A DNA stretch of 64,000 nt from Catalinimonas niigatensis (GTDB lineage Bacteria > Bacteroidota > Bacteroidia > Cytophagales > Cyclobacteriaceae): the NCBI RefSeq assembly GCF_030506285.1, contig NZ_CP119422.1, positions 6,497,501 to 6,561,500 on the forward strand. The letters run 5' to 3'. Within the stretch, counting starts at the first letter, position 1. Every line of letters begins with the position of its first letter. Below are positions 1 through 64,000 of the stretch, one piece after another. The position numbers and the translations under genes were made by a program. Below the pieces are notes generated by a model, which saw only the letters and a list, made by a program, of their open reading frames with translations, was not told the DNA's origin and did no database searches.

Positions 1-1
1 A

Positions 2-922
2 GCTATCGATTCTGTTAAGGAAAATACCAAAGGGGTTTCTTATGATATTGTAGTTGTTGATAACGCTTCTAAAGATGGTTCACAGGAAGTTCTAAGCAAA
101 TTACCAGGAATAAAATACATTCAAAATAAAAAAAATGTTGGCTTTCCTTCTGCGGTAAATCAAGCTATGAAGGTTGCTGATTCCCGATATTTTGTAGCTT
201 TTAATTCCGATGCAAAATTAATAAATGATGCATTTACGATAATGATTGATTTTATGGATAAAACACCTAAATCAGGCATTAGTACAGCTCAACTATATTT
301 TCCAGATGGTACACCACAGCGATCACATTTTGGTTTCATCTATCCTCATAAAAAAGCATTATCAGAAATTAGACCTAAGCTCAAAGCTTTAGCCAGCTTT
401 TTTAAGTCTGGAGTGACTGTCAATGAAAAAAATGTATACATAGCGAAGAGTGTCCCAGAGGTTCCCCAGAAAGTGGATTGTCCTTTAGGAGCTTGTTTCA
501 TGATCAAAAGAGAGTGTCTGGAAGAGGTAGGTTTGATGGATGAAAATATTTTTATTTATGCAGATGAAGTTGATTTTGCTTTTAGAGCAAAAAAAGCAGG
601 TTGGAATCGCTATTTGATCCCTGAAGCTAAAGCGTTACACGAAAAAGCAGCGAGCACAGGAAAAAAGGTAAGTTTAATGTATACCATTCACACTCAGAGT
701 AATTTCTATTATTCATACAAGCATTTTGGAATTAAGGGCTGGCTGGTAATTAAGTTAGGTTTTCTGATAGGAGGTTTATTGGCCCTGCTGTTGAGTTTTG
801 TGAGCTATCTTTTTAGGAAAGGAGATTATAAGAATGATGTTCTTCAGTACAAAGAAGATTTTCAAGTAGCAATGAAACTTTTCTTTCTAAGAAAAAAAGT
901 TTTGCCTCCTGATGCTATTTGA
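2..922 (+). CDS. GT2 family glycosyltransferase, 5' end outside window
   Basis: The reading frame is open from base 2, so the start lies upstream and 306 residues are visible. The protein resembles rhamnosyltransferase-like GT2 enzymes, which move a sugar from a nucleotide donor to a growing glycan at the inner membrane. Visible GT2 marks are VVVDNASKDGS (about residues 17-27), NVGF and a following AVNQA, a nucleotide-binding FNSDA near residue 67, and an acidic YADEVDF segment near residue 185. A hydrophobic segment near residues 245-268 suggests a C-terminal membrane anchor. It is followed by further glycosyltransferases on the same strand, so it belongs to a surface polysaccharide locus. 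The sugar specificity cannot be read from the sequence. An internal ATG at 167 is not the true start, because conserved N-terminal motifs lie before it. Confidence 0.88.
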   Translation, partial: AIDSVKENTKGVSYDIVVVDNASKDGSQEVLSKLPGIKYIQNKKNVGFPSAVNQAMKVADSRYFVAFNSDAKLINDAFTIMIDFMDKTPKSGISTAQLYFPDGTPQRSHFGFIYPHKKALSEIRPKLKALASFFKSGVTVNEKNVYIAKSVPEVPQKVDCPLGACFMIKRECLEEVGLMDENIFIYADEVDFAFRAKKAGWNRYLIPEAKALHEKAASTGKKVSLMYTIHTQSNFYYSYKHFGIKGWLVIKLGFLIGGLLALLLSFVSYLFRKGDYKNDVLQYKEDFQVAMKLFFLRKKVLPPDAI

Positions 923-1185
923 TGGTTAACTATTATACCAAAAAAATTAGCAAAAAGTAAAGAGTAGATATTTAAATTTTCTATTCTGAACGCGAGAGCA
1001 TATTTACTGAGCACAGAATTGTAAGTGTGTGATCAGTAAAAAAATGTAAAGTTTAATTATAATAAAATATGATTTTTGCGATTGACATATGCTCTGCATA
1101 TGCACTTCCTTAGCCCAAGTCTGGCTGTTCTTAAATAAAAATTAACAAAAAATTTATCAGAGCTAGACTCAAAAACAAGTGATGC

Positions 1186-1998
1186 ATGGAAAAATTAGTC
1201 AGTGTAAATATTACTACTTTTAACCGAGTAAATTATCTAACCCGTTGCTTAGACTCTGTATTATCACAAACTTATGCTCATCTGGAGATAGTGGTCGTAG
1301 ACGATTGTTCTACGGATGGCACTTCTAAAGTGATGGAGCACTATACGCAACTGGATAGTAGAATTAAGTACATTAGACATGAGTTTAATCAGGGTAATGC
1401 TTATGCCCGAAATACAGCGTTACATAACTGTACAGGTTATTATGTCGCTTTTATGGATGATGATGATGCCTGGATAGATGATGAAAAAATTAGCAAGCAG
1501 GTACAGATTTTTGAAGATAATACTAACCCTCGCTTGGGAATCATCTGTAGTAGTGTAAAAATCATTGATCAATATGGAAAAGAACAAATCAAAATTGAAA
1601 AGCATCCTGATAATCTGGTTTCTCATATTCTGATACAGAATGGGATCATACATAATTCTACAGTGCTAACAAAAAGATCAATCATGGAGGATGTAGAAGG
1701 TTTTGATATTGATATGCCGAAAGGAATTGATGCTGAATTTTTTAGAGCAGTGATTGTAAAGCATAAATATGAAGTGTTGTTTATGCCGGATGTAACGACA
1801 GCATATTACATCCATGAAGGTGTACGCATGACAACCAACAATGAAAAATTTTTGTATAAATTATTTAAAGTAAATGCCAGAGTGATTAAAAAGTATTTTA
1901 AAGCATTTTTGGTTCACCCTAAGGCTTTATATTTCAGACTATATATAGTTGTAAGAAGCCTGTATAAATTTATGATTTACTATCGTTTACAAAAATAA
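1186..1998 (+). CDS. GT2 family glycosyltransferase
   Basis: This 270-residue protein has a typical GT-A fold N-terminus: VSVNITTFNR at residues 5-14, the VVVDDCSTDGT motif near 36-46, and a DDDDAW stretch near 91-96 that would supply the metal/nucleotide-binding DXD. The C-terminal part is basic and aromatic without a clear membrane helix, so it is probably a peripheral inner-membrane enzyme. The ATG at 1186 starts just before the conserved first strand, which supports it as the true start. It sits between another GT2 gene and a polymerase-like membrane protein, separated by AT-rich gaps of 263 and 320 bases, so separate promoters are possible. The role is inferred as adding one sugar to an exopolysaccharide, capsule or O-antigen repeat. 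Donor and acceptor are unknown. Confidence 0.87.
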   Translation: MEKLVSVNITTFNRVNYLTRCLDSVLSQTYAHLEIVVVDDCSTDGTSKVMEHYTQLDSRIKYIRHEFNQGNAYARNTALHNCTGYYVAFMDDDDAWIDDEKISKQVQIFEDNTNPRLGIICSSVKIIDQYGKEQIKIEKHPDNLVSHILIQNGIIHNSTVLTKRSIMEDVEGFDIDMPKGIDAEFFRAVIVKHKYEVLFMPDVTTAYYIHEGVRMTTNNEKFLYKLFKVNARVIKKYFKAFLVHPKALYFRLYIVVRSLYKFMIYYRLQK

Positions 1999-2318
1999 AA
2001 CTTCAACACTCTGAACTTTGGTGTGATTTTTTTTAGAAATCAATTAAAGGGATTAAGGTATATGGAGTTAGCTTTGAGATCTCAGAACAACTCGATAAAT
2101 TAATAATAGAAATCAAGATTTGTATTATACTCGTTTTTTCTTAAAAAGAGCTAATATCAATGGTAAACTACACAGGTTTTGACTAAATTTTAAAAAAAAA
2201 CATATTTAAGCATATCCTTTATTCGGATAGAATTACAGGCCATTACTATTAGCTCCAATAAATCTCAAAAACTGTCAGCATTTTATACAGCAAAGAAATA
2301 TAATAACAAGTTAATAAA
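1999..2318. other. AT-rich intergenic gap
   Basis: This 320-base gap lies between the second GT2 gene and the polymerase-like gene. It is very AT-rich with several A and T runs. I see no open reading frame of note, no clear hairpin terminator and no RNA gene. It probably holds the promoter of the downstream gene. Confidence 0.5.
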
Positions 2319-3572
2319 ATGAATACTGATATAAATAGAAAAACGAAAGTAGATTATTTGCTCGTATTCTTAATTACAGCTATTTCAGGGATGCCTTTTT
2401 TTAATGGAGATCTTCCTTTGATGCTTGTATTTGGAGTCAGCTTATTGGTATTTATTTTTAGAAAAAAGCAGTTATATCCTTTCTACTTCTTTATTTTATT
2501 TGCTTTTGTAATTCTGGTACTCCTACACAGTTTGAGAGAAAACTATTTTCCAATGAACACTTATATTGGAATGGCTTTTAAGATTTCTGCGGCATATTTC
2601 GTAGTTATCACTGTAAACCAGAATTTTACTAAGCTTTTTGTAAATATCATTGTGTTTTTTTCAATTATTAGCTATTTCTTTTTTATCCCTCTAGTTTTAA
2701 GCCCGGCATTAGATGGTATATTAAATGGTATTGGTATAGTGCCTCCATTTGAGCCCTATGTGACTAAATCATTGCTGCTATATCATCTCAATTTAGATCG
2801 CCCAGAAGGTCTTTACAGAAACTGTGGGCCCTTTTGGGAACCGGCTGCATTTGGAGGATATTTATTGATTGCTCTCATGTTTAATATGGCTGAAAAAGGT
2901 AATATAAAAGGCAGGAAAAACATCATTTTAATTATTACTCTTATTTCCACTCTCTCAACCACCATATTTGTCCTTTTGTCTATTTTAATGTTTTTCTACT
3001 TTTTTTTCAGTCAAAAATTTATCGTCAAACTATTTACTGTTCCGGTAATTCTAACTGTTTTTGGTATTGCTTTTGTTCAACTTCCTTTTTTGCAAGAAAA
3101 AATGATGAAAGAATGGCGAAGAGGAGATCTTACGTATGAAATGAGACATAATGATTTAGTGGGCCACAGTAGATTGAGTAGTGCAATTGCCGATTACAAG
3201 GATTTTATAAAGTATCCTGTAATTGGGCGAGGAATGTTTCCCACTACTTATTTTGATGCTAGAGATATTTTAACACGTCATAATGGACTGACCAAACAAA
3301 TTGCTCAATTTGGTATCATTGGGGTATTATTATATTTCATTCCTATTTTCAGGACTTTTAATCGCTTGGTATTATTTTCTAACTTAAAAAATGCTCTAGG
3401 AACAATATTTTTTATCATGATATTGGGTATGGGAATAGCGGAAGTCTATTTTGACAAAGTATTTTTCTGGGGATTAGTGTTTCTTCATCTCGTACTTGTT
3501 CCCCAGACCTTTAGTACACCTGAAACACAGGAATCTGAAAAACTAAGGGACCTACGTCTGAGATCTGCATAA
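2319..3572 (+). CDS. Wzy / O-antigen ligase-like polysaccharide polymerase
   Basis: A 417-residue integral membrane protein with about ten hydrophobic helices. The periplasmic-loop motif RPEGLYRNCGPFWEP followed by AAFGG at about residues 161-180 is the hallmark of the O-antigen ligase/polymerase family (Wzy_C/WaaL-like, pattern R.xG.F.EP..F). A second conserved element, RHNGL near residue 320 just before a C-terminal helix pair, also matches the family. Known members join repeat units, or attach finished polymer to a lipid carrier, in the periplasmic leaflet of the inner membrane. Given its place among glycosyltransferases it is probably the polymerase of this locus, though ligase activity cannot be excluded. 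Start at ATG 2319. Sequence in this family is poorly conserved, so the call rests on topology, loop motif and context. Confidence 0.8.
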   Translation: MNTDINRKTKVDYLLVFLITAISGMPFFNGDLPLMLVFGVSLLVFIFRKKQLYPFYFFILFAFVILVLLHSLRENYFPMNTYIGMAFKISAAYFVVITVNQNFTKLFVNIIVFFSIISYFFFIPLVLSPALDGILNGIGIVPPFEPYVTKSLLLYHLNLDRPEGLYRNCGPFWEPAAFGGYLLIALMFNMAEKGNIKGRKNIILIITLISTLSTTIFVLLSILMFFYFFFSQKFIVKLFTVPVILTVFGIAFVQLPFLQEKMMKEWRRGDLTYEMRHNDLVGHSRLSSAIADYKDFIKYPVIGRGMFPTTYFDARDILTRHNGLTKQIAQFGIIGVLLYFIPIFRTFNRLVLFSNLKNALGTIFFIMILGMGIAEVYFDKVFFWGLVFLHLVLVPQTFSTPETQESEKLRDLRLRSA

Positions 3573-3817
3573 GATAGTTCCACTTATTCCTATTTTACAT
3601 TAAACAGGCCTTTTTTAAAATTATTGATATAACTCCACTTTTTACGCTAAACATCATCCTTTTCAAAGGAGTAGTCAATTACTTTGGCAGATAGAATTAA
3701 GGCATTGGCGACAGCAATAGTGTAAAAAGTGAATACAAAATTAAATCGTAGAAAGTAGATGATTAATAAATAACCGGTTTGGTGCTTACTTATCTAGAAA
3801 CTCCTTAAATACAACTT

Positions 3818-4705
3818 ATGTCTTCTGTTAATATCTATATTGTTATACCTGTTCATAATAAAATTGAGCTGACATTAAAATGCCTGGCTTCTTTAGAAGG
3901 CCAGTCATATCCCCAATATGAGATCATTGTAGTTGATGATGGATCAACAGACGGAACGTATGAGACAATTCAAAAAAGATTTCCTGAAGTAACACTCTTG
4001 CAAGGGGATGGAAACCTATGGTGGACAGGGGGTACCAATATGGGGGTTGAATATGCCCTAAAAACTGCTAAGGATAATGACTTTGTGCTTACTTTAAATA
4101 ACGATTTAGAAATTGGTAAAGATTATCTGGAGCAACTGCTTAAGGTATATCAACAGTTCAAGCCTTGCCTGGTTGGCTCTGTTTCTGTAAATAGTCAGAA
4201 ACCCGAACAGGTTGAGTTCTTGGGTTCTAAGAATCGTCTGATCACAGGTAGAAGCCGTCTTCCTATCAAGGAAATATTACCTTACTCTACATTGAAGCAG
4301 ACATATGATGTTTTAGAGTCTGATGTATTACCTGGAAGAGGGACTTTAATCCCTATCCCTGTATTCAAGAAAATCGGATTATTTGATTTTGAACACTTTC
4401 CACAATATATTGCTGATTATGATTTTAGCAAAAGGGCTAAATATGCGGGGTTTAAACTGTTGGTATCTACAAAAGCGGTTGTGAAAAGTGTTGTGGAAAG
4501 TACCGGTGTTACTTACGTCATTGATCCTACTTTCAAGACCTTTTTTAAAGGGCTTACCTCTATAAAGTCTCCTACTCAAATGAAAATCAGATATTACTGG
4601 GCCATCAGGCATAGCCCAATAGGTATACTATATTTTTTCTTTTCTATGACGAGAGTGTTCCTTTCTTTTATAAGGGCATACTTGTTTTCGTTAAGACAAA
4701 AATAA
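3818..4705 (+). CDS. GT2 family glycosyltransferase
   Basis: A 295-residue GT2 protein. The N-terminus IYIVIPVHNK and the VVDDGSTDGT motif at about residues 38-47 mark the nucleotide-binding half. A LWWTGGTNMG segment (about 67-76) and LNNDLEIG (about 92-99) place it in the rhamnosyltransferase-like GT2 subgroup, where LNND acts as the DXD equivalent. A DYDFSKRAKYAGF segment near residue 200 is the usual acceptor-side motif. The C-terminus has a hydrophobic stretch (about 268-285) that may anchor it. It is the last plus-strand gene before the insertion-sequence nest. A strong palindromic terminator follows 21 bases after its stop. Specificity is not determinable. Confidence 0.87.
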   Translation: MSSVNIYIVIPVHNKIELTLKCLASLEGQSYPQYEIIVVDDGSTDGTYETIQKRFPEVTLLQGDGNLWWTGGTNMGVEYALKTAKDNDFVLTLNNDLEIGKDYLEQLLKVYQQFKPCLVGSVSVNSQKPEQVEFLGSKNRLITGRSRLPIKEILPYSTLKQTYDVLESDVLPGRGTLIPIPVFKKIGLFDFEHFPQYIADYDFSKRAKYAGFKLLVSTKAVVKSVVESTGVTYVIDPTFKTFFKGLTSIKSPTQMKIRYYWAIRHSPIGILYFFFSMTRVFLSFIRAYLFSLRQK

Positions 4706-4726
4706 CTGAACATACAAATAGCATGT

Positions 4727-4762
4727 AAAAATAAAAGGAAGCCATGGCTTCCTTTTATTTTT
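4727..4762. terminator. Perfect 36-bp palindromic terminator
   Basis: Two 18-base arms (4727-4744 and 4745-4762) are exact reverse complements with no spacer. In RNA the GGAAGCC/GGCTTCC core would fold around a short ATGG loop, flanked by A-rich and T-rich sides. This is a rho-independent terminator readable on both strands. It ends the upstream glycosyltransferase transcript and separates it from the insertion sequences. Confidence 0.85.
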
Positions 4763-5088
4763 ATGGTGAATATGCCTTTGTTGAACTAAACCTGCGGTAG
4801 CCTTTAGCAGGAGGTATTTTCATGATATCCTTATCTTGATGAAGGTAATTTAAACCAATTATATCATGAAAAAAAACACATCGTGCCAAGGGTGAAACCC
4901 TTGTAGGGAGAACCTGTCGTGAGGTTCCTGATTTTCTACCCTTCTACCAGAAACTGGAGAGAAGCTTCTCGGTTGCTGGCTATAGCCAGAGTACCCTGAC
5001 CAATTATTCCCGTTGTCTGGCCCAGATGGCTCAGTATTACAACATGAATCCTGTTCTTCTGGATGAAGATCGGACCGATTTCTATGAC

Positions 5089-6084
5089 TTATGCAAGCGA
5101 GTATCTATAATTTTTGTCATATTTTCGGTTGTTTCTCACTACTGCAAATATGCGTAAGACCAGTTTGTTTCTCACAGCATTAATCACTGACATTCTGTTC
5201 TTACCCTGTAATACTTTTCGCTGGTAGTACTTCTTTAGTTCTTCACAATGATTGATAGCCGACAGAGCAGACATGTGAAGAAGCGTTTTGACTGTTTTAT
5301 TGGCTAAATGGGATACTCGGTCTTTACCCCTGATACTAGTGCCTGATCGATATTGAAAGGGAACTACCCCGGCATAACAAGCATATTTTTTAGGGTCAGT
5401 AAAGTCTTTGAACTCATTGGTGGTAACAAGTATTTCTCTGGCTGTTACCGCCCCAATTCCTTCTACGCTGGTAACTAGATTGAATAGTCGATTGAGTTCT
5501 TCGTCCGATCGGATCAGTTCCTCTAGTTGCTTGTTCACTGCGGTGAGATCTTTTTCTAATCCCTTTAGGGAGTGCTGACAGCACAACTGCATTTTCTTCT
5601 GTAGGGTTTTAGTGAGAAATCGTTTACCCTCTTGTAGAGAAGATTTGAGTTGTTTTTTAGCGTTGATGAGTCGGGTGCGTAGTGCAGTGAGTGATTTGAG
5701 ATCTTTGATTACTTGGCGCGCAGGTTGCCAAAGCTTTGCATTATCTTGGTTTCTATAGGCATAAAAAGCGATACGTTCAGCATCTATCTTATCACTCTTA
5801 CCACGTTGCATTCCAGCAGAATGTTTGATACGCAAAGCTGACTCAAGCCAGATAGAAGACTGCTTCTCTGAGAGATAGTCGAGCAAGGGGTAGTTGTAGA
5901 TACCTGTATGCTCCATACAAAATAGGCTTTCCTCTAGCGCACAACCAGACTGTCTTACGAAGCTTTCAACTCCTTTGTTATTGTTCTCTGTCTGTAAGCG
6001 CAGTATTACCTTCCCGGCACTTATCAGACAAAAATCCAGCGTACTTTTTGAGACATCAATACCAATAAAGTGTTTGAAATTCAT
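5089..6084 (-). CDS. IS110-family DEDD transposase, copy A
   Basis: A 331-residue bridge-RNA-type recombinase starting at ATG 6084 (MNFKHFIGIDVS). The N-terminal RuvC-like DEDD domain has the first Asp in GIDVSKSTLDF (residue 10), a Glu in EHTGIYN and Asp residues in KSDKIDAERIAFYA. A coiled-coil middle segment (about residues 130-195) precedes the C-terminal Tnp_20 domain with VEGIGAVTA, YAGVVPFQYRSGTS (candidate catalytic Ser) and NKTVKTLLHMSA. The frame stays open for 67 codons upstream to a TTG at 6285, but that stretch overlaps the structured non-coding end and shows no family homology, so I use the later ATG. The protein acts with a structured RNA from the element's own left end. It is likely functional. 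Confidence 0.92.
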   Translation of the reverse strand: MNFKHFIGIDVSKSTLDFCLISAGKVILRLQTENNNKGVESFVRQSGCALEESLFCMEHTGIYNYPLLDYLSEKQSSIWLESALRIKHSAGMQRGKSDKIDAERIAFYAYRNQDNAKLWQPARQVIKDLKSLTALRTRLINAKKQLKSSLQEGKRFLTKTLQKKMQLCCQHSLKGLEKDLTAVNKQLEELIRSDEELNRLFNLVTSVEGIGAVTAREILVTTNEFKDFTDPKKYACYAGVVPFQYRSGTSIRGKDRVSHLANKTVKTLLHMSALSAINHCEELKKYYQRKVLQGKNRMSVINAVRNKLVLRIFAVVRNNRKYDKNYRYSLA

Positions 6085-6123
6085 AGTTTTGGATTTGACA
6101 GTTTTACATGTAGAGTCAATAAA

Positions 6124-6323
6124 CTTGTCCACCTTCAATACCTTGCTAATAGGTCTGGAACCTAAATTTCTATTTGAAGCCGAAGGACAAGCAATCCAGC
6201 AGAGAATTAAATCGGTCCATAGGTCTTCATCCTGGCCGAGACGATAAAGTGCCCCTGCTGGTATTGGCTCTTCTTGAGTGTGCAAATATGCATAACTCTA
6301 TCGAGTTACACACATTCGCACAC
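6124..6323 (-). ncRNA. Candidate IS110 bridge RNA, copy A
   Basis: This is the reverse-strand twin of the RNA candidate at 9031-9230 in copy B. On the minus strand it folds as three successive stem-loops: a 46-nt hairpin at 6323-6278 with a 21-bp stem and GATA loop, a stem CCAGCAG/CTGCTGG at 6261-6196 with a large internal loop, and a stem CTTGTCC/GGACAAG at 6191-6124 with an inner hairpin. In the second loop, CTCGGCC (6240-6234) repeats the element's left terminus and GGACCGATTT (6218-6209) is the exact complement of its right terminus. It ends 40 bases before the transposase ATG. The role as guide RNA is inferred from the known IS110/IS621 mechanism. Confidence 0.65.
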
Positions 6324-7098
6324 TTTAGTAGCAACAACTGCTTTCTTAGAATTTTACTACCCTACAAACCTAAAGGCCGACGCGGCAGGTGCTGGACTAT
6401 CTGCATTTTCTGAAGAAGCAAAAAAAGACACCTTCTGAGTCCTTTTTTAAGCATACAGTCTATGGTTTAAGGTATGCCTACCGGATGGAGGGCATGAAAG
6501 CCAAACGAATCATTTTACCCTCACTTGAACGGCCCAAAACCCTACCAGTAGTACTGAGCAAAGAGGAGATGCGAAGCCTGCTGCTGGCTCCTAAACTGCT
6601 GAGACATCGCCTGATCCTGGGTATGCTGTATGGATGTGGTCTGCGCTGCTTTGAACTCCGAAGATTACATATTAAGGATGTAGATTTTGACCGGTTGATG
6701 GTGCATGTCAGAAAAGGCAAGGGACGTAAAGATCGCTACCTGCCTTTAAGCAAGCACCTAGCAAGGGGGATAAAGACCTACATTGACAATGAACATCCTC
6801 AATTGTGGCTCCTCAACGGCAAAAATGCGGAAGGAAGAATCGTAGCTTTATCGCAAAGAGGCGTTCAGTGGATTGTCAGGGAATCCAGGAAAACCGCTGG
6901 TTTGGAAAAAGAGGTCACCGCACATACCCTTCGTCATACTTTTGCCACGCATCTACTAGAAGATGGCTTGGATATCATCAGCATCAAAGATCTGCTGGGC
7001 CATGCTCACCTGGAGACTACATTGATCTATCTACATGTATCTCAAATGGGAAGGCGCAGGCCATTCAGTCCTATGGATACGCTCTACCCCGATAAGTA

Positions 7099-8211
7099 GT
7101 GCGTCCCAAATATGAAGTAGCTGATGTACTGCAAATAAATAAGCATCAGCTCAGTAGCTACTACAGCAATAGCTGGCAGATAAGAACGCTGCATGCCCTT
7201 AGAAAATGCAGGACTGCTGATTTAGGTGGGCATGGGGATCAGTGCGATAGCTGTGGCAATTTGTCTCTCAGCTATAATAGCTGTCGCAATCGCCACTGCC
7301 CGAAATGCCAGGGAGAACAGCGCGAGGCATGGATACAGGCAAGGGAAAATGAACTCTTGCCTGTACCGTACTTTCATGTGGTTTTTACACTGCCAGAGCA
7401 AGTTAACCCACTATGCCTGTATGCACCTGCCAAAGTGTATCGTCTGCTCTTTAGTACCGCCTGGTCTGTGATGCAGAGCTTTGCCAAAGATGCCAAGCAC
7501 CTGGGGGCCAAGCCTGCTATGATCGCTGTACTACATACCTGGGGGCATAATCTGAGTTTACATCCACACCTTCACTGCATCGTTCCGGGTGGAGGCGTGA
7601 CTAGAAATGGTAAATGGAAGACTGCTAGGAATAAAGGAAAGTTTCTTTTCCCAGTAAAAGCCATGAGCAAGGTCTTCCGAGCAAGGTTCGTGGCTGGTCT
7701 AAGAAGAGAGTTTCCAGAGCAAGACAGAACCTCCTTTGCCAGTTTATTCAAAAAAGAGCGGGTGGTCTATGCCAAAAGACCTTTCCAGCATCCTAAATCG
7801 GTAGTAGAGTATCTTGGGCGTTATACTCATAAGATAGCCATTAGCAATCATCGGTTACTTAACCTTGATAACGGCCAGGTTACTTTCAGCTACAAGGATT
7901 ATCGCAAAGGAGCGCAGAAGTTGCAGATGAGTCTCTCTGACAATGAGTTCATCAGACGCTTCAGCCAGCATATCCTGCCCAGAGGTTTTGTTAGAATCAG
8001 GCATTACGGCTTCCTATCCAGTAGCTGGAAGTCTGCAAAGCTTCCTGATCTCCAGAGGAAGCTTGGACTCATTACCTCTTCTGATGATCAGAAGGAACCC
8101 GTATCTCATCGCAGGTGCTGCGCCTGTGGTAGCGGTATACTGCAAACGAAGAGTATGTTTTACGGACGAGCACCGCCGATAGTCTGGTTGGAACGCATCG
8201 CAGAGCAGTAA
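7099..8211 (+). CDS. IS91-family transposase
   Basis: A 370-residue rolling-circle type transposase. The N-terminal zinc-binding domain has Cys at 49, 52, 62, 67 and 70 (CDSC, then SCRNRHCPKC). The Y2_Tnp core carries the HUH metal motif in LHPHLHC (residues 154-160) and the candidate nucleophile Tyr in VEYLGRYTHKIAI (near residue 232-236). The start is GTG at 7099, whose G is the last base of the recombinase TAG stop, so the two genes are translationally coupled. The frame is intact to its stop at 8211, so this gene may still be active although its partner recombinase is split. IS91 enzymes nick one strand and move by rolling-circle transposition, which can carry along neighbouring DNA. Confidence 0.93.
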   Translation: MRPKYEVADVLQINKHQLSSYYSNSWQIRTLHALRKCRTADLGGHGDQCDSCGNLSLSYNSCRNRHCPKCQGEQREAWIQARENELLPVPYFHVVFTLPEQVNPLCLYAPAKVYRLLFSTAWSVMQSFAKDAKHLGAKPAMIAVLHTWGHNLSLHPHLHCIVPGGGVTRNGKWKTARNKGKFLFPVKAMSKVFRARFVAGLRREFPEQDRTSFASLFKKERVVYAKRPFQHPKSVVEYLGRYTHKIAISNHRLLNLDNGQVTFSYKDYRKGAQKLQMSLSDNEFIRRFSQHILPRGFVRIRHYGFLSSSWKSAKLPDLQRKLGLITSSDDQKEPVSHRRCCACGSGILQTKSMFYGRAPPIVWLERIAEQ

Positions 8212-8343
8212 ATAGCCAACGCCAATTTTTGAGCGTCACAGGAGAGCTACGCCCTATCCGGTAGAAATCAATGCTTTTAATGGTTGTGAATAGCCGATTT
8301 TCTAGCTTATCTGATAGAGATGGTGCTTAACTACCTCGGAAAC

Positions 8344-8367
8344 AAAAAAAGAAGGCTTATTACCTTC
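8344..8367 (-). terminator. Minus-strand hairpin terminator between IS91 and IS5
   Basis: On the minus strand GAAGG, seven bases, CCTTC and then seven T residues form a short rho-independent terminator (8367-8344). It would stop transcripts leaving the IS5 transposase remnant towards the IS91 element. The surrounding 8212-8475 stretch holds no other feature I can name. Confidence 0.55.
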
Positions 8368-9030
8368 TCAAATGCACTCCTCTCAAACCCTACCTAATCC
8401 CCATAATAGACATCCACGAGCAGGTTCAGTCAACACATATTCATGTTAGGCCGTTCCGGCCACACGAATCCTTAGTTGTTGCAACGAGTTTTTCTTTTCT
8501 AGGGATAGCTAGTTTTTAGGTTTTGATAGCATTAGGCATACCACATCCTCGGAATACATTTAGGATAAGGCAACCTACCCTGATTTCTGTGACTTGGTTT
8601 TCCATTTTGCGAGCCATTAGTGTATTACCTATCGTCATTTTATAGCGGTGCATTGCTGTCTCAGACAGGCTTCTTTGATGGTAGCCGACTTCCTTTTTCC
8701 ACTCTTTTCTACCAATCTGCTCTATTCTGTCAATAGCTTGATCTCTTTCCCCTAATCCGGGCAGATTATCTCTACTCTTTACCGCATTCTTAGGCGGGGG
8801 TACAATGGCTTTGGCCCCCATCTTGTTGACCGCTTTGCGTACCTTCTTCTTATCATAAGCACCATCTCCATAAAACGTATTCACCTTTCCTTCTACCTCT
8901 CCTAGCAGTGGCTCGGTTATAGCTGCATCATCTACTGAGTTCTCGGCCACCGTGGCAGTAAGCTCGCAACCGCTCGGCCTTTAGGTTTGTAGGGTAGTAA
9001 AATTCTAAGAAAGCAGTTGTTGCTACTAAA

Positions 9031-9230
9031 GTGTGCGAATGTGTGTAACTCGATAGAGTTATGCATATTTGCACACTCAAGAAGAGCCAATACCAGCAGG
9101 GGCACTTTATCGTCTCGGCCAGGATGAAGACCTATGGACCGATTTAATTCTCTGCTGGATTGCTTGTCCTTCGGCTTCAAATAGAAATTTAGGTTCCAGA
9201 CCTATTAGCAAGGTATTGAAGGTGGACAAG
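9031..9230 (+). ncRNA. Candidate IS110 bridge RNA, copy B
   Basis: Three adjacent stem-loops lie in the left end before the transposase. First, 9031-9076: GTGTGC...GCACAC with TAACTC/GAGTTA around a GATA loop. The nine middle positions all pair, four of them only as G-U, and this holds only for RNA of this strand. Second, 9093-9158: outer stem CCAGCAG/CTGCTGG, inner stem AGG/CCT. Its two single strands contain CTCGGCC (9114-9120), identical to the left terminus, and GGACCGATTT (9136-9145), the exact complement of the right terminus. Third, 9163-9230: outer stem CTTGTCC/GGACAAG, inner hairpin TAGGT/ACCTA. The layout of about 200 nt resembles the IS621 bridge RNA. The second loop would be donor-binding and the third a candidate target-binding loop, where I found no clear match to the targets. 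Confidence 0.68.
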
Positions 9231-9269
9231 TTTATTGACTCTACATGTAAAACTGTCAAATCCAAAACT

Positions 9270-10265
9270 ATGAATTTCAAACACTTTATTGGTATTGATG
9301 TCTCAAAAAGTACGCTGGATTTTTGTCTGATAAGTGCCGGGAAGGTAATACTGCGCTTACAGACAGAGAACAATAACAAAGGAGTTGAAAGCTTCGTAAG
9401 ACAGTCTGGTTGTGCGCTAGAGGAAAGCCTATTTTGTATGGAGCATACAGGTATCTACAACTACCCCTTGCTCGACTATCTCTCAGAGAAGCAGTCTTCT
9501 ATCTGGCTTGAGTCAGCTTTGCGTATCAAACATTCTGCTGGAATGCAACGTGGTAAGAGTGATAAGATAGATGCTGAACGTATCGCTTTTTATGCCTATA
9601 GAAACCAAGATAATGCAAAGCTTTGGCAACCTGCGCGCCAAGTAATCAAAGATCTCAAATCACTCACTGCACTACGCACCCGACTCATCAACGCTAAAAA
9701 ACAACTCAAATCTTCTCTACAAGAGGGTAAACGATTTCTCACTAAAACCCTACAGAAGAAAATGCAGTTGTGCTGTCAGCACTCCCTAAAGGGATTAGAA
9801 AAAGATCTCACCGCAGTGAACAAGCAACTAGAGGAACTGATCCGATCGGACGAAGAACTCAATCGACTATTCAATCTAGTTACCAGCGTAGAAGGAATTG
9901 GGGCGGTAACAGCCAGAGAAATACTTGTTACCACCAATGAGTTCAAAGACTTTACTGACCCTAAAAAATATGCTTGTTATGCCGGGGTAGTTCCCTTTCA
10001 ATATCGATCAGGCACTAGTATCAGGGGTAAAGACCGAGTATCCCATTTAGCCAATAAAACAGTCAAAACGCTTCTTCACATGTCTGCTCTGTCGGCTATC
10101 AATCATTGTGAAGAACTAAAGAAGTACTACCAGCGAAAAGTATTACAGGGTAAGAACAGAATGTCAGTGATTAATGCTGTGAGAAACAAACTGGTCTTAC
10201 GCATATTTGCAGTAGTGAGAAACAACCGAAAATATGACAAAAATTATAGATACTCGCTTGCATAA
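9270..10265 (+). CDS. IS110-family DEDD transposase, copy B
   Basis: Identical in sequence to the copy A protein (331 residues from ATG 9270). It has the RuvC-like DEDD domain with Asp10 in GIDVSKS, a central helical part, and a C-terminal Tnp_20 domain with YRSGTS and a conserved NKTVKTLLHMSALSAI helix. The two copies are identical at the protein level, so one transposed recently or gene conversion keeps them the same. The ATG is preferred over an upstream in-frame TTG at 9069 because the intervening bases form the structured non-coding end. It is expected to recombine element and target DNA under RNA guidance without free ends or host repair. Confidence 0.92.
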   Translation: MNFKHFIGIDVSKSTLDFCLISAGKVILRLQTENNNKGVESFVRQSGCALEESLFCMEHTGIYNYPLLDYLSEKQSSIWLESALRIKHSAGMQRGKSDKIDAERIAFYAYRNQDNAKLWQPARQVIKDLKSLTALRTRLINAKKQLKSSLQEGKRFLTKTLQKKMQLCCQHSLKGLEKDLTAVNKQLEELIRSDEELNRLFNLVTSVEGIGAVTAREILVTTNEFKDFTDPKKYACYAGVVPFQYRSGTSIRGKDRVSHLANKTVKTLLHMSALSAINHCEELKKYYQRKVLQGKNRMSVINAVRNKLVLRIFAVVRNNRKYDKNYRYSLA

Positions 10266-11010
10266 GTCATAGAAATCGGTCCGATCACAATCTCTTGGCT
10301 ACCCACATCAACTCCCAAGTGAAGTTTTCTCCATGTCCTACGCTTACTTGCCCCGTGCGTTCTTACCTTTCCACTCTCCTTCCCCAAACACTTTCAGCCC
10401 CGTACTATCTACCGCTATGTGCAGCTTTTGTCCCAAAGGACGATGACTTACTTTTACCTTCAAGGCTGAAGACCTTCGGCAAAGCGTACTATAATCAGGT
10501 ACAGCCAACTCTGAGAGTCCCATCAATGCAAAAATGCTCTTGATGAAGCCTGTGCATTGACGTAATGCAAGACCATACACTTGTTTAATAGTCATGTCTG
10601 GGTACTGCTTTTCACCACTACTTTACCTCCCTGAGATAGATCGCGCCAATAACGATACACCCTTTCTTCCAACCACAGGACTAAGCTACCACGGCGGCAC
10701 AATGATTCGTTATATGCTTTCCAATTTCTAGGTTTATAGTTATCTTTTCTCTCAGGCATGATTGGGATATTTGATTTGTGTCGTTATAAATCAAACATTT
10801 CTTCATCCATGTTTTGTTACGTTGCAACAAAGCCGGTGAATATAGAAATCATTAGGTAGATAGCACTAAAACAAAACTGAACAGTAGTTGTATGCTAAAT
10901 ATAACGTTACATAAATTTCCTTGTCCATAATTTTTGTAGTGGCTGGATTGAATAGACTAATCAAATTTTTTATGACTACGAAAAGATAAAAATAGTGTTT
11001 ATGTAGGAGT

Positions 11011-12087
11011 TTATTTCTTTAGCTGTTTTTTGTCTGTCACGAAGTTGACTGCCTTAAGGAAGCCTTCAAACATGTTTTCAATGCTGGCATTCTTACGGAT
11101 ATCATTAGCAGCATTGAGTGATAATTGCTTTAAATGAAACTTATTTTCAAACAAATATTGAATTTTGTCTTTTAATTCTTCTTCTGAATTTACTAGGTAT
11201 CCATTTTGCCCATCAATCAAATACGTTATTTCTGGACTGTGTACTTCACTCGCAATGGTAATAATTGGTAAACCCCAAAACATTGCATGATTTACACTCA
11301 ACCCATTTGTTCCGGGTATACAAAAAATGTCAGACATACTATATATTTCATTAATCTGATTATGATCATATATAGCACCTAAGTATGTTATGTTGTTTTG
11401 TTTGTCTATTATTTTTTGGTAAGCATCAGACATGTTAGGACCAACTATGACAAGTCCTGTATTAGGTATTTCATAGTTACTGAAAATGTCTAAAAGAATG
11501 TCTAATCGTTTTACTTCAGTAATACGACCTACAAATAACACAACATTCTCATATGAAACGCCATATTTTTTTCGTAAGTCTTTCTTCGGAGAACTAATAG
11601 AAGGAAATATATTAAAGTGAATAGTATTGTAAGCAACAAATACTTTTGACAGATTCTTTGTTTTTAAAAATTTCTTTTGATCGTCTGAATAAGCAATAAT
11701 AGCAGCTGAAATATTATGTATATGATCAAACAACATAACTTTAAACTTATTATGCTGATCCTTAAGGTTAACCATATGTCCCCACTTAATCAAGGGTATG
11801 TTCTTGAATTTTGCATAATAAAGTATTGGCCATAATACTTTATCTTTCAGATGCAGGAAAAAGATAATAGCATCTGGCTTAATTTCATTTATGATTGCAC
11901 AATATTTAATTGGACTAAATGGCTCATTAAGGCAGGGAAACTCTATTTTTTCGTTATTTGCATCTTGAATTTCATTGGTGAGTAGTGATAACTCTATTGA
12001 ATGCTCTTTAAACTTATTATAAAAAAAATTATATATAGGTATCCGATAATGAAAGACTTTGTTTGAAATTAATAATACTTTTTTCAC
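11011..12087 (-). CDS. GT4-like glycosyltransferase
   Basis: A 358-residue GT-B fold enzyme. The N-terminus KKVLLISNKVFHYRIPIYN is typical of GT4 acceptor domains. The C-terminal donor domain begins at VVLFVGRITEVKRLDILL (near residue 185) and contains GLVIVGP and the segment NHAMFWGLPIITIAS, followed by an SPEITYL acidic stretch in the position of the E(x7)E motif. It probably adds a hexose or deoxyhexose to the surface polysaccharide on the cytoplasmic face. It is oriented against the plus-strand genes and divergent from the CapK-like gene across a 480-base AT-rich gap. Base composition is very AT-rich like its neighbours. The IS nest ends about 180 bases after its stop. Confidence 0.87.
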   Translation of the reverse strand: MKKVLLISNKVFHYRIPIYNFFYNKFKEHSIELSLLTNEIQDANNEKIEFPCLNEPFSPIKYCAIINEIKPDAIIFFLHLKDKVLWPILYYAKFKNIPLIKWGHMVNLKDQHNKFKVMLFDHIHNISAAIIAYSDDQKKFLKTKNLSKVFVAYNTIHFNIFPSISSPKKDLRKKYGVSYENVVLFVGRITEVKRLDILLDIFSNYEIPNTGLVIVGPNMSDAYQKIIDKQNNITYLGAIYDHNQINEIYSMSDIFCIPGTNGLSVNHAMFWGLPIITIASEVHSPEITYLIDGQNGYLVNSEEELKDKIQYLFENKFHLKQLSLNAANDIRKNASIENMFEGFLKAVNFVTDKKQLKK

Positions 12088-12567
12088 TTTCTAATTGCTT
12101 ATGGTTAATGATTTTGATAAATACTAAGAGGATTTATATGGCATAATAATCGTGCTTGATTCAAACAGAACTACAATTATAATATTTAATTCTCTTTAGT
12201 GTACTGTACTTTATAATGGTTCTTTGAAGAAAGCTACATATTTAAGTACAAAGTAGGTCTAACATGGTGTTAACCAAATAAATATGTGAAATTTAGTTAC
12301 AAATGCTTATTACGTGCTAATTTATAAAGAAAAGTGAAAATCTTTTTTATAATATTGAAGTTGTTAAAATTTTGGTTTCCTAGGCAAAACTAAAAAAATT
12401 GTGGTATGATCTTTTTTGATATTGTACCTTTAGATTGTTAATCCAAGTGGTTGAAAAAAGTTTTAAAAGAGCTATTGACGACAGAAAGTATGGCAGTGTA
12501 ATTTAAACATTATAAGAAAATTCTGCACTGTTTTCTTAAGTATAACATTATCAATGTCAATATCCAT
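12088..12567. other. Divergent AT-rich intergenic region
   Basis: This 480-base gap separates the minus-strand GT4 gene from the plus-strand CapK-like gene, so it should contain two outward promoters. It is strongly AT-rich. A possible Bacteroidota -7 element (TACCTTTAG near 12423) lies upstream of the CapK-like gene, but I could not define a convincing promoter. No open reading frame or RNA gene is apparent. Confidence 0.4.
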
Positions 12568-13842
12568 ATGGTAAAAGATGGTATAAAGTATTTTTTGAAT
12601 TATAATATACGATTCAATTATTCATTTGAGAAAAGGTTAAAAGAGATTATTGCTTTAAAAAAGAAAAATTGCGATGAAATTCTGCAAATAAAGAATAAAA
12701 TTTTTATAGATCTATTTCAAACAGCATATCAAAAATCTGTTTTTTATAAAAACTTGTATCGTGAGCATGGAATTAGTATTAATGATGTTCAGTCTATAAA
12801 TGATATTAACAAATTGCCAATAATTACCAAAGAACAGATAAGAGAAAGTATAAATCAGATTAATATTGGATCAAATCTTCTAAAAGTGAAAGGATACACC
12901 AGTGGTACTACTGGTACCCCATTAAAAGTATATAGAGATTATAATGCTATCCTCAATGAAGCTGCTTTTGTATGGGCACAAAGAGAAACTTTTGGATACA
13001 GACCTGGAATGAAAACTGTTTCTTTAAGAGGAGATTTAGGAAGAAATAGTAAGTTTAAATATGATAAGTTTTCTAAAACCCTTCATTTGTCAAGTTATAA
13101 TCTTAATGAAAATAATGCTAAATTTTTTTATGACAAGATTGCTGATTTTTCACCTTATGCAATCGTTGCTTACCCCAGTTCTGCCTTTACACTTGCAACC
13201 TATTTCAGCAAATTGGGAAAGAAACTAAATGTGCCCTTTATATTTACCTCCTCCGAAACCGTTTATGATTTTCAAAGGGCAACTATTGAAGATGTTTTTT
13301 CAGGTAAAGTAGTTGATTGGTACGGAAATGCTGAAAGAACTATTGCTCTAGAGCAATTACAAAACGATAAATACTATGAAATACCATTATATTCAATTAA
13401 TGAGTATAATGAAGATAATACAGTAACTACAAGCTTGATTAATAAAACTTTTCCTCTTATTAGATATAAAGTAAACGACGTAATACAGCCAGCTACAGGT
13501 GTTGATCACTTTCCTAGAGAGATACAGAAAATTAATGGTAGGACTGATGATATTTTATTGTTACCTGACGGTACCCGTATTGGCAGGCTTGATGTAATTT
13601 TTAAAGGGGTTGAGCACATTGATTTTGCACAGTTTGTTCAAAAAAATACGCATCATTTTGACTTGAATATAGTGGCAGCAAAATCTTACTCTAAACGGGA
13701 TGAAAACGAAATAATAAAGAATTTAGAGTTTAGAATAGGAAATCTTATCTCATATGAGATAAATATTGTTGATAAAAAAGATATTATTTACACAAAAGCA
13801 GGTAAGTTTAAATTAGTAGTAAATGAAATACCAAACCTGTAA
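12568..13842 (+). CDS. CapK-like adenylate-forming protein
   Basis: A 424-residue member of the phenylacetate-CoA ligase / CapK branch of the ANL superfamily. The phosphate-binding loop GYTSGTTGTPLKV (about residues 110-122) is intact. Also present are an FTSSETVYD segment, the adenine-binding WYGNAERT motif (about 250-257), and INGRTDD near residue 322 in the place of the A8 hinge. Family members activate carboxylic acids with ATP. CapK-type proteins occur in many capsule and exopolysaccharide loci, where their exact substrate is unsettled; activation or transfer of an acyl or amino-acid decoration is the usual suggestion. The gene is 15 bases from the CapA-like gene and clearly co-transcribed with it. 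Confidence 0.85.
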   Translation: MVKDGIKYFLNYNIRFNYSFEKRLKEIIALKKKNCDEILQIKNKIFIDLFQTAYQKSVFYKNLYREHGISINDVQSINDINKLPIITKEQIRESINQINIGSNLLKVKGYTSGTTGTPLKVYRDYNAILNEAAFVWAQRETFGYRPGMKTVSLRGDLGRNSKFKYDKFSKTLHLSSYNLNENNAKFFYDKIADFSPYAIVAYPSSAFTLATYFSKLGKKLNVPFIFTSSETVYDFQRATIEDVFSGKVVDWYGNAERTIALEQLQNDKYYEIPLYSINEYNEDNTVTTSLINKTFPLIRYKVNDVIQPATGVDHFPREIQKINGRTDDILLLPDGTRIGRLDVIFKGVEHIDFAQFVQKNTHHFDLNIVAAKSYSKRDENEIIKNLEFRIGNLISYEINIVDKKDIIYTKAGKFKLVVNEIPNL

Positions 13843-13857
13843 ATACACCTTAATTTC

Positions 13858-14904
13858 ATGAGTTTGATACTAGTAGGGGATATCGTTTATCCATTCAAAG
13901 AATCTGTGGCGTTTAACTCAATAATAGATCTTTTTAAAAATAATGTTGCTGTCGGAAATTTGGAAGGACCTATATTATTAAACCCATCTGGTTCTCAGGT
14001 TTATGATGCACACAAATATAATATCTATAGTTGTACAGCCATCTTGGAGGTTCTAAATGAGTTAAACTTTCGGTCAGTCAGTATCGCTAATAATCACTTT
14101 TGTGATTTTAAAGGTGTTTCCCAATATACTCTGGATAGCCTTACCAATAATGGAATAGCTTACTTTGGTCACAAAAAAGATAAGTGGAGTGTTGTAGAAG
14201 ATCACGGTGTTGAATATGCAATTTATGGTGCATATACCTCTATAACAGGTGGTAATAGAGCGAAGGAATGCCTTTCTAACAGTTTTAACTCAAAAGGTAT
14301 AATTCAGGAAATTAACAATTACAGTAGCAGATATCCGCATAGAATTCTTATTATTTACATTCATTGGGGATATGAACTTGCTGATTATCCCCAACCCGCT
14401 GACAGGGAGTGGGCAAGAAAGGCTATTGATGCTGGTGCAAAGGCTGTGATTGGGCATCATCCGCATGTTATACAAGGAATTGAGCAGTATAAGGAAGGGT
14501 TGATTGCCTATTCTCTTGGAAACTTCATGATGCCCTTAGTAAATTATTTAGGAAAACAACTAGCTTACAACACCCTGAAAATTCAGCAAGAAATGATTAT
14601 AGAATTAACTTATCATAATCATTTAGAATACAAAACTCATTTAATTAACTATGATCCCGATAAACATTTCCTTCAACAAGAAGATGTTGATAGTGAAAGG
14701 ATTTTGGAAGAATTAACACCATTCCGAGATTATAGTAATAAAGAATATAGAGAATGGTTTCAAGCTCAAAATAAACCGAGTAGATATCCTACTTATCAAA
14801 GTTATGATAACATTTTGAGAACGGGAATAAACAATTTCTACGTTAAAGGCTTAAAGACAGTTAGAAAGGCAATGATTATGGCAGGTATCCATAAGCCTTT
14901 TTAA
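13858..14904 (+). CDS. CapA-family putative metallophosphatase-like capsule protein
   Basis: A 348-residue PGA_cap (CapA) domain protein. Its calcineurin-like metal-binding marks occur in order: LVGDI (residues 4-8), GNLEGP (about 37-42), ANNHFCDF (about 80-87), IHWGYE (about 172-177), GHHPHVIQG (about 200-208) and YSLGNF (about 218-223). CapA proteins are needed for poly-gamma-glutamate or related capsules in Gram-positive bacteria, and many homologues sit in polysaccharide loci. No signal peptide is visible, so a cytoplasmic site is likely unless it is exported by another route. It follows the CapK-like gene in one transcription unit that ends at a long hairpin. The role in adding a non-sugar substituent to the polymer is inference. 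Confidence 0.85.
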   Translation: MSLILVGDIVYPFKESVAFNSIIDLFKNNVAVGNLEGPILLNPSGSQVYDAHKYNIYSCTAILEVLNELNFRSVSIANNHFCDFKGVSQYTLDSLTNNGIAYFGHKKDKWSVVEDHGVEYAIYGAYTSITGGNRAKECLSNSFNSKGIIQEINNYSSRYPHRILIIYIHWGYELADYPQPADREWARKAIDAGAKAVIGHHPHVIQGIEQYKEGLIAYSLGNFMMPLVNYLGKQLAYNTLKIQQEMIIELTYHNHLEYKTHLINYDPDKHFLQQEDVDSERILEELTPFRDYSNKEYREWFQAQNKPSRYPTYQSYDNILRTGINNFYVKGLKTVRKAMIMAGIHKPF

Positions 14905-14957
14905 ACTAATTTCAATTATTGACACAATTGGAATGACCTCACTCTAGCAAAAAAAAC

Positions 14958-15005
14958 GATAGCCATTTAATACAAAAAATAGACTTTTTGTATTAAATGG
15001 CTATC
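14958..15005. terminator. 21-bp inverted-repeat bidirectional terminator
   Basis: Arms 14958-14978 and 14985-15005 are perfect 21-base reverse complements around a 6-base loop, with A-runs on one side and T-runs on the other. The hairpin lies exactly between the convergent CapA-like (+) and heparinase-like (-) genes and can end both transcripts. Confidence 0.85.
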
Positions 15006-15030
15006 ATTTCTTAAACCTATAACTTCCCTT

Positions 15031-17319
15031 TTAATGTTGTAGTATTTGTTTTTTTTCTTCAATCACAAGATCCTTGTCAAATAGACTCAAATGGATAAAT
15101 TCTAAGTTACCTGGCCTTGATTTTAAATATAACGTTTTGCCCTCTTCACTTACGTCAAGTCTTGCAATTTCCTGTCCGTCTTTTTTTACTTGCCATGTTC
15201 CAGATTCCATGTTACATAACAAGATTTTATAAATCTGATTATCTTGATCAAGATTTAATTTTGCATGTGACAATAAACTTCCATTCTTACTAAAAGTAAC
15301 TACTCTATCAAGTACTTTTGCGCCTACTAGATTTCCACTGATAATTTTTTCAGCTCCCGGATCAGAAGTTCCCTGATCCATAACAGCCATCACATGTAAA
15401 AACTCGTCATCTTCACGTTTAACGGAAGGGGATATCTCCACTCTCCAACTAAATTCTTCAACCTGTCTGTTCGTAACGGTTCCTCCAGAATAATTTTTAC
15501 CCTGAATCAGATATTCTTGTCCTGCTCCTCCAATTTTACTAATTTCTGAGTTATCAGGCAGTAAAGTGTAAGACACTAATTTCCCATTCAAATTATCTTT
15601 TCTTAGTATGGTAGATTTGTTTCCTGAAACAGAAGGCTCATACATTGAATGAAGTAGAAAAGATTTTTTGAAAGAGGAATTTGTAGATATTACTTTATCA
15701 AACACTACGAAAATGCAAGGGTATTTAGCATCATCTGTATTAAAAGTTACCATAGAACGAGTCACTTGTTTAGCCCGATTTGTATTTACCCCATTCGAGT
15801 AGTTGTAGCCCCATGTGATATCTCCACTAATATAACTAAACTCTGGCTTAAAACTTTCAGGACCAAATTCATGGGCAATGATTTTGCCGTATTGATAACC
15901 ATTTCTGGGATCAATGAGCTCATTCAATGATCTTGGATTTACGTTGTTATTTAGAGGCCATCTTGCCCCACCGTCTACCTGAGTATTAGACATTGTACCA
16001 CCACTATATTTTTCATTAGGATCATAGATTAACAAACCGTTGTGTGCAATGGTAGACCTATAATAGTTTCTCCAATGGATTGAATTATAATCACTATCAG
16101 ATCCGTCTTGATACAATCCTGTATCACCCGTCAAATTACCTTTATAATAAATCTGAAAAGTACCAAAATCTTTATGTTGATGATTACCCCAATAATATTG
16201 GCCAATTCGCATGTGTACTATGGCAGTGGGTGAATTATAGGAGTTCAAATCCCATCCTGTACGAGCAATCATTTCTCCTCCTACGGGTTCAGGAAAATAT
16301 TTTGTCAGAGGAAGGGTTTCTAGAGATTTAGTTTGGGTATTAGAGGATCGTAGTAAAAACTTAACAAACAAATTTACTACATCTTCATTATACTCTCTAA
16401 AAGGCCCTGTCTCGTGAAAGTATCTAAGATAGGGATCATTGTAATACTCAGCAGTTAAGCCTAAAGCTGCTTTAGAATTTGTATATACACCGGTGTCATC
16501 ACTAACATCTCCTCTTCTAATAAGTTGTTTATCAGGACGATAGCTATATAATAATTGATATGGTACATATTGTTGTTCAGGAATAAAAGCATCTTTTCCA
16601 GTGAGTTTTTTCAAGAGCCAAGCTACCTGCATCTCATGTGTAAAATATCCGGCCAAATAATGACCCTGAGGGTGCATCGCTGATGCATAATAAAAATTTC
16701 TTGATGCTTGCACATGTTTAAAAAATATATCCATTGCAGTATCAAAAATGACAGGGTTTTCATTATAAATAGCTAACCCTGCAATAATTTGATTCCAATA
16801 CCAACCAGCAGCACTATGACCAGTAAGAACGTTATCTTCACTTCTTACAGGCCAATATGGAGGATGAGAGTTATGTATTCTTGCAAATTCTTTTTGAAAT
16901 TCTTGTTTTTGACTAGAAGTAAGCAAGTCGTAACACCAATCATAAACGCATGCTCCTTTAAAAACTGAATTCCACAATTTACGACCATTTGCTGATGCAT
17001 CGGTTGATTTAAGTTCAGAAAGAGCCGCTTGTATAGCACTCTGACCTACTGATTTGTTTTGATCAAGCAAGTAAATCAGAGCTTTAAAGATAGGTTGAGA
17101 GCTTTTATAAATAGTGTTTTTTAGCTGAGAATACTCTGATTTGTTTATTTTCTCCCTAAGTTTTGGGATATCTTCGGACATGATAAATACTCTAGGATGA
17201 GCTTTAGTTACTGTTGGTTTAGTGGTTATAATTTGTGCAGAAACCCTGCTTGATATAACTATTAAACAGAAAATGCTTAAGAGTAGGTTTATTTTCCTGA
17301 ACTTTCTGTTGGTTTTCAT
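15031..17319 (-). CDS. Exported heparinase II/III-like polysaccharide lyase
   Basis: About 762 residues from the preferred ATG at 17319, which begins a clear Sec signal peptide (MKTNRKFRKINLL then LSIFCLIVISSRVSAQ). An in-frame ATG at 17367 would add 16 unsupported residues. The N-terminal part is an alpha/alpha toroid of the alginate/heparinase lyase type (HPRVFI opening, WYWNQIIAGLAIYN, FTHEMQVAWLL). The C-terminal part is a heparinase II/III-like beta-domain with GGEMIARTGWD, HMRIGQYYWGNHQHKDFGTF and IAHNGLLIYDP. Such enzymes cleave uronic-acid-containing polysaccharides by beta-elimination in the periplasm or outside. Sitting beside a biosynthetic locus, it may trim or release the cell's own polymer, as alginate lyases do in alginate operons. 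The substrate is unknown. Confidence 0.85.
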   Translation of the reverse strand: MKTNRKFRKINLLLSIFCLIVISSRVSAQIITTKPTVTKAHPRVFIMSEDIPKLREKINKSEYSQLKNTIYKSSQPIFKALIYLLDQNKSVGQSAIQAALSELKSTDASANGRKLWNSVFKGACVYDWCYDLLTSSQKQEFQKEFARIHNSHPPYWPVRSEDNVLTGHSAAGWYWNQIIAGLAIYNENPVIFDTAMDIFFKHVQASRNFYYASAMHPQGHYLAGYFTHEMQVAWLLKKLTGKDAFIPEQQYVPYQLLYSYRPDKQLIRRGDVSDDTGVYTNSKAALGLTAEYYNDPYLRYFHETGPFREYNEDVVNLFVKFLLRSSNTQTKSLETLPLTKYFPEPVGGEMIARTGWDLNSYNSPTAIVHMRIGQYYWGNHQHKDFGTFQIYYKGNLTGDTGLYQDGSDSDYNSIHWRNYYRSTIAHNGLLIYDPNEKYSGGTMSNTQVDGGARWPLNNNVNPRSLNELIDPRNGYQYGKIIAHEFGPESFKPEFSYISGDITWGYNYSNGVNTNRAKQVTRSMVTFNTDDAKYPCIFVVFDKVISTNSSFKKSFLLHSMYEPSVSGNKSTILRKDNLNGKLVSYTLLPDNSEISKIGGAGQEYLIQGKNYSGGTVTNRQVEEFSWRVEISPSVKREDDEFLHVMAVMDQGTSDPGAEKIISGNLVGAKVLDRVVTFSKNGSLLSHAKLNLDQDNQIYKILLCNMESGTWQVKKDGQEIARLDVSEEGKTLYLKSRPGNLEFIHLSLFDKDLVIEEKKQILQH

Positions 17320-17591
17320 ATGATGCATTTTATTTGGTATACAAACAGTCACATATGTTTCAAACATAAAGCCAAGGCCTACCCTGATTATGAAGTTTTG
17401 AAATGGTTTATTACATATACAAAAAATTATACTAACTAAATAAATTACAATTATAAATCAATAAAATATATGAAAAGTTATATATTTAAGATATTAATGA
17501 AATGGTGTCTGTATTCTTATTGATGTCATTGCTAATAATTTTTAATACAGCATTTTATAACTACATACCAGACTTTTATGCATGAGCATAA

Positions 17592-17621
17592 AAAAAGCGG
17601 CATGTACACATGCCGCTTTTT
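17592..17621. terminator. 14-bp stem terminator
   Basis: Arms 17592-17605 and 17608-17621 (AAAAAGCGGCATGT and its complement) surround a 2-base centre. The GC-rich core with A and T tails makes a strong bidirectional terminator. It lies 29 bases downstream of the minus-strand PF14099-like lyase gene and ends it. The rest of the 17368-17649 gap is AT-rich, and no other feature is seen in it. Confidence 0.85.
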
Positions 17622-17649
17622 GTGAAAGATTCTCGAGGATATATATTCT

Positions 17650-19299
17650 TTACCAGTTGTTAGGAACATAAACTTTCAAATAATCTACGTAAGCTTCCTG
17701 AAGTTTAGAACCGCTAAAATCTCCGTTTTTCCAAGAAGCATTGTATAATCCGAATTTGATGTAAGGAGCTTGATCGTCTTTACATCCGGTAGGACCATTG
17801 TATGAGTAAAAAAGATCTCCATTTTTATATACCCTGATAAATCCGCTATTGTTGTAAGACCACTTTATATGATAGGTCCATTTAACCCACCTATTTTTAT
17901 CAGTGTCATATTTAGTATACCCAGAACCAAAACCTCTATTGTTAAAGTCAGATCCGGATCTTATTTTCTCTCCATTTGCAGCAAAGTGGGTATCTACAGA
18001 ACCTTCTCCATTTCTGTTGGTAGTAAAATTCCTCGCATAATGCTGTTTTGACCAATAATGATCTCCCCAAATACGCATAGTGAAAGCACCTTGTCTTGAC
18101 ACTGTATAATCATTTTTTGCACCAAAAAAAGACGTCCAATCAGAACCAGTCTGATGATTTGAGGAAAACTTCATTCTTACTTCATAAACATATTCTTTAT
18201 TCCAGTTTGCCTCAAAACCATTGCTGGCATCGAAATATGGGTAAGGTAAGTCACGTGGAATTAACTCCTGACGGTAACTATTTTTTGGGCCAGTAGGCGT
18301 AATTCTGAACCGATAAGCTTTCACTCCATCCACTGAAACGATCTGGCCATCCTGACGACCTAATTTATGGGTTTGTAAGCCACCCTGACTCCCATTTTCA
18401 AAATCATAAGTTTTGATAAGTTTCATGTTTGATAATGTAGAGGGGCCGTCATTATCATCGGAACCACTATCATCACCTGAACCATTATCATCATCAGATT
18501 CATCATCATCAGGAGTAGGACTTTCACTGGGAGAAGAAGGTGAGGAAGATCCTGGACGGAATATTTCAGAACGTATATATCCACTGTTCCAACGGGCATA
18601 AATCTGATAGTATTTAGATTGTGGATTGCTAATACGGAATTTCATAGTTAATACTTTTTCAGAAGAGTTCAAACGAGGAACAATGTTCTCTTTGGTACGC
18701 TCTCCATTAACCATCAATTCATAGCCACCTTCAGGCTTTTGTGGCGCAGAAAAATTAACGAATGTAATTACAACGTCCGAACCATCGATAGACACGTCAC
18801 TGATTACGGGTTGTTTAAGGTTAGAAGGCGCTTTAACATCAGATGTACCAGTAGAGGTTCTTGAAGAACTTGAAGAAGTTGATTCTCCACTAAGGCTTTC
18901 ATTGGCATCCAATGCATTGGAACTGAGATATCCACTGTTCCACCTTGCATAAACTTGATAGTTTTTACTTGCGGCATCTCCTATGTTGAATACCATAGTG
19001 AGATTTTTTTCATTAGAATCTAATCTTGGAGTATAGGTATTTCCGGTTCTTTTACCGTTTACCATTAACTCATAGCCACCTTCTGGTTTGTTGGGTGAAG
19101 CATGATTAGTAAATTCCAGGGTCACTTTTGTGCCATCTGTTGTGACTCTAGTAAGAACGGGCTGTCTAGGATTTAGTATCTCAACACTTTCTGAAGAAAG
19201 ATTTACATCAGAAAAATCACTTGAGAGAATGTCATCCTCGGCGCAATTGGTTAAGCCGATTAATAAGAAGAGTAAGCAGGTAATAGAAAAGTGCTTCAT
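17650..19299 (-). CDS. Lipoprotein polysaccharide lyase-like protein with two repeated beta domains
   Basis: From ATG 19299 the N-terminus is MKHFSITCLLFLLIGLTNC, a lipoprotein signal with lipobox LTNC, so the mature protein is a lipoprotein. An upstream in-frame ATG at 19323 is less likely. Two about 82-residue repeats follow, each with GGYELMVNG and YARWNSGY. A Ser/Asp-rich linker (about 265-300) leads to a C-terminal jelly-roll domain with MKFSSNHQTGSDW, typical of the PF14099 polysaccharide lyase group that includes heparin lyase I. The repeats look like fibronectin or carbohydrate-binding modules. It is encoded next to the heparinase-like enzyme, same strand, with its own terminator. A beta-elimination role on the local polysaccharide is inferred. 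Confidence 0.78.
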   Translation of the reverse strand: MKHFSITCLLFLLIGLTNCAEDDILSSDFSDVNLSSESVEILNPRQPVLTRVTTDGTKVTLEFTNHASPNKPEGGYELMVNGKRTGNTYTPRLDSNEKNLTMVFNIGDAASKNYQVYARWNSGYLSSNALDANESLSGESTSSSSSRTSTGTSDVKAPSNLKQPVISDVSIDGSDVVITFVNFSAPQKPEGGYELMVNGERTKENIVPRLNSSEKVLTMKFRISNPQSKYYQIYARWNSGYIRSEIFRPGSSSPSSPSESPTPDDDESDDDNGSGDDSGSDDNDGPSTLSNMKLIKTYDFENGSQGGLQTHKLGRQDGQIVSVDGVKAYRFRITPTGPKNSYRQELIPRDLPYPYFDASNGFEANWNKEYVYEVRMKFSSNHQTGSDWTSFFGAKNDYTVSRQGAFTMRIWGDHYWSKQHYARNFTTNRNGEGSVDTHFAANGEKIRSGSDFNNRGFGSGYTKYDTDKNRWVKWTYHIKWSYNNSGFIRVYKNGDLFYSYNGPTGCKDDQAPYIKFGLYNASWKNGDFSGSKLQEAYVDYLKVYVPNNW

Positions 19300-19323
19300 G
19301 GAATAGTGTTTTTTAACTTTCAC

Positions 19324-20628
19324 AAAATTTATTTTTCACTATTCCACTATCAGATACTGTTCTAGAAATTTCTCCGCATGCCAACCCCAGGCTTTTTGAA
19401 TACGTAAACTATGTACTGAATAGAAATATTTTGTACTACTTCTGAGAGGCATATATTTTCATATAAATATTTTATATGAATAAAAAAATATTAATACCAG
19501 GATTGATAAATATTTTCATATTTAAGTTAGAGATCAACTTTTTTGTCCTAAGTATATAAAAAATGTACAACTTAATTTTTGAACCTATCCATTTATATGG
19601 GTTCTCATTCATTATATGATAAACCCCTATCAAATTGATAAACAATTATCACTCTATGCGGGTTATTAATCGTTTTGGAAAATGAAATCCGCTAAACCAT
19701 CTCTATTAAACAGATTGAATTTGATTTAGAACCCAACAAAATCAAGAAACCCTACGCAGTACTGCTATAATTTCATTACCAGCTTCTCGATTTGAGTTTG
19801 CAAAACTTTATTCTTTCTGAAATTAGGGGCATCATGATGGGTATGATAACTTAAAATCAGGAAGTAATGGATTGATTACTTTGAAGTGAGCATACTAGTG
19901 AATTATCTCAAAAATTACTTTAGAAATATCAACGGGGTGTAAGTAGCCTCACGGGCCATTACGTTTGTTTATTTAAAATATGCGCCCTCTATATTTCAAA
20001 TTGGGAATCAGCTGGGTTCGGAATACAACATCCAGCAAATAATGAATAGCCACTATACTGAAGTAAGGATTTTGTGCCCTAACAGTTATGCTAAGTATAC
20101 TTTCCACATAAGTTTAGGAATAAGAAAATAGTAGTGGCTGATCCCCAAAAAGAGAATTGTAACAAATTGATAATTTCGTAGCACTGTCCAACATAAGTTG
20201 TGAGAAGCATCCTTGTACCCAATATTCAAAGCTGATTACATTTACTGGAGAACTTAATTTTCATGAGCGAGACTAAAAAAGAATTTGGAAAAGTAACAAG
20301 AGTAAATAAATCAAACAGTTGAGGTAACGGTATCCATAATTAAATAGATATACACATACTAATAGCAAATATAGAACTCGAGTTTGATCGAAGATATATA
20401 TGCAGTTGTTTGCCCTAGTATTTTCAACCGGTTGAAACTAACACCACCAATGATTTGGGGAGTTGGGAGTGAACCGCTTGATGTTAAGTACCAAATAAAT
20501 CAATCCTTCCAGCATAGCTGCATATCCGGGGATAAGTTCATGAGATTTTAAAGAATTGTGCTTACCTTTCTTATAAGCGCACTGGCGTCATATAATAAGA
20601 AGTAGTTCCTACAATTAACTTATCCTGT
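19324..20628. other. 1.3-kb stretch without a recognisable gene
   Basis: No open reading frame of useful length exists on either strand. The first part holds the promoter region of the lipoprotein lyase. The rest is AT-rich with scattered stops. A 19-codon frame (20263-20322, beginning MSETKKEFGKV) is too short to name. The stretch may be a decayed element at the border between the polysaccharide locus and the following, less AT-rich, genes. Confidence 0.5.
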
Positions 20629-21555
20629 ATGTTTGGATTAGAAGTACTGGAGGTAGTCATCGGACTTATATTTGTCTACCTGTTGCTTAGCCTGCTGGCC
20701 ACTACCCTCAATGAAATGGTAATGAAGTGGCTATATTCCAGAGGCAAAAATCTCAAAATAGCATTGGAAACCATGCTAAACGACGAAGGAAGCAAGGATG
20801 TACTGTGCAATAATTTTTTTGAGCATCCATTGATCAAAAAACTCAGAAGAAAAGAGAAGGGGAGTTTTCCTTCCTATATCAGCAATCAATACTTCTCTAA
20901 AGTGATTTTGGAATTGCTTTATCCCGATGAGGATGGTACTATTGATAAAGTGAAAAAAGGAATAGAGAGCCTGCCCGAAGGAAAAACCAAGAAAGTGTTA
21001 CGTTCCTTTCTCACTGACGCTGAAGGTAACTTAGAGCGTTTCAAAGAAAATCTGGAGATGTGGTATGAGGAAATGATGATGCAGGCTACCTCCTGGTACA
21101 AAGCAAGGGTGCAAATTATCCTGTTTTTTTTGGGCATGGCAATAAGTATTGCGCTGAATGCTGATACTTTTAAAATTGCACAGAAGCTTTCCATTGATCC
21201 CGAGGCCAGGGTAGCAATCATTACTCAGGCACAAAATTATATCAACCAGCAGGAGGAATTAAACAGAAACCAGTCATTGGGAACAGGAGCCAGCATGGAT
21301 AGTCTGCAACGACAGGTTAAGCAACTTATACAGGAAGAAATTGTCATGACGTCCTCAGCCCTGGGGATGGGATGGAATGAAGTTAACGATCAGAAGCTTA
21401 CGCTGGGAAGTGTAAGCTTACCAGGCTGGCTGAGAGCTATCCCCGGCTGGATTGTCACGGCCTTTGCCATTACCTTAGGTGCACCGTTTTGGTTTGACCT
21501 GCTCAAAAGACTGATGACAATCCGTGCAGATGGTAGAAAGCCGGAGGGAAAATGA
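20629..21555 (+). CDS. Uncharacterised three-helix membrane protein
   Basis: A 308-residue protein I do not recognise. It has a hydrophobic helix at about residues 5-25, a long soluble segment with charged residues (about 30-150), a second helix at about 160-180, a Gln-rich helical region (about 195-240), and a third hydrophobic stretch at about 270-290. It ends in a basic tail. It starts the four-gene unit leading to two App1-type phosphatases, with 122 bases to the next gene. The predicted topology would expose the long soluble region on one side of the inner membrane. Function is unknown; a lipid- or envelope-related partner of the App1 proteins is only a guess from context. Confidence 0.75.
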   Translation: MFGLEVLEVVIGLIFVYLLLSLLATTLNEMVMKWLYSRGKNLKIALETMLNDEGSKDVLCNNFFEHPLIKKLRRKEKGSFPSYISNQYFSKVILELLYPDEDGTIDKVKKGIESLPEGKTKKVLRSFLTDAEGNLERFKENLEMWYEEMMMQATSWYKARVQIILFFLGMAISIALNADTFKIAQKLSIDPEARVAIITQAQNYINQQEELNRNQSLGTGASMDSLQRQVKQLIQEEIVMTSSALGMGWNEVNDQKLTLGSVSLPGWLRAIPGWIVTAFAITLGAPFWFDLLKRLMTIRADGRKPEGK

Positions 21556-21677
21556 ATGGTATTGTAGTGCTATACTTCTTCGTGTTATAATTCATGAGTA
21601 AAGGATGTTGTAATTTTTACATTTCTAAAAAAATGTAACTCTAAGCATACAAAGCAGTAACACCAAAACACCAAAAT

Positions 21678-22340
21678 ATGCAATACATTTTTCAGATTAA
21701 GCTCAAAAGCATCACCATCATAGAGAATGGTAAAGTTAAGGAAGGGGAGGGTAGCAACCTGCTTTCCGTAGCGATTGTCTACCCTAACCCTCAGATGCAG
21801 GCTCCTACCACAGTGATGGAAGTGCAACTGCAAGACAATAAGACCTTGGAACTTAAAGGAATTGCACTCAAAGATCAGATTATTTTTAAAGGGCTTATTG
21901 TCGGTGAGTCAGGTATAGATGTAGAGATTAGTGCTATTGAAAAGCAGGATAAAATTGCCAGTATATTGCATAAGGTATTTGGTCAGGCGGTGAATGGCGC
22001 ACTTAGCATGATTCCCGGAGGAGGGGTGGTTTCATTAGTTACTTCCGCTGCCCGAAATACTCTGGCATCTTTATTTGATCAGGCAGAACCCAAAGAGCGT
22101 TTGCACAAAATTGGTAAAGGCTATATGTCACTTCATAAAGATACACCAGAAGGTGATTTTGTTGTACAACTGAGTGTACCGGAAGAACTCAAACTGATTC
22201 AATCTTTTGTAAATGAAAATGGTCAACGTGCCACCAAAACAATTACTTTACCCCGGGGATACAATAATGCGATGGTGGTCTTTGACATCAAAAAATATCC
22301 GATGCCCAAAAGTCCCTCGGTGGGAGATACGCTGGTCTGA
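21678..22340 (+). CDS. Uncharacterised 220-residue protein
   Basis: No family recognised. The first 90 residues alternate hydrophobic and polar residues and look like a beta-sandwich. The middle (about 95-130) is glycine- and alanine-rich and hydrophobic (GALSMIPGGGVVSLV), a possible membrane-inserting or amphipathic helix pair. The C-terminal third is mixed (FVVQLSVPEE, TITLPRGYNNAMVVF). There is no signal peptide. It lies between the membrane protein and the App1 pair on the same strand, 75 bases before the first App1 start. The glycine-rich segment makes membrane or lipid contact plausible, but no function can be assigned. Confidence 0.72.
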   Translation: MQYIFQIKLKSITIIENGKVKEGEGSNLLSVAIVYPNPQMQAPTTVMEVQLQDNKTLELKGIALKDQIIFKGLIVGESGIDVEISAIEKQDKIASILHKVFGQAVNGALSMIPGGGVVSLVTSAARNTLASLFDQAEPKERLHKIGKGYMSLHKDTPEGDFVVQLSVPEELKLIQSFVNENGQRATKTITLPRGYNNAMVVFDIKKYPMPKSPSVGDTLV

Positions 22341-22414
22341 GAGCAACTTGTTAAAGTTTCCCAAACAAATGCCTTGGTATAGACTTTTACAGTATATATA
22401 CTAAATGCTTTTTT

Positions 22415-23539
22415 ATGTCAACAATACAGGATTTTTTATTAAAGACTTTGAGCGGTGTAGAAACTGCTTACGACCAATCTTCTTTTTATGTGAAAAAACA
22501 GCTCAATTTGCTAGATCCTCTTACCATTCAGGCGTATATGGGGTTTGGCAATGCCCAAAAGGTATTGATTACCGGACGTGTACTGGAGGCTGAAGGAAAA
22601 AAGTCCCTGCAAGAAGGAGTAAGCATATGGAAGAATATTCAAACCATGTACCGACGGTACGAAAGTGATGAAGTACCTCATGCCCGGGTGAAAGTGCTTT
22701 TTCAGGGACTGGAACAAGTCGTTAAGACCGATAGCGAAGGGTACTTCCATGCTATGCTGGAAGATTTTGAGTTAAACAGCACAGGCAAAGAATGGTACGA
22801 CATATACTTTGAGTTGCTGGATGAAGTGTACCCTGAACAGGGGGAGGTGAAAGGACAAGGAAAGGTATTGATCCCCAGTAAAAGTGAGTATGGTGTCATT
22901 TCTGATGTCGATGATACCATTCTGCTTTCCCGTTCATCTGATTTGATTAAGAAGGCGCAGCTTACTTTTTTCAACAATGCCCATACCAGAACTCCTTTTG
23001 CTGGTGTCTCCGCTTTGTATCAGGCATTACAGGCAGGCAGCAATGGACAACATCAAAACCCTATTTTTTATGTCTCCAGCAGTCCCTGGAACCTTTATGA
23101 GTTGCTCCACCATTTCTGTGAGGTACATGAGATTCCTGAAGGCCCCTTATTACTCAAAGATTTAGGTATTGACAAAGACACTTTTATCAAAAGTGGGCAT
23201 GGAAAACATAAAGTAGCACAGATTACTACCCTGTTTCTGCTCTATCCTGATATTCAATTTATTTTGGTGGGTGACAGCGGGCAAAAAGATCCTGAAATTT
23301 ATGAGTTTCTTAGCCGCAAATATCCTGACCGTATCAAAGCTATTTATATTCGTGATGTAACTTCACCCAAAAGAGATAAGGATGTAAAAGCGATTGCTAA
23401 AAAGGTGAAAGCCAGAGGTATTGATGTGATTTTGGCTGAAGATACCAGTAGGGCTGCCCTGCATGCCTATGAAAAGGGTTGGATTATGCGTGATAGCGTT
23501 GAACAAGTAAATGCAAAAGTAGAAGAGGAGAAAAAATAA
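22415..23539 (+). CDS. App1-family phosphatidate phosphatase-like protein, paralogue 1
   Basis: A 374-residue protein with a C-terminal App1 (DUF2183) catalytic domain. The HAD-like nucleophile motif is SDVDDT (Asp164, Asp166). Downstream come FYVSSSPWNLYELL and FILVGDSGQKDPEIY, the conserved App1 signature. Yeast App1 is a Mg-dependent phosphatidate phosphatase acting at actin-linked membranes; bacterial members are mostly uncharacterised. The first 155 residues form a beta-rich domain (VLITGRVLE, ARVKVLFQG, DSEGYFHAML) that repeats in the next gene. There is no signal peptide, so it is cytoplasmic. It is followed 10 bases later by a paralogue, so the two are co-expressed. Phosphatidate as substrate is inferred from the family. 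Confidence 0.85.
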   Translation: MSTIQDFLLKTLSGVETAYDQSSFYVKKQLNLLDPLTIQAYMGFGNAQKVLITGRVLEAEGKKSLQEGVSIWKNIQTMYRRYESDEVPHARVKVLFQGLEQVVKTDSEGYFHAMLEDFELNSTGKEWYDIYFELLDEVYPEQGEVKGQGKVLIPSKSEYGVISDVDDTILLSRSSDLIKKAQLTFFNNAHTRTPFAGVSALYQALQAGSNGQHQNPIFYVSSSPWNLYELLHHFCEVHEIPEGPLLLKDLGIDKDTFIKSGHGKHKVAQITTLFLLYPDIQFILVGDSGQKDPEIYEFLSRKYPDRIKAIYIRDVTSPKRDKDVKAIAKKVKARGIDVILAEDTSRAALHAYEKGWIMRDSVEQVNAKVEEEKK

Positions 23540-23549
23540 ACGCTATACT

Positions 23550-24680
23550 GTGGTCAGGAAAAAGTTTTTACTCAAAAAAATTGTACAGGCTGAAGGCCAT
23601 GTTGACCGCTGGAGACTAAACAGAAGAATTAGAAAAGGGCGTATGGGAAAGATCATTATCTTTCCCTATCGCGGATATGGCAATGAAAAGGAGGTGACCA
23701 TCATGGGACGGGTAATGGAAGACAAAGGGTTGGCCAAACCTAATGTATACGATAGCACATGGACCAACATCAAAGCCATGTTTCGCCGGTACCTCAGTAG
23801 GGAAATCCCTTTTGTTAATCTACAGGCTAATTTTCAGGGAGAAGAAGAGACTATCAGAACAGATGATGAAGGATACTTCCATTTGCATATGCCCTATCAA
23901 GAGCCCCTTCCGGCGGATCAACTATGGCATCATGTACACTTTGAACTTCAGGATGAACTGATACCTGACCAGCCAGAGATCAGTGGGATAGGAGAGGTGA
24001 TGATTCCTGATGTGAAATCTCATTTCGGCATTATCTCAGATATTGACGATACGGTATTGATATCCAAAACGACCAATCGCATTGAAATCATTCGTATGGC
24101 AATGGTGCATAATGCCACCACTCGCCTGCCTTTTCATGGGGTGTCAGCTTTCTACAATGCATTGCAAAGAGGGAGTGATGGAGAACGGCATAATCCTATT
24201 TTCTACGTCTCCAGCAGTCCCTGGAATATGTATGATTTACTGGAGGAATTTTTTAGACTGAATGATATTCCCAAGGGACCAATACTGCTCCGGGATATTG
24301 GGATCAGTGAAACTAAATTTCTCAAAGAAAAACATGCCAGCCATAAGTTAGAGAAGATCAGAAGCATACTCTCATTCTACCCTGACTTGCCTTTCATTTT
24401 GATAGGAGACAGTGGGCAGCATGATCCTGAAATTTATCAGGAAGTAGTCGATGCCTATCCCGGTAGGATTTTATCTATCTATATACGGGATGTTACTAAG
24501 CCTGAACGACGGGAAGAAGTGAAAAAAATTGCAGAAGAACTGGCGAAAAAGAAAGTAGACCTGATTATCAAGGAAGATACAGCGAAAGCTGCTACCCACG
24601 CTGAAAAAAGGAATTTTATTCAGCAAGGCAGCAGTGCTAAAATCATCAAAGGGATGAAAAAAGATGAGAAACTGCTTTAA
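23550..24680 (+). CDS. App1-family phosphatidate phosphatase-like protein, paralogue 2
   Basis: A 376-residue tandem paralogue of the preceding gene, with the same two-part layout: a beta-rich N-terminal domain (VTIMGRVMED, NIKAMFRRYL, DDEGYFHLHM) and a C-terminal App1 domain with SDIDDT (Asp164, Asp166), FYVSSSPWNMYDLL and FILIGDSGQHDPEIY. The first 35 residues are very basic (RWRLNRRIRKGRMGK), unlike paralogue 1, which could favour binding to acidic lipids. The start is GTG at 23550, ten bases after the previous stop; no ATG fits better before the conserved part. Its stop is only two bases from the stop of the convergent thioesterase gene. The two genes arose by duplication and have since diverged. 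Confidence 0.85.
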   Translation: MVRKKFLLKKIVQAEGHVDRWRLNRRIRKGRMGKIIIFPYRGYGNEKEVTIMGRVMEDKGLAKPNVYDSTWTNIKAMFRRYLSREIPFVNLQANFQGEEETIRTDDEGYFHLHMPYQEPLPADQLWHHVHFELQDELIPDQPEISGIGEVMIPDVKSHFGIISDIDDTVLISKTTNRIEIIRMAMVHNATTRLPFHGVSAFYNALQRGSDGERHNPIFYVSSSPWNMYDLLEEFFRLNDIPKGPILLRDIGISETKFLKEKHASHKLEKIRSILSFYPDLPFILIGDSGQHDPEIYQEVVDAYPGRILSIYIRDVTKPERREEVKKIAEELAKKKVDLIIKEDTAKAATHAEKRNFIQQGSSAKIIKGMKKDEKLL

Positions 24681-24682
24681 GC

Positions 24683-25090
24683 TTATTTCAAAGGCTCTTT
24701 TTGTGCAGCCAGCCTGTCTTTAACAAATTCCAGACTGGTCTTACCGTGAGGTACGGGTTTCCCGTTTTCATCCAGGTTGACCATGACGATCTTATCAATG
24801 GAAAGGATTTCCTCATGGGTCATTTTATTACGTACTACACAACGAAGCGTAATAGAAGTGCTGCCAAAAGAAACCGGCTCTATGCCAATCTCTATAATAT
24901 CTCCGGTGATGGCCGAACTGATAAAGTTAATCTCAGAGATATATTTGGTGACTACCTTCTGATTTTCCAGTTGAATGATCGTATATAGTGCAGCTTCTTC
25001 ATCAATCCATTGGAGTAAGCGTCCTCCGAAAAGGGTTTTGTTAGGGTTCAAATCTTCTGGTTTGACCCATTTTCTGGTATGAAAATTCAT
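24683..25090 (-). CDS. Acyl-CoA thioesterase, hotdog fold
   Basis: A 135-residue single-domain hotdog protein of the YciA/acyl-CoA hydrolase type. The segment LNPNKTLFGGRLLQWIDEEAA (about residues 13-33) holds the family's N-G-G-x2-L-x-W-x-D pattern with the catalytic Asp. The SFGSTSI segment (about 84-90) and TLRCVVRN strand complete the fold. It hydrolyses acyl-CoA thioesters in the cytoplasm, usually as a hexamer; chain preference cannot be told. ATG at 25090. It is convergent with the App1 pair and has its own 295-base upstream region. Length is close to the usual 130-160 residues, so it is complete. Confidence 0.88.
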   Translation of the reverse strand: MNFHTRKWVKPEDLNPNKTLFGGRLLQWIDEEAALYTIIQLENQKVVTKYISEINFISSAITGDIIEIGIEPVSFGSTSITLRCVVRNKMTHEEILSIDKIVMVNLDENGKPVPHGKTSLEFVKDRLAAQKEPLK

Positions 25091-25385
25091 TGCTTTTAAT
25101 TAAATGATTAATAAGGTTCAATGATTTTACGAAAATCAAACAACTGTCGTTTCCCTATTTTGCATCTATTAAACGGTGACATGCTTCCTTCCACAAAGGC
25201 GGTTCAATTACTCATTAAAAAATTTTGTAGAAAGAACTTTCTCATTTTGATAAAGTAGCTCCTGTTTATAGAGATGACGCTTGAGCGTATCATAACATTG
25301 GATTGATTGTAACTCATGGAATAATTTTAATGTATAAGTTTACGGGGACTTCATTTGTGTAACTCCCTTTTTTAATAATAAAAAT
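25091..25385. other. Divergent intergenic region
   Basis: This 295-base gap lies between the minus-strand thioesterase and the plus-strand ankyrin gene and should hold both promoters. I see no hairpin, repeat or short gene in it. Confidence 0.4.
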
Positions 25386-25850
25386 ATGATGGATTTTTTT
25401 GAATTAATCAGGTTAGGAAAGATAGAAGATATCAAACAGATCGTAGCCGCAGATAAGCGTGCCCTTGAAATGAAAGATCCCAAAGGATTTTCTCCCCTTG
25501 TTTTGGCAAGTTACAATGAGCAATATGAGATTACCAGATACTTGTTGGAAGCTGGAGCAGATGTTAATGCCAGAGATGCGGCAGGTAATACTGCTCTGAT
25601 GGGTATTTGTTTTAAAGGCCATAAGGAAATCGCTGAACTACTTATTACTTATGGAGCAGATGTCAATGCCCGCAATCTGCATGGAGCAACTGCGCTTATC
25701 TACGCTGCCACATTTGGGCACAAAGAGATTGCCAAAATGCTGCTTGAAAATGAGGCAGATAAAACAATTAAAGACGCAAAAGGAAATACAGCTTATATGT
25801 ATGCCACGCTTAAGGGAGCACCTGATTTGGCCGAAATGCTGGTTGTGTAA
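25386..25850 (+). CDS. Ankyrin-repeat protein
   Basis: A 154-residue protein built almost wholly of about four ankyrin repeats. Repeats begin at DPKGFSPLVLASYN (about residue 32), DAAGNTALMGICFKGH (about 65), NLHGATALIYAATFGH (about 98) and DAKGNTAYMYATLKG (about 131), each with the G-x-TAL/TPL helix pattern and ADVNAR linker. There is no signal peptide, so it is likely a cytoplasmic protein-binding scaffold. Such short ankyrin proteins are often linked to stress proteins in bacteria, but no partner is encoded beside it. ATG 25386 (MMDFFELI); the second Met is one codon on. It is convergent with the NAD(P)-binding protein, sharing a terminator. Confidence 0.9.
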   Translation: MMDFFELIRLGKIEDIKQIVAADKRALEMKDPKGFSPLVLASYNEQYEITRYLLEAGADVNARDAAGNTALMGICFKGHKEIAELLITYGADVNARNLHGATALIYAATFGHKEIAKMLLENEADKTIKDAKGNTAYMYATLKGAPDLAEMLVV

Positions 25851-25861
25851 ATTATAAAAAA

Positions 25862-25918
25862 GGGCTTATCATGCCGTATCAGCTCCAAGCTTTAAACACA
25901 CGATGAGCCCATTTTTTT
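25862..25918. terminator. Bidirectional terminator between convergent genes
   Basis: GGGCTTATC (25862-25870) can pair with GATGAGCCC (25902-25910), with one G-U pair, around a 31-base loop. An A-run lies before it and a T-run after it. It sits exactly between the ankyrin and NAD(P)-binding genes. Confidence 0.6.
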
Positions 25919-26558
25919 ACAATGTATTCAAAGCTTTTTCTATTTCCATATTACCTCCGCCAATGATCTCAAAGGTTTTACGGTAAGTATGGGTGTTTTC
26001 CAATGCTTCTACAATTGAAAGGGCCACATCTGCCCGCGAAATCTGCCCTCTTTTATCGCGCAAACTTTCCTGTACAATGATATGATTACTTTCAGGATCA
26101 TCATTGAGCATACCCGGGCGTACAATGGTATAATTAAGATTGCTTCTTTTTAGTCTCTTTTCAGATTCTGCTTTGGCTTTCAGGTAAGTTTGCAACTTTT
26201 CAGGTCCCTGATCGGGGGCATCGGTACCTACTGAGCTAAGCAAAATAAACCTTGCTACCCCATTTCTTTCGCATGACTCTATCAACTTAATCGCCCCATC
26301 GCGGTCAATAGCCCACGTTTTATCTTCTCCGGTATCAGGTCCTGAACCTGCCGCAAAAATTACTGCTTCAGCACCTTCTACGGCAAATTCTACATCACCT
26401 TCCAGATTAGCCACAAAGGGAGTTGCTCCCAGTTTCTGCATTTCATCCGACTGAGCATCATTTCGGATCATTGCCAGTACATTATGTTCTCTCTCCACCA
26501 AAAGTTCTACGATTTGTAAACCGGTTTTGCCGTGAGATCCAGCGACTAAAATATTCAT
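25917..26558 (-). CDS. NAD(P)-binding atypical SDR, YhfK/YwnB-like
   Basis: A 213-residue Rossmann protein of the NAD(P)H-binding SDR group (PF13460-type). The dinucleotide loop is VAGSHGKTG (residues 5-13), followed by a basic AMIRND that suggests NADP. AEAVIFAAGSGP and FILLSSVGTD mark the beta4 and beta5 strands, and NYTIVRPGML is the typical substrate-side motif. No SDR YxxxK active site is seen, which is normal for the atypical group. Members serve as reductases or redox sensors in the cytoplasm. The substrate is unknown. ATG 26558; convergent with the ankyrin gene and divergent from the DUF3887 gene. Confidence 0.87.
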   Translation of the reverse strand: MNILVAGSHGKTGLQIVELLVEREHNVLAMIRNDAQSDEMQKLGATPFVANLEGDVEFAVEGAEAVIFAAGSGPDTGEDKTWAIDRDGAIKLIESCERNGVARFILLSSVGTDAPDQGPEKLQTYLKAKAESEKRLKRSNLNYTIVRPGMLNDDPESNHIIVQESLRDKRGQISRADVALSIVEALENTHTYRKTFEIIGGGNMEIEKALNTL

Positions 26559-26716
26559 GTCTTTTTAATTTAAAATGAAAAAATAGATGTCTCAAAAAAA
26601 TAGTATTCGGAATAATGTTGTAACAAGTGCTTGCTCGGAATGTTAGATGTGAATTTTTTTCATGAAATTTATAAGTGCATATCCCTCGGAATTTTTTTTA
26701 ATTAAAAAACCAAATT

Positions 26717-27193
26717 ATGAGAAATCAATCAAAGCATGTGTTTCAGTTTGTAGGTTTGACATTGGTTATTTGTCTTTCATCACAAATAATTTTCGCACAA
26801 GATCAACCTCAGCTAGATAAACTTAGTGAAGAGCAGGTTGATCAGGATGATATAAAATACGCTGAAAATCTGGCTGATCAGATACTCAGTAAAATGGCTG
26901 AAGGTAGTTATTATGAGTTTGGTGAGGATGAAGCTATTCCTCAGCTTACCCAAGTGTTTACTGAAGAGACTCAAAAGCAGGCCTACCAGCAAATCAAAGG
27001 GATAATGGGAGATTATGAGCAATCACTAGACTATCAGGAAGCTTACTCTCTTTCTCAGGGAGGCATGAAAGGTATAGTGTATCGCTTCAAAGGTGAATTT
27101 TCCAAAGCTGAGCCAGAAGTAAGAGTCATGATGACTTCCGACAATAAGCTAGCAGGATTCAGGGTTTTGCCCTGGGTTGATAGCTTACAGTAG
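26717..27193 (+). CDS. Secreted DUF3887 protein
   Basis: A 158-residue exported protein. The signal peptide runs to about residue 27 (FVGLTLVICLSSQIIFAQ). The rest matches the DUF3887 pattern: ADQILSKMAEGSYYEF, TEETQKQAYQQIKGIMGDY and a C-terminal beta strand pair ending GFRVLPW. DUF3887 folds resemble NTF2-like small domains that often precede a hydrolase domain; here it stands alone. It ends one base before the ATG of an ABC permease-like gene, so they form one operon. A role as a periplasmic partner of that transporter is possible but unproven. Confidence 0.8.
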   Translation: MRNQSKHVFQFVGLTLVICLSSQIIFAQDQPQLDKLSEEQVDQDDIKYAENLADQILSKMAEGSYYEFGEDEAIPQLTQVFTEETQKQAYQQIKGIMGDYEQSLDYQEAYSLSQGGMKGIVYRFKGEFSKAEPEVRVMMTSDNKLAGFRVLPWVDSLQ

Positions 27194-27194
27194 C

Positions 27195-28124
27195 ATGATC
27201 CTTACTTTTCTTGGATTACACCTAAAGCAGCTATTCAGGCTTTTACAAGAATTGGGCATCATCAGAAGCCTGGTTCTTATGTTTTTAGCAGTATTTGCTA
27301 TCGCCAGCGCATTTACATTAAGCCCGGAATTGCTTGGCCTGGTGCTGTTCCTTTTGCTCTTTTCACTGCATACTTTCAGAAACGACAAAGCTTTTCTGAA
27401 GATTTTACCTATCAGGAGATACTTACTTTATTGTGTTGAATATCATCTGATTGCCAGTCCCTTTTATCTTCAGTTTCTCCTGCATCAACAATGGATCATA
27501 AGCCTGATAGCCTTTGCTACCATCAGCCTTATTCCTTTTGTTGACATCCGGCTGAATAGCAAGAGAAGTTTTTTTACGAGAATTCACTTTATTCCTTCCG
27601 AAGCCTTTGAATGGAAAAGCGGCATCAGAAAGCAGGGCTTGCTCATCGCCATACTGTATCTGATTGCCTTATCTCTTTATCAGTATCCTTATGTAGCTTT
27701 AGTAGGTATAGTTATTTTTACCTTGATCTCCACCACTTTCTATAATGAAGACGAACCTCAGCAGATGGTGGGAGTTTTTCAACTATCGCCCCGACCGTTC
27801 CTGTTCAGGAAATGGAAGATGCAACTATTGCTGTTCTGGACAGGCTGCATCCCTCTAATGCTGATCTACTTGTTTGCCAATCCTGCCTACTGGTATATTC
27901 TTCCGGTCCTGATTCTGCTTAGCTCTGTCATACAAATCCTGAGCATCAACCTGAAGTATAGTTTTTATGCACCTGGCGCATCTATGGACAAAAGTATCTT
28001 CATCGTCATCTATGTTCTAAGTTTGTTTGTCCCTTTTTTTGTCCCTGTACCACTGGTGATGATGTTCAACTATCAGCGCAAGGCAGTGACCAATCTTAAA
28101 GCTTATCTGGATGATTCGTATTGA
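27195..28124 (+). CDS. ABC transporter membrane subunit, Bacteroidota type
   Basis: About 309 residues from ATG 27195, one base after the stop of the DUF3887 gene; a TTG six codons earlier is unlikely. It is an integral membrane protein with about eight hydrophobic helices (for example IIRSLVLMFLAVFAIASAF, ELLGLVLFLLLFSL, MLIYLFAN, IFIVIYVLSLFVPFF). I do not recognise a named permease family. The last 14 bases overlap the ATP-binding gene, so it is the membrane half of a two-gene ABC exporter. No periplasmic binding protein is encoded, which favours export. Substrate unknown. Confidence 0.78.
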   Translation: MILTFLGLHLKQLFRLLQELGIIRSLVLMFLAVFAIASAFTLSPELLGLVLFLLLFSLHTFRNDKAFLKILPIRRYLLYCVEYHLIASPFYLQFLLHQQWIISLIAFATISLIPFVDIRLNSKRSFFTRIHFIPSEAFEWKSGIRKQGLLIAILYLIALSLYQYPYVALVGIVIFTLISTTFYNEDEPQQMVGVFQLSPRPFLFRKWKMQLLLFWTGCIPLMLIYLFANPAYWYILPVLILLSSVIQILSINLKYSFYAPGASMDKSIFIVIYVLSLFVPFFVPVPLVMMFNYQRKAVTNLKAYLDDSY

Positions 28125-28800
28125 AAATGTGAGCCTGAGCTATGGCAAGCAGTCAGTTATACGGGATTTATCTCTGGAAATTCCCGAGGCCAGCGTGCAT
28201 GGTCTGGTGGGATTGAACGGTTCCGGGAAAACTACCCTGATCAAAGCCCTCTACGGCCTGAAAAGCCTGGACAAAGGCAAGTTAAGATTTCGTGACGAAC
28301 CCCTGCAAAGAAAAGACATTGCTTATCTGGAGACAGATCCTTTTTTCTATTCCAACATCACGGGAAGGGAATATCTTCGTCTGTTTTGCCTCAAAAACAA
28401 AACTTTTAACCTGGAAGGCTGGAACAACCTGTTTGAATTGCCCCTGGATCGTTTCATTGAAGAATACTCCACCGGGATGAAAAAGAAGCTGGCCTTTATG
28501 GGAATCATCGCTCTTAAACGGACCATCATGATATTGGATGAGCCTTTTAATGGGATTGATCTGGAAACCACACAAAAACTAAAAATTATCATCAAAGCGC
28601 TGCGCGAGAAAGGGAAGACCATTCTGCTTACTTCTCATATATTGGAATCTCTGACTTCCATTTGTGATGCCATCAGCTACCTACAGGACCAAAGGATCAG
28701 TTATACGTTTGAGCGGGAAGAATTTGCCGGTATGGAAAACAAAATTTTCAAAAACTTCAATACTGAAAATGAAAGCATCGTCAGAAGGCTGATGGAATAG
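28111..28800 (+). CDS. ABC transporter ATP-binding subunit
   Basis: A 229-residue ATPase. Walker A is GLNGSGKTT (about residues 35-43) and the signature is EEYSTGMKKKLAF (about 116-128), a weak variant of LSGGQ with STGMKKK typical of export-type ATPases in the ABC-2/CcmA group. Walker B is TIMILDEPFNGID and the switch His is in TSHILES. Its start overlaps the permease gene by 14 bases. It energises the adjacent membrane subunit from the cytoplasmic side. The Bacteroidota have many such lone ATPase-permease pairs; antibiotic peptide or lipid export are common guesses, not shown here. Confidence 0.9.
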   Translation: MIRIENVSLSYGKQSVIRDLSLEIPEASVHGLVGLNGSGKTTLIKALYGLKSLDKGKLRFRDEPLQRKDIAYLETDPFFYSNITGREYLRLFCLKNKTFNLEGWNNLFELPLDRFIEEYSTGMKKKLAFMGIIALKRTIMILDEPFNGIDLETTQKLKIIIKALREKGKTILLTSHILESLTSICDAISYLQDQRISYTFEREEFAGMENKIFKNFNTENESIVRRLME

Positions 28801-28895
28801 AAAAGGCGATACTTATTGCTTCAGCTTATCTTTCGTCCCCTGGGTACTCATCGGTTTATTGTAGCAGATTTGGCCTACTTCCATCACTAAAACAA
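28801..28895 (-). pseudogene. Decayed coding fragment, copy 1
   Basis: On the minus strand this stretch reads MEVGQICYNKPM, a diverged spacer, then KDKLKQ and a stop. It matches a better-preserved fragment at 29216-29360 (MEVDQLLYNKLM...NKLKQK). Both look like the C-terminal end of one unidentified gene. Neither has a complete reading frame. The two copies flank the 42-bp repeat array. Confidence 0.45.
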
Positions 28896-28959
28896 AGTAA
28901 TCTATGAAAATACAATGGCTCGTTCTGGTAAAAAATCAGGAATTCGGGAGAATGTAGCC

Positions 28960-29127
28960 TTACATTCTCACAAAATTGTAGCATTTCATGAGAATTGAAC
29001 GTTACATTCACGTAAAACTGTAGAATTTCGTGCGATTTAAACGTTACATTCTCGCAAAATTGTAGCATTTCATGAGGATTGAACCTTACATTCTCATAAA
29101 ATTGTAGTGATTCACGAGGATTACACC
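28960..29127. repeat. Four tandem 42-bp repeats
   Basis: Units at 28960-29001, 29002-29043, 29044-29085 and 29086-29127 each begin TTACATTCTC or a near variant and include AAAATTGTAG then ATTTCATGAG-like sequence. A partial older unit precedes the first. Units differ at several positions, so the array is not recent. Because 42 is a multiple of three, the minus strand shows a 14-residue repeating frame (for example EMLQFCENVTFKSH), but it lacks a start and is probably not translated. A small hairpin, GAGAATGTA/TACATTCTC, spans the left edge (28948-28969). Confidence 0.85.
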
Positions 29128-29215
29128 CTGTGTGCTGACAAAATCAAAATAATTTGAGAGGATGAAAGGTCAAATGTTGACCATAATCTGTATCATACTA
29201 AAAAACAGTATCTCA

Positions 29216-29360
29216 ATTTGAGATAGGAGCACTGCTTATCTTCTGCTTCAGCTTATTCCGCATCTCCTCTGCACGCATAAGTTTATTATAAAGGAGTTGG
29301 TCTACTTCCATCACTTCAGAGTCAGCTATCTTACCCACATCTACCGGATCAAAGCTCAGC
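29216..29360 (-). pseudogene. Decayed coding fragment, copy 2
   Basis: The minus strand codes for about 50 residues: LSFDPVDVGKIADSEVMEVD, then QLLYNKLMRAEEMRNKLKQK and a stop after SSAPISN. An upstream in-frame TGA cuts it off from any start. The predicted product is helical and charged. It is related to the fragment at 28801-28895. The parent family is not recognised. Confidence 0.5.
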
Positions 29361-29640
29361 TGTGATCAAACATGCGGCTGCCGCCAAATGTCAGGAACGG
29401 AACACAGAAGCTTCAAACTATTTTGTAGCAAATAAATTCTTTCACCTCAAAAGATTTTTAGAAAATAAGGGTGTGGGTGCTAATTCATGCCGGTGTAAAA
29501 AATGTAGTGAGCTTAACGCTGAGCATCCACCTGATCATTACTTTCCCCTGGTTAAGCCTGGGAAACGCTTTAGATGCAAAGCTGACGAGGGAAATACAGA
29601 GCAAAAGTCATTGGCACGTTCAATCAAAGACAAGGGCTGA

Positions 29641-30000
29641 GAACTAATTCACGGTGCAGATCATGATATCCTTGCATGGCGGTAACTCACCTCAATTCAT
29701 GCCAAGATCAGCATTTTTCCAATACCAACACTTTATTGTAAATCTAAAGGGAGAGGCGAAGTAGAAGTGTTTGCCACTATAGTACAGGCTACTCAAGTAA
29801 ATGGGTAGATGCCAAGTTGTGTTTTCCCAAATCACCCAGCTTGTACTTCATCACACATGTTGAAAGGATATTAAGACACAAACCCTGCATTAGAAAATGA
29901 CTATCCCCATGTCAAATGTGGCTATCATTTTGCAGATATGATATTCCCTTCATTTTGTTACTAACAAATTAGACTTACCTGAGTTCTAAATTAAAACATC
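29641..30000. other. Non-coding stretch before the DUF2945 gene
   Basis: About 360 bases with no open reading frame, hairpin or repeat I can support. Together with the two decayed fragments and the 42-bp array it makes the 28.8-30.0 kb segment almost free of intact genes. Confidence 0.4.
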
Positions 30001-30012
30001 GTGATGAGCAGG

Positions 30013-30219
30013 ATGAAAGAAGGAACAACAGTAAAATGGAAGTGGGGAGACAGCTTTGCCTATGGCAAGGTCAAAAGCGTATTTACCGAGAAGACTACCC
30101 GCAAGATCAAAGGAACTGAAGTAACCAGAAATGGAACTGAAGATAATCCGGCGCTTTACATTGAGCAGGAAGATGGTGACCATGTGCTGAAACTCAAAAG
30201 TGAAACAGAGAAAGCCTGA
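30013..30219 (+). CDS. DUF2945 small protein
   Basis: A 68-residue single-domain protein of the DUF2945 family (hypervirulence-associated Tudor-like domain). It opens MKEGTTVKWKWGDSFAYGKV, the typical family start, and ends YIEQEDGDHVLKLKSETEKA. I chose ATG 30013 because family members begin M-K-x-G; earlier in-frame GTG 30001 and ATG 30004 are possible. The fold is a small beta-barrel and the protein is cytoplasmic. Function is not established; members are common in stress and accessory regions. It stands alone between a non-coding stretch and the large PAS kinase. Confidence 0.82.
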   Translation: MKEGTTVKWKWGDSFAYGKVKSVFTEKTTRKIKGTEVTRNGTEDNPALYIEQEDGDHVLKLKSETEKA

Positions 30220-30494
30220 TGCATCATTATCAATATAGCCGATATAGTTGAGTATCTTATCAAATTTTGAAATGTATCATGTGAAGACTTTATACACTGA
30301 TGGCTAAATGCATGTTACTAGCGGACTTAGTATTGTTACTTATTTTTTTTTATTTACTACTTATATTCCATAGTTTGCTTTACTGACTGTTTAAAAATTG
30401 ATAGCTTAAACACACATTTTTTTAACTAAGCAGAGGGGAAGAACTACCTGTTATAGACAATAATAGATTCCCCAAGGCCAACACCTGGAAAAGA

Positions 30495-33305
30495 ATGCCT
30501 AAAAAAGAAAATTCAAGCCTTAAAGAAATACTTGCAAAGAAGGATGGCTTTATGGCTGGGGGGGGAGAAATGGGTGAGCGCACGCGAGCCTATGATTGGT
30601 CAAAATCATCTCTTGGTCCGGTAAGTAGCTGGCCTCAGAGCTTACGGACTACCATTAGCATTATACTCAATGCCAGATTTCCCATGTTTCTTTGGTGGGG
30701 AGAAGACTTGATACAGTTTTACAATGATGCCTACCGGCCAAGCCTGGGTAATAAAGGAAAACATCCTAAAGCATTGGGGCAGAGGGGCGAAGAGTGCTGG
30801 CCTGAAATCTGGCCTGTCATCAAGCCTATGATAGATCAGGTACGCTCCGGTGGTGAAGCTACCTGGAGTGAAGATCAGCTCATTCCTATCTATCGTAATG
30901 GTAAGATGGAAGATGTATACTGGACTTTTGGTTATAGCCCGGTTAATGATGAGAGCGGAAAAGTCGGGGGGGTGCTGGTGATCTGTAACGAAACTACCGA
31001 TAAAGTAAAAAAAGTAAAGGAGCTTGAACTTTCTGATCATCGCTTTCAAAACCTGGTGCGTGAAGCCACGGTAGGCATGGTTGTGTTGAGCGGTGAAGAG
31101 ATGCGGGTAGAAGTGGTAAATGACACCTACAGCCGATTGATAAACCGTACCTCTGAGGAGATAATGGGCAAGCCACTGTTCAGCATTATACCAGAGACTG
31201 AAGATCCTTTTCGTCCCATGCTGGAGAAGGTACTCCTCACAGGAGAACCTCTTAATCTCTATGATTATCCTTATTTTGTATATACTGATGGAGATAAGAG
31301 AGAGGGCTATCTCAATGTAGTGTATCAGCCCTATAAGGAACCCGATGGTCGCATTACCGGCGTGATGGCTCTCTGCCATGACGTTACCGAACAGGTACGT
31401 GACCGTAAAAAAATAGAACAAAGCGAGCAGCAAATTCGCTCCTTTGTTGAAAGTGCCTCTTTTCCCATTGGCGTGTATACAGGCAGAGAAATGCGGATTC
31501 AGTTTGCCAACCAGGCTATATTAGATGTATGGGGTAAGGGCAATGATGTAATTGGTAAATTATATGCCGAAGTATTACCTGAGTTAAGTAATCAGGAAAT
31601 ATTTGAGCAGCTTGATCGTGTATTTACTACTGGCATTCCTTTTCATGCCAAAAACCAGCGGGTAGACTTAGAGGTTGATGGTAAGCTGGTCCATTATTAC
31701 TTCAACTATAGTTTTACACCACTGTATGATTCAGAAGGCAAGGTATATGGTGTCATGAATACAGCGGCTGATATCACGGACCTTGCCATTGCCAGAAAAA
31801 ATATAGAAGAAAGTGAGCTTTTTGCCCGTAGTGTGATAGAAAATTCTCCGGTAGCCCAGGTGGTTTTTATTGGAGAAGAGATGAAGCTGAGTATGGTCAA
31901 TGAAAAGATGCTGAAAATACTTGGCCGTGACAAATCCATTCTGGGTAAACCGTTTTTGGAAGCCATTCCGGAATTTAGGAATACTCAGTTGATGAACCGG
32001 CTTAAACTAGTCTTTAACACTGGTGAAACCTATTATCAGCCCGAAGAAAGACTTGAAATCATACGCTATGGCCAACCCTATACTGGCTACTATAATTATA
32101 CCTATCAGGCATTGACCAATACATCAGGAGAAATTTACTCGGTGATCTGTACCGGCCTGGAAGTAACCGAACAAGTGGAGGCAAGAAAAAAGATTGAACA
32201 GGCAGAAGCGCAAACCCGAAGCTCCGCAGAACGTTTGCAACTCGCTTTAGACGCCGGTAGGCTTGGCTCCTACGAACTCATGCTTGAAAGTGGTGTGATT
32301 CACTGTACACCTCTATGTAAGCAAAATTTTGGGCTTTCGGAAGATGACCCATTCAACTATGAAAAGTTGATTTCCCTCATCCTTCCTGCTGACAGAGACT
32401 CTATGCAACGGGCAGTAGAGAAAGCCATTACCGAAAATAGTACTTACAATGCTGAATACAGAGTAAAATGGCCGGAAAGTAGTATTCACTGGATCAAGGC
32501 ATCAGGTAAGGTGATCTATGATGAACTAAACAAACCCATAAAAATCATTGGTGTTACACTGGATATCAGTGAGCACAAAAACTTTACAGAAGCATTAGAA
32601 TTAAAGAATGATCAACTGATGAGGATCAATAATGATCTTGACAATTTTATCTATACCGCCTCCCACGATCTGAAATCTCCCATCTCCAATATTGAAGGTC
32701 TCTTACAGGCTCTAATGCGTAATCTCTCTCCTGAAGCACTGGAATCAAATCTGGTACAACGTATTTCAGGCATGATGCAGGAATCCGTAGAACGTTTCAA
32801 AAGAACGATAGCTAACCTTACTGACGTAGTCAGGTTACAAAAGGAAAACAGCAGCGATGCGGTCATGGTCAACCTCTCTCAGGTAATAGAGGAAATCATC
32901 CTGGATTTAGACACGATGATTCAGGATTCCGGTGCCTGGGTGGAACTAGATATCAAGGATTGCCGTGTTATCCGATTTTCGGAAAAAAACCTCCGCTCAG
33001 TGGTCTACAACTTGCTTTCCAATGCTATTAAGTATTGCTCTCCTGAGCGGACGCCACAGATATTGATCCAATGTAAAAGAATTGATGAATATGACCTGCT
33101 GTCGGTACAAGACAATGGTCTGGGTATGGAAAATAAACGTATGAACCAATTATTTACCATGTTCAAACGTTTCCATGTCCATGTGGAAGGCACCGGTATT
33201 GGCCTCTATATGGTTAAAAAAATGGTAGAAAATGCAGGTGGAAAGATAGAAGTGGAAAGCCAGTTAGGGGTAGGTACTCGTTTTCTTATCTACTTTCCTC
33301 ATTAA
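30495..33305 (+). CDS. Multi-PAS hybrid-free sensor histidine kinase
   Basis: A 936-residue cytoplasmic kinase with no membrane helix. The N-terminal segment (about 20-175) is the Bacteroidota-type PAS that opens with YDWSKSSLGPVSSWPQSLR. It is followed by about four more PAS/PAC units (near 185-310, 315-435, 440-560, 575-700), each closing with a VTE/ITD-type PAC end. The HisKA helix carries the phospho-acceptor His724 in TASHDLKSP. The ATPase domain has the N box NLLSNAIKYC, G1 DNGLGM and G2 GTGIGLYMVKKM. The receiver gene 44 bases downstream is its likely partner. Signals may be redox or light, sensed by the PAS domains, but no cofactor site is evident. Confidence 0.92.
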   Translation: MPKKENSSLKEILAKKDGFMAGGGEMGERTRAYDWSKSSLGPVSSWPQSLRTTISIILNARFPMFLWWGEDLIQFYNDAYRPSLGNKGKHPKALGQRGEECWPEIWPVIKPMIDQVRSGGEATWSEDQLIPIYRNGKMEDVYWTFGYSPVNDESGKVGGVLVICNETTDKVKKVKELELSDHRFQNLVREATVGMVVLSGEEMRVEVVNDTYSRLINRTSEEIMGKPLFSIIPETEDPFRPMLEKVLLTGEPLNLYDYPYFVYTDGDKREGYLNVVYQPYKEPDGRITGVMALCHDVTEQVRDRKKIEQSEQQIRSFVESASFPIGVYTGREMRIQFANQAILDVWGKGNDVIGKLYAEVLPELSNQEIFEQLDRVFTTGIPFHAKNQRVDLEVDGKLVHYYFNYSFTPLYDSEGKVYGVMNTAADITDLAIARKNIEESELFARSVIENSPVAQVVFIGEEMKLSMVNEKMLKILGRDKSILGKPFLEAIPEFRNTQLMNRLKLVFNTGETYYQPEERLEIIRYGQPYTGYYNYTYQALTNTSGEIYSVICTGLEVTEQVEARKKIEQAEAQTRSSAERLQLALDAGRLGSYELMLESGVIHCTPLCKQNFGLSEDDPFNYEKLISLILPADRDSMQRAVEKAITENSTYNAEYRVKWPESSIHWIKASGKVIYDELNKPIKIIGVTLDISEHKNFTEALELKNDQLMRINNDLDNFIYTASHDLKSPISNIEGLLQALMRNLSPEALESNLVQRISGMMQESVERFKRTIANLTDVVRLQKENSSDAVMVNLSQVIEEIILDLDTMIQDSGAWVELDIKDCRVIRFSEKNLRSVVYNLLSNAIKYCSPERTPQILIQCKRIDEYDLLSVQDNGLGMENKRMNQLFTMFKRFHVHVEGTGIGLYMVKKMVENAGGKIEVESQLGVGTRFLIYFPH

Positions 33306-33349
33306 ACTTTATCATAATTTCTTTTTATTTGCTATGATGATAATGATCA

Positions 33350-33742
33350 ATGAAAAAACTTAGCAGTATATTGTTAGTGGATGACGATGAGACTACCAAC
33401 TTCGTTAATCAAATGCTTCTGGAAGATATGGCTGTGGCTCAACAGGTGCTTGTTGCCAATAACGGCAAAGAAGCCCTGGATCTGATCCGGCTACAATCTG
33501 ATGATGTATACTTGCCTGAACTGATCCTGCTTGACATCAACATGCCCGTAATGGATGGCTTTGAATTTCTGGAAGCCTACGAAGCCTTAGCCCTGAAGCA
33601 TTCAGTCGCCATATTTGTACTCACTACCTCAACAAATCCGGGGGACATAGCTCGCCTCAAGGAAACTTCTATCAATGGTTTTTTGAACAAACCCCTTACT
33701 GAAGAAAAGGTGTTGCATTTGCTCAAACAGCATGGGTTTTAA
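33350..33742 (+). CDS. Single-domain response regulator (CheY/Rcp1-like)
   Basis: A 130-residue receiver domain without an output domain. Acidic pocket DDDE at residues 11-14, phospho-acceptor Asp62 in LLDINMPVMDG, switch Thr in LTTSTN and Lys in FLNKPL. The slightly long loop before the phospho-site is typical of Rcp1-type receivers that pair with PAS/phytochrome kinases. It follows the PAS kinase by 44 bases and must be co-transcribed. It probably acts as a phosphorelay shuttle or by protein contact in the cytoplasm. Confidence 0.92.
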   Translation: MKKLSSILLVDDDETTNFVNQMLLEDMAVAQQVLVANNGKEALDLIRLQSDDVYLPELILLDINMPVMDGFEFLEAYEALALKHSVAIFVLTTSTNPGDIARLKETSINGFLNKPLTEEKVLHLLKQHGF

Positions 33743-33781
33743 CAAATCCATCACTGCTTAGTCGGCCATTTTATATATAGT

Positions 33782-33816
33782 CTCAAGTAATTAAGGTGAG
33801 TTTCTGATTACTTGAG
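33782..33816. terminator. Possible terminator hairpin at convergent gene ends
   Basis: CTCAAGTAAT (33782-33791) and ATTACTTGAG (33807-33816) form a 10-bp stem with a 15-base loop between the receiver gene and the minus-strand isomerase remnant, overlapping the latter's last codons. No clear T-run follows, so the assignment is weak. Confidence 0.4.
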
Positions 33817-34609
33817 ATAGGAAATCTATACTTTCTGCCGCCCACTTTGCTTCCTTTGCTATTGTTTTATCTATTGTTTTTTCAGGTGGAGTCCATAGCT
33901 CAAGAATAGCACTCTGACAACGTTGATGGCTTTCCAGCTTTTTGACAATTTCTTCTATGGGTAGCATCCCCTGCCCGGCAGGCTGACCTTCAATAACAAA
34001 GCCCATCATATGATATACGCGCTGCACACTAAAATCCTTGATATGCAGGTTGACTGTAAGCGGTCCTAACCTGTCTACCACACTCTCTATGCCTTCTCCG
34101 GCACCCATAGAATTGACCGAATCCAGACAGATACCTACCCTGTCACTGCCTATCTTATGGATAATTTCTGCAAAAGTTCGGGCAGTTAAGCGATCATGAT
34201 TTTCAATGGCAAGGATTATGTTTCGCTTCTCTAACTCCGGAAGGTGGTTTCTGATAATGGCTATAATATCCTCTTTACCCGGATGGTAGTCGCTGGCATC
34301 CACTACCATTCTCAGGATAGGAGACTTCAGCTTTTCAGCAATATCCAGATAGAGATGCAAATGATCAGGTATCAAGCCCCGCGTACCCACTTCTATTGCT
34401 ATACCCGACTGCCTGGCAAATTCTGATAGTTGATCCAATTAATCAGCAAAAAGTGTGTGGAGTGGAAGATTATCGGCAATCTGTACACAGCTAAGCCCTA
34501 GCTCAGAAGCTTTACGGATTAGCCCAAAAACATCCAGCCTTTGCGCAGGAAAATGACCTGGCACGCCTACGGCCCACGTATAGGTATACGAACTGATTCC
34601 TAATCTCAT
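33791..34609 (-). pseudogene. Sugar phosphate isomerase/epimerase-like TIM barrel with in-frame TAA
   Basis: The frame from ATG 34609 reads MRLGISSYTYTWAVGVPGHF and continues through CVQIADNLPLH to a TAA at 34441-34439 (codon 57). It then goes on in the same frame for another 215 codons (LDQLSEFARQSGIAIEVGTRG, ILAIENHD, GICLDSVNS, LELWTPPEKT). Together this is a normal-length AP_endonuc_2 (xylose isomerase-like) TIM barrel. The conserved metal-ligand acids Glu in IEVGTRG, Glu in AIENHD and Asp in GICLDSVN are present. Only the single stop breaks it. It may be a young pseudogene or a sequence error; a restart at the TTG of 34438 would lack the first strand. The substrate is unknown. Confidence 0.8.
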
Positions 34610-34923
34610 GTTATCCGGGTGATGAAGTGTGGTTTGTTTTCAATATAGATAACTTCAGATGATCCATTGTAAATCTGACTTTACAAACAAAGCACATTTG
34701 TTGGTGATTCATAGCAGATTTATACCTCCCTCAGCAGCATATTTTACAAACTTACTGCGCCTCGCCTTGTGTCTTTACAAAGCTGGAATGTATTGTAATA
34801 TAATTTGCCATGCTTTTCTAATGAGATCGTATGGGTCTTTTGCGATTTTCAGTATCTTTAAAATGAAGAAGGAACGTGGGGTAAGATTCCATCATATTTT
34901 TGACACCCATCAACCCTAGCCCA
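34610..34923. other. Divergent intergenic region
   Basis: About 310 bases between the broken isomerase gene and the FtsX-type permease. It should hold a promoter for the permease. An 86-codon frame here (34659-34919) lacks homology and codes for an unlikely composition, so I do not count it as a gene. Confidence 0.4.
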
Positions 34924-37374
34924 ATGTTTCGTACCTATCTCAAGTTTGCCACTCGCACCTTTTGGAAAGACAAGTTTTATACCCTGCTCAATATCATCGG
35001 ACTAGCCATTGGTATCGCCGTAAGTATCATCATTTTACTCTATCTGCAAAATGACCTCACCTACGACCAGCATCATGTTAACCATAATCAGATTTATCGT
35101 CTGGTCACCAATGTAAAAGGACCGGGGGTAGAGTTTCATACTGCCAGTGCCGCCCGTGAAATGGCACCCATGCTGGCAGAAGATTATCCTGAAATACTTT
35201 CCTTTGTACGCATTCAGGGGATAGGACGTACCCTGGTAAATGTACCTGAACAGGGCGAAGAAAGTTTGTACAACGAAGAAGACTGGGCTCGTGCTGATTC
35301 TACCTTATTCCATGTATTTACCCATCCTTTTCTGGAAGGCAATCCCAGGACTGCCCTCAGGGAAAAGAACAGCATTGTCCTGACCGAGACGCTGGCCAGA
35401 AAGTATTTTGGCGACGAAGAAGCAGTAGGTAAGTCACTGTTACTATTTGATGCCAAAGAAAACTTTACGGTCACTGGGGTGATTGAGGATTTACCGGATA
35501 ATTCTCATCTTAAGTTTGAAGCATTACTATCTGATATTCAGCCTCGGGAGTTTGCTACCCGGGATGGTGAGTTTGTTTCGGAAGCCATCTGGAATCCTGA
35601 TGTGTATACTTACCTGATGTTTCCTGAAGGTTACCATACCGCTGATTTTTTTGAGAAACTCCCCCCTTTCCATGAAAAGTATATCAAACCTTTTGGCGAT
35701 CAGGTAAGCAGTGAGCTTTGGTTTTACCTGGAGCCTCTGGCGGATGTACATTTTCATTCCGTACAGGATGGTGACCAGCCGCAGGGTAACTATGCATATG
35801 TCTATGCCTTTGGTGGCATTGGTTTGTTTATCCTGCTGCTGGCCTGCATCAATTATATGAACATGGCTACCGCCCGTTCCGGAAACCGTGTCAAGGAAAT
35901 CGGCATGCGCAAAGTTTTGGGTTCCAGCCGCAAGGCCCTGATCTTTTCTTTTCTGGGAGAATCCATTTTATTGTCTGTCATTGCCCTGCTGATCGCTTTG
36001 GCGATGGTAGCCATCGTTCTGTATGCCACGCCTTTCAACGAACTTATAGAAAAAGACCTTTCTCTCAATTTGCTGGAAAACCCTTTACTGCTGTCAGGAG
36101 CCATAGGCATTAGTCTGCTGATGGGAATAGTATCCGGCTTGTATCCGGCTTTCTACCTGCCTTCGCTGTCTGCCTTACAATCACTGAAAGGAGCGTTTAA
36201 GTCTTCCGCTTCAGGCATTGCCTTACGCAAATCTCTGGTGGTATTGCAATTTACCATCTCCATTGCGGTAGTCATCTGCACCCTGCTCATGCAGGATCAG
36301 ATTCGGTACGTACGCAATCAGGAATTAGGCTTTAACCGTGAACATCTGATGCTTGTACCCATACAGGATACGCTGGTACAAAATCAGATTCCCTACATCA
36401 AAAATGAGATGGAGCAATATGAGGGTGTGGTAAGCACTACAGTATCTTACAGCATACCCGGTTTGAGCGTGGGTAATCAGGTATTTCAGGTAGAAATTGA
36501 TTCTAATCTCACCACTCAGGCCTTCAGAACCTTTTTTGTAGGAGAAGATTATCTTAAAACGATGGATATTCCGTTGTTGGCCGGACGGGATTTTCATGAA
36601 GGTTTTGCCGGGGACAGAGATGGAAAATCTTTTATTATTAACGAAGCTGCTGCCAGAGCGCTGGGCTGGTACCAACCCGAACAGCAAGGGGCGAAACTGG
36701 AAGATGCTTTGAAAGGCAGGCTGATGTTTTTTCATGGAGAAGAATTGGGCAATGTAGTAGGCGTGGTCAGAGACTTCAATGTAAGCTCATTGCACAATGC
36801 CATTGAACCCACGATCATCATCCCTGCCGGACGTGAAGGAGGTGTCTTTTACATGCGGCTCAAAGGTGAGAATTTGCCGGAAACTCTGGAATATATCCAG
36901 GAAAAATGGGCCGCTTACGATCCTAATCACCCCTTTGAATTCTCGTTTCTGGACGAACGCTTTGATGAGCTCTACCGGGCTGATGAACGTCAAAGTGAGC
37001 TGATTTCTATCCTTTCCGGCATTTGCCTGTTGATTTCGCTTTTGGGTATATTAGGCTTATCCGCTTTTACTGCCGAACAGCGTACCAAAGAAATTGGCGT
37101 TCGCAAGGTGATGGGAGCTTCTGTTCCGCATATCGTCTACCTGCTCTTCAAAGATGTGATGATTTTGGTAGTTGTTGCCTCCTTGCTGGCGGCACCCATT
37201 GCTTACTATCTGATAGAAAGATGGCTACAGGACTTTGCTTACCGTACTGACCTCAATATTTTGTTGTTTGTACTGGCTGGCCTGGCAGCTTTGCTGGTGG
37301 CCTTTATCACCATGAGCTTTCATTCTTTAAAAACTGCACGTTTAAATCCGGTCGTTAGTTTACGTTATGAATAA
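34924..37374 (+). CDS. MacB-like FtsX permease
   Basis: An 816-residue ABC-type permease with the duplicated FtsX layout common in Bacteroidota. ATG 34924 (MFRTYLKFATRTFWKDK) is preferred to an in-frame TTG eight codons earlier, as it sits at the family's usual start. Helix 1 is IIGLAIGIAVSIIILLYL (about 22-42), followed by a MacB-type periplasmic domain. Three helices follow with RVKEIGMRKVLGSSR, then a second periplasmic domain (about 450-660) and a last helix group with RTKEIGVRKVMGAS. These EIGxRKxxGA motifs are coupling signatures. No ATPase gene is adjacent, so it must use one encoded elsewhere. Its end overlaps the GNAT gene by 8 bases. Likely envelope stress or peptide export. Confidence 0.9.
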   Translation: MFRTYLKFATRTFWKDKFYTLLNIIGLAIGIAVSIIILLYLQNDLTYDQHHVNHNQIYRLVTNVKGPGVEFHTASAAREMAPMLAEDYPEILSFVRIQGIGRTLVNVPEQGEESLYNEEDWARADSTLFHVFTHPFLEGNPRTALREKNSIVLTETLARKYFGDEEAVGKSLLLFDAKENFTVTGVIEDLPDNSHLKFEALLSDIQPREFATRDGEFVSEAIWNPDVYTYLMFPEGYHTADFFEKLPPFHEKYIKPFGDQVSSELWFYLEPLADVHFHSVQDGDQPQGNYAYVYAFGGIGLFILLLACINYMNMATARSGNRVKEIGMRKVLGSSRKALIFSFLGESILLSVIALLIALAMVAIVLYATPFNELIEKDLSLNLLENPLLLSGAIGISLLMGIVSGLYPAFYLPSLSALQSLKGAFKSSASGIALRKSLVVLQFTISIAVVICTLLMQDQIRYVRNQELGFNREHLMLVPIQDTLVQNQIPYIKNEMEQYEGVVSTTVSYSIPGLSVGNQVFQVEIDSNLTTQAFRTFFVGEDYLKTMDIPLLAGRDFHEGFAGDRDGKSFIINEAAARALGWYQPEQQGAKLEDALKGRLMFFHGEELGNVVGVVRDFNVSSLHNAIEPTIIIPAGREGGVFYMRLKGENLPETLEYIQEKWAAYDPNHPFEFSFLDERFDELYRADERQSELISILSGICLLISLLGILGLSAFTAEQRTKEIGVRKVMGASVPHIVYLLFKDVMILVVVASLLAAPIAYYLIERWLQDFAYRTDLNILLFVLAGLAALLVAFITMSFHSLKTARLNPVVSLRYE

Positions 37375-37840
37375 AGAGACCCAAGATAATAGCACCTATA
37401 CCCTTGAAAAAGGAGAACTGAAGGACTTTCCAGAGATTGTAGAAGTTTGGGAAGCCTCCGTAAGAGCCACCCATCATTTTCTGACGGAAGAAGATATACT
37501 CTACTTCAAACCTTTAATCCTTAATGAATACCTGGATGCGGTGGATTTGTGGGTGGCTCTAGATCCACAACATAAGATTGTAGGCTTTCTTGGGGAATCT
37601 GAAGGCAATATTGAAATGCTGTTTATCCACCCTGATCATAGAGGAAAAGGCGCTGGAAAACTCCTTCTCCACCATGCCATTCATGAGCTGCATGCCCATA
37701 AAGTAGATGTGAATGAGCAGAATGAACAAGCAGTAGGCTTTTACAAGCAAATGGGATTTGTGATTGTAAAACGTTCCGAAAAGGATGGTTTAGGCAAACC
37801 TTATCCTATTTTACATATGCAGCTAAAGCCCGATCAGTAG
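37367..37840 (+). CDS. GNAT-family acetyltransferase
   Basis: A 157-residue GNAT domain protein. The acetyl-CoA motif A is LFIHPDHRGKGAGKLLL (about residues 85-101) with the Q/RxxGxG/A core. The strand-turn VDVNEQNEQAVGFYKQMGF forms motif B. The N-terminal WEASVRATHHFL stretch is typical of the YjaB-like group. The gene overlaps the permease by 8 bases and is likely translated by coupling. It transfers acetyl to an unknown amine in the cytoplasm. Confidence 0.9.
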   Translation: MNKETQDNSTYTLEKGELKDFPEIVEVWEASVRATHHFLTEEDILYFKPLILNEYLDAVDLWVALDPQHKIVGFLGESEGNIEMLFIHPDHRGKGAGKLLLHHAIHELHAHKVDVNEQNEQAVGFYKQMGFVIVKRSEKDGLGKPYPILHMQLKPDQ

Positions 37841-37913
37841 AGGCCCAAATTGTGTGTTTTTAGTTCTTTCAAAGCCTCTGGGAACAATTTCAAATTACTT
37901 TTAAGCTTTACAC

Positions 37914-38369
37914 TTATTGACCTAAAGGAGGAATCCGCAACACCTGTCCAGGATATATCAGGTCAGGATCTTTAAGCATAGGTTTATTTGCTTCAAAAAT
38001 CGTTTTATATTTCATAGGATCTCCATACACCTCTTTGGATATTTTGGATAAACTATCTCCTTTCTGAACAGTATGATATTTTGCCTCAGGAGCTGGTTTT
38101 TCTACTTTCAAATGGTTATCAACTTTACTTACTCCTTTCACATTTCCCAAAGCGAGGGCGATCTTTTCAGCATCTTCCTGTTTTTGTACTTTGCCGTAAA
38201 CACTCACTTTATCATCATCCACAGATATACTTAAGCTCTCTACGTCAAATCCTAATGCATTTATATGTTTACTCAACACATTGGCGTTTAATCCATGATC
38301 AACTACTTCTTTCTCATCTTGTCCGAATAATTTGCCTCCTGCTTCTTTAATAAAATTAATAAGTCCCAT
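37914..38369 (-). CDS. BON and LysM domain protein
   Basis: A 151-residue protein with a BON domain at about residues 27-90 (VESLSISVDDDKVSVYGKV, NVKGVSKVDNHLKV) followed by a C-terminal LysM (YHTVQKGDSLSKISKEVYG ... YPGQVLRIP, about 98-148). This is the YgaU/Kbp architecture, in which E. coli Kbp binds potassium. There is no signal peptide, consistent with a cytoplasmic Kbp-like protein. ATG 38369. It is followed on the same strand by other small genes with separate upstream spacers; the GlsB-like gene lies upstream. Strong match to the family by order and length. Confidence 0.9.
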   Translation of the reverse strand: MGLINFIKEAGGKLFGQDEKEVVDHGLNANVLSKHINALGFDVESLSISVDDDKVSVYGKVQKQEDAEKIALALGNVKGVSKVDNHLKVEKPAPEAKYHTVQKGDSLSKISKEVYGDPMKYKTIFEANKPMLKDPDLIYPGQVLRIPPLGQ

Positions 38370-38451
38370 AGCGATATAATTAAAAAATGGATGATATAAT
38401 TTTTATAATGAAAGCTGTAGACAATGACCACAGCTTTCAAGTAGTGTTTGA

Positions 38452-38700
38452 TTATTTCTTAAACTTACGATACAGCCAGAGTAGCAAGAGCGAACCTCCG
38501 ATAGCAATCAGAAAACTCTTAAAATCAAATCCTGATACTTCGCCCCATCCCAGTGCTGTTGCAATAAAACCACCAATGACAGCTCCGGCTATGCCGATGA
38601 GGATGGTGATGATAAAGCCACCCGGATCATTACCAGGCATAATGATTTTGGCAATTACTCCGGCAATCAATCCAAAGATAATCCATGCTAAAATTCCCAT
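38452..38700 (-). CDS. GlsB/YeaQ/YmgE small membrane protein
   Basis: An 82-residue protein with three short hydrophobic segments: ILAWIIFGLIAGVIAKIIM, GFIITILIGIAGAVIGGFIA and a C-terminal FLIAIGGSLLLLWLYRKF. It has the glycine pattern of the transglycosylase-associated family, including PGNDPGG. Such proteins sit in the inner membrane and are induced by stress. It lies 82 bases upstream of the BON/LysM gene on the same strand. Confidence 0.9.
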   Translation of the reverse strand: MGILAWIIFGLIAGVIAKIIMPGNDPGGFIITILIGIAGAVIGGFIATALGWGEVSGFDFKSFLIAIGGSLLLLWLYRKFKK

Positions 38701-38892
38701 AAGTTTAAAGGTTAGTTTGTATTAGAAATAGTTAATTAATTTATGCTAAACTTGGGTTAACTTACTTTGTTTATAATTCAAGCTGTTAATCTTTCTTTTT
38801 GTATAAGTTTATTAGCCATTCATCCTTCAAATTCTCTAATAATTTTTGCTTTGATTCAAAATCTTATATTGTCCGATCATTAATAATTCTTT

Positions 38893-39600
38893 ATGTACAA
38901 GCCTCAAATTATTGCTTTTGATGCGGATGATACGCTCTGGGTAAATGAAACCATTTTTACAGATACCCAGGAAAAATGTAAGGACTTGCTTTCACTCTAT
39001 GTGTCACCGGAAATGATGGAAGAAAAGCTGTATGAAACCGAAAGACGCAATCTCAGGCATTTTGGTTACGGTATCAAAGGTTTTATGCTTTCAATGATTG
39101 AGACTGCTATTGAGCTCTCAGAGGCTAAAATTTCTGCATCAGAGATACAGGAGATAATCCATTTAGGCAAAGAAATGCTCGCCCATCCGGTTCATTTACT
39201 AGATCATGTAGAAGAAACTGTACGCACGCTATCTGAAGAATTTGACCTCATGATCATCACTAAAGGAGATTTGTTTGATCAGGAAAGCAAAATTGCCCGT
39301 TCGGGTATGGCAGACTTTTTTAAGTACATTGAGATTGTAAGTGAGAAAGACAAATCCAGTTACCGTCAGGTCATGATGCGTAACAGGATTGATATCCAAA
39401 AGCTACTTATGGTAGGCAACTCATTAAAATCTGATATTCTTCCCATTTGTGAATTAGGAGGAATGGCAGTGCATATTCCTTTCCATACCACCTGGGTACT
39501 GGAACAAATAGCTACCCACCATCTGGAACATATCCGTTATGACAGCTTATCTCATATTGGGCAGTTACCTAAATATCTGGAGTTAAGTTTTTTGAAATAG
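38893..39600 (+). CDS. HAD-superfamily hydrolase
   Basis: A 235-residue HAD hydrolase. Motif I is FDADDTLW (residues 8-15), motif II is MIITKGD and the motif III/IV region is VSEKDKSSY ... MVGNSLKSDILP. The helical cap (about 20-110) is of class C1. It is a Mg-dependent phosphatase, but motif I reads DADDT as in pyrimidine-like 5'-nucleotidases and others, so no substrate can be given. ATG 38893. It is convergent with the EEP gene. Confidence 0.88.
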   Translation: MYKPQIIAFDADDTLWVNETIFTDTQEKCKDLLSLYVSPEMMEEKLYETERRNLRHFGYGIKGFMLSMIETAIELSEAKISASEIQEIIHLGKEMLAHPVHLLDHVEETVRTLSEEFDLMIITKGDLFDQESKIARSGMADFFKYIEIVSEKDKSSYRQVMMRNRIDIQKLLMVGNSLKSDILPICELGGMAVHIPFHTTWVLEQIATHHLEHIRYDSLSHIGQLPKYLELSFLK

Positions 39601-39651
39601 ATGCTGTCGTAAAAGATTAAAGCCTTATGATTTACTTTAGAAGATACTTTA

Positions 39652-40743
39652 CTAGGAGGTATAGCTTCTTGCTACTATTTTTTGGATAGGTTCGGCTTTT
39701 TCTATCTTTTCTTCAGCCCATTCCTCTTCTTCTGCTTCAGCCTCTTCTCCCTCTTGTACATCTTCAGCCCGGGGTTCATAATGAAGGACAGAGTAAATAG
39801 GAAAGTGGTCTGAGCCTATGTTAGGCAAACGCTGGAGTTTTACCAGCGTAAAATCATCAGAATGAAAAATATGATCCAGCGGCCAGCGGAAAAGTGGATA
39901 TCCGGCATGAAAAGTACTAAAAAATCCTCTTCCTATACGGGGATCTAATAAGCCACTGATCTTCTGAAACAGCTTGGTAGTACGGGACCAGGCCACATCG
40001 TTCAAATCCCCAATGACAATGGCAGTATGGTCATTTTTTTCTATCTCTTTGCCCACCATCAGAAGTTCTGCATCCCGGTTAGTAGAAGTATCCCTTTCTG
40101 TAGGACTTGGAGGAGTGGGATGCAGACAATAAAGCCTTACTTTTTTGCCTGAGGGCAGCTTAAGCCAGGTGCGTATGGAGGGAATATCTTCTTCTACCAG
40201 ATGACGCACTTCAGCGTCCTCCAGTTCCAGTTTGGAGTACAGATGCATTCCATAAAGATTATCCAGAGGTATTTTAACGGTATAGGCATAGTCATCTTCT
40301 AATCCATTCAGTGCTTCTTCCCATTGTTTATCCGTTTCCAGCGTAAGCAGGATATCAGGTTTTTTTTTGTTTACCAGTTTGATTAGTTTCTGATATTTAC
40401 GGTTTGTCGTAAGTACATTGCTTACCATAAAAGAAAGGGTGTGATCCGGATTTCTTCCCTTGAATCGGATCACCTGCTTTTTAGCCAATGGGGTATAGGG
40501 AAATATTTTAACACCCTGAAATATCAGACAAAAAAGCAAAGCTGCAAGCACAGCATACTCCCAGGTTTCTAACCAGTTAAAAATGGATAAAAGACCCACA
40601 ATGGCAATCAGGTTGATGACTACGATCTGCATGCGGGGAAAATCAAATACCCTAATCCACCACTGGTCAAATTTAAGGAGGGTAGCAATCGTAGCAATAA
40701 TAGGGATGGAGGCAATGACCAGAAAGACTACTTGTAAAATCAT
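39652..40743 (-). CDS. Membrane-anchored endonuclease/exonuclease/phosphatase-family protein
   Basis: A 363-residue EEP-family protein. The first 85 residues form about three membrane helices (VFLVIASIPIIATIATLL, IVVINLIAIVGLLSIF, YAVLAALLFCLIFQG). The catalytic EEP domain follows (about 100-335) with MVSNVLTTNRKY, Glu in TLETDKQW, IVIGDLNDVAWSR and the final SDHFPI. A Glu-rich tail (about 335-350) ends it. The domain should lie in the periplasm or cytoplasm depending on topology, with sequence most like the YafD-type group. Substrate may be nucleic acid or a phosphoester; not determinable. Confidence 0.88.
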   Translation of the reverse strand: MILQVVFLVIASIPIIATIATLLKFDQWWIRVFDFPRMQIVVINLIAIVGLLSIFNWLETWEYAVLAALLFCLIFQGVKIFPYTPLAKKQVIRFKGRNPDHTLSFMVSNVLTTNRKYQKLIKLVNKKKPDILLTLETDKQWEEALNGLEDDYAYTVKIPLDNLYGMHLYSKLELEDAEVRHLVEEDIPSIRTWLKLPSGKKVRLYCLHPTPPSPTERDTSTNRDAELLMVGKEIEKNDHTAIVIGDLNDVAWSRTTKLFQKISGLLDPRIGRGFFSTFHAGYPLFRWPLDHIFHSDDFTLVKLQRLPNIGSDHFPIYSVLHYEPRAEDVQEGEEAEAEEEEWAEEKIEKAEPIQKIVARSYTS

Positions 40744-41330
40744 TATACAGTTTTTTGCAATTTTCCTCTGAAATAGTAAGCTTCTAACCCATCATAAAAC
40801 GACATTGGCATGCTACTAAAGATTTATATTTTAATTGTGATACTAATAAGCAAAGGAAACAATTTTGTAACGAAAACTAACAATAATTTATCATAAAAAT
40901 TGAGGATATCCTGCAATAATACCTTATTTTTTAACTACTATATTTTATAGGTAGTATATGACTTTATATACAAGCTCTGAAGCGTGACAGAATTTTATCT
41001 TCTTGCTGAACAATAGGCAAAAAGTCTGCTGGATAGTCTTCATCTTACACTGATATTTTACTCATTAATTAATCTTTGATACAGCATTGCTTTAATAGCT
41101 TATAAATGGAAATTGATGCTAATGCATTGAAATATAGCATTTTACTGTTAATTAAAATGTAATTTTTTTGATTTTCATCTGGTCAGGCTTAACAACCTCA
41201 TGAGAAATGTTCAGCGTATAGCTTTGTAATGCTCTTTAAAAAATACACAACTTGATAATTGATAAAATTTTATTTATAAATAATATAAATATATCAATAT
41301 TTGATGATTATTTATTAATACGACATTCTC
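40744..41330. other. AT-rich intergenic region
   Basis: About 590 bases, strongly AT-rich, between the EEP gene (-) and the small lipoprotein gene (+). Promoters for both are expected. I see no hairpin, repeat or short gene. Confidence 0.4.
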
Positions 41331-41525
41331 ATGAAAAACTTGTTGAAAATTTTATCTTTTGCATTCCTTTTTACTATCACATGCGCAGCATGTACAGAAG
41401 AAGATGTATTGAAAGATGTTACCTCAAATCCTACAGATATTGATCAAGACGGAAGCAACCAAAAATCAACTGCTGGCATAAATTCACCCGCTAATCCGGA
41501 TAGACTTTATGAATACGAAGAGTAA
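41331..41525 (+). CDS. Small lipoprotein
   Basis: A 64-residue protein with a clear lipoprotein signal (MKNLLKILSFAFLFTITC then AAC), lipobox ending at Cys 21. The mature part of about 44 residues is acidic and low in hydrophobics (TEEDVLKDVTSNPTDIDQDG). It should sit in the periplasm or on the outer membrane. No family recognised. It is a one-gene unit that ends at its own terminator, and upstream is a long AT-rich gap. Small size and clean signal make it a good small-gene call. Confidence 0.75.
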   Translation: MKNLLKILSFAFLFTITCAACTEEDVLKDVTSNPTDIDQDGSNQKSTAGINSPANPDRLYEYEE

Positions 41526-41547
41526 ATTCTAGTCATCGCTTCTTCTC

Positions 41548-41580
41548 AAGGATGTTGTTTTATTACGACATCCTTTTTTT
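41548..41580 (+). terminator. Terminator of the small lipoprotein gene
   Basis: AAGGATGT (41548-41555) pairs with ACATCCTT (41568-41575) around a 12-base loop, and a run of T follows. It lies about 23 bases after the lipoprotein stop. Confidence 0.85.
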
Positions 41581-41644
41581 ATGTCCTGAAAAAAGTAGCT
41601 TATTGTGCAATTGTATATTTACCACAATTTTATTTTTAATTAGG

Positions 41645-42436
41645 ATGGATTTACAACTCAACAATAAAGTTGCTTTAATTACAGGAGGAAGCATGGGTAT
41701 TGGTTTTGCGATCGCCGAAGCCCTGGCCAAAGAAGGAGTACATCTTTTGATTACTGCCCGAAATGCTGAAAGACTCAAACTGGCAGTAGAAAAACTCAGC
41801 ACCTACGCTGTGAATATTAAAAGTTTTGTAGCTGATATCACACAAACTCATGATATAGTATCCTTAGCAAAATTTGCTGAACAGTCTTTTGGAGGTGTAG
41901 ATATTCTAATCAACAATGCAGGTACGGGGACTAACGAAAAGATTGCTGAAGCTTCTGATGAAAAATGGTATTACTACTGGGATTTGCATGTCATGGCGGC
42001 CATTCGTCTCAGTCGTGCACTCCTTCCCTCTATGAAACAAAGAGGTGGAGGCGTCATCCTTAACAATGCCTCCATTTGTGCCAAACAGCCTATCGGATAT
42101 GAGCCCATTTACAATACTACCAAAGCGGCACTAGTCATGATGAGTAAATGCCTGGCCGAAGAAGTGATTAAAGACAATATCCGCGTCAATGCCATCAATC
42201 CGGGACTTATACGTACGGAAGCCTGGGAAAATGCAGCCGTAGAAGAAGGAAAAAAACAAGGTATCAGTGCAGAAGACTTTTTACAAAACATTGCTAAAGA
42301 AAACGCACCTATCGGCAGGTTTGCCAGTCCGGAAGAGCTTGCCCATTTCTTTGTGTTTTTGTGTTCTCCGCTGGCCAGCTATTGTGTAGGCAGCAGTTAT
42401 TATGTAGACGGCGGCTGGCTTAAAGTAACCACTTAG
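41645..42436 (+). CDS. Short-chain dehydrogenase/reductase
   Basis: A 263-residue classical SDR from ATG 41645 (MDLQLNNKVALITGG). The cofactor loop is TGGSMGIG (about residues 13-20), NNAG near 90, the catalytic Ser in LNNASI and the Y-x3-K pair in YNTTKAAL (about 156-163). A C-terminal CVGSSYYVDGGW is typical of FabG-like members. The reading frame stays open upstream to 41552, but those residues show no SDR homology and overlap the previous terminator. It is cytoplasmic and NAD(P)-dependent, with an unknown alcohol or ketone substrate. Confidence 0.92.
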   Translation: MDLQLNNKVALITGGSMGIGFAIAEALAKEGVHLLITARNAERLKLAVEKLSTYAVNIKSFVADITQTHDIVSLAKFAEQSFGGVDILINNAGTGTNEKIAEASDEKWYYYWDLHVMAAIRLSRALLPSMKQRGGGVILNNASICAKQPIGYEPIYNTTKAALVMMSKCLAEEVIKDNIRVNAINPGLIRTEAWENAAVEEGKKQGISAEDFLQNIAKENAPIGRFASPEELAHFFVFLCSPLASYCVGSSYYVDGGWLKVTT

Positions 42437-42447
42437 TAATCACTTAG

Positions 42448-42520
42448 GCAGGAGAACACTATAGATATACCTCTATTTCAGACACTTTAATACTACAGAG
42501 ACATTACCCCGTTCTCCTGC
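42448..42520. repeat. Inverted repeat in intergenic region
   Basis: GCAGGAGAAC (42448-42457) and GTTCTCCTGC (42511-42520) are exact complements with a 53-base spacer, just after the SDR gene. The long loop is unusual for a terminator; an A-rich run follows. It may be a regulatory structure or an incidental repeat. Confidence 0.4.
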
Positions 42521-42715
42521 TCCATAAAAAAAGGATGAGCGGCTACTATTTCCTCAGTCTTATTTGAATAAGATTCAGGACATTCAAAATGCCAGATATA
42601 AGGGTAAAGTTAAAGCTTAGTTTATCATCATCTCTTATATTTTTGGATTGATTGCATTTAAGAATTTTGAGTAAATTGACATATCATTTGCGTTCTTTTT
42701 ATTCATTTCCAAATT

Positions 42716-44590
42716 ATGAGTACTCCCTCAAATTCCAATACCCTTTTTAACCGGCTGCATCAAAGGATTTTTAAGACATTGAGTATCAGGTATCTCATTG
42801 CGCTCTCCACCATTGCTTTTATGATACTACTCAGCAATTTATTAATACAACACAAATTACATCAACTCCTAAACGACTCAAGGGTAATCAATGTGGCAGG
42901 CAGACAGAGTATGCTGAGCCAGCGCCTTTCTAATGCAGCTATCAAATTAAAGACAGCCTCTTCAGCCCAGGAGCATGCTGAAATTGCATGCGAGCTACAA
43001 ACAACGCTTGAGTTGCTCACCCGTTCCCATGCTGCGCTCTTGAACAGCGATCCGCAGATGCTGGTAGAAGCAAAAAACAGTGAAGAAACCAATCGCTTAT
43101 ACCAAAATATTGACCCTGCATATTCTCAGATAGTCATGCATGGCTATAACCTATATAACTTACTTATATCACGGCAAGCTTATGACACTACTAAAGTAAA
43201 CACACATATTAACGCCATTTTATCACAGGAAAATGTATTCCTGAGTGGTATGGATGCGATTGTAAATCAGTACGATCTGGAGTCCAGAGCCAAGGTAGAT
43301 AGTTTGATTGAAGTAGAGCAAACGCTTATGCTCATTGCCCTAGGGATCATTTTACTGGAAGTCATTTTTATCTTTCGCCCATTGACCCTTTTTATCAAAA
43401 AGATCGTGTATACCATCAACCGAGCGCGCACCCAGGCCAAGAATTTGGCTCAGGATAAGTCTAGCTTATTACAATCCCTTCAGGAGTCACAGAAGAAATT
43501 ATCCAATGTATACTCAGCCATTGAGCAAACTACGCTCTTTGCCAAAGCAGACGCTCATGGCAACTTAACCCATGTCAGTAGTCAGTTTTTAAAATACATG
43601 GAATATCCTACAGATCAAAAGCCTGTTTCGCTTACTTCATTTCTACAAATAACCCCAAAATTAATGCAGCAAAAGCTTCACCTCGTGGAGAATCATGGTT
43701 CCTGGAATGGTGATGTACGTGTACAGACTTTTACCATGAATGCGAAATGGATAAACATGACCATACTTCCGGTCAGAGATGATCTAAGTCAACTGTACGA
43801 GTTCCTCTTCTTAAGCACAGATATCACTCAAAAAAAAGAAGCACAGTTTAAACTTCAGCAAGTAAAGAAAGAAAAAAGGCAACAAAAGTTGTATAATCAG
43901 CGAATGCAATCCATTTTGATAATCAATGCTCAGGAAAAAGAAAGAAAACATATAGCGATGGAATTGCATGATAATATTGGGCAATCAATTACCGCTTTAA
44001 AATATTATGTGGAAGCATTACATTCGCAGGAGAAAGCTAAAAGCATTCAGGAACCATTGAATAATATTTGTGTGCAATTGCAGGATACTATTAAAAATGT
44101 ACGAAGTACTTCATTTTCACTGATGCCCAGTGTATTGGAACATTATGGTATTGCCTCTGTACTCAATAATTTTGCCGGTGAAATGCAGCGCATTACCGGA
44201 CAAAACATTGTATTTGTCAATAAAGATAATTTTGATCAGCGCCTGCACAGTACTGCTGAGACAAATTTATATAGAATTGCTCAGGAATGCGTCAACAATG
44301 CGCTAAAGTATGCCCAAGCCTCTCTGATAGAAATTATATTATCAAGAGACAGTAGTAAACTATTTTTGGAAGTAATTGATGATGGGTCAGGCTTTAATTT
44401 AAACCAAGACATTGAAAATCCTGCGCATACTCCCTCAGGACATGGTATATCTAACATGCAGGAAAGAACAAAATACCTAATGGGAAAATTTGCCATCTAC
44501 TCTCGTCCCGGGCAAGGGACCAGAGTGCTTATCCAGGTTCCACTCAACAAAAACAAGCACTTTATATATGGTAACAGTATTACTAGCTGA
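42716..44590 (+). CDS. NarX-like membrane sensor histidine kinase
   Basis: A 624-residue kinase. Two membrane helices (about 21-45 and 203-224) bound a periplasmic helical domain with NVAGRQSMLSQRLSNAA (about 60-76), the PilJ/NIT-type P-box also found in NarX. A linker coiled coil and a PAS-like domain (about 265-375) follow. The HisKA_3 dimerisation helix carries His418 in AMELHDNIGQSI, and the HATPase has YRIAQECVNNALKYA (N box), DDGSGF and GHGISNMQER. It overlaps the LuxR-type regulator by 23 bases, so the pair is one unit. NarX P-boxes sense nitrate or nitrite; here that is only a suggestion. It lies just upstream of an ammonium transporter. Confidence 0.92.
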   Translation: MSTPSNSNTLFNRLHQRIFKTLSIRYLIALSTIAFMILLSNLLIQHKLHQLLNDSRVINVAGRQSMLSQRLSNAAIKLKTASSAQEHAEIACELQTTLELLTRSHAALLNSDPQMLVEAKNSEETNRLYQNIDPAYSQIVMHGYNLYNLLISRQAYDTTKVNTHINAILSQENVFLSGMDAIVNQYDLESRAKVDSLIEVEQTLMLIALGIILLEVIFIFRPLTLFIKKIVYTINRARTQAKNLAQDKSSLLQSLQESQKKLSNVYSAIEQTTLFAKADAHGNLTHVSSQFLKYMEYPTDQKPVSLTSFLQITPKLMQQKLHLVENHGSWNGDVRVQTFTMNAKWINMTILPVRDDLSQLYEFLFLSTDITQKKEAQFKLQQVKKEKRQQKLYNQRMQSILIINAQEKERKHIAMELHDNIGQSITALKYYVEALHSQEKAKSIQEPLNNICVQLQDTIKNVRSTSFSLMPSVLEHYGIASVLNNFAGEMQRITGQNIVFVNKDNFDQRLHSTAETNLYRIAQECVNNALKYAQASLIEIILSRDSSKLFLEVIDDGSGFNLNQDIENPAHTPSGHGISNMQERTKYLMGKFAIYSRPGQGTRVLIQVPLNKNKHFIYGNSITS

Positions 44591-45209
44591 TGACCACACT
44601 GTGGTGAGAAATGGGTTGAAAATGCTTTTGGAAAACGAATCCGATATCAATGTGATTGGAGAAGCTTCCAATGGACAGGAAGCTATAGACAAAATTATTT
44701 CATTACAACCTGATATTGTATTGTTAGACGTAAGAATGCCGGTGCTTGATGGATTACAAACACTCATTGAAATCAGCAAATATGCCCATAAAACTCGTTC
44801 TTTGGTTCTATCCATGTATGCACAGGAAGATTACGTACTTCAATCGGCTCGCTCAGGTGCATCAGGCTACATTCTCAAAGATGCCTCCAAAGAAGAATTG
44901 ATGACTGCTATTCGCACCATCCATGCCGGCAATAAATATTTCAGTGGCAGTGTATCCAACATTTTGGTAGATGGTTATCTGCATAATTTACAATCTCAAA
45001 GTTTAGAGCAAAACATTTATCATCTCACCAAGACTGAAAAAAAAGTACTTAAACTGGTCGCACAGGGGTTTTCTAATACGCAAATAGCAGATCAGTTGAA
45101 TAACAGTGTCAGGACTATAGAAACCCACCGTTTTAAAATGATGAAAAAAATGGGAGTAAGTAAATCCAAAGATATGATCAGAAAAGCCAGGCAAGAAGGC
45201 TTAGCATAA
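44568..45209 (+). CDS. NarL/LuxR-family response regulator
   Basis: A 213-residue regulator from ATG 44568 (MVTVLLADDHTVVRNG), overlapping the kinase gene by 23 bases. An earlier in-frame ATG at 44490 is inside the kinase and lacks receiver homology. The receiver has the acidic pair in ADDH, phospho-Asp54 in LLDVRMPVLDG and Lys in YILKDA. The LuxR-type HTH (about 145-205) reads LTKTEKKVLKLVAQGFSNTQIA. It is the DNA-binding partner of the adjacent NarX-like kinase. A possible target is the repeat-rich region upstream of the amt gene 330 bases downstream. Confidence 0.92.
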   Translation: MVTVLLADDHTVVRNGLKMLLENESDINVIGEASNGQEAIDKIISLQPDIVLLDVRMPVLDGLQTLIEISKYAHKTRSLVLSMYAQEDYVLQSARSGASGYILKDASKEELMTAIRTIHAGNKYFSGSVSNILVDGYLHNLQSQSLEQNIYHLTKTEKKVLKLVAQGFSNTQIADQLNNSVRTIETHRFKMMKKMGVSKSKDMIRKARQEGLA

Positions 45210-45539
45210 ATTTACTGCTCTTATAATAAATAAAATATTTCCAATAATTTCCTTCATTATTCAAATCTTTCTTTTTTAATTTTTTTGCCTCCAAAAAAAA
45301 TATCATCTGTATAATTTTTACAGATAAAAACCCAGGTTTATTAAGATATATATTCTTTTAACTTGCTGATTATCCAAATTTTTCAATTTAACAGGAGTTA
45401 TATACGTAATTTTATACGTAATAAATTCATGTATGCCATTTTTTATTACGTATTTTATTTGCGTAAAAATAAAAATTCCGCTTACTTTCAGTTAGCAAAA
45501 TAATATTTTGTATTACGAACGCTTACCTAACTAATTACT
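45210..45539. other. AT-rich upstream region of the ammonium transporter
   Basis: A 330-base region holding the promoter of the ammonium transporter. It is very AT-rich with long T and A runs and contains the TACGTAAT motif cluster described separately. I see no terminator hairpin for the response regulator gene. Confidence 0.45.
45403..45468. promoter_or_regulatory. TACGTAAT motif cluster upstream of amt
   Basis: TACGTAAT occurs at 45403-45410 and again at 45415-45422, exactly 12 bases apart. Its complement ATTACGTA lies at 45445-45452, and a half-site GCGTAAAA follows at 45461-45468. A further TATTACGA occurs near 45510. Direct copies 12 bases apart and a facing inverted copy look like binding sites of a dimeric regulator. 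They lie 72-138 bases before the amt start. The adjacent NarL-like regulator is one candidate. Confidence 0.55.
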
Positions 45540-46826
45540 ATGGAAAATTATTCTTTACTCCTTGCTTCTATGGCAGAAACCCAGGCTGCAGCTGATTTAG
45601 GAACACAGATTTCACAAACGCTTCTTACCACAAACAATGTGTGGATGATGGTAGCCACCTTCATGGTTTTCATCATGCACCTTGGTTTTGCAGGGGTAGA
45701 AGCAGGGTTTACACAGGCTAAAAACACGGTGAATATTCTATTTAAGAATACACTCACGCCAGCCATTGGCTTAATCACCTATGCTTTGATAGGGTTTAAC
45801 CTAATGTACCCTGGAGGGGAAGGTTTTATCATTAATTTTGCTGGCTTCAACTTAGGTCCGGCAGCGGATTACGATTCACTCACCTATGCTGATGGTGGCT
45901 ATACCTATTGGACTGACTTCCTTTTTCAGGGTATGTTTGCAGCTACTGCAGCTACCATTGTATCCGGTGCGGTAGCAGAAAGAATTAAAATCAATGGTTA
46001 TCTTATTTTCACCATTGTTTTTGTAGGAATAGTTTATCCCATTATCGGTAGCTGGCAGTGGGGTGGTGGATTCTTAAGTACTTATGGCTTTTATGACTTT
46101 GCAGGATCTACACTGGTGCATTCTGTAGGAGGATGGGGCGCCTTGGCAGGTATTATCATCCTGGGGCCACGGATTGGCAAGTACTTAAACGGAAAAGTAA
46201 ATGACTTCCCTGGTTCAAGTGTACCTTTAGCAACTATGGGCGTATTCCTTCTTTGGTTTGGATGGTTTGGATTTAATGGAGGCTCTGTACTCTCTGCTGA
46301 ACCTGAGACAGTGTCTAAAGTATTGGTTACAACTTCACTTGCCGCTGCATGTGGTGCTGTAGGTGGCTATGTGATGGCTTATTTTGTTTTCAAAAGACTT
46401 GATCTTGGCATGGTGCTTAATGGTATCCTGGCCGGACTTGTAGGTATTACTGCTGGTGCTGACCTGATGAGCCCTTACGAGGCTATGGTCATCGGTCTTA
46501 TCGCAGGTGGTCTGGTAGTACTCTCTGTTGTCCTGCTTGACAAACTTAAACTTGATGATTGTGTTGGCGCAGTATCAGTACATCTTACTTGTGGAATTTT
46601 TGGCACTTTGGCTGTAGGTATGTTCGGTACTATGGCAAGCATGGATCAGTTTATCATACAACTTGTCAGTGTACTCGCCTGTGGCGCTGCTGCTTTCTCT
46701 AGTGCATTGATTATTTTCTTTGTCCTTGATAAAGCTATGGGCTTGAGGGTATCTGCAGAACATGAAAAAGAAGGCCTTGATAGCCACGAACATGGTATAA
46801 GAGGCTATACCATTATTTACGAGTAG
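45540..46826 (+). CDS. amt: Ammonium transporter Amt
   Basis: A 428-residue Amt/Rh channel with about eleven membrane helices. The twin pore histidines are in AGSTLVHSVGGWGAL (about residues 196-210) and VSVHLTCGIFGTLAVG (about 345-360). The AMTP signature DFAGS is present, as is GWFGFNGGS near 240-250. The N-terminal segment is short and lacks a signal peptide beyond the first helix. The C-terminal tail is acidic and includes EHGIRGYTIIY, the region that contacts GlnK/PII proteins. No glnK gene follows; instead a porin-like gene does. It imports ammonium or ammonia for nitrogen assimilation. Expression is likely nitrogen-controlled via its upstream motif cluster. Confidence 0.95.
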   Translation: MENYSLLLASMAETQAAADLGTQISQTLLTTNNVWMMVATFMVFIMHLGFAGVEAGFTQAKNTVNILFKNTLTPAIGLITYALIGFNLMYPGGEGFIINFAGFNLGPAADYDSLTYADGGYTYWTDFLFQGMFAATAATIVSGAVAERIKINGYLIFTIVFVGIVYPIIGSWQWGGGFLSTYGFYDFAGSTLVHSVGGWGALAGIIILGPRIGKYLNGKVNDFPGSSVPLATMGVFLLWFGWFGFNGGSVLSAEPETVSKVLVTTSLAAACGAVGGYVMAYFVFKRLDLGMVLNGILAGLVGITAGADLMSPYEAMVIGLIAGGLVVLSVVLLDKLKLDDCVGAVSVHLTCGIFGTLAVGMFGTMASMDQFIIQLVSVLACGAAAFSSALIIFFVLDKAMGLRVSAEHEKEGLDSHEHGIRGYTIIYE

Positions 46827-46857
46827 AATACAATTTTTGAAAAACCAAAATATTATT

Positions 46858-46880
46858 CCGGGATTACAAAAAAATCCCGG
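46858..46880 (+). terminator. Hairpin between amt and porin-like gene
   Basis: CCGGGATT (46858-46865) pairs with AATCCCGG (46873-46880) around a 7-base A-rich loop, followed by TTTATT. It lies about 30 bases after the amt stop and may partly stop transcription before the porin-like gene. Confidence 0.75.
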
Positions 46881-46939
46881 TTTATTAACCTCTTACATTA
46901 TTTGAAAAAATTTTACAAAAACCTATTAACAAATACAAA

Positions 46940-47986
46940 ATGAAAATCAAAACCAAACTAATGCTTCTTTCTCTTGTACTGATGAATACGGTACTTTATG
47001 CACAAGAAGAAGAAAAAAATCCTTTAAAAATTTCAGGCTCAGTAGATACTTATTATAAATATGATTTTTCCGGATTCGAGTCTGAAGACGGAACTTCAAA
47101 TATAGGTACTAGCTTTGCCGATCAGCAGAATTCGTTATCCATTGGTATGATAGATTTGGTTTTGTCGCAGGAAATTGGTAGAGCTAGTTTTGTAGGTGAA
47201 GTAGCTTTTGGACCACGTAATGCAGGATCTGCGGGTCCTTCAGGAAATTCCGGAGTAATGGAACCTCATATCCAGAACCTGTATGTTTCTTACCAGATTA
47301 CTCCTGAACTTACTGCCACTGCAGGGTACATGGGTACATTTGTGGGCTATGAAGTGATCTCCCCAACCGGTAATTTCAACTATTCCACATCGTATATGTT
47401 TACCAATGGTCCTTTCCAAAATGCAGGAATAAAGTTAGACTATAGCTTCTCTGAAAGAGTGTCTTTGATGGTAGGTCTTTTCAATGACTGGAATATATAC
47501 AACGATAATAACGGAATGTCCGACTTTGGTGCACAGCTATATGTAGTACCCGTTGAAGGATGGGATGTATATCTCAACATGATCACCGGCTTTCCTTCGG
47601 GTACTGAATTTGACCTGACCACTGGCTATCAGATCACTGACGACTTTTACTTAGGTCTGAATGCTGCTGATTATTCAGCCCCTAATGATGGTGGTGGATT
47701 TTCGGGAGCAGCACTTTATGCCCAATATGCACTTACCAGTAACTTTGCTCTTGGCTTCAGAGGAGAATCATTCAGTACCAAAGATTTTGATGATGAAACA
47801 GGAAGTGTGGTAGAAGGAACGACTGTCAATGCTTTCACCATATCAGGTAATCTGACTGCCGGACCTTTGACTTTCATTCCTGAACTTAGGATTGATAGCG
47901 GTGAAGAATCTTTTTTCTTTGATAATGATCTGATGCCCAGTAAATCCGCCTCACAATTACTATTTGCTGTTGTGTATGCTTTCTAA
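46940..47986 (+). CDS. Outer-membrane porin-like beta-barrel protein
   Basis: A 348-residue exported protein with signal peptide MKIKTKLMLLSLVLMNTVLYAQ. The mature part opens LKISGSVDTYYKYDFSG, typical of the BBP2 (PF07642) putative porin family. It continues as alternating strands ending in aromatic residues, with a final strand QLLFAVVYAF whose C-terminal Phe is an outer-membrane barrel insertion signal. It follows amt after a hairpin, an arrangement often seen in Bacteroidota, so it may let ammonium or other small nitrogen compounds cross the outer membrane. That role is inferred from context. Confidence 0.87.
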   Translation: MKIKTKLMLLSLVLMNTVLYAQEEEKNPLKISGSVDTYYKYDFSGFESEDGTSNIGTSFADQQNSLSIGMIDLVLSQEIGRASFVGEVAFGPRNAGSAGPSGNSGVMEPHIQNLYVSYQITPELTATAGYMGTFVGYEVISPTGNFNYSTSYMFTNGPFQNAGIKLDYSFSERVSLMVGLFNDWNIYNDNNGMSDFGAQLYVVPVEGWDVYLNMITGFPSGTEFDLTTGYQITDDFYLGLNAADYSAPNDGGGFSGAALYAQYALTSNFALGFRGESFSTKDFDDETGSVVEGTTVNAFTISGNLTAGPLTFIPELRIDSGEESFFFDNDLMPSKSASQLLFAVVYAF

Positions 47987-47993
47987 TCCAGAT

Positions 47994-48572
47994 ATGCGTT
48001 TTATTCCTATCATGATATTACTTGTATTATTAGGGGTTGAAGGATATACTCAATCCTCAGAATATACCTATACGCCTGATGGAAGTCTTCTTTTTGCAGA
48101 TGTAGTAGAGAAAGAAGAACAAAATCAGCAGGCATTGTACGCCCTTGCAGTGCAGGAATTTTCTAAGGGGAAAAAGAACAAAATCAGGAAAAATGAAGAT
48201 GATAAGACCATAAGCTTATCCAAATCATTTACACTTTTTGAAAAAGGAATCCTCTCCAGGATTCCTTACTCTGAAATTCAGTATCAGCTTCTTATGGAAT
48301 TTAAAGACGGACGCTATAGATATCAGTACAAAGATTTTGCTTTTCTGCCATACGAACGCAATCGGTATGGAAAGTATGAAGTGGTTCAAAGGAAGAGAAA
48401 GTCTCTGGAAGATGTGATCCAAAACGATCAGGTCTGGTCAAAGTACAATGAAGAATTTGCCAACCGCATTCAGGCTGAAATTGAAGATATAATCCGAAAG
48501 ATGAATGTTCAGGTAGATCAGCCTAAAGAAGATTCTGCCAGCAACGTCATACATCTGGACAAAGAATGGTAA
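47994..48572 (+). CDS. Uncharacterised exported protein
   Basis: About 192 residues from ATG 47994 (MRFIPIMILLVLLGVEGYTQ), a good signal peptide. An earlier in-frame start at 47964 overlaps the porin gene and adds a poor N-terminus. The mature part is charged and partly helical (EKEEQNQQALYALAVQEFSKGKK), with a beta-like middle (IQYQLLMEFKDGRYRYQYKD). I do not recognise a family; the middle recalls DUF4468-like domains with a TBP-like fold in Bacteroidota, but this is uncertain. It starts 7 bases after the porin stop, so it probably shares its transcript and acts in the periplasm. Confidence 0.75.
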   Translation: MRFIPIMILLVLLGVEGYTQSSEYTYTPDGSLLFADVVEKEEQNQQALYALAVQEFSKGKKNKIRKNEDDKTISLSKSFTLFEKGILSRIPYSEIQYQLLMEFKDGRYRYQYKDFAFLPYERNRYGKYEVVQRKRKSLEDVIQNDQVWSKYNEEFANRIQAEIEDIIRKMNVQVDQPKEDSASNVIHLDKEW

Positions 48573-48601
48573 GCATTATTTTCAACTTTTAACTGCAAAT
48601 T

Positions 48602-50779
48602 CTAGACATTCCACCAATAGGTTAGCTTCAGTACCAGCGCACGGTTTCTTACGCCTAAGGGCTCGGGAAAATAATTATCGGTATAGACAATAAACAGATC
48701 TGAAGCCGGTTGATAGCGCCATTGCAAACGGGTATTCAGGTTAATATTGTCCAACTGCTCATTGTATTGCATAAAAGCAGTAAAGAATAGCGTGTTGGTC
48801 ATCGTTACATCCAGCCGTGGACCGATCAGCCAAAAAGTATTTCGCTTCCAGGGTTCCGGCAAAAGGATGTTGTTATAACTCGCACGCAAGGCGATACTTA
48901 CATAGGGCTGAAAACGATATCCCATTTCCGTACTCAGGTTAAACCGCTTGCCATCCGCATAGTACCCTCCATAACGGGTGGAGAAGGAATAGGTAAACAG
49001 ACTGTTGGGTGTAGATATATATTCTGTGCCCCAGGCATTCCACCGATGCTCAGACCAGGCAGCCAGTGTATCTCCAGAAGCATTGGTCGGATCAAAAGCC
49101 TGTAGCAACTGCACATAATTATGCGCAATCCAGGCACTGACAGTGGAACGATTCTGAAAACCTACATTGTAGGAGAGGTAAGACTCATTGTCTGTTTGTT
49201 TAAAATCATGATTAAAAAAATAGGTAGAACTCAGACTTGGTCCGTGGCTAACTACTGAACTGTTAGTAGGGAAGAATAAGTACTCGGCTTCCGGATTGAC
49301 TTTGATATAGTTTCTGCGGGGAACATATCCCACCTCAGCAGTATACCCTTCTCCCACATATTCATGCTGCCAGCGTAGTGTGAGTTTACGACTGGCGTAT
49401 TGCAGATGCGCAGCATGCACCATATTCTGCTCCTTCTCCTGCGAACTGAAAGACCTCAGATAAAGCAGTTTACCTGTCCAGAGATTATTGGAAGAAGCCA
49501 GATTGTACTCCATTCCGATGTTGCGGTTAAACTGTGAATATACAGGCATAAGAGGATCATCACTGGGCGTATAATGGAGGGACTCTTTGTCAACTACCAG
49601 CAGACCAATATTGGACCGCGCAAACACCCTTCGTTGTACAGCAGCTACCGCAAAGTTCTGAGCTGGCAAATCAATGGCATCCACCTTACCGGTCTGCATG
49701 TTCATTATCCCAATACGCCAGTTTTTATTCACCTTACCACTGAGCCTGGCCCCAAAACGAATAGGTACACCCAAACCAATCCTGCGGGAAAAGAACGGAC
49801 GAATATTCTGATAACCGAAGTTGGCGAAGAGATCACCATTTTCTATAAAAAACTGTCTTCTTTCAGGAAAGAAAAGCTCAAAGCGATCCAGATTGGTTAC
49901 CTGCTGATCTACTTCTACCTGAGAGAAATCAGGGTTTACAGTGAGGTCGAGATTGAGTGATGATGTAATGGCAATCTTTGCATCTACACCTACATCTCCT
50001 CTGTAGTCACTGGACAAATTATTTTCAAAATCACTACTGACACCTCCAAGGGCATAGGGTATGATGGATACGTTACTCCCTACTGTGGGCGGTGGCTGAT
50101 CCCAAACCAGCGTACCGGTGTAGGCCAGAGAAGCAGAAGGAAACTGGCGGGGAACCGGTGTCCAGGAAGATTTTTCAGCAGCTTTCAGGTCCAGCCTGCT
50201 GAAGTTGATGCCCCATTCGGTAATCCCTTTTTTATAACGAATTGTTTTGAAAGGAATGGCAGCCTCAAAAACCCAGCGATCCTCATAGTTTTTGACTTCT
50301 GAAGTCCACTTATTATCCCAGCTGAGGTCTACACTTCCACCATCATACATTAGTCCATCCCATTGTGCACCGGCAGCATTGGCCCCGAAGCTAAAGCCAT
50401 TGGTCTGATCATCAAAGGGGTCCATAAAGAGTAGGAAATTATCGTTTTTTCCGAAGGCAAAATCCCTGCGCAACGACTCAACAATATAGGGTCCCGGTTC
50501 CGCATGATAACACACTGCGATCAGGTAAAGGAAATTATCATCATAAGCCATCCTAACTTCGGTCTTCACTTCTGCCAGACTGGTATCCATAGGAAGGATC
50601 ATAAAGAAATCTTTGGCTACCTGGGCTTCTTGCCAGGCCGGATCATCCAAAGAGCCATCTATATTGACAGCCGTACTGGTTTTTTGTAAATGCATCCGAT
50701 ACTCAGCATTTTTCTTCTGCGCAAAGAGAGGGAAACTGAATACTAAAAAGCTTAAGACAACAAGAAGAGAGATTTTCAA
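48602..50779 (-). CDS. DUF5916 outer-membrane protein with CBM9-like domain
   Basis: A 725-residue exported protein. The signal peptide is MKISLLVVLSFLVFSFPLFAQ. A CBM9-like sugar- or ligand-binding domain follows (about 35-220), with IDGSLDDPAWQEA, RMAYDDNFLYLIAVCY and WVFEAAIPFKTIRY. The rest is a DUF5916 beta-barrel (about 240-725) with NPDFSQVEVDQQVTNLDRFELFFPERRQFFIENGDLF, written here as the NPDFSQVEVDQ and FPERRQFF marks, and aromatic strand ends. It is located in the outer membrane. Function is unknown; many copies occur per genome. It stands alone, convergent with the exported protein gene. Length is normal for the family. Confidence 0.88.
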   Translation of the reverse strand: MKISLLVVLSFLVFSFPLFAQKKNAEYRMHLQKTSTAVNIDGSLDDPAWQEAQVAKDFFMILPMDTSLAEVKTEVRMAYDDNFLYLIAVCYHAEPGPYIVESLRRDFAFGKNDNFLLFMDPFDDQTNGFSFGANAAGAQWDGLMYDGGSVDLSWDNKWTSEVKNYEDRWVFEAAIPFKTIRYKKGITEWGINFSRLDLKAAEKSSWTPVPRQFPSASLAYTGTLVWDQPPPTVGSNVSIIPYALGGVSSDFENNLSSDYRGDVGVDAKIAITSSLNLDLTVNPDFSQVEVDQQVTNLDRFELFFPERRQFFIENGDLFANFGYQNIRPFFSRRIGLGVPIRFGARLSGKVNKNWRIGIMNMQTGKVDAIDLPAQNFAVAAVQRRVFARSNIGLLVVDKESLHYTPSDDPLMPVYSQFNRNIGMEYNLASSNNLWTGKLLYLRSFSSQEKEQNMVHAAHLQYASRKLTLRWQHEYVGEGYTAEVGYVPRRNYIKVNPEAEYLFFPTNSSVVSHGPSLSSTYFFNHDFKQTDNESYLSYNVGFQNRSTVSAWIAHNYVQLLQAFDPTNASGDTLAAWSEHRWNAWGTEYISTPNSLFTYSFSTRYGGYYADGKRFNLSTEMGYRFQPYVSIALRASYNNILLPEPWKRNTFWLIGPRLDVTMTNTLFFTAFMQYNEQLDNINLNTRLQWRYQPASDLFIVYTDNYFPEPLGVRNRALVLKLTYWWNV

Positions 50780-51359
50780 TGTGTTTTGGAATAAGTATAA
50801 TTATCATATAAACTGTAAATCTAATTTTTTTTGACATACTAGCAATGAAAAAATCATATCTGGATAGCCTTATTTCCTGTCTACCTAACAAAATAAAGAT
50901 AGAGAACACAGCATTTATTTGTATGCCAATGCACCATCTGGACTTGCTATATTTGGTTGAAAACAGAGTTAAGCCTAATTCACTTAACTTAGCTGTTATG
51001 CAAAAGAATGATGACAAGTAGGATAAGAAATTCAAAATAATGATTGCCCGATAGGTCCGACACTATACCTATCAGGGAAAGCAGTCAGAAATTGAAAACA
51101 GAGCTTAAACAGCAAATGGAAATATAATTTATAGAGGCTACCAAAAGGGATATAATTTACTGAAATCTGGCGGTCGCCTATAACAGACAGAAAATACACG
51201 CTTATCGGAATGATATAACACTATAACAGTGCGGAAAAATTATAAATTAACTTCAAGAAGCTACTTAACTTACCATCCAGTTTTTTATCGCAAGTTCACC
51301 TTCGCCAAGTCTGATGCCCTTGTATAGCAAGTCAGCTTGTGGTATAGCTTTCCCTTCAC
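50780..51359. other. Intergenic region
   Basis: About 580 bases between the DUF5916 gene and the next minus-strand gene. The left part should carry the DUF5916 promoter. A 110-codon minus-strand frame (50703-51035) overlaps the DUF5916 start and lacks homology. Nothing else is seen. Confidence 0.4.
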
Positions 51360-51815
51360 TTAAGATTTTCTGCCGAGTTTTCGCTCTGTCCAGGTCAGCG
51401 TGACGCCAAAGATAAGGTGGGCGATGAGCAGATGGAAAAGATAAGACTTGAGTTTGATATCAGGAGGTGACTTATGGAGCGTAAAGGTCAGCTTCCAGGT
51501 CAGCATACCAATGAGGCCGCATACTGTTCCATAAATAATACCATCTTTCCATTTTGGAAAACGAAAAATATGTTTCCAAAACAACTGATATACCGTGGCA
51601 AATATCATCCCTACCAGATAATGAAGCAAAAAGCCACCTACAGGAGGTTCATTTGCTTTTTGCCTGCCCGGGCTCAAGAAAAGAGAACTTAACAGTTTAG
51701 GCTCTTTGAATTGATCATTGACCAGATAGGAAACAGCATAACTGAACATTGTCATCGTACTGGTAGCGCTCAGCGCGGGATACACTATTTTTTTGAACAA
51801 AGATTTTTCCATCAT
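51360..51815 (-). CDS. Uncharacterised four-helix membrane protein
   Basis: About 151 residues from ATG 51815 (MMEKSLFKKIVYPALSA), seven bases after the stop of the upstream oxidoreductase gene, so the two are co-transcribed. An in-frame ATG at 51854 lies inside the oxidoreductase gene and is less likely. Hydrophobic helices occur near 10-30, 56-78, 86-108 and 120-140 (FLLHYLVGMIFATVYQLFW, GIIYGTVCGLIGMLTW, YLFHLLIAHLIFGVTLTW). Several His residues lie at helix ends. The family is not recognised; it may be a membrane partner of the FAD/Rieske enzyme. Confidence 0.75.
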   Translation of the reverse strand: MMEKSLFKKIVYPALSATSTMTMFSYAVSYLVNDQFKEPKLLSSLFLSPGRQKANEPPVGGFLLHYLVGMIFATVYQLFWKHIFRFPKWKDGIIYGTVCGLIGMLTWKLTFTLHKSPPDIKLKSYLFHLLIAHLIFGVTLTWTERKLGRKS

Positions 51816-51822
51816 AAGTTGC

Positions 51823-53322
51823 TTAACTATTCCAGTTTTTCTTTTCCAGATCACTTACCGCCGGTCCAACAATTAGTTTCCCTTCCGGCGTAAAGCGGCT
51901 ACCATGACAAGGACAATCCCAGGATTTTTCCTGAGTATTCCAGTGTACTACGCATTTGAGGTGGGGACATATGGGGGAGAGCGAAACAATCTGATCATTT
52001 TCATTACGATAGACTGCAAACTTGCTTTTGTTTTTAGATATGATTTTTCCTTCTCCCTTCGGCACAGTTTCAATTTCCTTCTCCGCATTGCCCAGGTAGT
52101 CTTTTACAAAATCAGTGACTACTTCCATATTCTCTTTGGCCCATTCTTTAAAAGAAGCTACAGGTGTGAAGCGCCTGGCATCATAAGCTTTTGCCCAGGC
52201 ATTCTCACGATTCAGCATCATATCTTTGAGGAGCAGTCCAGCCACCGTACCGTATACCAATCCATCGCCGCTGTAGCCGGTGCCAACATACACATCCTTG
52301 AAAGGACTCAAGCCGATATAAGGCAAACCATCCGCCGGTTCGTAATACTGTGAAGACCATTGGTAGGTAAACTTTTTGATATTAAAATGTTGCTGCATAT
52401 AATGCTTAAGCTTTTCATAATTATCCGGGTTCTGCTCATTATGGCCGGTTTTATGGTCAGCACCTCCCACTGCCAGCCAGGTTTTTTCGCCCTGATGGTA
52501 GTAGCGCGTATAATGATAAGGTTCCTGCAAATCCCAATACAAAGCTTCAGGCATATCTCTATGGTCCACTTCACCTACCAGTATATAACTTCGGTAAGGC
52601 GCTGCCATCGTTTGCAGCACATCAAAGAAAAGTGGCAGGTGGGTAGCCAGGACAATATGTTGTGCGGTGATATCTCCTTTTTCAGTCAATACCTTTTTGT
52701 CTTTCAGCGAGATGTCCTTCACTCTGGTATTTTCAAATACCTGACCATTCTCCGAAGCTTGAATCCGCTCTGCCAGGTGGTTGACGTACTTTTGAGAATT
52801 AAACACCGCCTGATCATGGTATTCTATCGCTTTTCTGACGGTGGAAGGAAAAGGGATTTCGTCATGCAGCGTTACTGATAAACCAGCCTCCATAGAAGCA
52901 TGGTATTCATCCAGCAAGAATTTCTCCTGTTCCACATTTTCAGCATAGAGGAAGCCGGAAACACGCTTAAAATCGCTACTCATCTCTTCCTCTGTACACT
53001 GCTTTTCAATATAGTTGATGGCTGAAAAGCGGGAGTCAGCGACCAGTCGCATGGTCTCTGTATCAAAAGACTGCTTCACATTTTGATAGCCATAATCTAT
53101 TTGGGTATTCAGGTGGCAACTGGATAATCCGGTAGTGCCATCGCCTACCGAAAGTGCCTCTACCACCACCACTTTTTTACCGGCTCTAGTGAGCTCATAG
53201 GCAGCTGTTAACCCGGTAATTCCTCCTCCTACCACCACTACTTCAGTAGTAATATTTTCCTGTAGCGCAGGATAGACAGGCTTCTTCTGTGCAGTAGCTT
53301 TCCAAAGTGATTTATTTTCCAT
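51823..53322 (-). CDS. FAD-dependent oxidoreductase with C-terminal Rieske domain
   Basis: A 499-residue DAO-type flavoenzyme fused to a Rieske [2Fe-2S] domain. The FAD loop is VVVGGGITGLTAAYEL (about residues 30-45), with VVVEA closing the Rossmann unit and GTGYSGDGLVYG (about 345-356) at the second flavin site. The Rieske ligands are C452-x-H454 and C470-x2-H473, all present. This DadA-like/Rieske architecture is well known but mostly uncharacterised, and may oxidise amines or amino acids and pass electrons through the cluster. There is no signal peptide. It starts at ATG 53322 and leads a two-gene unit with the small membrane protein. Confidence 0.9.
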   Translation of the reverse strand: MENKSLWKATAQKKPVYPALQENITTEVVVVGGGITGLTAAYELTRAGKKVVVVEALSVGDGTTGLSSCHLNTQIDYGYQNVKQSFDTETMRLVADSRFSAINYIEKQCTEEEMSSDFKRVSGFLYAENVEQEKFLLDEYHASMEAGLSVTLHDEIPFPSTVRKAIEYHDQAVFNSQKYVNHLAERIQASENGQVFENTRVKDISLKDKKVLTEKGDITAQHIVLATHLPLFFDVLQTMAAPYRSYILVGEVDHRDMPEALYWDLQEPYHYTRYYHQGEKTWLAVGGADHKTGHNEQNPDNYEKLKHYMQQHFNIKKFTYQWSSQYYEPADGLPYIGLSPFKDVYVGTGYSGDGLVYGTVAGLLLKDMMLNRENAWAKAYDARRFTPVASFKEWAKENMEVVTDFVKDYLGNAEKEIETVPKGEGKIISKNKSKFAVYRNENDQIVSLSPICPHLKCVVHWNTQEKSWDCPCHGSRFTPEGKLIVGPAVSDLEKKNWNS

Positions 53323-53647
53323 GGTTTGGATATGTCATATTCTGATTCAAACATTTAAATTCACAGAACCTGCTTTTGTTTAAAAAAACATACTTAAAAT
53401 CTGTCTTTATAAGTAGATTTAATCGCTTGAGGATTGTCTTCATAGCTCAAAACATATTAAAAACTTACCAAAATTCGCATAAACAAACTAAAGACCTGTA
53501 ATAGAGGTAACAAGAACCCTTCTATGATTTTTTAACCTTACTCCTAAGATTATCCCTGGCAAAACACTAGCCTCTGTTTTAACATTATGTGATGGATGAG
53601 GTTATGTACATGTTTCGCAGACTTATAACTTGTTAAACTTTAACGAT
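53323..53647. other. Divergent intergenic region
   Basis: About 325 bases between the minus-strand oxidoreductase and the plus-strand MBL hydrolase, expected to hold both promoters. No structure or short gene is evident. Confidence 0.4.
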
Positions 53648-54622
53648 ATGGAAAATCCTTTTCCTTTACCAGTCAATCAATCCCGTATTCCCATCTGCTG
53701 GGTAGCAAAGGATGTAGCAGGCCTACAGATTATTATGGTCAATGTGTACTTTATCAGTGAAACGAAGGAGGGACAGACCACATGGTTTTTAGTAGACGCA
53801 GGTCTGGGGCAATGTGCGCAAAGAATCAAGAAAGCTGCAGATTTCCTTTTTGGTCCTGACACTAAGCCTGCCGGTATTTTACTTACTCATGGTCATTTTG
53901 ATCATATTGGTGGTTTGGCAAAGCTCGCCCGCGAATGGGATGTACCGGTATATGCACATGCCCTGGAAATGCCTTACCTTACGGGTCGGTCTGACTATCC
54001 GCCACCAGATCCCACAGTAGGAGGAGGTGCTATGGCAGCCCTGGCCGGTCTCTATCCTAAAAAACCCATTGACATCAGTGACAGGCTGATGCCTTTTCCT
54101 TCCAACGACAGTATTCCCGGTCTGGAAGGATGGAAAGTCATCCATACACCCGGACATACGCCCGGGCATGTGTCTTTTTTTCGGGAGAGCGATAAAACAC
54201 TGATTGCGGGAGACGCTTTTGTTACAGTGAAGCAGGAATCTTTTACAGCCGTGCTCAAACAGACAAAAGAAGTCCACGGGCCTCCTACTTACTTTACCAG
54301 CAATTGGCTGGCTGCGGAGCATTCAGTGGGAAAACTGGCGCTGCTCCAGCCGGAAGTAGCCGCCTGCGGTCATGGAAAACCTATGGTAGGGAAGGAGTTG
54401 CAGGAGCAGCTTGCTTATCTGAGTAAGCATTTCTCAGAAGTGGCGGTTCCCAAACACGGGCGTTACGTTAACCATCCTGCACAAGCCAACGAGTCCGGTG
54501 TGACACAAGTGCCTCCTGCGCCAGCTCCATCCATAGCCATGCAGCTTGGAGCAGGAGGGCTGGCGGCTCTGGCAGGGTTTGTCCTTACTGTCTGGAGCAT
54601 GAAAATATTTAACAATCGCTGA
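53648..54622 (+). CDS. MBL-fold metallo-hydrolase with C-terminal membrane helix
   Basis: About 324 residues from ATG 53648 (MENPFPLPVNQSRIPICW); an in-frame TTG six codons upstream is less likely. The metal-binding motif is LLTHGHFDHIGGL (HxHxDH, about 80-92), with HTPGHTPGHVSF (about 165-176), the second-metal Asp in LIAGDAF and a distal His in ACGHGKP. The N-terminal NVYFIS is typical of glyoxalase II-like members. A C-terminal hydrophobic helix (AGGLAALAGFVLTVWSM) anchors it to the membrane. The substrate is unknown. It is convergent with the CtaG gene. Confidence 0.9.
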   Translation: MENPFPLPVNQSRIPICWVAKDVAGLQIIMVNVYFISETKEGQTTWFLVDAGLGQCAQRIKKAADFLFGPDTKPAGILLTHGHFDHIGGLAKLAREWDVPVYAHALEMPYLTGRSDYPPPDPTVGGGAMAALAGLYPKKPIDISDRLMPFPSNDSIPGLEGWKVIHTPGHTPGHVSFFRESDKTLIAGDAFVTVKQESFTAVLKQTKEVHGPPTYFTSNWLAAEHSVGKLALLQPEVAACGHGKPMVGKELQEQLAYLSKHFSEVAVPKHGRYVNHPAQANESGVTQVPPAPAPSIAMQLGAGGLAALAGFVLTVWSMKIFNNR

Positions 54623-54699
54623 TAAGCAATACTTCCAAAACCGGGATATCTCAAACCGCCTTTGCGTTTGATCAGGGGAGTAAAATATAAGGAGAGGTC

Positions 54700-55506
54700 T
54701 CAACATAATCGGACCTCTTTATTTGTTTTTATACGGACACGCGAGATTCTAAACCAGGCAGCAAAGAAAGCTACAGCCAATAGCACTTCTGCCAGATCAC
54801 CTCCATAATACATGAGTTTGGCAGCTTCCTGTATTTGCCCGGAAGTATGCGGTGTATTTTTGGGCAAGTGGTAAGCATACATTATCTTGCTAAGATAGGC
54901 ATGGGTAGCCATGCTCAGGAAAAGTACTGCTAAGCGTAATCGCATGCCCGGTCGGCGAGGAGCTAGGTCAGGACCGGCAATAGCCCAACAAAATAGGTAA
55001 CCAGCCAACAGAAAATGCAGGTGCAGGAGATGATGCAGGTAAGGATAGGTCAAAGAGGCTTTATACAATGGAGTGAGGTATAAAACATACATGCCTCCAA
55101 TGTTGAGCAGCAGCGCGCTCATTGGATGACTGATGAAACGAATAATAGGATTACTCAGGACTTGCATAATCCGGCGGGCAGCCTGAGTGGGTAACACATG
55201 CAATGCTAGGCTGAGGGGGGCAGCTAGTACCAAAGCTAATGGAGCAAACATGCCAATCAAAAGATGCTGGGCCATATGTACCCGGATATCATAATGGGCC
55301 AGTTCCATAAGCTTAGGAGTGAGTCCAATTGCGAGAAGCACACATCCACACATAAAGCTGAATATACGCCATCTGCTCCACCGTCTGTATGAATGAATTT
55401 GCCGAATGGCTGCTGTAAGATAGACCAGCATCACTATACTGATGATCAGCCAGAGGAGATATGAGAGCAAGCTATCTATCGGAGTATGGCCTTCTGACAT
55501 ACACAT
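54700..55506 (-). CDS. CtaG/Caa3-type cytochrome oxidase assembly-like membrane protein
   Basis: A 268-residue caa3_CtaG (PF09678) protein with about seven helices. Marks are HMAQHLLIGMFAPLALVLAAP (about 90-110), a helix with HHLLHLHFLLAGYLFCW, AIAGPDLAPRRPG and YYGGDLAEVLLAVAFFAAW. His residues in helices may bind copper or haem. In Bacillus CtaG is needed for caa3 oxidase maturation. No oxidase genes are in this window, so it would act with a distant oxidase. It follows the DUF2243 gene by 3 bases, and the two are often fused or paired. ATG 55506 (MCMSEG); a Met two codons on is also possible. Confidence 0.88.
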   Translation of the reverse strand: MCMSEGHTPIDSLLSYLLWLIISIVMLVYLTAAIRQIHSYRRWSRWRIFSFMCGCVLLAIGLTPKLMELAHYDIRVHMAQHLLIGMFAPLALVLAAPLSLALHVLPTQAARRIMQVLSNPIIRFISHPMSALLLNIGGMYVLYLTPLYKASLTYPYLHHLLHLHFLLAGYLFCWAIAGPDLAPRRPGMRLRLAVLFLSMATHAYLSKIMYAYHLPKNTPHTSGQIQEAAKLMYYGGDLAEVLLAVAFFAAWFRISRVRIKTNKEVRLC

Positions 55507-55509
55507 ATC

Positions 55510-55992
55510 TCAGGTATTTTGATCAGAAGACTTGCTATGTATAGCTTTTTTGGCACGGTAAAGTAATCCTGTACCTATCAGGATCAGGACCAATCCTGCC
55601 AGGTTCCATGTCAGGTCATAAGGCAGCAGGTCTACTCCATAGCGAATCTGGTGCAGGCGAAGTAGTTTGTGGTCCACGATTCCATCAAAAAGCTGAAAGC
55701 CTCCCAATCCGAGAAAGAAACCTGCCCTTGCATAGCCTGCAGAGAGCTCATGTCGTTGCCGTAAGTCTGCCCACATAAAAAAACCTGCCACCAGCGCAAG
55801 CAACTCAGTCGCATGAAGCAGCCCATCGCTCAACAAACTGATGGCAGGTGTGGCCTGGTCATAAAAGTGATGCCAGGCCAGTAATTGATGAAATATAATC
55901 TCATCTACCGCAGCCATAAAACCAGCTCCGATCAGGAAAGTAGTCCAGAAAGAACGTCTTGATTCAACAAAAACATACTTTTCTCTGTGCAT
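55510..55992 (-). CDS. DUF2243 membrane protein
   Basis: A 160-residue four-helix membrane protein of the DUF2243 family, with WTTFLIGAGFMAAVDEIIFHQLLAWHHF at its start (family marks DEIxFHQxLxWHH), LLHATELLALVAGFFMW, and a GGFQLFDGIVDHKLLRLHQI helix. The His and Asp pattern recalls metal handling. It leads the two-gene unit with CtaG, with 3 bases between them, so the proteins probably work together in the membrane. Confidence 0.9.
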   Translation of the reverse strand: MHREKYVFVESRRSFWTTFLIGAGFMAAVDEIIFHQLLAWHHFYDQATPAISLLSDGLLHATELLALVAGFFMWADLRQRHELSAGYARAGFFLGLGGFQLFDGIVDHKLLRLHQIRYGVDLLPYDLTWNLAGLVLILIGTGLLYRAKKAIHSKSSDQNT

Positions 55993-56045
55993 CGTTTTTC
56001 TTTTATACCTGTCTGCATAGCCTTATAGCATGTACTTTAAAAGAC

Positions 56046-56840
56046 TCAGGATTTATCTTCCATCATTTTTGACATGCCTACGGCCAAGAAACTATCCGGA
56101 ACAAAATTAGACATAAAAGCCTGTATTTTGTTTTTGGCACCCGAAACTACCCTCCGGTCACCACTCATCAGCGCCTCGTAGCCATCACGGGCTACTTTAG
56201 CCGGATCAGATAAAGTAGTGTCCTGCACAATACGGGTATCTTCAGCATCAGCTCGTTCAAAGAATTCTGTATCACCAGCGCCGGGACACAATACAGTCAC
56301 CGTAACATTGGTGTCTTTCAGTTCGTGCTGTAAAGCTTCGGTAAAAGAAAGTACAAACGCTTTGGATGCAGCGTATACCGCCATTTTAGGAACAGGCATA
56401 AAAGCTACGGTAGAACCGAGTTGCAATATCTTTCCATCATTGCGACTGACCATCTCTTTCAGAAAAAGTTTGGTAAGCTCTACCAAAGAAATCATATTCA
56501 GATGCATGATCTTCTGCTCTCTTTCCATCGCTGTCTCCACAAATAGTCCGTGGCTACCAAAACCAGCATTGTTGATGAGTACATCCACTGTCAGATTTTT
56601 GCCCTTAACTTCATCATACAATTCCTGCGCCGATCCGGGAACAGAAAGATCTTTTGCAATGACTATTACATCACATACCGGATATTTGGCTTTCACTTCA
56701 TTAGCAACTTTCTGAAGATCCTGCTCATGACGTGCTATCAGGATTAGATTGTAACCATCCTGTGCAAAAAGTTCAACAAATTCTCTCCCAAACCCACTGG
56801 TAGCCCCAGAGATCAGGGTGGTTTTTGTGTTAGATGTCAT
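56046..56840 (-). CDS. Short-chain dehydrogenase/reductase
   Basis: A 264-residue classical SDR. The cofactor loop is SGATSGFG (about residues 11-18) and RHE after beta2 suggests NADP use. NNAGFG is near 90, the catalytic Ser in LGSTVAF and YAASKAFV gives the Y-x3-K pair (about 156-163). CPGAGDTEFFERA is the usual post-active-site loop. A YqjQ/DltE-like oxidoreductase of the cytoplasm; substrate unknown. It is a single-gene unit on the minus strand. Confidence 0.92.
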   Translation of the reverse strand: MTSNTKTTLISGATSGFGREFVELFAQDGYNLILIARHEQDLQKVANEVKAKYPVCDVIVIAKDLSVPGSAQELYDEVKGKNLTVDVLINNAGFGSHGLFVETAMEREQKIMHLNMISLVELTKLFLKEMVSRNDGKILQLGSTVAFMPVPKMAVYAASKAFVLSFTEALQHELKDTNVTVTVLCPGAGDTEFFERADAEDTRIVQDTTLSDPAKVARDGYEALMSGDRRVVSGAKNKIQAFMSNFVPDSFLAVGMSKMMEDKS

Positions 56841-56940
56841 AAAAAAAATATTAGGTAAAAATCAAGATGAGAGATCAACTTGCCTCTATGATTTTACTTC
56901 ACTTAGCTATGCTATATAGTCCTTTTGATATGAACTATGG

Positions 56941-57177
56941 TCAATCATGTCCTTCTAATTTAACCAGCTTGTTGTAAAGTCCTAACAGTAAAAAGGAAGG
57001 AGCCCACTGCCCTACAAACAAAGCTGTTTCGTCCTCTTTCAAGAGTTTTAATGTAAAAGATGTAGCCATAGAGCCTAATGCTGCCCATAAAAATACATCA
57101 GAAGGTATTTTTGCAGTTTGTTCTTCAATAGCAGATGCTACTTTACCTTCTTTTTTGCTTTTGGAATAAATTGCCAT
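56941..57177 (-). CDS. Uncharacterised small membrane protein
   Basis: A 78-residue protein with two hydrophobic stretches (VFLWAALGSMATSFTLKLL and FVGQWAPSFLLLGLYNKLV) separated by an acidic KEDET turn, and a charged N-terminus. Similar short proteins are common in Bacteroidota, but I cannot name a family. It should sit in the inner membrane. It is alone, with about 100 bases to the SDR gene downstream and a long gap upstream. The codon content and clear helix pair support it as a real gene. Confidence 0.72.
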   Translation of the reverse strand: MAIYSKSKKEGKVASAIEEQTAKIPSDVFLWAALGSMATSFTLKLLKEDETALFVGQWAPSFLLLGLYNKLVKLEGHD

Positions 57178-58005
57178 AACTTTTTTGTTTTTGTTTAAAA
57201 CGATAATTGAATGAATAATTAATAAAACAGGAACCTGTGGCTATCCCTATTGTTTAAAAAAAAATTTCTTAGTCAAAGTGTTTTAAGAAATAAAGGGAGG
57301 AAAGAAATAAATTGAGAAAAGATAGCGATAATGACAAAGAAAAAATGACCATTTTTCCCTGGTATTTCTACTTGTAAACAAGATGACAATCTTGCGGTTC
57401 CATTAGTATTTTGTCACCAACTAAATGGGAGAGAATTGTATCAATTATAGGATAAGAAAAGAGTAGACAATACTGAGGAAATGCCCTCTCCCTAAGAGAT
57501 TTATATCTGAAGTAAAATTGATCATTCCCTGGTTTTTTATAAACATTCAGGCTTCCATCTAATACCTGGAGATAAGGGGAAGTAGGGTAGGGGAAAAGGT
57601 ATTATTGTAATAATATATCCTTGGAATGAAAACGGAATTGTTGAAATACAAAGCTATAGTGACCTCCTGAAACCTTTTCTCATCTCATAGTATGTCAATA
57701 AAAAAGTGAGAATATAAAAGACTAGACAAAATCGGTAATGGTAGTTCCTAAAATATTAAGTGTAGGCCATTCCCCTGTACTTCTCTACTTAATCAGTATT
57801 TTTACTTATTTAAAGAACGTATTTATCTCTTTCTTCAGGATTCCTGTTAATGAACACTTTCCTTCACAAAGGATGAGGATACTACCCTCTAATTATACTC
57901 ATAAATGTTGGTATTGGTCGTAAGTATTTTTAACTTAGATACAATTGACTGTTAATGACTTAAAGTAGTAATTTTATCACATTTTTTGAACGCTAATTTT
58001 TTTAC
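57178..58005. other. Long intergenic region
   Basis: About 830 bases between the small membrane gene (-) and the LuxR-type regulator (+). It is AT-rich with several A-runs. A 61-codon frame (57738-57923) has no homology. No repeat or RNA gene is apparent. It should hold two divergent promoters. Confidence 0.4.
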
Positions 58006-58659
58006 ATGGATAAATGTAAAGTTGTTCTAGCCGATGACCATGCCATTTTAACTCAAGGTACCTCATCCCTTCTTTCAGAGCATGATGATATAGAACTTGT
58101 AGGCACTGCTTCCGATGGCGAACAACTGCATAAGTTGGTACAAGAGCTTCATCCTGATATTCTCATTTCTGATATCACCATGCCGGGTAAATCCATTTTT
58201 GATATTTCTAACGACATTAAAAGGAAAGGATTGAATACCAAGGTGATCATATTTACAATGCACGAATCACCGGATTATGTATACAAAGCCCTCAACAGTC
58301 ACATATCCGGCTATCTCACAAAAAATTCGGTTAAAAATGAGCTGATTGACGCTATCAATAGCATCAAAGAAGGTAAAGAATACTACAGCCAACCCATTAG
58401 CCAGATTATTGTCAAGGGTTTCAAAAGCAGAAACCATCAGGATACTGAGGATCAAAACCCCATCAATGTGCTCTCAAAAAGAGAAAAAGAAGTTTTGACT
58501 CTTTTGATTGAAGGGCTTAATTCAAGACAAATAGCTGAAAAACTCTTCCTGAGCGAACGAACCGTTTCAAATCACCGGGCCAATATGCTGCAAAAGTGTA
58601 AGGTGAACAATACTGTTGAATTGGTCAGGCTTTACCTGGATAATGTAAATAAATGGTAA
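58006..58659 (+). CDS. Orphan LuxR-family response regulator
   Basis: A 217-residue NarL-type regulator. The receiver has ADDH at residues 9-12, phospho-Asp56 in LISDITMPG and the switch Lys in YLTKNS. The C-terminal HTH (about 155-210) reads [25 protein letters not shown] with [11 protein letters not shown] as the recognition part. No kinase gene is adjacent, so its phosphate donor is elsewhere. It is followed by a BLUF gene in the opposite direction. ATG 58006. Confidence 0.92.
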
Positions 58660-58843
58660 ACCTTAGCCTGAGCAAAAAGATTGAAAAGTTATCATCAAAA
58701 AAGCTGGACAACAACAAGATTTTGATCAAAGCAAATGCTAAAAAATAAGGGCTTTTACGTCAGACTTTCAGCGTAGTAGTAGAGTAACAAAATAATGTCG
58801 TCTTAAAATGGAATTACAGAATGATTGAGGTCACAAAAGAAAA

Positions 58844-58867
58844 GAGGAAGTAAATATTTACCTCCTC
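58844..58867. terminator. Terminator for the BLUF gene
   Basis: A 24-base near-perfect palindrome (58844-58867, GAGGAAGTAAAT and its near complement). On the minus strand it is followed by a T-rich run (CTTTTCTTTTG), giving a terminator about 29 bases after the BLUF stop. Confidence 0.7.
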
Positions 58868-58895
58868 TTCCTCTCTCTTTAAAAATGTTAAGATC

Positions 58896-59312
58896 TTATT
58901 TGAAAAACTTTTTAATCAGTCCAATGGTAAGATTATTACTCTCTTTTCCGGAAAGCAGCGATTTAAAAGCCACTTTTTCAGAGGAACTCATGTCTGTTTG
59001 ATAAGTAATCTCATCGTTGTCAAACTTTTTAGCCCCCATTTGCCAGCTGGGAAATGATCTTTCCTGAATCGGTGCAGTATTGATCATGATAGCATTTTTA
59101 TGTCTGCTGTCAGTTTTGATCTTGTCATATAAGGATGAAATTTTACTATATTCTCCTTCCAGATATTGTACAAAATGGGTATTTGAGTAGAGTAAAACAC
59201 CAGTAACATCTTTTTCTTTATTATTTCTTTTACACGCTGCCAGGATTTTCTGTATTTCTTCTTCGGTGCAACTAGGATTTCTTACGCTGACATAAACCAA
59301 TTGTGATAACAT
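58896..59312 (-). CDS. BLUF-domain blue-light photoreceptor
   Basis: A 138-residue short BLUF protein. The key residues are all present: Tyr7 in LVYVS, Asn31 before the DVTGVLLY strand, Gln49 in FVQYLEG, and Trp90/Met92 in WQMGAKKF. This is the flavin-binding, light-sensing set that switches a Tyr-Gln hydrogen bond network. After the domain only about 40 residues follow, with no output domain, so it should act by contacting another protein. It is one-gene and minus-strand, next to an orphan LuxR-type regulator, a possible partner. FAD binding is inferred from the family. Confidence 0.92.
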   Translation of the reverse strand: MLSQLVYVSVRNPSCTEEEIQKILAACKRNNKEKDVTGVLLYSNTHFVQYLEGEYSKISSLYDKIKTDSRHKNAIMINTAPIQERSFPSWQMGAKKFDNDEITYQTDMSSSEKVAFKSLLSGKESNNLTIGLIKKFFK

Positions 59313-59717
59313 AAGCTTTCAATTGAATAGTGAATATTAATTAATGTTGAATTGAATTTCATATTACTTAAACACAAATAAATTAGATTAGTTTAAAAAA
59401 TACTAATTAAAGTACAATTTTTAATAAAAAATGGAGTAAGATTTCATGTAAATCACTCAGAAAAGATAGTTCTTTAGCCAGGGTTTTTGGAGAAAGTGGG
59501 GCACGGTCTTCAGGAACAATCAGAAATAGAGCGGTATAGAATAAACTTCTCTGCAAACAGGCTATGTAAGATTAGCGCTGGCTTTGCATCCTTATGCAAC
59601 AGCAAAAGTGAGAAAGTTTAATCTCTATTGTTTAAATCTCATTTGAAAATGTCAAATAAAAGGTCCGCCTATGACCTTTGATAAAGCCAGTAAACACTAT
59701 ACAGCCAAGGTGAATAC
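59313..59717. other. Intergenic region
   Basis: About 405 bases between the BLUF gene and the end of the FtsX gene, both minus-strand. The part next to the BLUF start is AT-rich and should hold its promoter. No other feature is supported. Confidence 0.4.
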
Positions 59718-62372
59718 TCACTCCGTCTTCAATGACTCTACAGGATTGGTTTTGGCGGTAGCGTAAGTGCGGTAGCTCACCGTTAAAAATGAAATAAGCA
59801 GCAGCAGTAGTCCGGGAATCAGGAAGAGGTCCAGGCTGATGCCAACCTGATAAGCATAGTTCTCCAGCCAGACTTTTCCTCCGAATAGGATGACAGGAAC
59901 TGCGACTGCAACTGCAATGCACAGCAAGAGCAAATACTCGCGGGAGAGCAGTATCATCAGGTGGCCCACCCCGGCACCCAGCACTTTACGAATACCGATT
60001 TCCTTGATACGCAAAGTAGCAGAGTAGGAGACCAGTGCAAATAGCCCGATGCAGGCAATGAATATAGCTAGCGCCGAAAAGGCTGAAAACAGATTCCTAA
60101 ACTGAAGATCAGCCTGGTACTGCTGATTAAATGCATCATCTAAGAAAAAGTAATGGAAGGGATCGTCTGGAAAGACTTCCAAATATGCTGATTTGATGTG
60201 TGCAATTGATTCCTGGATATTTGAAGTATTGATTTTAATGGAAAAATAGACGTTGTATAAGTTATCGTGTACAAAGAAAGTAGGAGTATGGGCATTTTTT
60301 AGCGAGCTCCAATGCATATTTTTGATAACTCCATGCACGCGAATGGTGTCGTCCAGGAAAATGAGATTTTCATCTATTGCCTCGCTTGGCTTTCCCAGGT
60401 CTAAGATTTTCAGGGCTTCTTCATTAAGAATGACTCCGTCTCTTCTTGTGAGTTCTTCAAAATCCCCACCGGCCAGAAATTCCAGATTGTAAGTTTCGGC
60501 AAAATAATCATCTACCAATAGAAGGTTTCCTGCCTGTTCCGTATGTTTAGGTTCACCCAGTTTACGTATACTAAAATTATAAGTATATCCCTGCCCAGGA
60601 ATGGAACTATTGCCAGATACTGAAGCAATAGAATGATGACTAAGTACCTGGTTCTTAAAAGTCTGGTATTTAGGGGCTAAATCCTCACTTTTTAGTTTTG
60701 AAGTCTCTAAAACCACCCTTGGGCCATTCACTACCAGAATCCTTTCCAAGTCAAAACCCAGGTCCTGATTTTTCATAAAGGTGATCTGCTGATAAACCAG
60801 ATAAGTACCTGATGTGAGCAACACGGACATCAGAAACTGAAAGGCAATCAGACCTTTTCTGAGACTAAATCCTCTTCCCGGAGTAATGGTAACAGATTTG
60901 AGTACTTTGAGCAGATTAAAAGAAGATAACAAAAAAGCCGGATAAAGCCCGGAGAGTAAGGTTCCGAAAAGGATGTTCAGAACAAAAACTATCCAAAATA
61001 CCGGGATTTGCAATACATTGAATGCAAGCTCAACTCCAATGATACTGTTGAGTACAGGTAAGGTAAAATAGGCAATACACAGGGAGAATAAAGCGGCTAT
61101 CGCATTGATCAATGCAGCTTCTATCATAAACTGGCTGATCAACTGATTTTTTAATGCGCCAATGGATTTGCGTACACCTACTTCTTTGCCCCTTTGCATG
61201 GATCGTGCAGTAGAAAGGTTAATATAGTTTACCCAAGCCATCAGGAGAATGAATAGCCCAATGATGGCAAAAAACTGCACATTTCGTATATCTTCATGAT
61301 TGCTTGCCAGATCTTTAGGAAAGTCAGATTTGAGGTGGATATCAGTCAGGTGCTGCAAGTCAATTTTCCACTTGGTATTGGATTTCGCCAATTCAGTTCT
61401 GGTATACTTAGCTACCAACTGATCAAATTTTTCCATTACTGCGTCAAGTTCAGCAGTTTCATTCAAGGTAACATAAGTCACAAAATCTTCCCAATCCCAT
61501 CCCTCATCCCCTCGGTACATCCGCCAATTGTCAAGTAAAAAAACCATCGGCAGGAGGAAATCAAATTGTAGATGACTATTGGCAGGTAAATCTTCTAAAA
61601 CACCAGACACAATAAAATCTCCGCTTAGAGTACCTGCACTTATGCTCAGCGTTTTTCCCAAAGGATTCTCATCACCAAAATATTTGTGAGCCATCTGCTC
61701 AGTAAGTACAATGTTATGTTGCTCATCCAAGGCTGATTCATTAGAACCATAATTTAACGGAAAGTCAAACATATGTAGAAAGGTGCTGTCTACATACCAA
61801 ATATGATTCTCCTGATGTCTTATATTCCTTTCAGAATTGATTACAATTAGTCCTACATCGTCAGGCCTAATTCTTACAAATTCCTCTACTTCAGGAATGT
61901 TTTCTTTTCCACTTGATCCTAATCCATAAGTGGTGTAAACGCCTGTACCCAAATCTTCTCCATTCCTGATGGTGGTTCGTGTAAGCCGGTAAATATTCTC
62001 CGAATCCTCATGAAACTGATCATAGCTCAGCTCAAAGTGAATATATTGGTAGATCAACAAACAAACGCCCATGCCTACTGCCAGGCCTAGGATATTAATT
62101 GCTGTATAAAATTTATGCTTGAGTAAAACTCTGGTGCTGATGTTAAAGTAGTGTCGGAACATGGCAGGATGGCTTAGGTTGTATTGAGGAAAAGAGCGAA
62201 TGAGGGAAGGTCGGAAAAGGCCTATCACCTGAAAGAAATACATCCACGCAGCAAAACGCTGACTCTCATCAAGATTACGCTGATACATCTCTTCCAGATC
62301 TCCTGCAATTTCATTGTAGTAATCTGGATGGCAAAACCATCGGAAGAGGTGGTCGGCGAATCTTTTGATCAT
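59718..62372 (-). CDS. FtsX-like permease with N-terminal prefix domain
   Basis: An 884-residue permease. The first 70 residues are a permease prefix domain (KRFADHLFRWFCHPDYYNEIAGDLEEMYQRN), found on many Bacteroidota and Acidobacteria permeases. A MacB-type unit then starts with helix 1 (FYTAINILGLAVGMGVCLLIY), a periplasmic domain, and RGKEVGVRKSIGALK with helices 2-4. A second periplasmic domain follows (about 520-740) and a final group has RIKEIGIRKVLGAG. These are the coupling sequences for an ABC ATPase, but none is encoded beside it. It forms a pair with the adjacent permease gene, 30 bases upstream. Function is probably export or envelope stress. Confidence 0.9.
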   Translation of the reverse strand: MIKRFADHLFRWFCHPDYYNEIAGDLEEMYQRNLDESQRFAAWMYFFQVIGLFRPSLIRSFPQYNLSHPAMFRHYFNISTRVLLKHKFYTAINILGLAVGMGVCLLIYQYIHFELSYDQFHEDSENIYRLTRTTIRNGEDLGTGVYTTYGLGSSGKENIPEVEEFVRIRPDDVGLIVINSERNIRHQENHIWYVDSTFLHMFDFPLNYGSNESALDEQHNIVLTEQMAHKYFGDENPLGKTLSISAGTLSGDFIVSGVLEDLPANSHLQFDFLLPMVFLLDNWRMYRGDEGWDWEDFVTYVTLNETAELDAVMEKFDQLVAKYTRTELAKSNTKWKIDLQHLTDIHLKSDFPKDLASNHEDIRNVQFFAIIGLFILLMAWVNYINLSTARSMQRGKEVGVRKSIGALKNQLISQFMIEAALINAIAALFSLCIAYFTLPVLNSIIGVELAFNVLQIPVFWIVFVLNILFGTLLSGLYPAFLLSSFNLLKVLKSVTITPGRGFSLRKGLIAFQFLMSVLLTSGTYLVYQQITFMKNQDLGFDLERILVVNGPRVVLETSKLKSEDLAPKYQTFKNQVLSHHSIASVSGNSSIPGQGYTYNFSIRKLGEPKHTEQAGNLLLVDDYFAETYNLEFLAGGDFEELTRRDGVILNEEALKILDLGKPSEAIDENLIFLDDTIRVHGVIKNMHWSSLKNAHTPTFFVHDNLYNVYFSIKINTSNIQESIAHIKSAYLEVFPDDPFHYFFLDDAFNQQYQADLQFRNLFSAFSALAIFIACIGLFALVSYSATLRIKEIGIRKVLGAGVGHLMILLSREYLLLLCIAVAVAVPVILFGGKVWLENYAYQVGISLDLFLIPGLLLLLISFLTVSYRTYATAKTNPVESLKTE

Positions 62373-62402
62373 GAGGTTTTATTTCTTTTGCTCATCATCT
62401 TA

Positions 62403-64000
62403 CTACTCATACTTCAAAGTTCTGGCCGGATCAAGGATGGCTACTTTGTAGATCTGATAGCCTACCGTGAGCAAGGCAAAAACTACTACGATACACAGAG
62501 CAGCTATGCTTAGCAGCCAGGGGAAATCAATGCGGTAAGCATAGTTTTCCAGCCAGAAATTCATGCTGAAGTAGACTGCCGGAAGACCAATAAGTCCGGC
62601 AAAACTCAATAGGATCAGAAAGTCTTTGTAGAAGATACCGATGATGTTAGGCACAGAGGCCCCCAACACTTTTCTCACGCCCACTTCTACCGTGCGCTGC
62701 ACCGCCATGAAGGAAGATAAGCCAAACAAACCCAAAGTAGCGATGAAAATAGCCAGGGCGGAGAAGGTTCCGAATATTTCTCCAAAGCGTCTGTCCTGTT
62801 CGTAAAGCGCAGCAAAGCGATCATCCAGAAAGGTGTAATCCAGAGGCGTATCCGGAAAGAACTCATTCCAGGTATCGCTCAGGTAAGCCAGGCCTTCCTG
62901 ATATTGCTTAGGATTGAGTTTTACCACAGTAGCATAAGATTGATAAGAAGGGAAGTACAGACTAGGTTCAACATCTGATTTTAAGGAAGTTCTGTTAAAA
63001 TCTTTGATAATCCCTATGATCTGAAATTTATCGCTACCCTCTTCTTCACCAATTTGGATTTCTTTATGCAATACACTTTCTGCATTATCAATATTGAATT
63101 TTCTCAAAAATGCCTGATTTGCCATGACCACCATCGTATCTGCAATACGGGTAGGGTCAAAATTTCTTCCTGCCAGTAATTCCATGTTTAGGGTTTCCAG
63201 AAAATGCTCGTCAATATTTTGCCAGTAAGTTGCACCGGCCCGCAAGTCAGTAAGTCCGACGATACGGGTTTTGGTCGTAGTATAATTGATTTCTCCATCC
63301 TCACCTCCGGGAAGGTGAGATGTGCCTCCTACAGTTTCTACAGCTACATGCTTTCGCAGGGCTTCCTTGAAGGATGCTACTTTGGATTGATGGGCATTCC
63401 ATTGTTCACCACCTACATCTGGCAAATAAAAACCTACAACATGATCAGTAGAAAAGCCTAAATCTTTCCCCTGCATGAATTGTAATTGGTGATAGACCGT
63501 AAAAGTGCCGGCAATTAAGACGATGGAAGCTGTAAATTGTACTACCACCAGACCTTTTCTGAGAAGGGTACCGCTTTTGGAATTCCTAAATTTACCTTTG
63601 AGTACAGCTACAGGTTTGAAGCCAGAGAGTACCAATGCTGGATAGAAACCGGAAACCAGGGTGCCAATAATAAAGAATATCAGCAGGCTTTGCAAAAAGG
63701 GTAAGTGGTTCCATACGTGATTGACAATCTCTTTTCCAATCAACTGGTGAAAGAAAGGGAGTAACAATTCTGAAATCAAAAGGGCAAGAATAGCAGCGAT
63801 AAAGTTCACCAACAAAGCCTCCAGCAAAAACTGATTGATGATCTGCAACTTATAGGCTCCTATGACTTTCCTTAATCCTACTTCTTTGGCCCGATTGATT
63901 GCCCTTGCGGTAGAGAGGTTGATATAATTAATCCAGGCAATGATCAGGATAAAGAAAGCAATGATGCGCATAAAGCTTACTGCTTTTTCACTACCGGGAA
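62403..64000 (-). CDS. FtsX-like permease, 5' end outside window
   Basis: The frame is open past the window edge at 64000, so only the last 532 or so residues are seen. The visible part begins PGSEKAVSF then a helix IIAFFILIIAWINYINLS and carries AKEVGLRKVIGAYK, three helices, a MacB-like periplasmic domain (about residues 190-400 of the visible part) and a final group with TVEVGVRKVLGASVPNI. An ATG at 63971 is internal, since conserved family sequence precedes it. It is closely related to the next gene and to the permease at 34924, so the family has expanded here. Substrate unknown. Confidence 0.9.
   Translation of the reverse strand, partial: PGSEKAVSFMRIIAFFILIIAWINYINLSTARAINRAKEVGLRKVIGAYKLQIINQFLLEALLVNFIAAILALLISELLLPFFHQLIGKEIVNHVWNHLPFLQSLLIFFIIGTLVSGFYPALVLSGFKPVAVLKGKFRNSKSGTLLRKGLVVVQFTASIVLIAGTFTVYHQLQFMQGKDLGFSTDHVVGFYLPDVGGEQWNAHQSKVASFKEALRKHVAVETVGGTSHLPGGEDGEINYTTTKTRIVGLTDLRAGATYWQNIDEHFLETLNMELLAGRNFDPTRIADTMVVMANQAFLRKFNIDNAESVLHKEIQIGEEEGSDKFQIIGIIKDFNRTSLKSDVEPSLYFPSYQSYATVVKLNPKQYQEGLAYLSDTWNEFFPDTPLDYTFLDDRFAALYEQDRRFGEIFGTFSALAIFIATLGLFGLSSFMAVQRTVEVGVRKVLGASVPNIIGIFYKDFLILLSFAGLIGLPAVYFSMNFWLENYAYRIDFPWLLSIAALCIVVVFALLTVGYQIYKVAILDPARTLKYE

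What the first reader, a model, noticed from the sequence alone, without database searches (positions are those of the whole stretch)
8973..9270. IS110 left end folds into a bridge-RNA-like structure whose second loop matches both element termini
Seen: three stem-loops in 200 nt. In the second, the two strands of one internal loop carry CTCGGCC (9114-9120, identical to the left terminus) and GGACCGATTT (9136-9145, exact complement of the right terminus AAATCGGTCC). A 10-base terminal match at random in a 300-base region is unlikely (my rough estimate is under 1 in 1000). The first hairpin pairs fully only as RNA of the transposase strand, using G-U pairs. Known: IS110-family recombinases such as IS621 use a bridge RNA from the left end with donor and target loops. 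Inference: this is that RNA for a new family member, and the donor loop precedes the candidate target loop. I did not verify which DNA strand each guide would pair with relative to IS621.
Basis: partly seen in the sequence, partly recalled or inferred. Interest (0 to 1): 0.75.

Follow-up and report, generated by a model that had tools for sequence, protein, structure and literature searches.

The report
IS110 bridge RNA, loops relabelled
A jumping gene in a Bacteroidota chromosome carries the kind of guide RNA that tells such elements where to land, but the loop first thought to recognise the element itself most likely recognises the landing site, which looks like a tiny GC-rich repeat scattered through related genomes.

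Summary
Window 8979-10277 is an IS110-family element, identical in three genomic copies, whose left end folds into three hairpins (z -6.2). Across 86 elements the second hairpin tracks the insertion junctions (0 of 2000 permutations). Left-junction bases differ between copies in 5 of 6 groups with identical RNAs, so they are target DNA. The third hairpin is the donor loop: its ATAGAAAT equals the right end, and this covaries over 12 element groups (9 words; 0 of 20000). The order is target loop then donor loop, as in IS621. Helices covary (21 of 23 pairs), DEDD and serine residues are conserved, and joining RE to LE puts TTG 20 nt before TAG in 57 of 59, like a Bacteroidota promoter. The element's targets resemble a GC-rich repeat of about 16 nt found in 14 of 60 genomes of its family (81 pattern hits, 2 in controls); such repeats also interrupt relatives' bridge RNAs. 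That micro-repeat is the most unusual thing here. No expression or activity was tested.

The parts
8979..10277 (+). IS110-family element, copy 1 (1299 bp counting one core C)
   Evidence: identical in three genomic copies; boundaries from multi-copy relatives
8970..8978 (+). left target (LT) plus core C: CCGCTCGG-C
   Evidence: copies differ just outside TCGGC; LTG tracks this stretch in relatives
10277..10285 (+). core C plus right target (RT): C-GGTCCGAT
   Evidence: RTG complementary to C-GGTCC. The three own copies are identical here, so assignment to target rests on relatives: right junctions vary with the RTG and within one element in G211
8979..8989 (+). left end / right donor (RD): CTTTAGGTTTG, holding the -7 box TAGGTTTG (8982-8989)
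9030..9077 (+). 5' stem-loop (H1), 22 bp
9093..9158 (+). target-binding stem-loop (H2, TBL)
   Evidence: outer and inner helices covary; junction covariation
9109..9119 (+). left target guide (LTG) ATCGTCTCGGC
   Evidence: 7 of its last 10 nt equal the left junction in each of the 3 copies; covariation in relatives
9136..9144 (+). right target guide (RTG) GGACCGATT; GGACCG pairs core C + GGTCC, ATT could pair the last donor bases AAT (inference)
9163..9230 (+). donor-binding stem-loop (H3, DBL)
   Evidence: helices covary
9181..9188 (+). left donor guide (LDG) ATAGAAAT
   Evidence: identical to the right end; covaries over 12 groups
9202..9213 (+). right donor guide (RDG) CTATTAGCAAGG, split pairing with CCTTTAG
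   Evidence: by inspection only; contiguous CTAAAGG in G265, changed together with the left end in G000b40
9270..10265 (+). DEDD transposase/recombinase (331 aa from ATG 9270)
   Evidence: PF01548 and PF02371; IS621 8wt6 E 2.6e-24, ISCro4 9t56 E 1.8e-25
9297..9299 (+). codon of D10 (D11 in IS621)
9441..9443 (+). codon of E58 (E60 in IS621)
9561..9572 (+). codons of D98 and D101 (D102, D105 in IS621)
10008..10010 (+). codon of S247 (S241 in IS621)
10258..10260 (+). -33 TTG, 20 nt from TAGGTTTG once RE joins LE in the circle (lies in the transposase's last codons)
   Evidence: 57 of 59 elements keep TTG at this spacing
10269..10276 (+). right end / left donor (LD) ATAGAAAT
5077..6375 (-). second, identical copy of the element; its RNA model match at 6116-6270

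Best explanation
8979-10277 is an IS110-group insertion sequence whose left end encodes a bridge RNA of about 200-240 nt. When the element circularises, RE joined to LE should form a Bacteroidota-type promoter (TTG-N20-TAGGTTTG) that drives the RNA (inferred). The RNA has a 5' stem-loop, then a target-binding loop (9093-9158), then a donor-binding loop (9163-9230). [quoted passage not shown] In the donor loop the LDG (ATAGAAAT) pairs the bottom strand of the element's right end and the RDG pairs the top strand of its left end (CCTTTAG, in two pieces). The DEDD/serine recombinase then exchanges strands around a short core that usually includes C. Shown by computation: sequence, structure covariation, covariation of the target-loop guides with the junctions and of the LDG with the right end, boundaries, conserved residues. 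By inspection only: the RDG. Inferred: transcription, RNA binding, circle formation and activity. The element's own targets look like GC-rich palindromic micro-repeats, (A)TCGG-ACCG-CCGA-(N)GCGG on the complementary strand.
For: Left-junction 10-mers match the element's own RNA at 9 or more of 10 in 34 of 86 elements versus 2.1% for other elements' RNAs (0 of 2000 permutations); right-junction 6-mers are perfect in 29 of 59 versus 4.0% (0 of 2000); of 51 left matches of 8 or more of 10, 42 lie 66-76 nt before the LDG motif, i.e. in H2 (recount in 85). Right-end word versus H3: own sum 91, permuted mean 61.3, maximum 80, 0 of 20000; H2 control at chance. Left-junction bases differ between copies with identical RNAs in 5 of 6 groups. 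Helices: 88.8% of cells paired, 21 of 23 pairs with changes on both sides, covariation score reached by 0 of 500 shuffles. A covariance model matched 51 of 60 sources, and in 41 genomes gave 17 matches, 15 beside a transposase listed. PDB matches to IS621 and ISCro4 with DEDD and S conserved. TTG spacing in 57 of 59.
Against: Expression, RNP assembly and recombination are untested. The window element's own LTG matches its left targets only 7 of 10, and its right-target bases are the same in all three copies, so own copies alone do not prove they are target. Only 34 of 86 elements reach 9 of 10 on the left, and in only 32 of 86 does the own match exceed 95% of the others. The permutations do not control for relatedness. 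The RDG pairing is split and rests on inspection of few cases. TTG lies in transposase codons, so its conservation may be partly coding. No Rfam family reached its threshold.
Confidence: 0.92

Rival explanations
1. One reading: the second hairpin is the donor-binding loop (left-end identity on its 5' strand, right-end complement on its 3' strand) and precedes a target loop in the third hairpin, an order opposite to IS621.
For: In this window CTCGGCC and GGACCGATTT do match the apparent termini; the right-hand match AAATCGGTCC is the same in all three own copies; the ends are near-palindromic, so both strand readings look possible.
Against: Copies with identical RNAs differ in the left-matched bases in 5 of 6 groups and in the right-matched bases in G211; H2 does not track the right-end word while H3 does; H3 guides are conserved while H2 guides vary with the insertion site.
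Confidence: 0.02
2. The hairpins are a DNA or mRNA structure (transposase binding site or translation control) and the guide matches have no role in targeting.
For: The region lies directly before the start codon, and the - strand also folds better than shuffles (z -3.96).
Against: Guide-junction covariation across 86 elements, with the RNA constant between copies; G-U-dependent pairing favours the transposase strand.
Confidence: 0.03
3. It is a bridge RNA, but the preference for GC-rich hairpin-like targets comes mainly from the protein or from DNA structure, with the guides only fine-tuning it.
For: Own LTG-LT match is only 7 of 10; GAT beyond the guide is shared by all three right targets; many relatives sit in GC-rich or palindromic sites.
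Against: Relatives with different guides hit AT-rich sites that match their guides (e.g. L047).
Confidence: 0.1

Closest known systems
IS621 bridge recombinase (IS110 group, E. coli; PDB 8wt6 series)
   Same: DEDD + serine recombinase; RNA in the left end; 5' stem-loop, target loop, donor loop in that order; strand logic of LTG, RTG, LDG, RDG; RE-LE junction promoter; palindromic repeats (REP) as targets. IS621 facts from PMC11208160 (abstract, sections 6 and 12, passages) and PMC11208158 (passages).
   Different: The shared core base is usually C (N-C on the left, T-C on the right) rather than N-T; Bacteroidota-type -33/-7 motifs rather than sigma70-like; RTG followed by a nearly constant GATT; target resembles a GC-rich repeat of about 16 nt that also occurs inside genes; recombinase only distantly related (phmmer E 2.6e-24).
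ISCro4 transposase (PDB 9t56)
   Same: Best-scoring solved recombinase by sequence (E 1.8e-25).
   Different: Only the protein was compared here; its RNA was not.
IS1111 group / seekRNA elements (PMC11187229, search listing only; PMC11208160 section 12)
   Same: Same recombinase superfamily and guide principle.
   Different: Their RNA lies in the right end and they have long subterminal inverted repeats; here the RNA is in the left end and 11 nt separate the stop codon from the core.
REP / REPIN and small dispersed repeats (PMC3116915, passages)
   Same: Short palindromes dispersed in genomes; REPs are known IS110 targets (passage of PMC11208160).
   Different: REPs are extragenic and RAYT-linked; the micro-repeats here are about 16 nt, occur inside non-coding RNAs and interrupted genes, and no mobilising gene was looked for.

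Membership tests
IS110 family (IS110 group) | DEDD RuvC-like domain plus Transposase_20 domain with conserved serine | tested here: met
   PF01548 E 1.1e-21, PF02371 E 2e-19; D10, E58, D98, D101, S247 line up with the IS621 residues by my reading of the alignment
IS110 family (IS110 group) | Structured ncRNA in the left end (IS110 group), not the right end (IS1111 group) | tested here: met
   291 nt from 8979 to the start codon with three hairpins; 11 nt between stop codon and core. Transcription not tested
[quoted passage not shown]
   (covariation tested for the two internal-loop hairpins, not for H1)
IS110 family (IS110 group) | First internal loop matches and covaries with target | tested here: met
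IS110 family (IS110 group) | Second internal loop matches and covaries with donor (RE-LE) | tested here: met
   LDG; RDG only by inspection
IS110 family (IS110 group) | Insertion with a short shared core and no other duplication | tested here: inconclusive
   shared C at both junctions in the own copies and most relatives; no true empty site of any of the three insertions was found: homologues of the gene hit by copy 2 lack the target repeat itself
IS110 family (IS110 group) | Scarless circular intermediate, RNA-guided recombination | not testable with these tools
   needs an experiment; the RE-LE promoter motif is consistent
IS621-like subfamily | Core dinucleotide CT (N-T) | tested here: not met
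   shared core base is usually C, preceded by a variable base on the left and T on the right
IS1111 group | RNA in the right end and subterminal inverted repeats of 7-17 bp | tested here: not met
   RNA is in the left end; inverted repeats were not searched for specifically

The most novel reading that the evidence does not exclude
Cytophagales-like genomes carry a family of about 16-nt mobile micro-elements defined by architecture rather than sequence: 4-nt arm, 4-nt loop, complementary 4-nt arm, 4-nt tail, with the loop end complementary to the tail end (two interleaved inverted repeats). They insert into genes and non-coding RNAs, including bridge RNAs. A lineage of IS110 elements, including this one, has tuned its target guides to them, with the recombination core next to the base shared by the two repeats.
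Probability: 0.4. Interest if true: 0.75.

Novelty: new member of a known kind. Interest (0 to 1): 0.45.

Why it matters
It extends bridge RNAs to a Bacteroidota IS110 lineage with its guides, core and junction promoter read from natural variation, which could supply recombinases with different core and target rules. It also shows how near-palindromic targets can make a target loop look like a donor loop. If the micro-repeats are mobile, they would be very small mobile DNAs and a natural landing pad for RNA-guided elements.

Tried and rejected
Donor-loop reading of H2: rejected. Taking TCGGCC as the true left end: first accepted from the three own copies, then dropped when relatives put the end at CTTTAG. 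A core of T, CG or TCGG was considered and dropped for a shared C. My note 5 put the core on the base shared by the two inverted repeats; rechecking puts it next to that base.

A fixed repeated sequence as target: CGCN{0,1}TCGGTCC was not enriched (G000: 5 hits against 25 for the reversed control; G001 1 against 23; G002 2 against 12), and CCGGGACGCCGG gave 4 hits in three genomes against 1 control. The relaxed pattern CGGNCCGCCGNNGCGG was enriched over 60 genomes, but G000 itself has only 2 hits. GC-island counts in the window were at the Markov expectation (9 versus 9.2), and a hairpin scan of the window found nothing above shuffles. IS5 homologues for an empty site of copy 1: of 295 genomes only the window's own matched at E 1e-20. 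Literature searches for the micro-repeat: none of the listed titles or abstract starts describes it; listings cover only the held open-access library, and of these hits only passages of PMC3116915 were read. PMC6006769 may bear on REP repeats and was not read.

Rows dropped: 172 elements became 106 after removing near-duplicates and those with under 250 nt upstream; 86 of 106 had the left-end motif and 59 also the right-end motif. Of 81 segments, 20 were left out for insertions or poor alignment, and 40 of the remaining 61 went into A1. The 11 pairs were hand-picked because they showed insertions. The right-end words were chosen by me, and part of the structure tested was drawn by eye on the same alignment.

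Full report
The element. The window is part of a 7.13-Mb single-contig genome (G000). A DNA search with the element gave three copies: two in the window (8979-10277 + and 5077-6375 -) and one at about 2.155 Mb. They are identical from 8974 to 10285. The transposase has the DEDD_Tnp_IS110 and Transposase_20 domains and matches the solved ISCro4 and IS621 recombinases (E 1.8e-25 and 2.6e-24). The residues that line up with the IS621 catalytic set D11, E60, D102, D105 and S241 (passages of PMC11208158) are D10, E58, D98, D101 and S247. The genome also holds three copies of a 40% relative and two of a 27% relative.

The observation. The + strand folds with z -6.2 and the - strand with z -3.96. H1 is an uninterrupted 22-pair stem on the transposase strand only. 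No Rfam family reaches its gathering score in the window.

Which loop does what. I collected relatives from genome contigs (66 loci) and from whole genomes (59 of 390 with a match at E 1e-60), giving 172 elements and 106 after removal of near-duplicates and short ones. Copies of one element within one genome show what belongs to the element and what to the site. Of the eight groups, six have RNAs identical in all copies (G000a, G220b, G211, G107, G265, G000b40). In five of these six (all but G220b) copies differ within the last 10 nt of the left junction. On the right, within core plus 5 nt, only G211 differs among the six; the window element's own three copies are the same there (CGGTCC). So the left side is shown to be target within single elements, while the right side rests mainly on G211 and on the comparison between elements.

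Quantified, the 10 nt ending at the left core match the element's own RNA at 9 or more positions in 34 of 86 elements, against 2.1% for other elements' RNAs; the summed score exceeds all 2000 permutations, and in 32 of 86 the own match exceeds 95% of the others. The right junction (core plus 5 nt, reverse complement) is perfect in 29 of 59 against 4.0%, again above all 2000 permutations. Of 51 left matches of 8 or more of 10 with a recognisable LDG motif, 42 lie 66-76 nt before it, in the second hairpin; 9 lie elsewhere (recount). Conversely, the right-end word of 12 multi-copy groups (9 distinct words) recurs in its own third hairpin: own sum 91, permuted mean 61.3, maximum 80, 0 of 20000; the second hairpin is at chance (56 versus 55.9). 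One group (G086) matched its own word only over 6 nt, no better than two other groups' RNAs. These permutations do not remove relatedness. The clearest full case, by inspection, is the 40% relative in the same genome (L157-L159): donor AATAGAAC-GC-ATCTTTAT, LDG ATAGAACGA, RDG reading GC-ACCTTTAT in reverse complement, LTG TGGCTTGC and target GGCTT-GC-ACTG.

Structure. On 40 aligned RNAs, four helices (23 pairs) are paired in 88.8% of cells; 21 pairs have changes on both sides; no shuffle of 500 reaches the covariation score, and sliding the partners destroys it. Part of this structure was drawn on the same alignment. A covariance model from it matched 51 of 60 sources (53 matches; the window and L117 carry a training sequence, the other 58 loci were not in the alignment). 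The weakest hits are doubtful, and one, in L079, lies downstream of its transposase; nine sources had none. In 41 whole genomes it found 17 matches in 10 genomes, 15 directly beside a transposase listed; the other two (G015, G032:C23) were not checked.

Relation to IS621. PMC11208160 (abstract, passages, sections 6 and 12) describes a 5' stem-loop, a poorly conserved first internal loop that binds target and a more conserved second loop that binds donor, with 5' guides pairing bottom strands and 3' guides pairing top strands. The present RNA follows this plan. In this group the shared core base is usually C: most left junctions read N-C-CTTTAG and right junctions AAAT-C-N (a few rows are motif mishits), where IS621 has N-T (passage). 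The RTG is followed by a nearly constant GATT; its ATT could pair the last donor bases AAT, reminiscent of IS621's handshake guide, which is inference. Joining RE to LE puts TTG 20 nt before TAG in 57 of 59 elements; 51 of 59 continue as TAGNTT (recount) and 23 of 59 have the full TANNTTTG, against 0.8% of random 25-mers. The TAG was part of the motif used to find the left end and TTG lies in transposase codons, so conservation alone is not proof. This fits the Bacteroidota consensus TAnnTTTG at -7 with TTTG near -33 (one passage of PMC7366714, which adds that the -33 motif was not found in Flavobacterium johnsoniae) and parallels the sigma70-like junction promoter of IS621.

The target. The three sites of this element read, on the complementary strand, TCGGACCGCCGA-(none, C or T)-GCGG. 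Copy 2 interrupts an integrase-like gene. Three homologues in the same genus (86-90% over the flank) and a fourth, more distant one (74% over about 100 nt) have one base where the reconstructed site of this genome has 17, so the target itself appears to be an extra GC-rich insert of 16 nt. Among 57 reconstructed target sites, those of the nearest relatives are the same kind of motif, while others are AT-rich or different palindromes. The pattern CGGNCCGCCGNNGCGG occurs 81 times in 14 of 60 genomes, against 2 for the reversed control, up to 29 in one genome but only 2 in G000. Four genomes that have it (G009, G029, G036, G060) are not among those with a relative of this transposase (E 1e-60, at most five candidates scored per genome), so the repeats probably do not depend on this IS lineage.

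The micro-repeat. Comparing 11 hand-picked pairs of homologous bridge-RNA regions gave 25 one-sided gaps of at least 10 nt, 10 of them exactly 16 nt (8 distinct sequences). All 10 have a 4-nt arm, 4-nt loop, complementary arm and 4-nt tail, with the last two loop bases complementary to the last two tail bases. In 170 sequences (897 kb, partly redundant, not fetched for this pattern), GC-rich hairpins with a 4-nt loop number 248 against 85 in one Markov control, and 74 against 12 have that loop-tail complementarity; loops of 5, 6 and 8 are near the control, loop 3 is raised (191 versus 134) without complementarity, and loop 7 shows 8 versus 1 complementary cases. These loci are rich in IS elements.

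Verdict. The finding is a genuine bridge RNA, by sequence and covariation, of a Bacteroidota member of the IS110 group, with its two loops relabelled. The system is known in kind. The micro-repeats are a side observation that deserves its own study.

Noticed in passing
bridge-RNA regions of L085, L016, L082, L052, L066, L077, L067, L062: Insertions of exactly 16 nt with arm-loop-arm-tail architecture inside homologous non-coding RNAs; the same or a similar insert sits at the same position in different lineages (L016 and L077; L085 and L066).
   Followed up: partly
L186 1501-1512 and L188 1501-1512: Two copies of a CCGGGACGCCGG-type micro-repeat elsewhere in the window's own genome; whether they lie in genes was not tested.
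   Followed up: no
window 8516-8950 and 10344-10595 (-): IS5-like transposase gene split by copy 1 of the IS110 element; DNA searches with its two parts found only this copy in the genome.
   Followed up: partly
window about 4900-5066 and 6389-8211: Integrase-like gene (Phage_integrase) split by copy 2, followed by an IS91-type Y2 transposase: a nest of mobile elements.
   Followed up: partly
L137-L145, junctions: Elements of G211 and G107 insert after words such as GCTAAC, GCCAAC, CACAAC, with similar right flanks; these look like integron attC sites (recalled motif, not tested).
   Followed up: no
L040, L041, L076 target sites: Three relatives sit in sites like GTCATTGCGAGGAACGAAGCAA, which look like another REP-like repeat.
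   Followed up: no
window 15031-19323 (-): Heparinase II/III-like and polysaccharide-lyase genes side by side.
   Followed up: no
window 22415-24680 (+): Two adjacent APP1-type phosphatidate phosphatase domain genes, possibly a tandem duplication.
   Followed up: no
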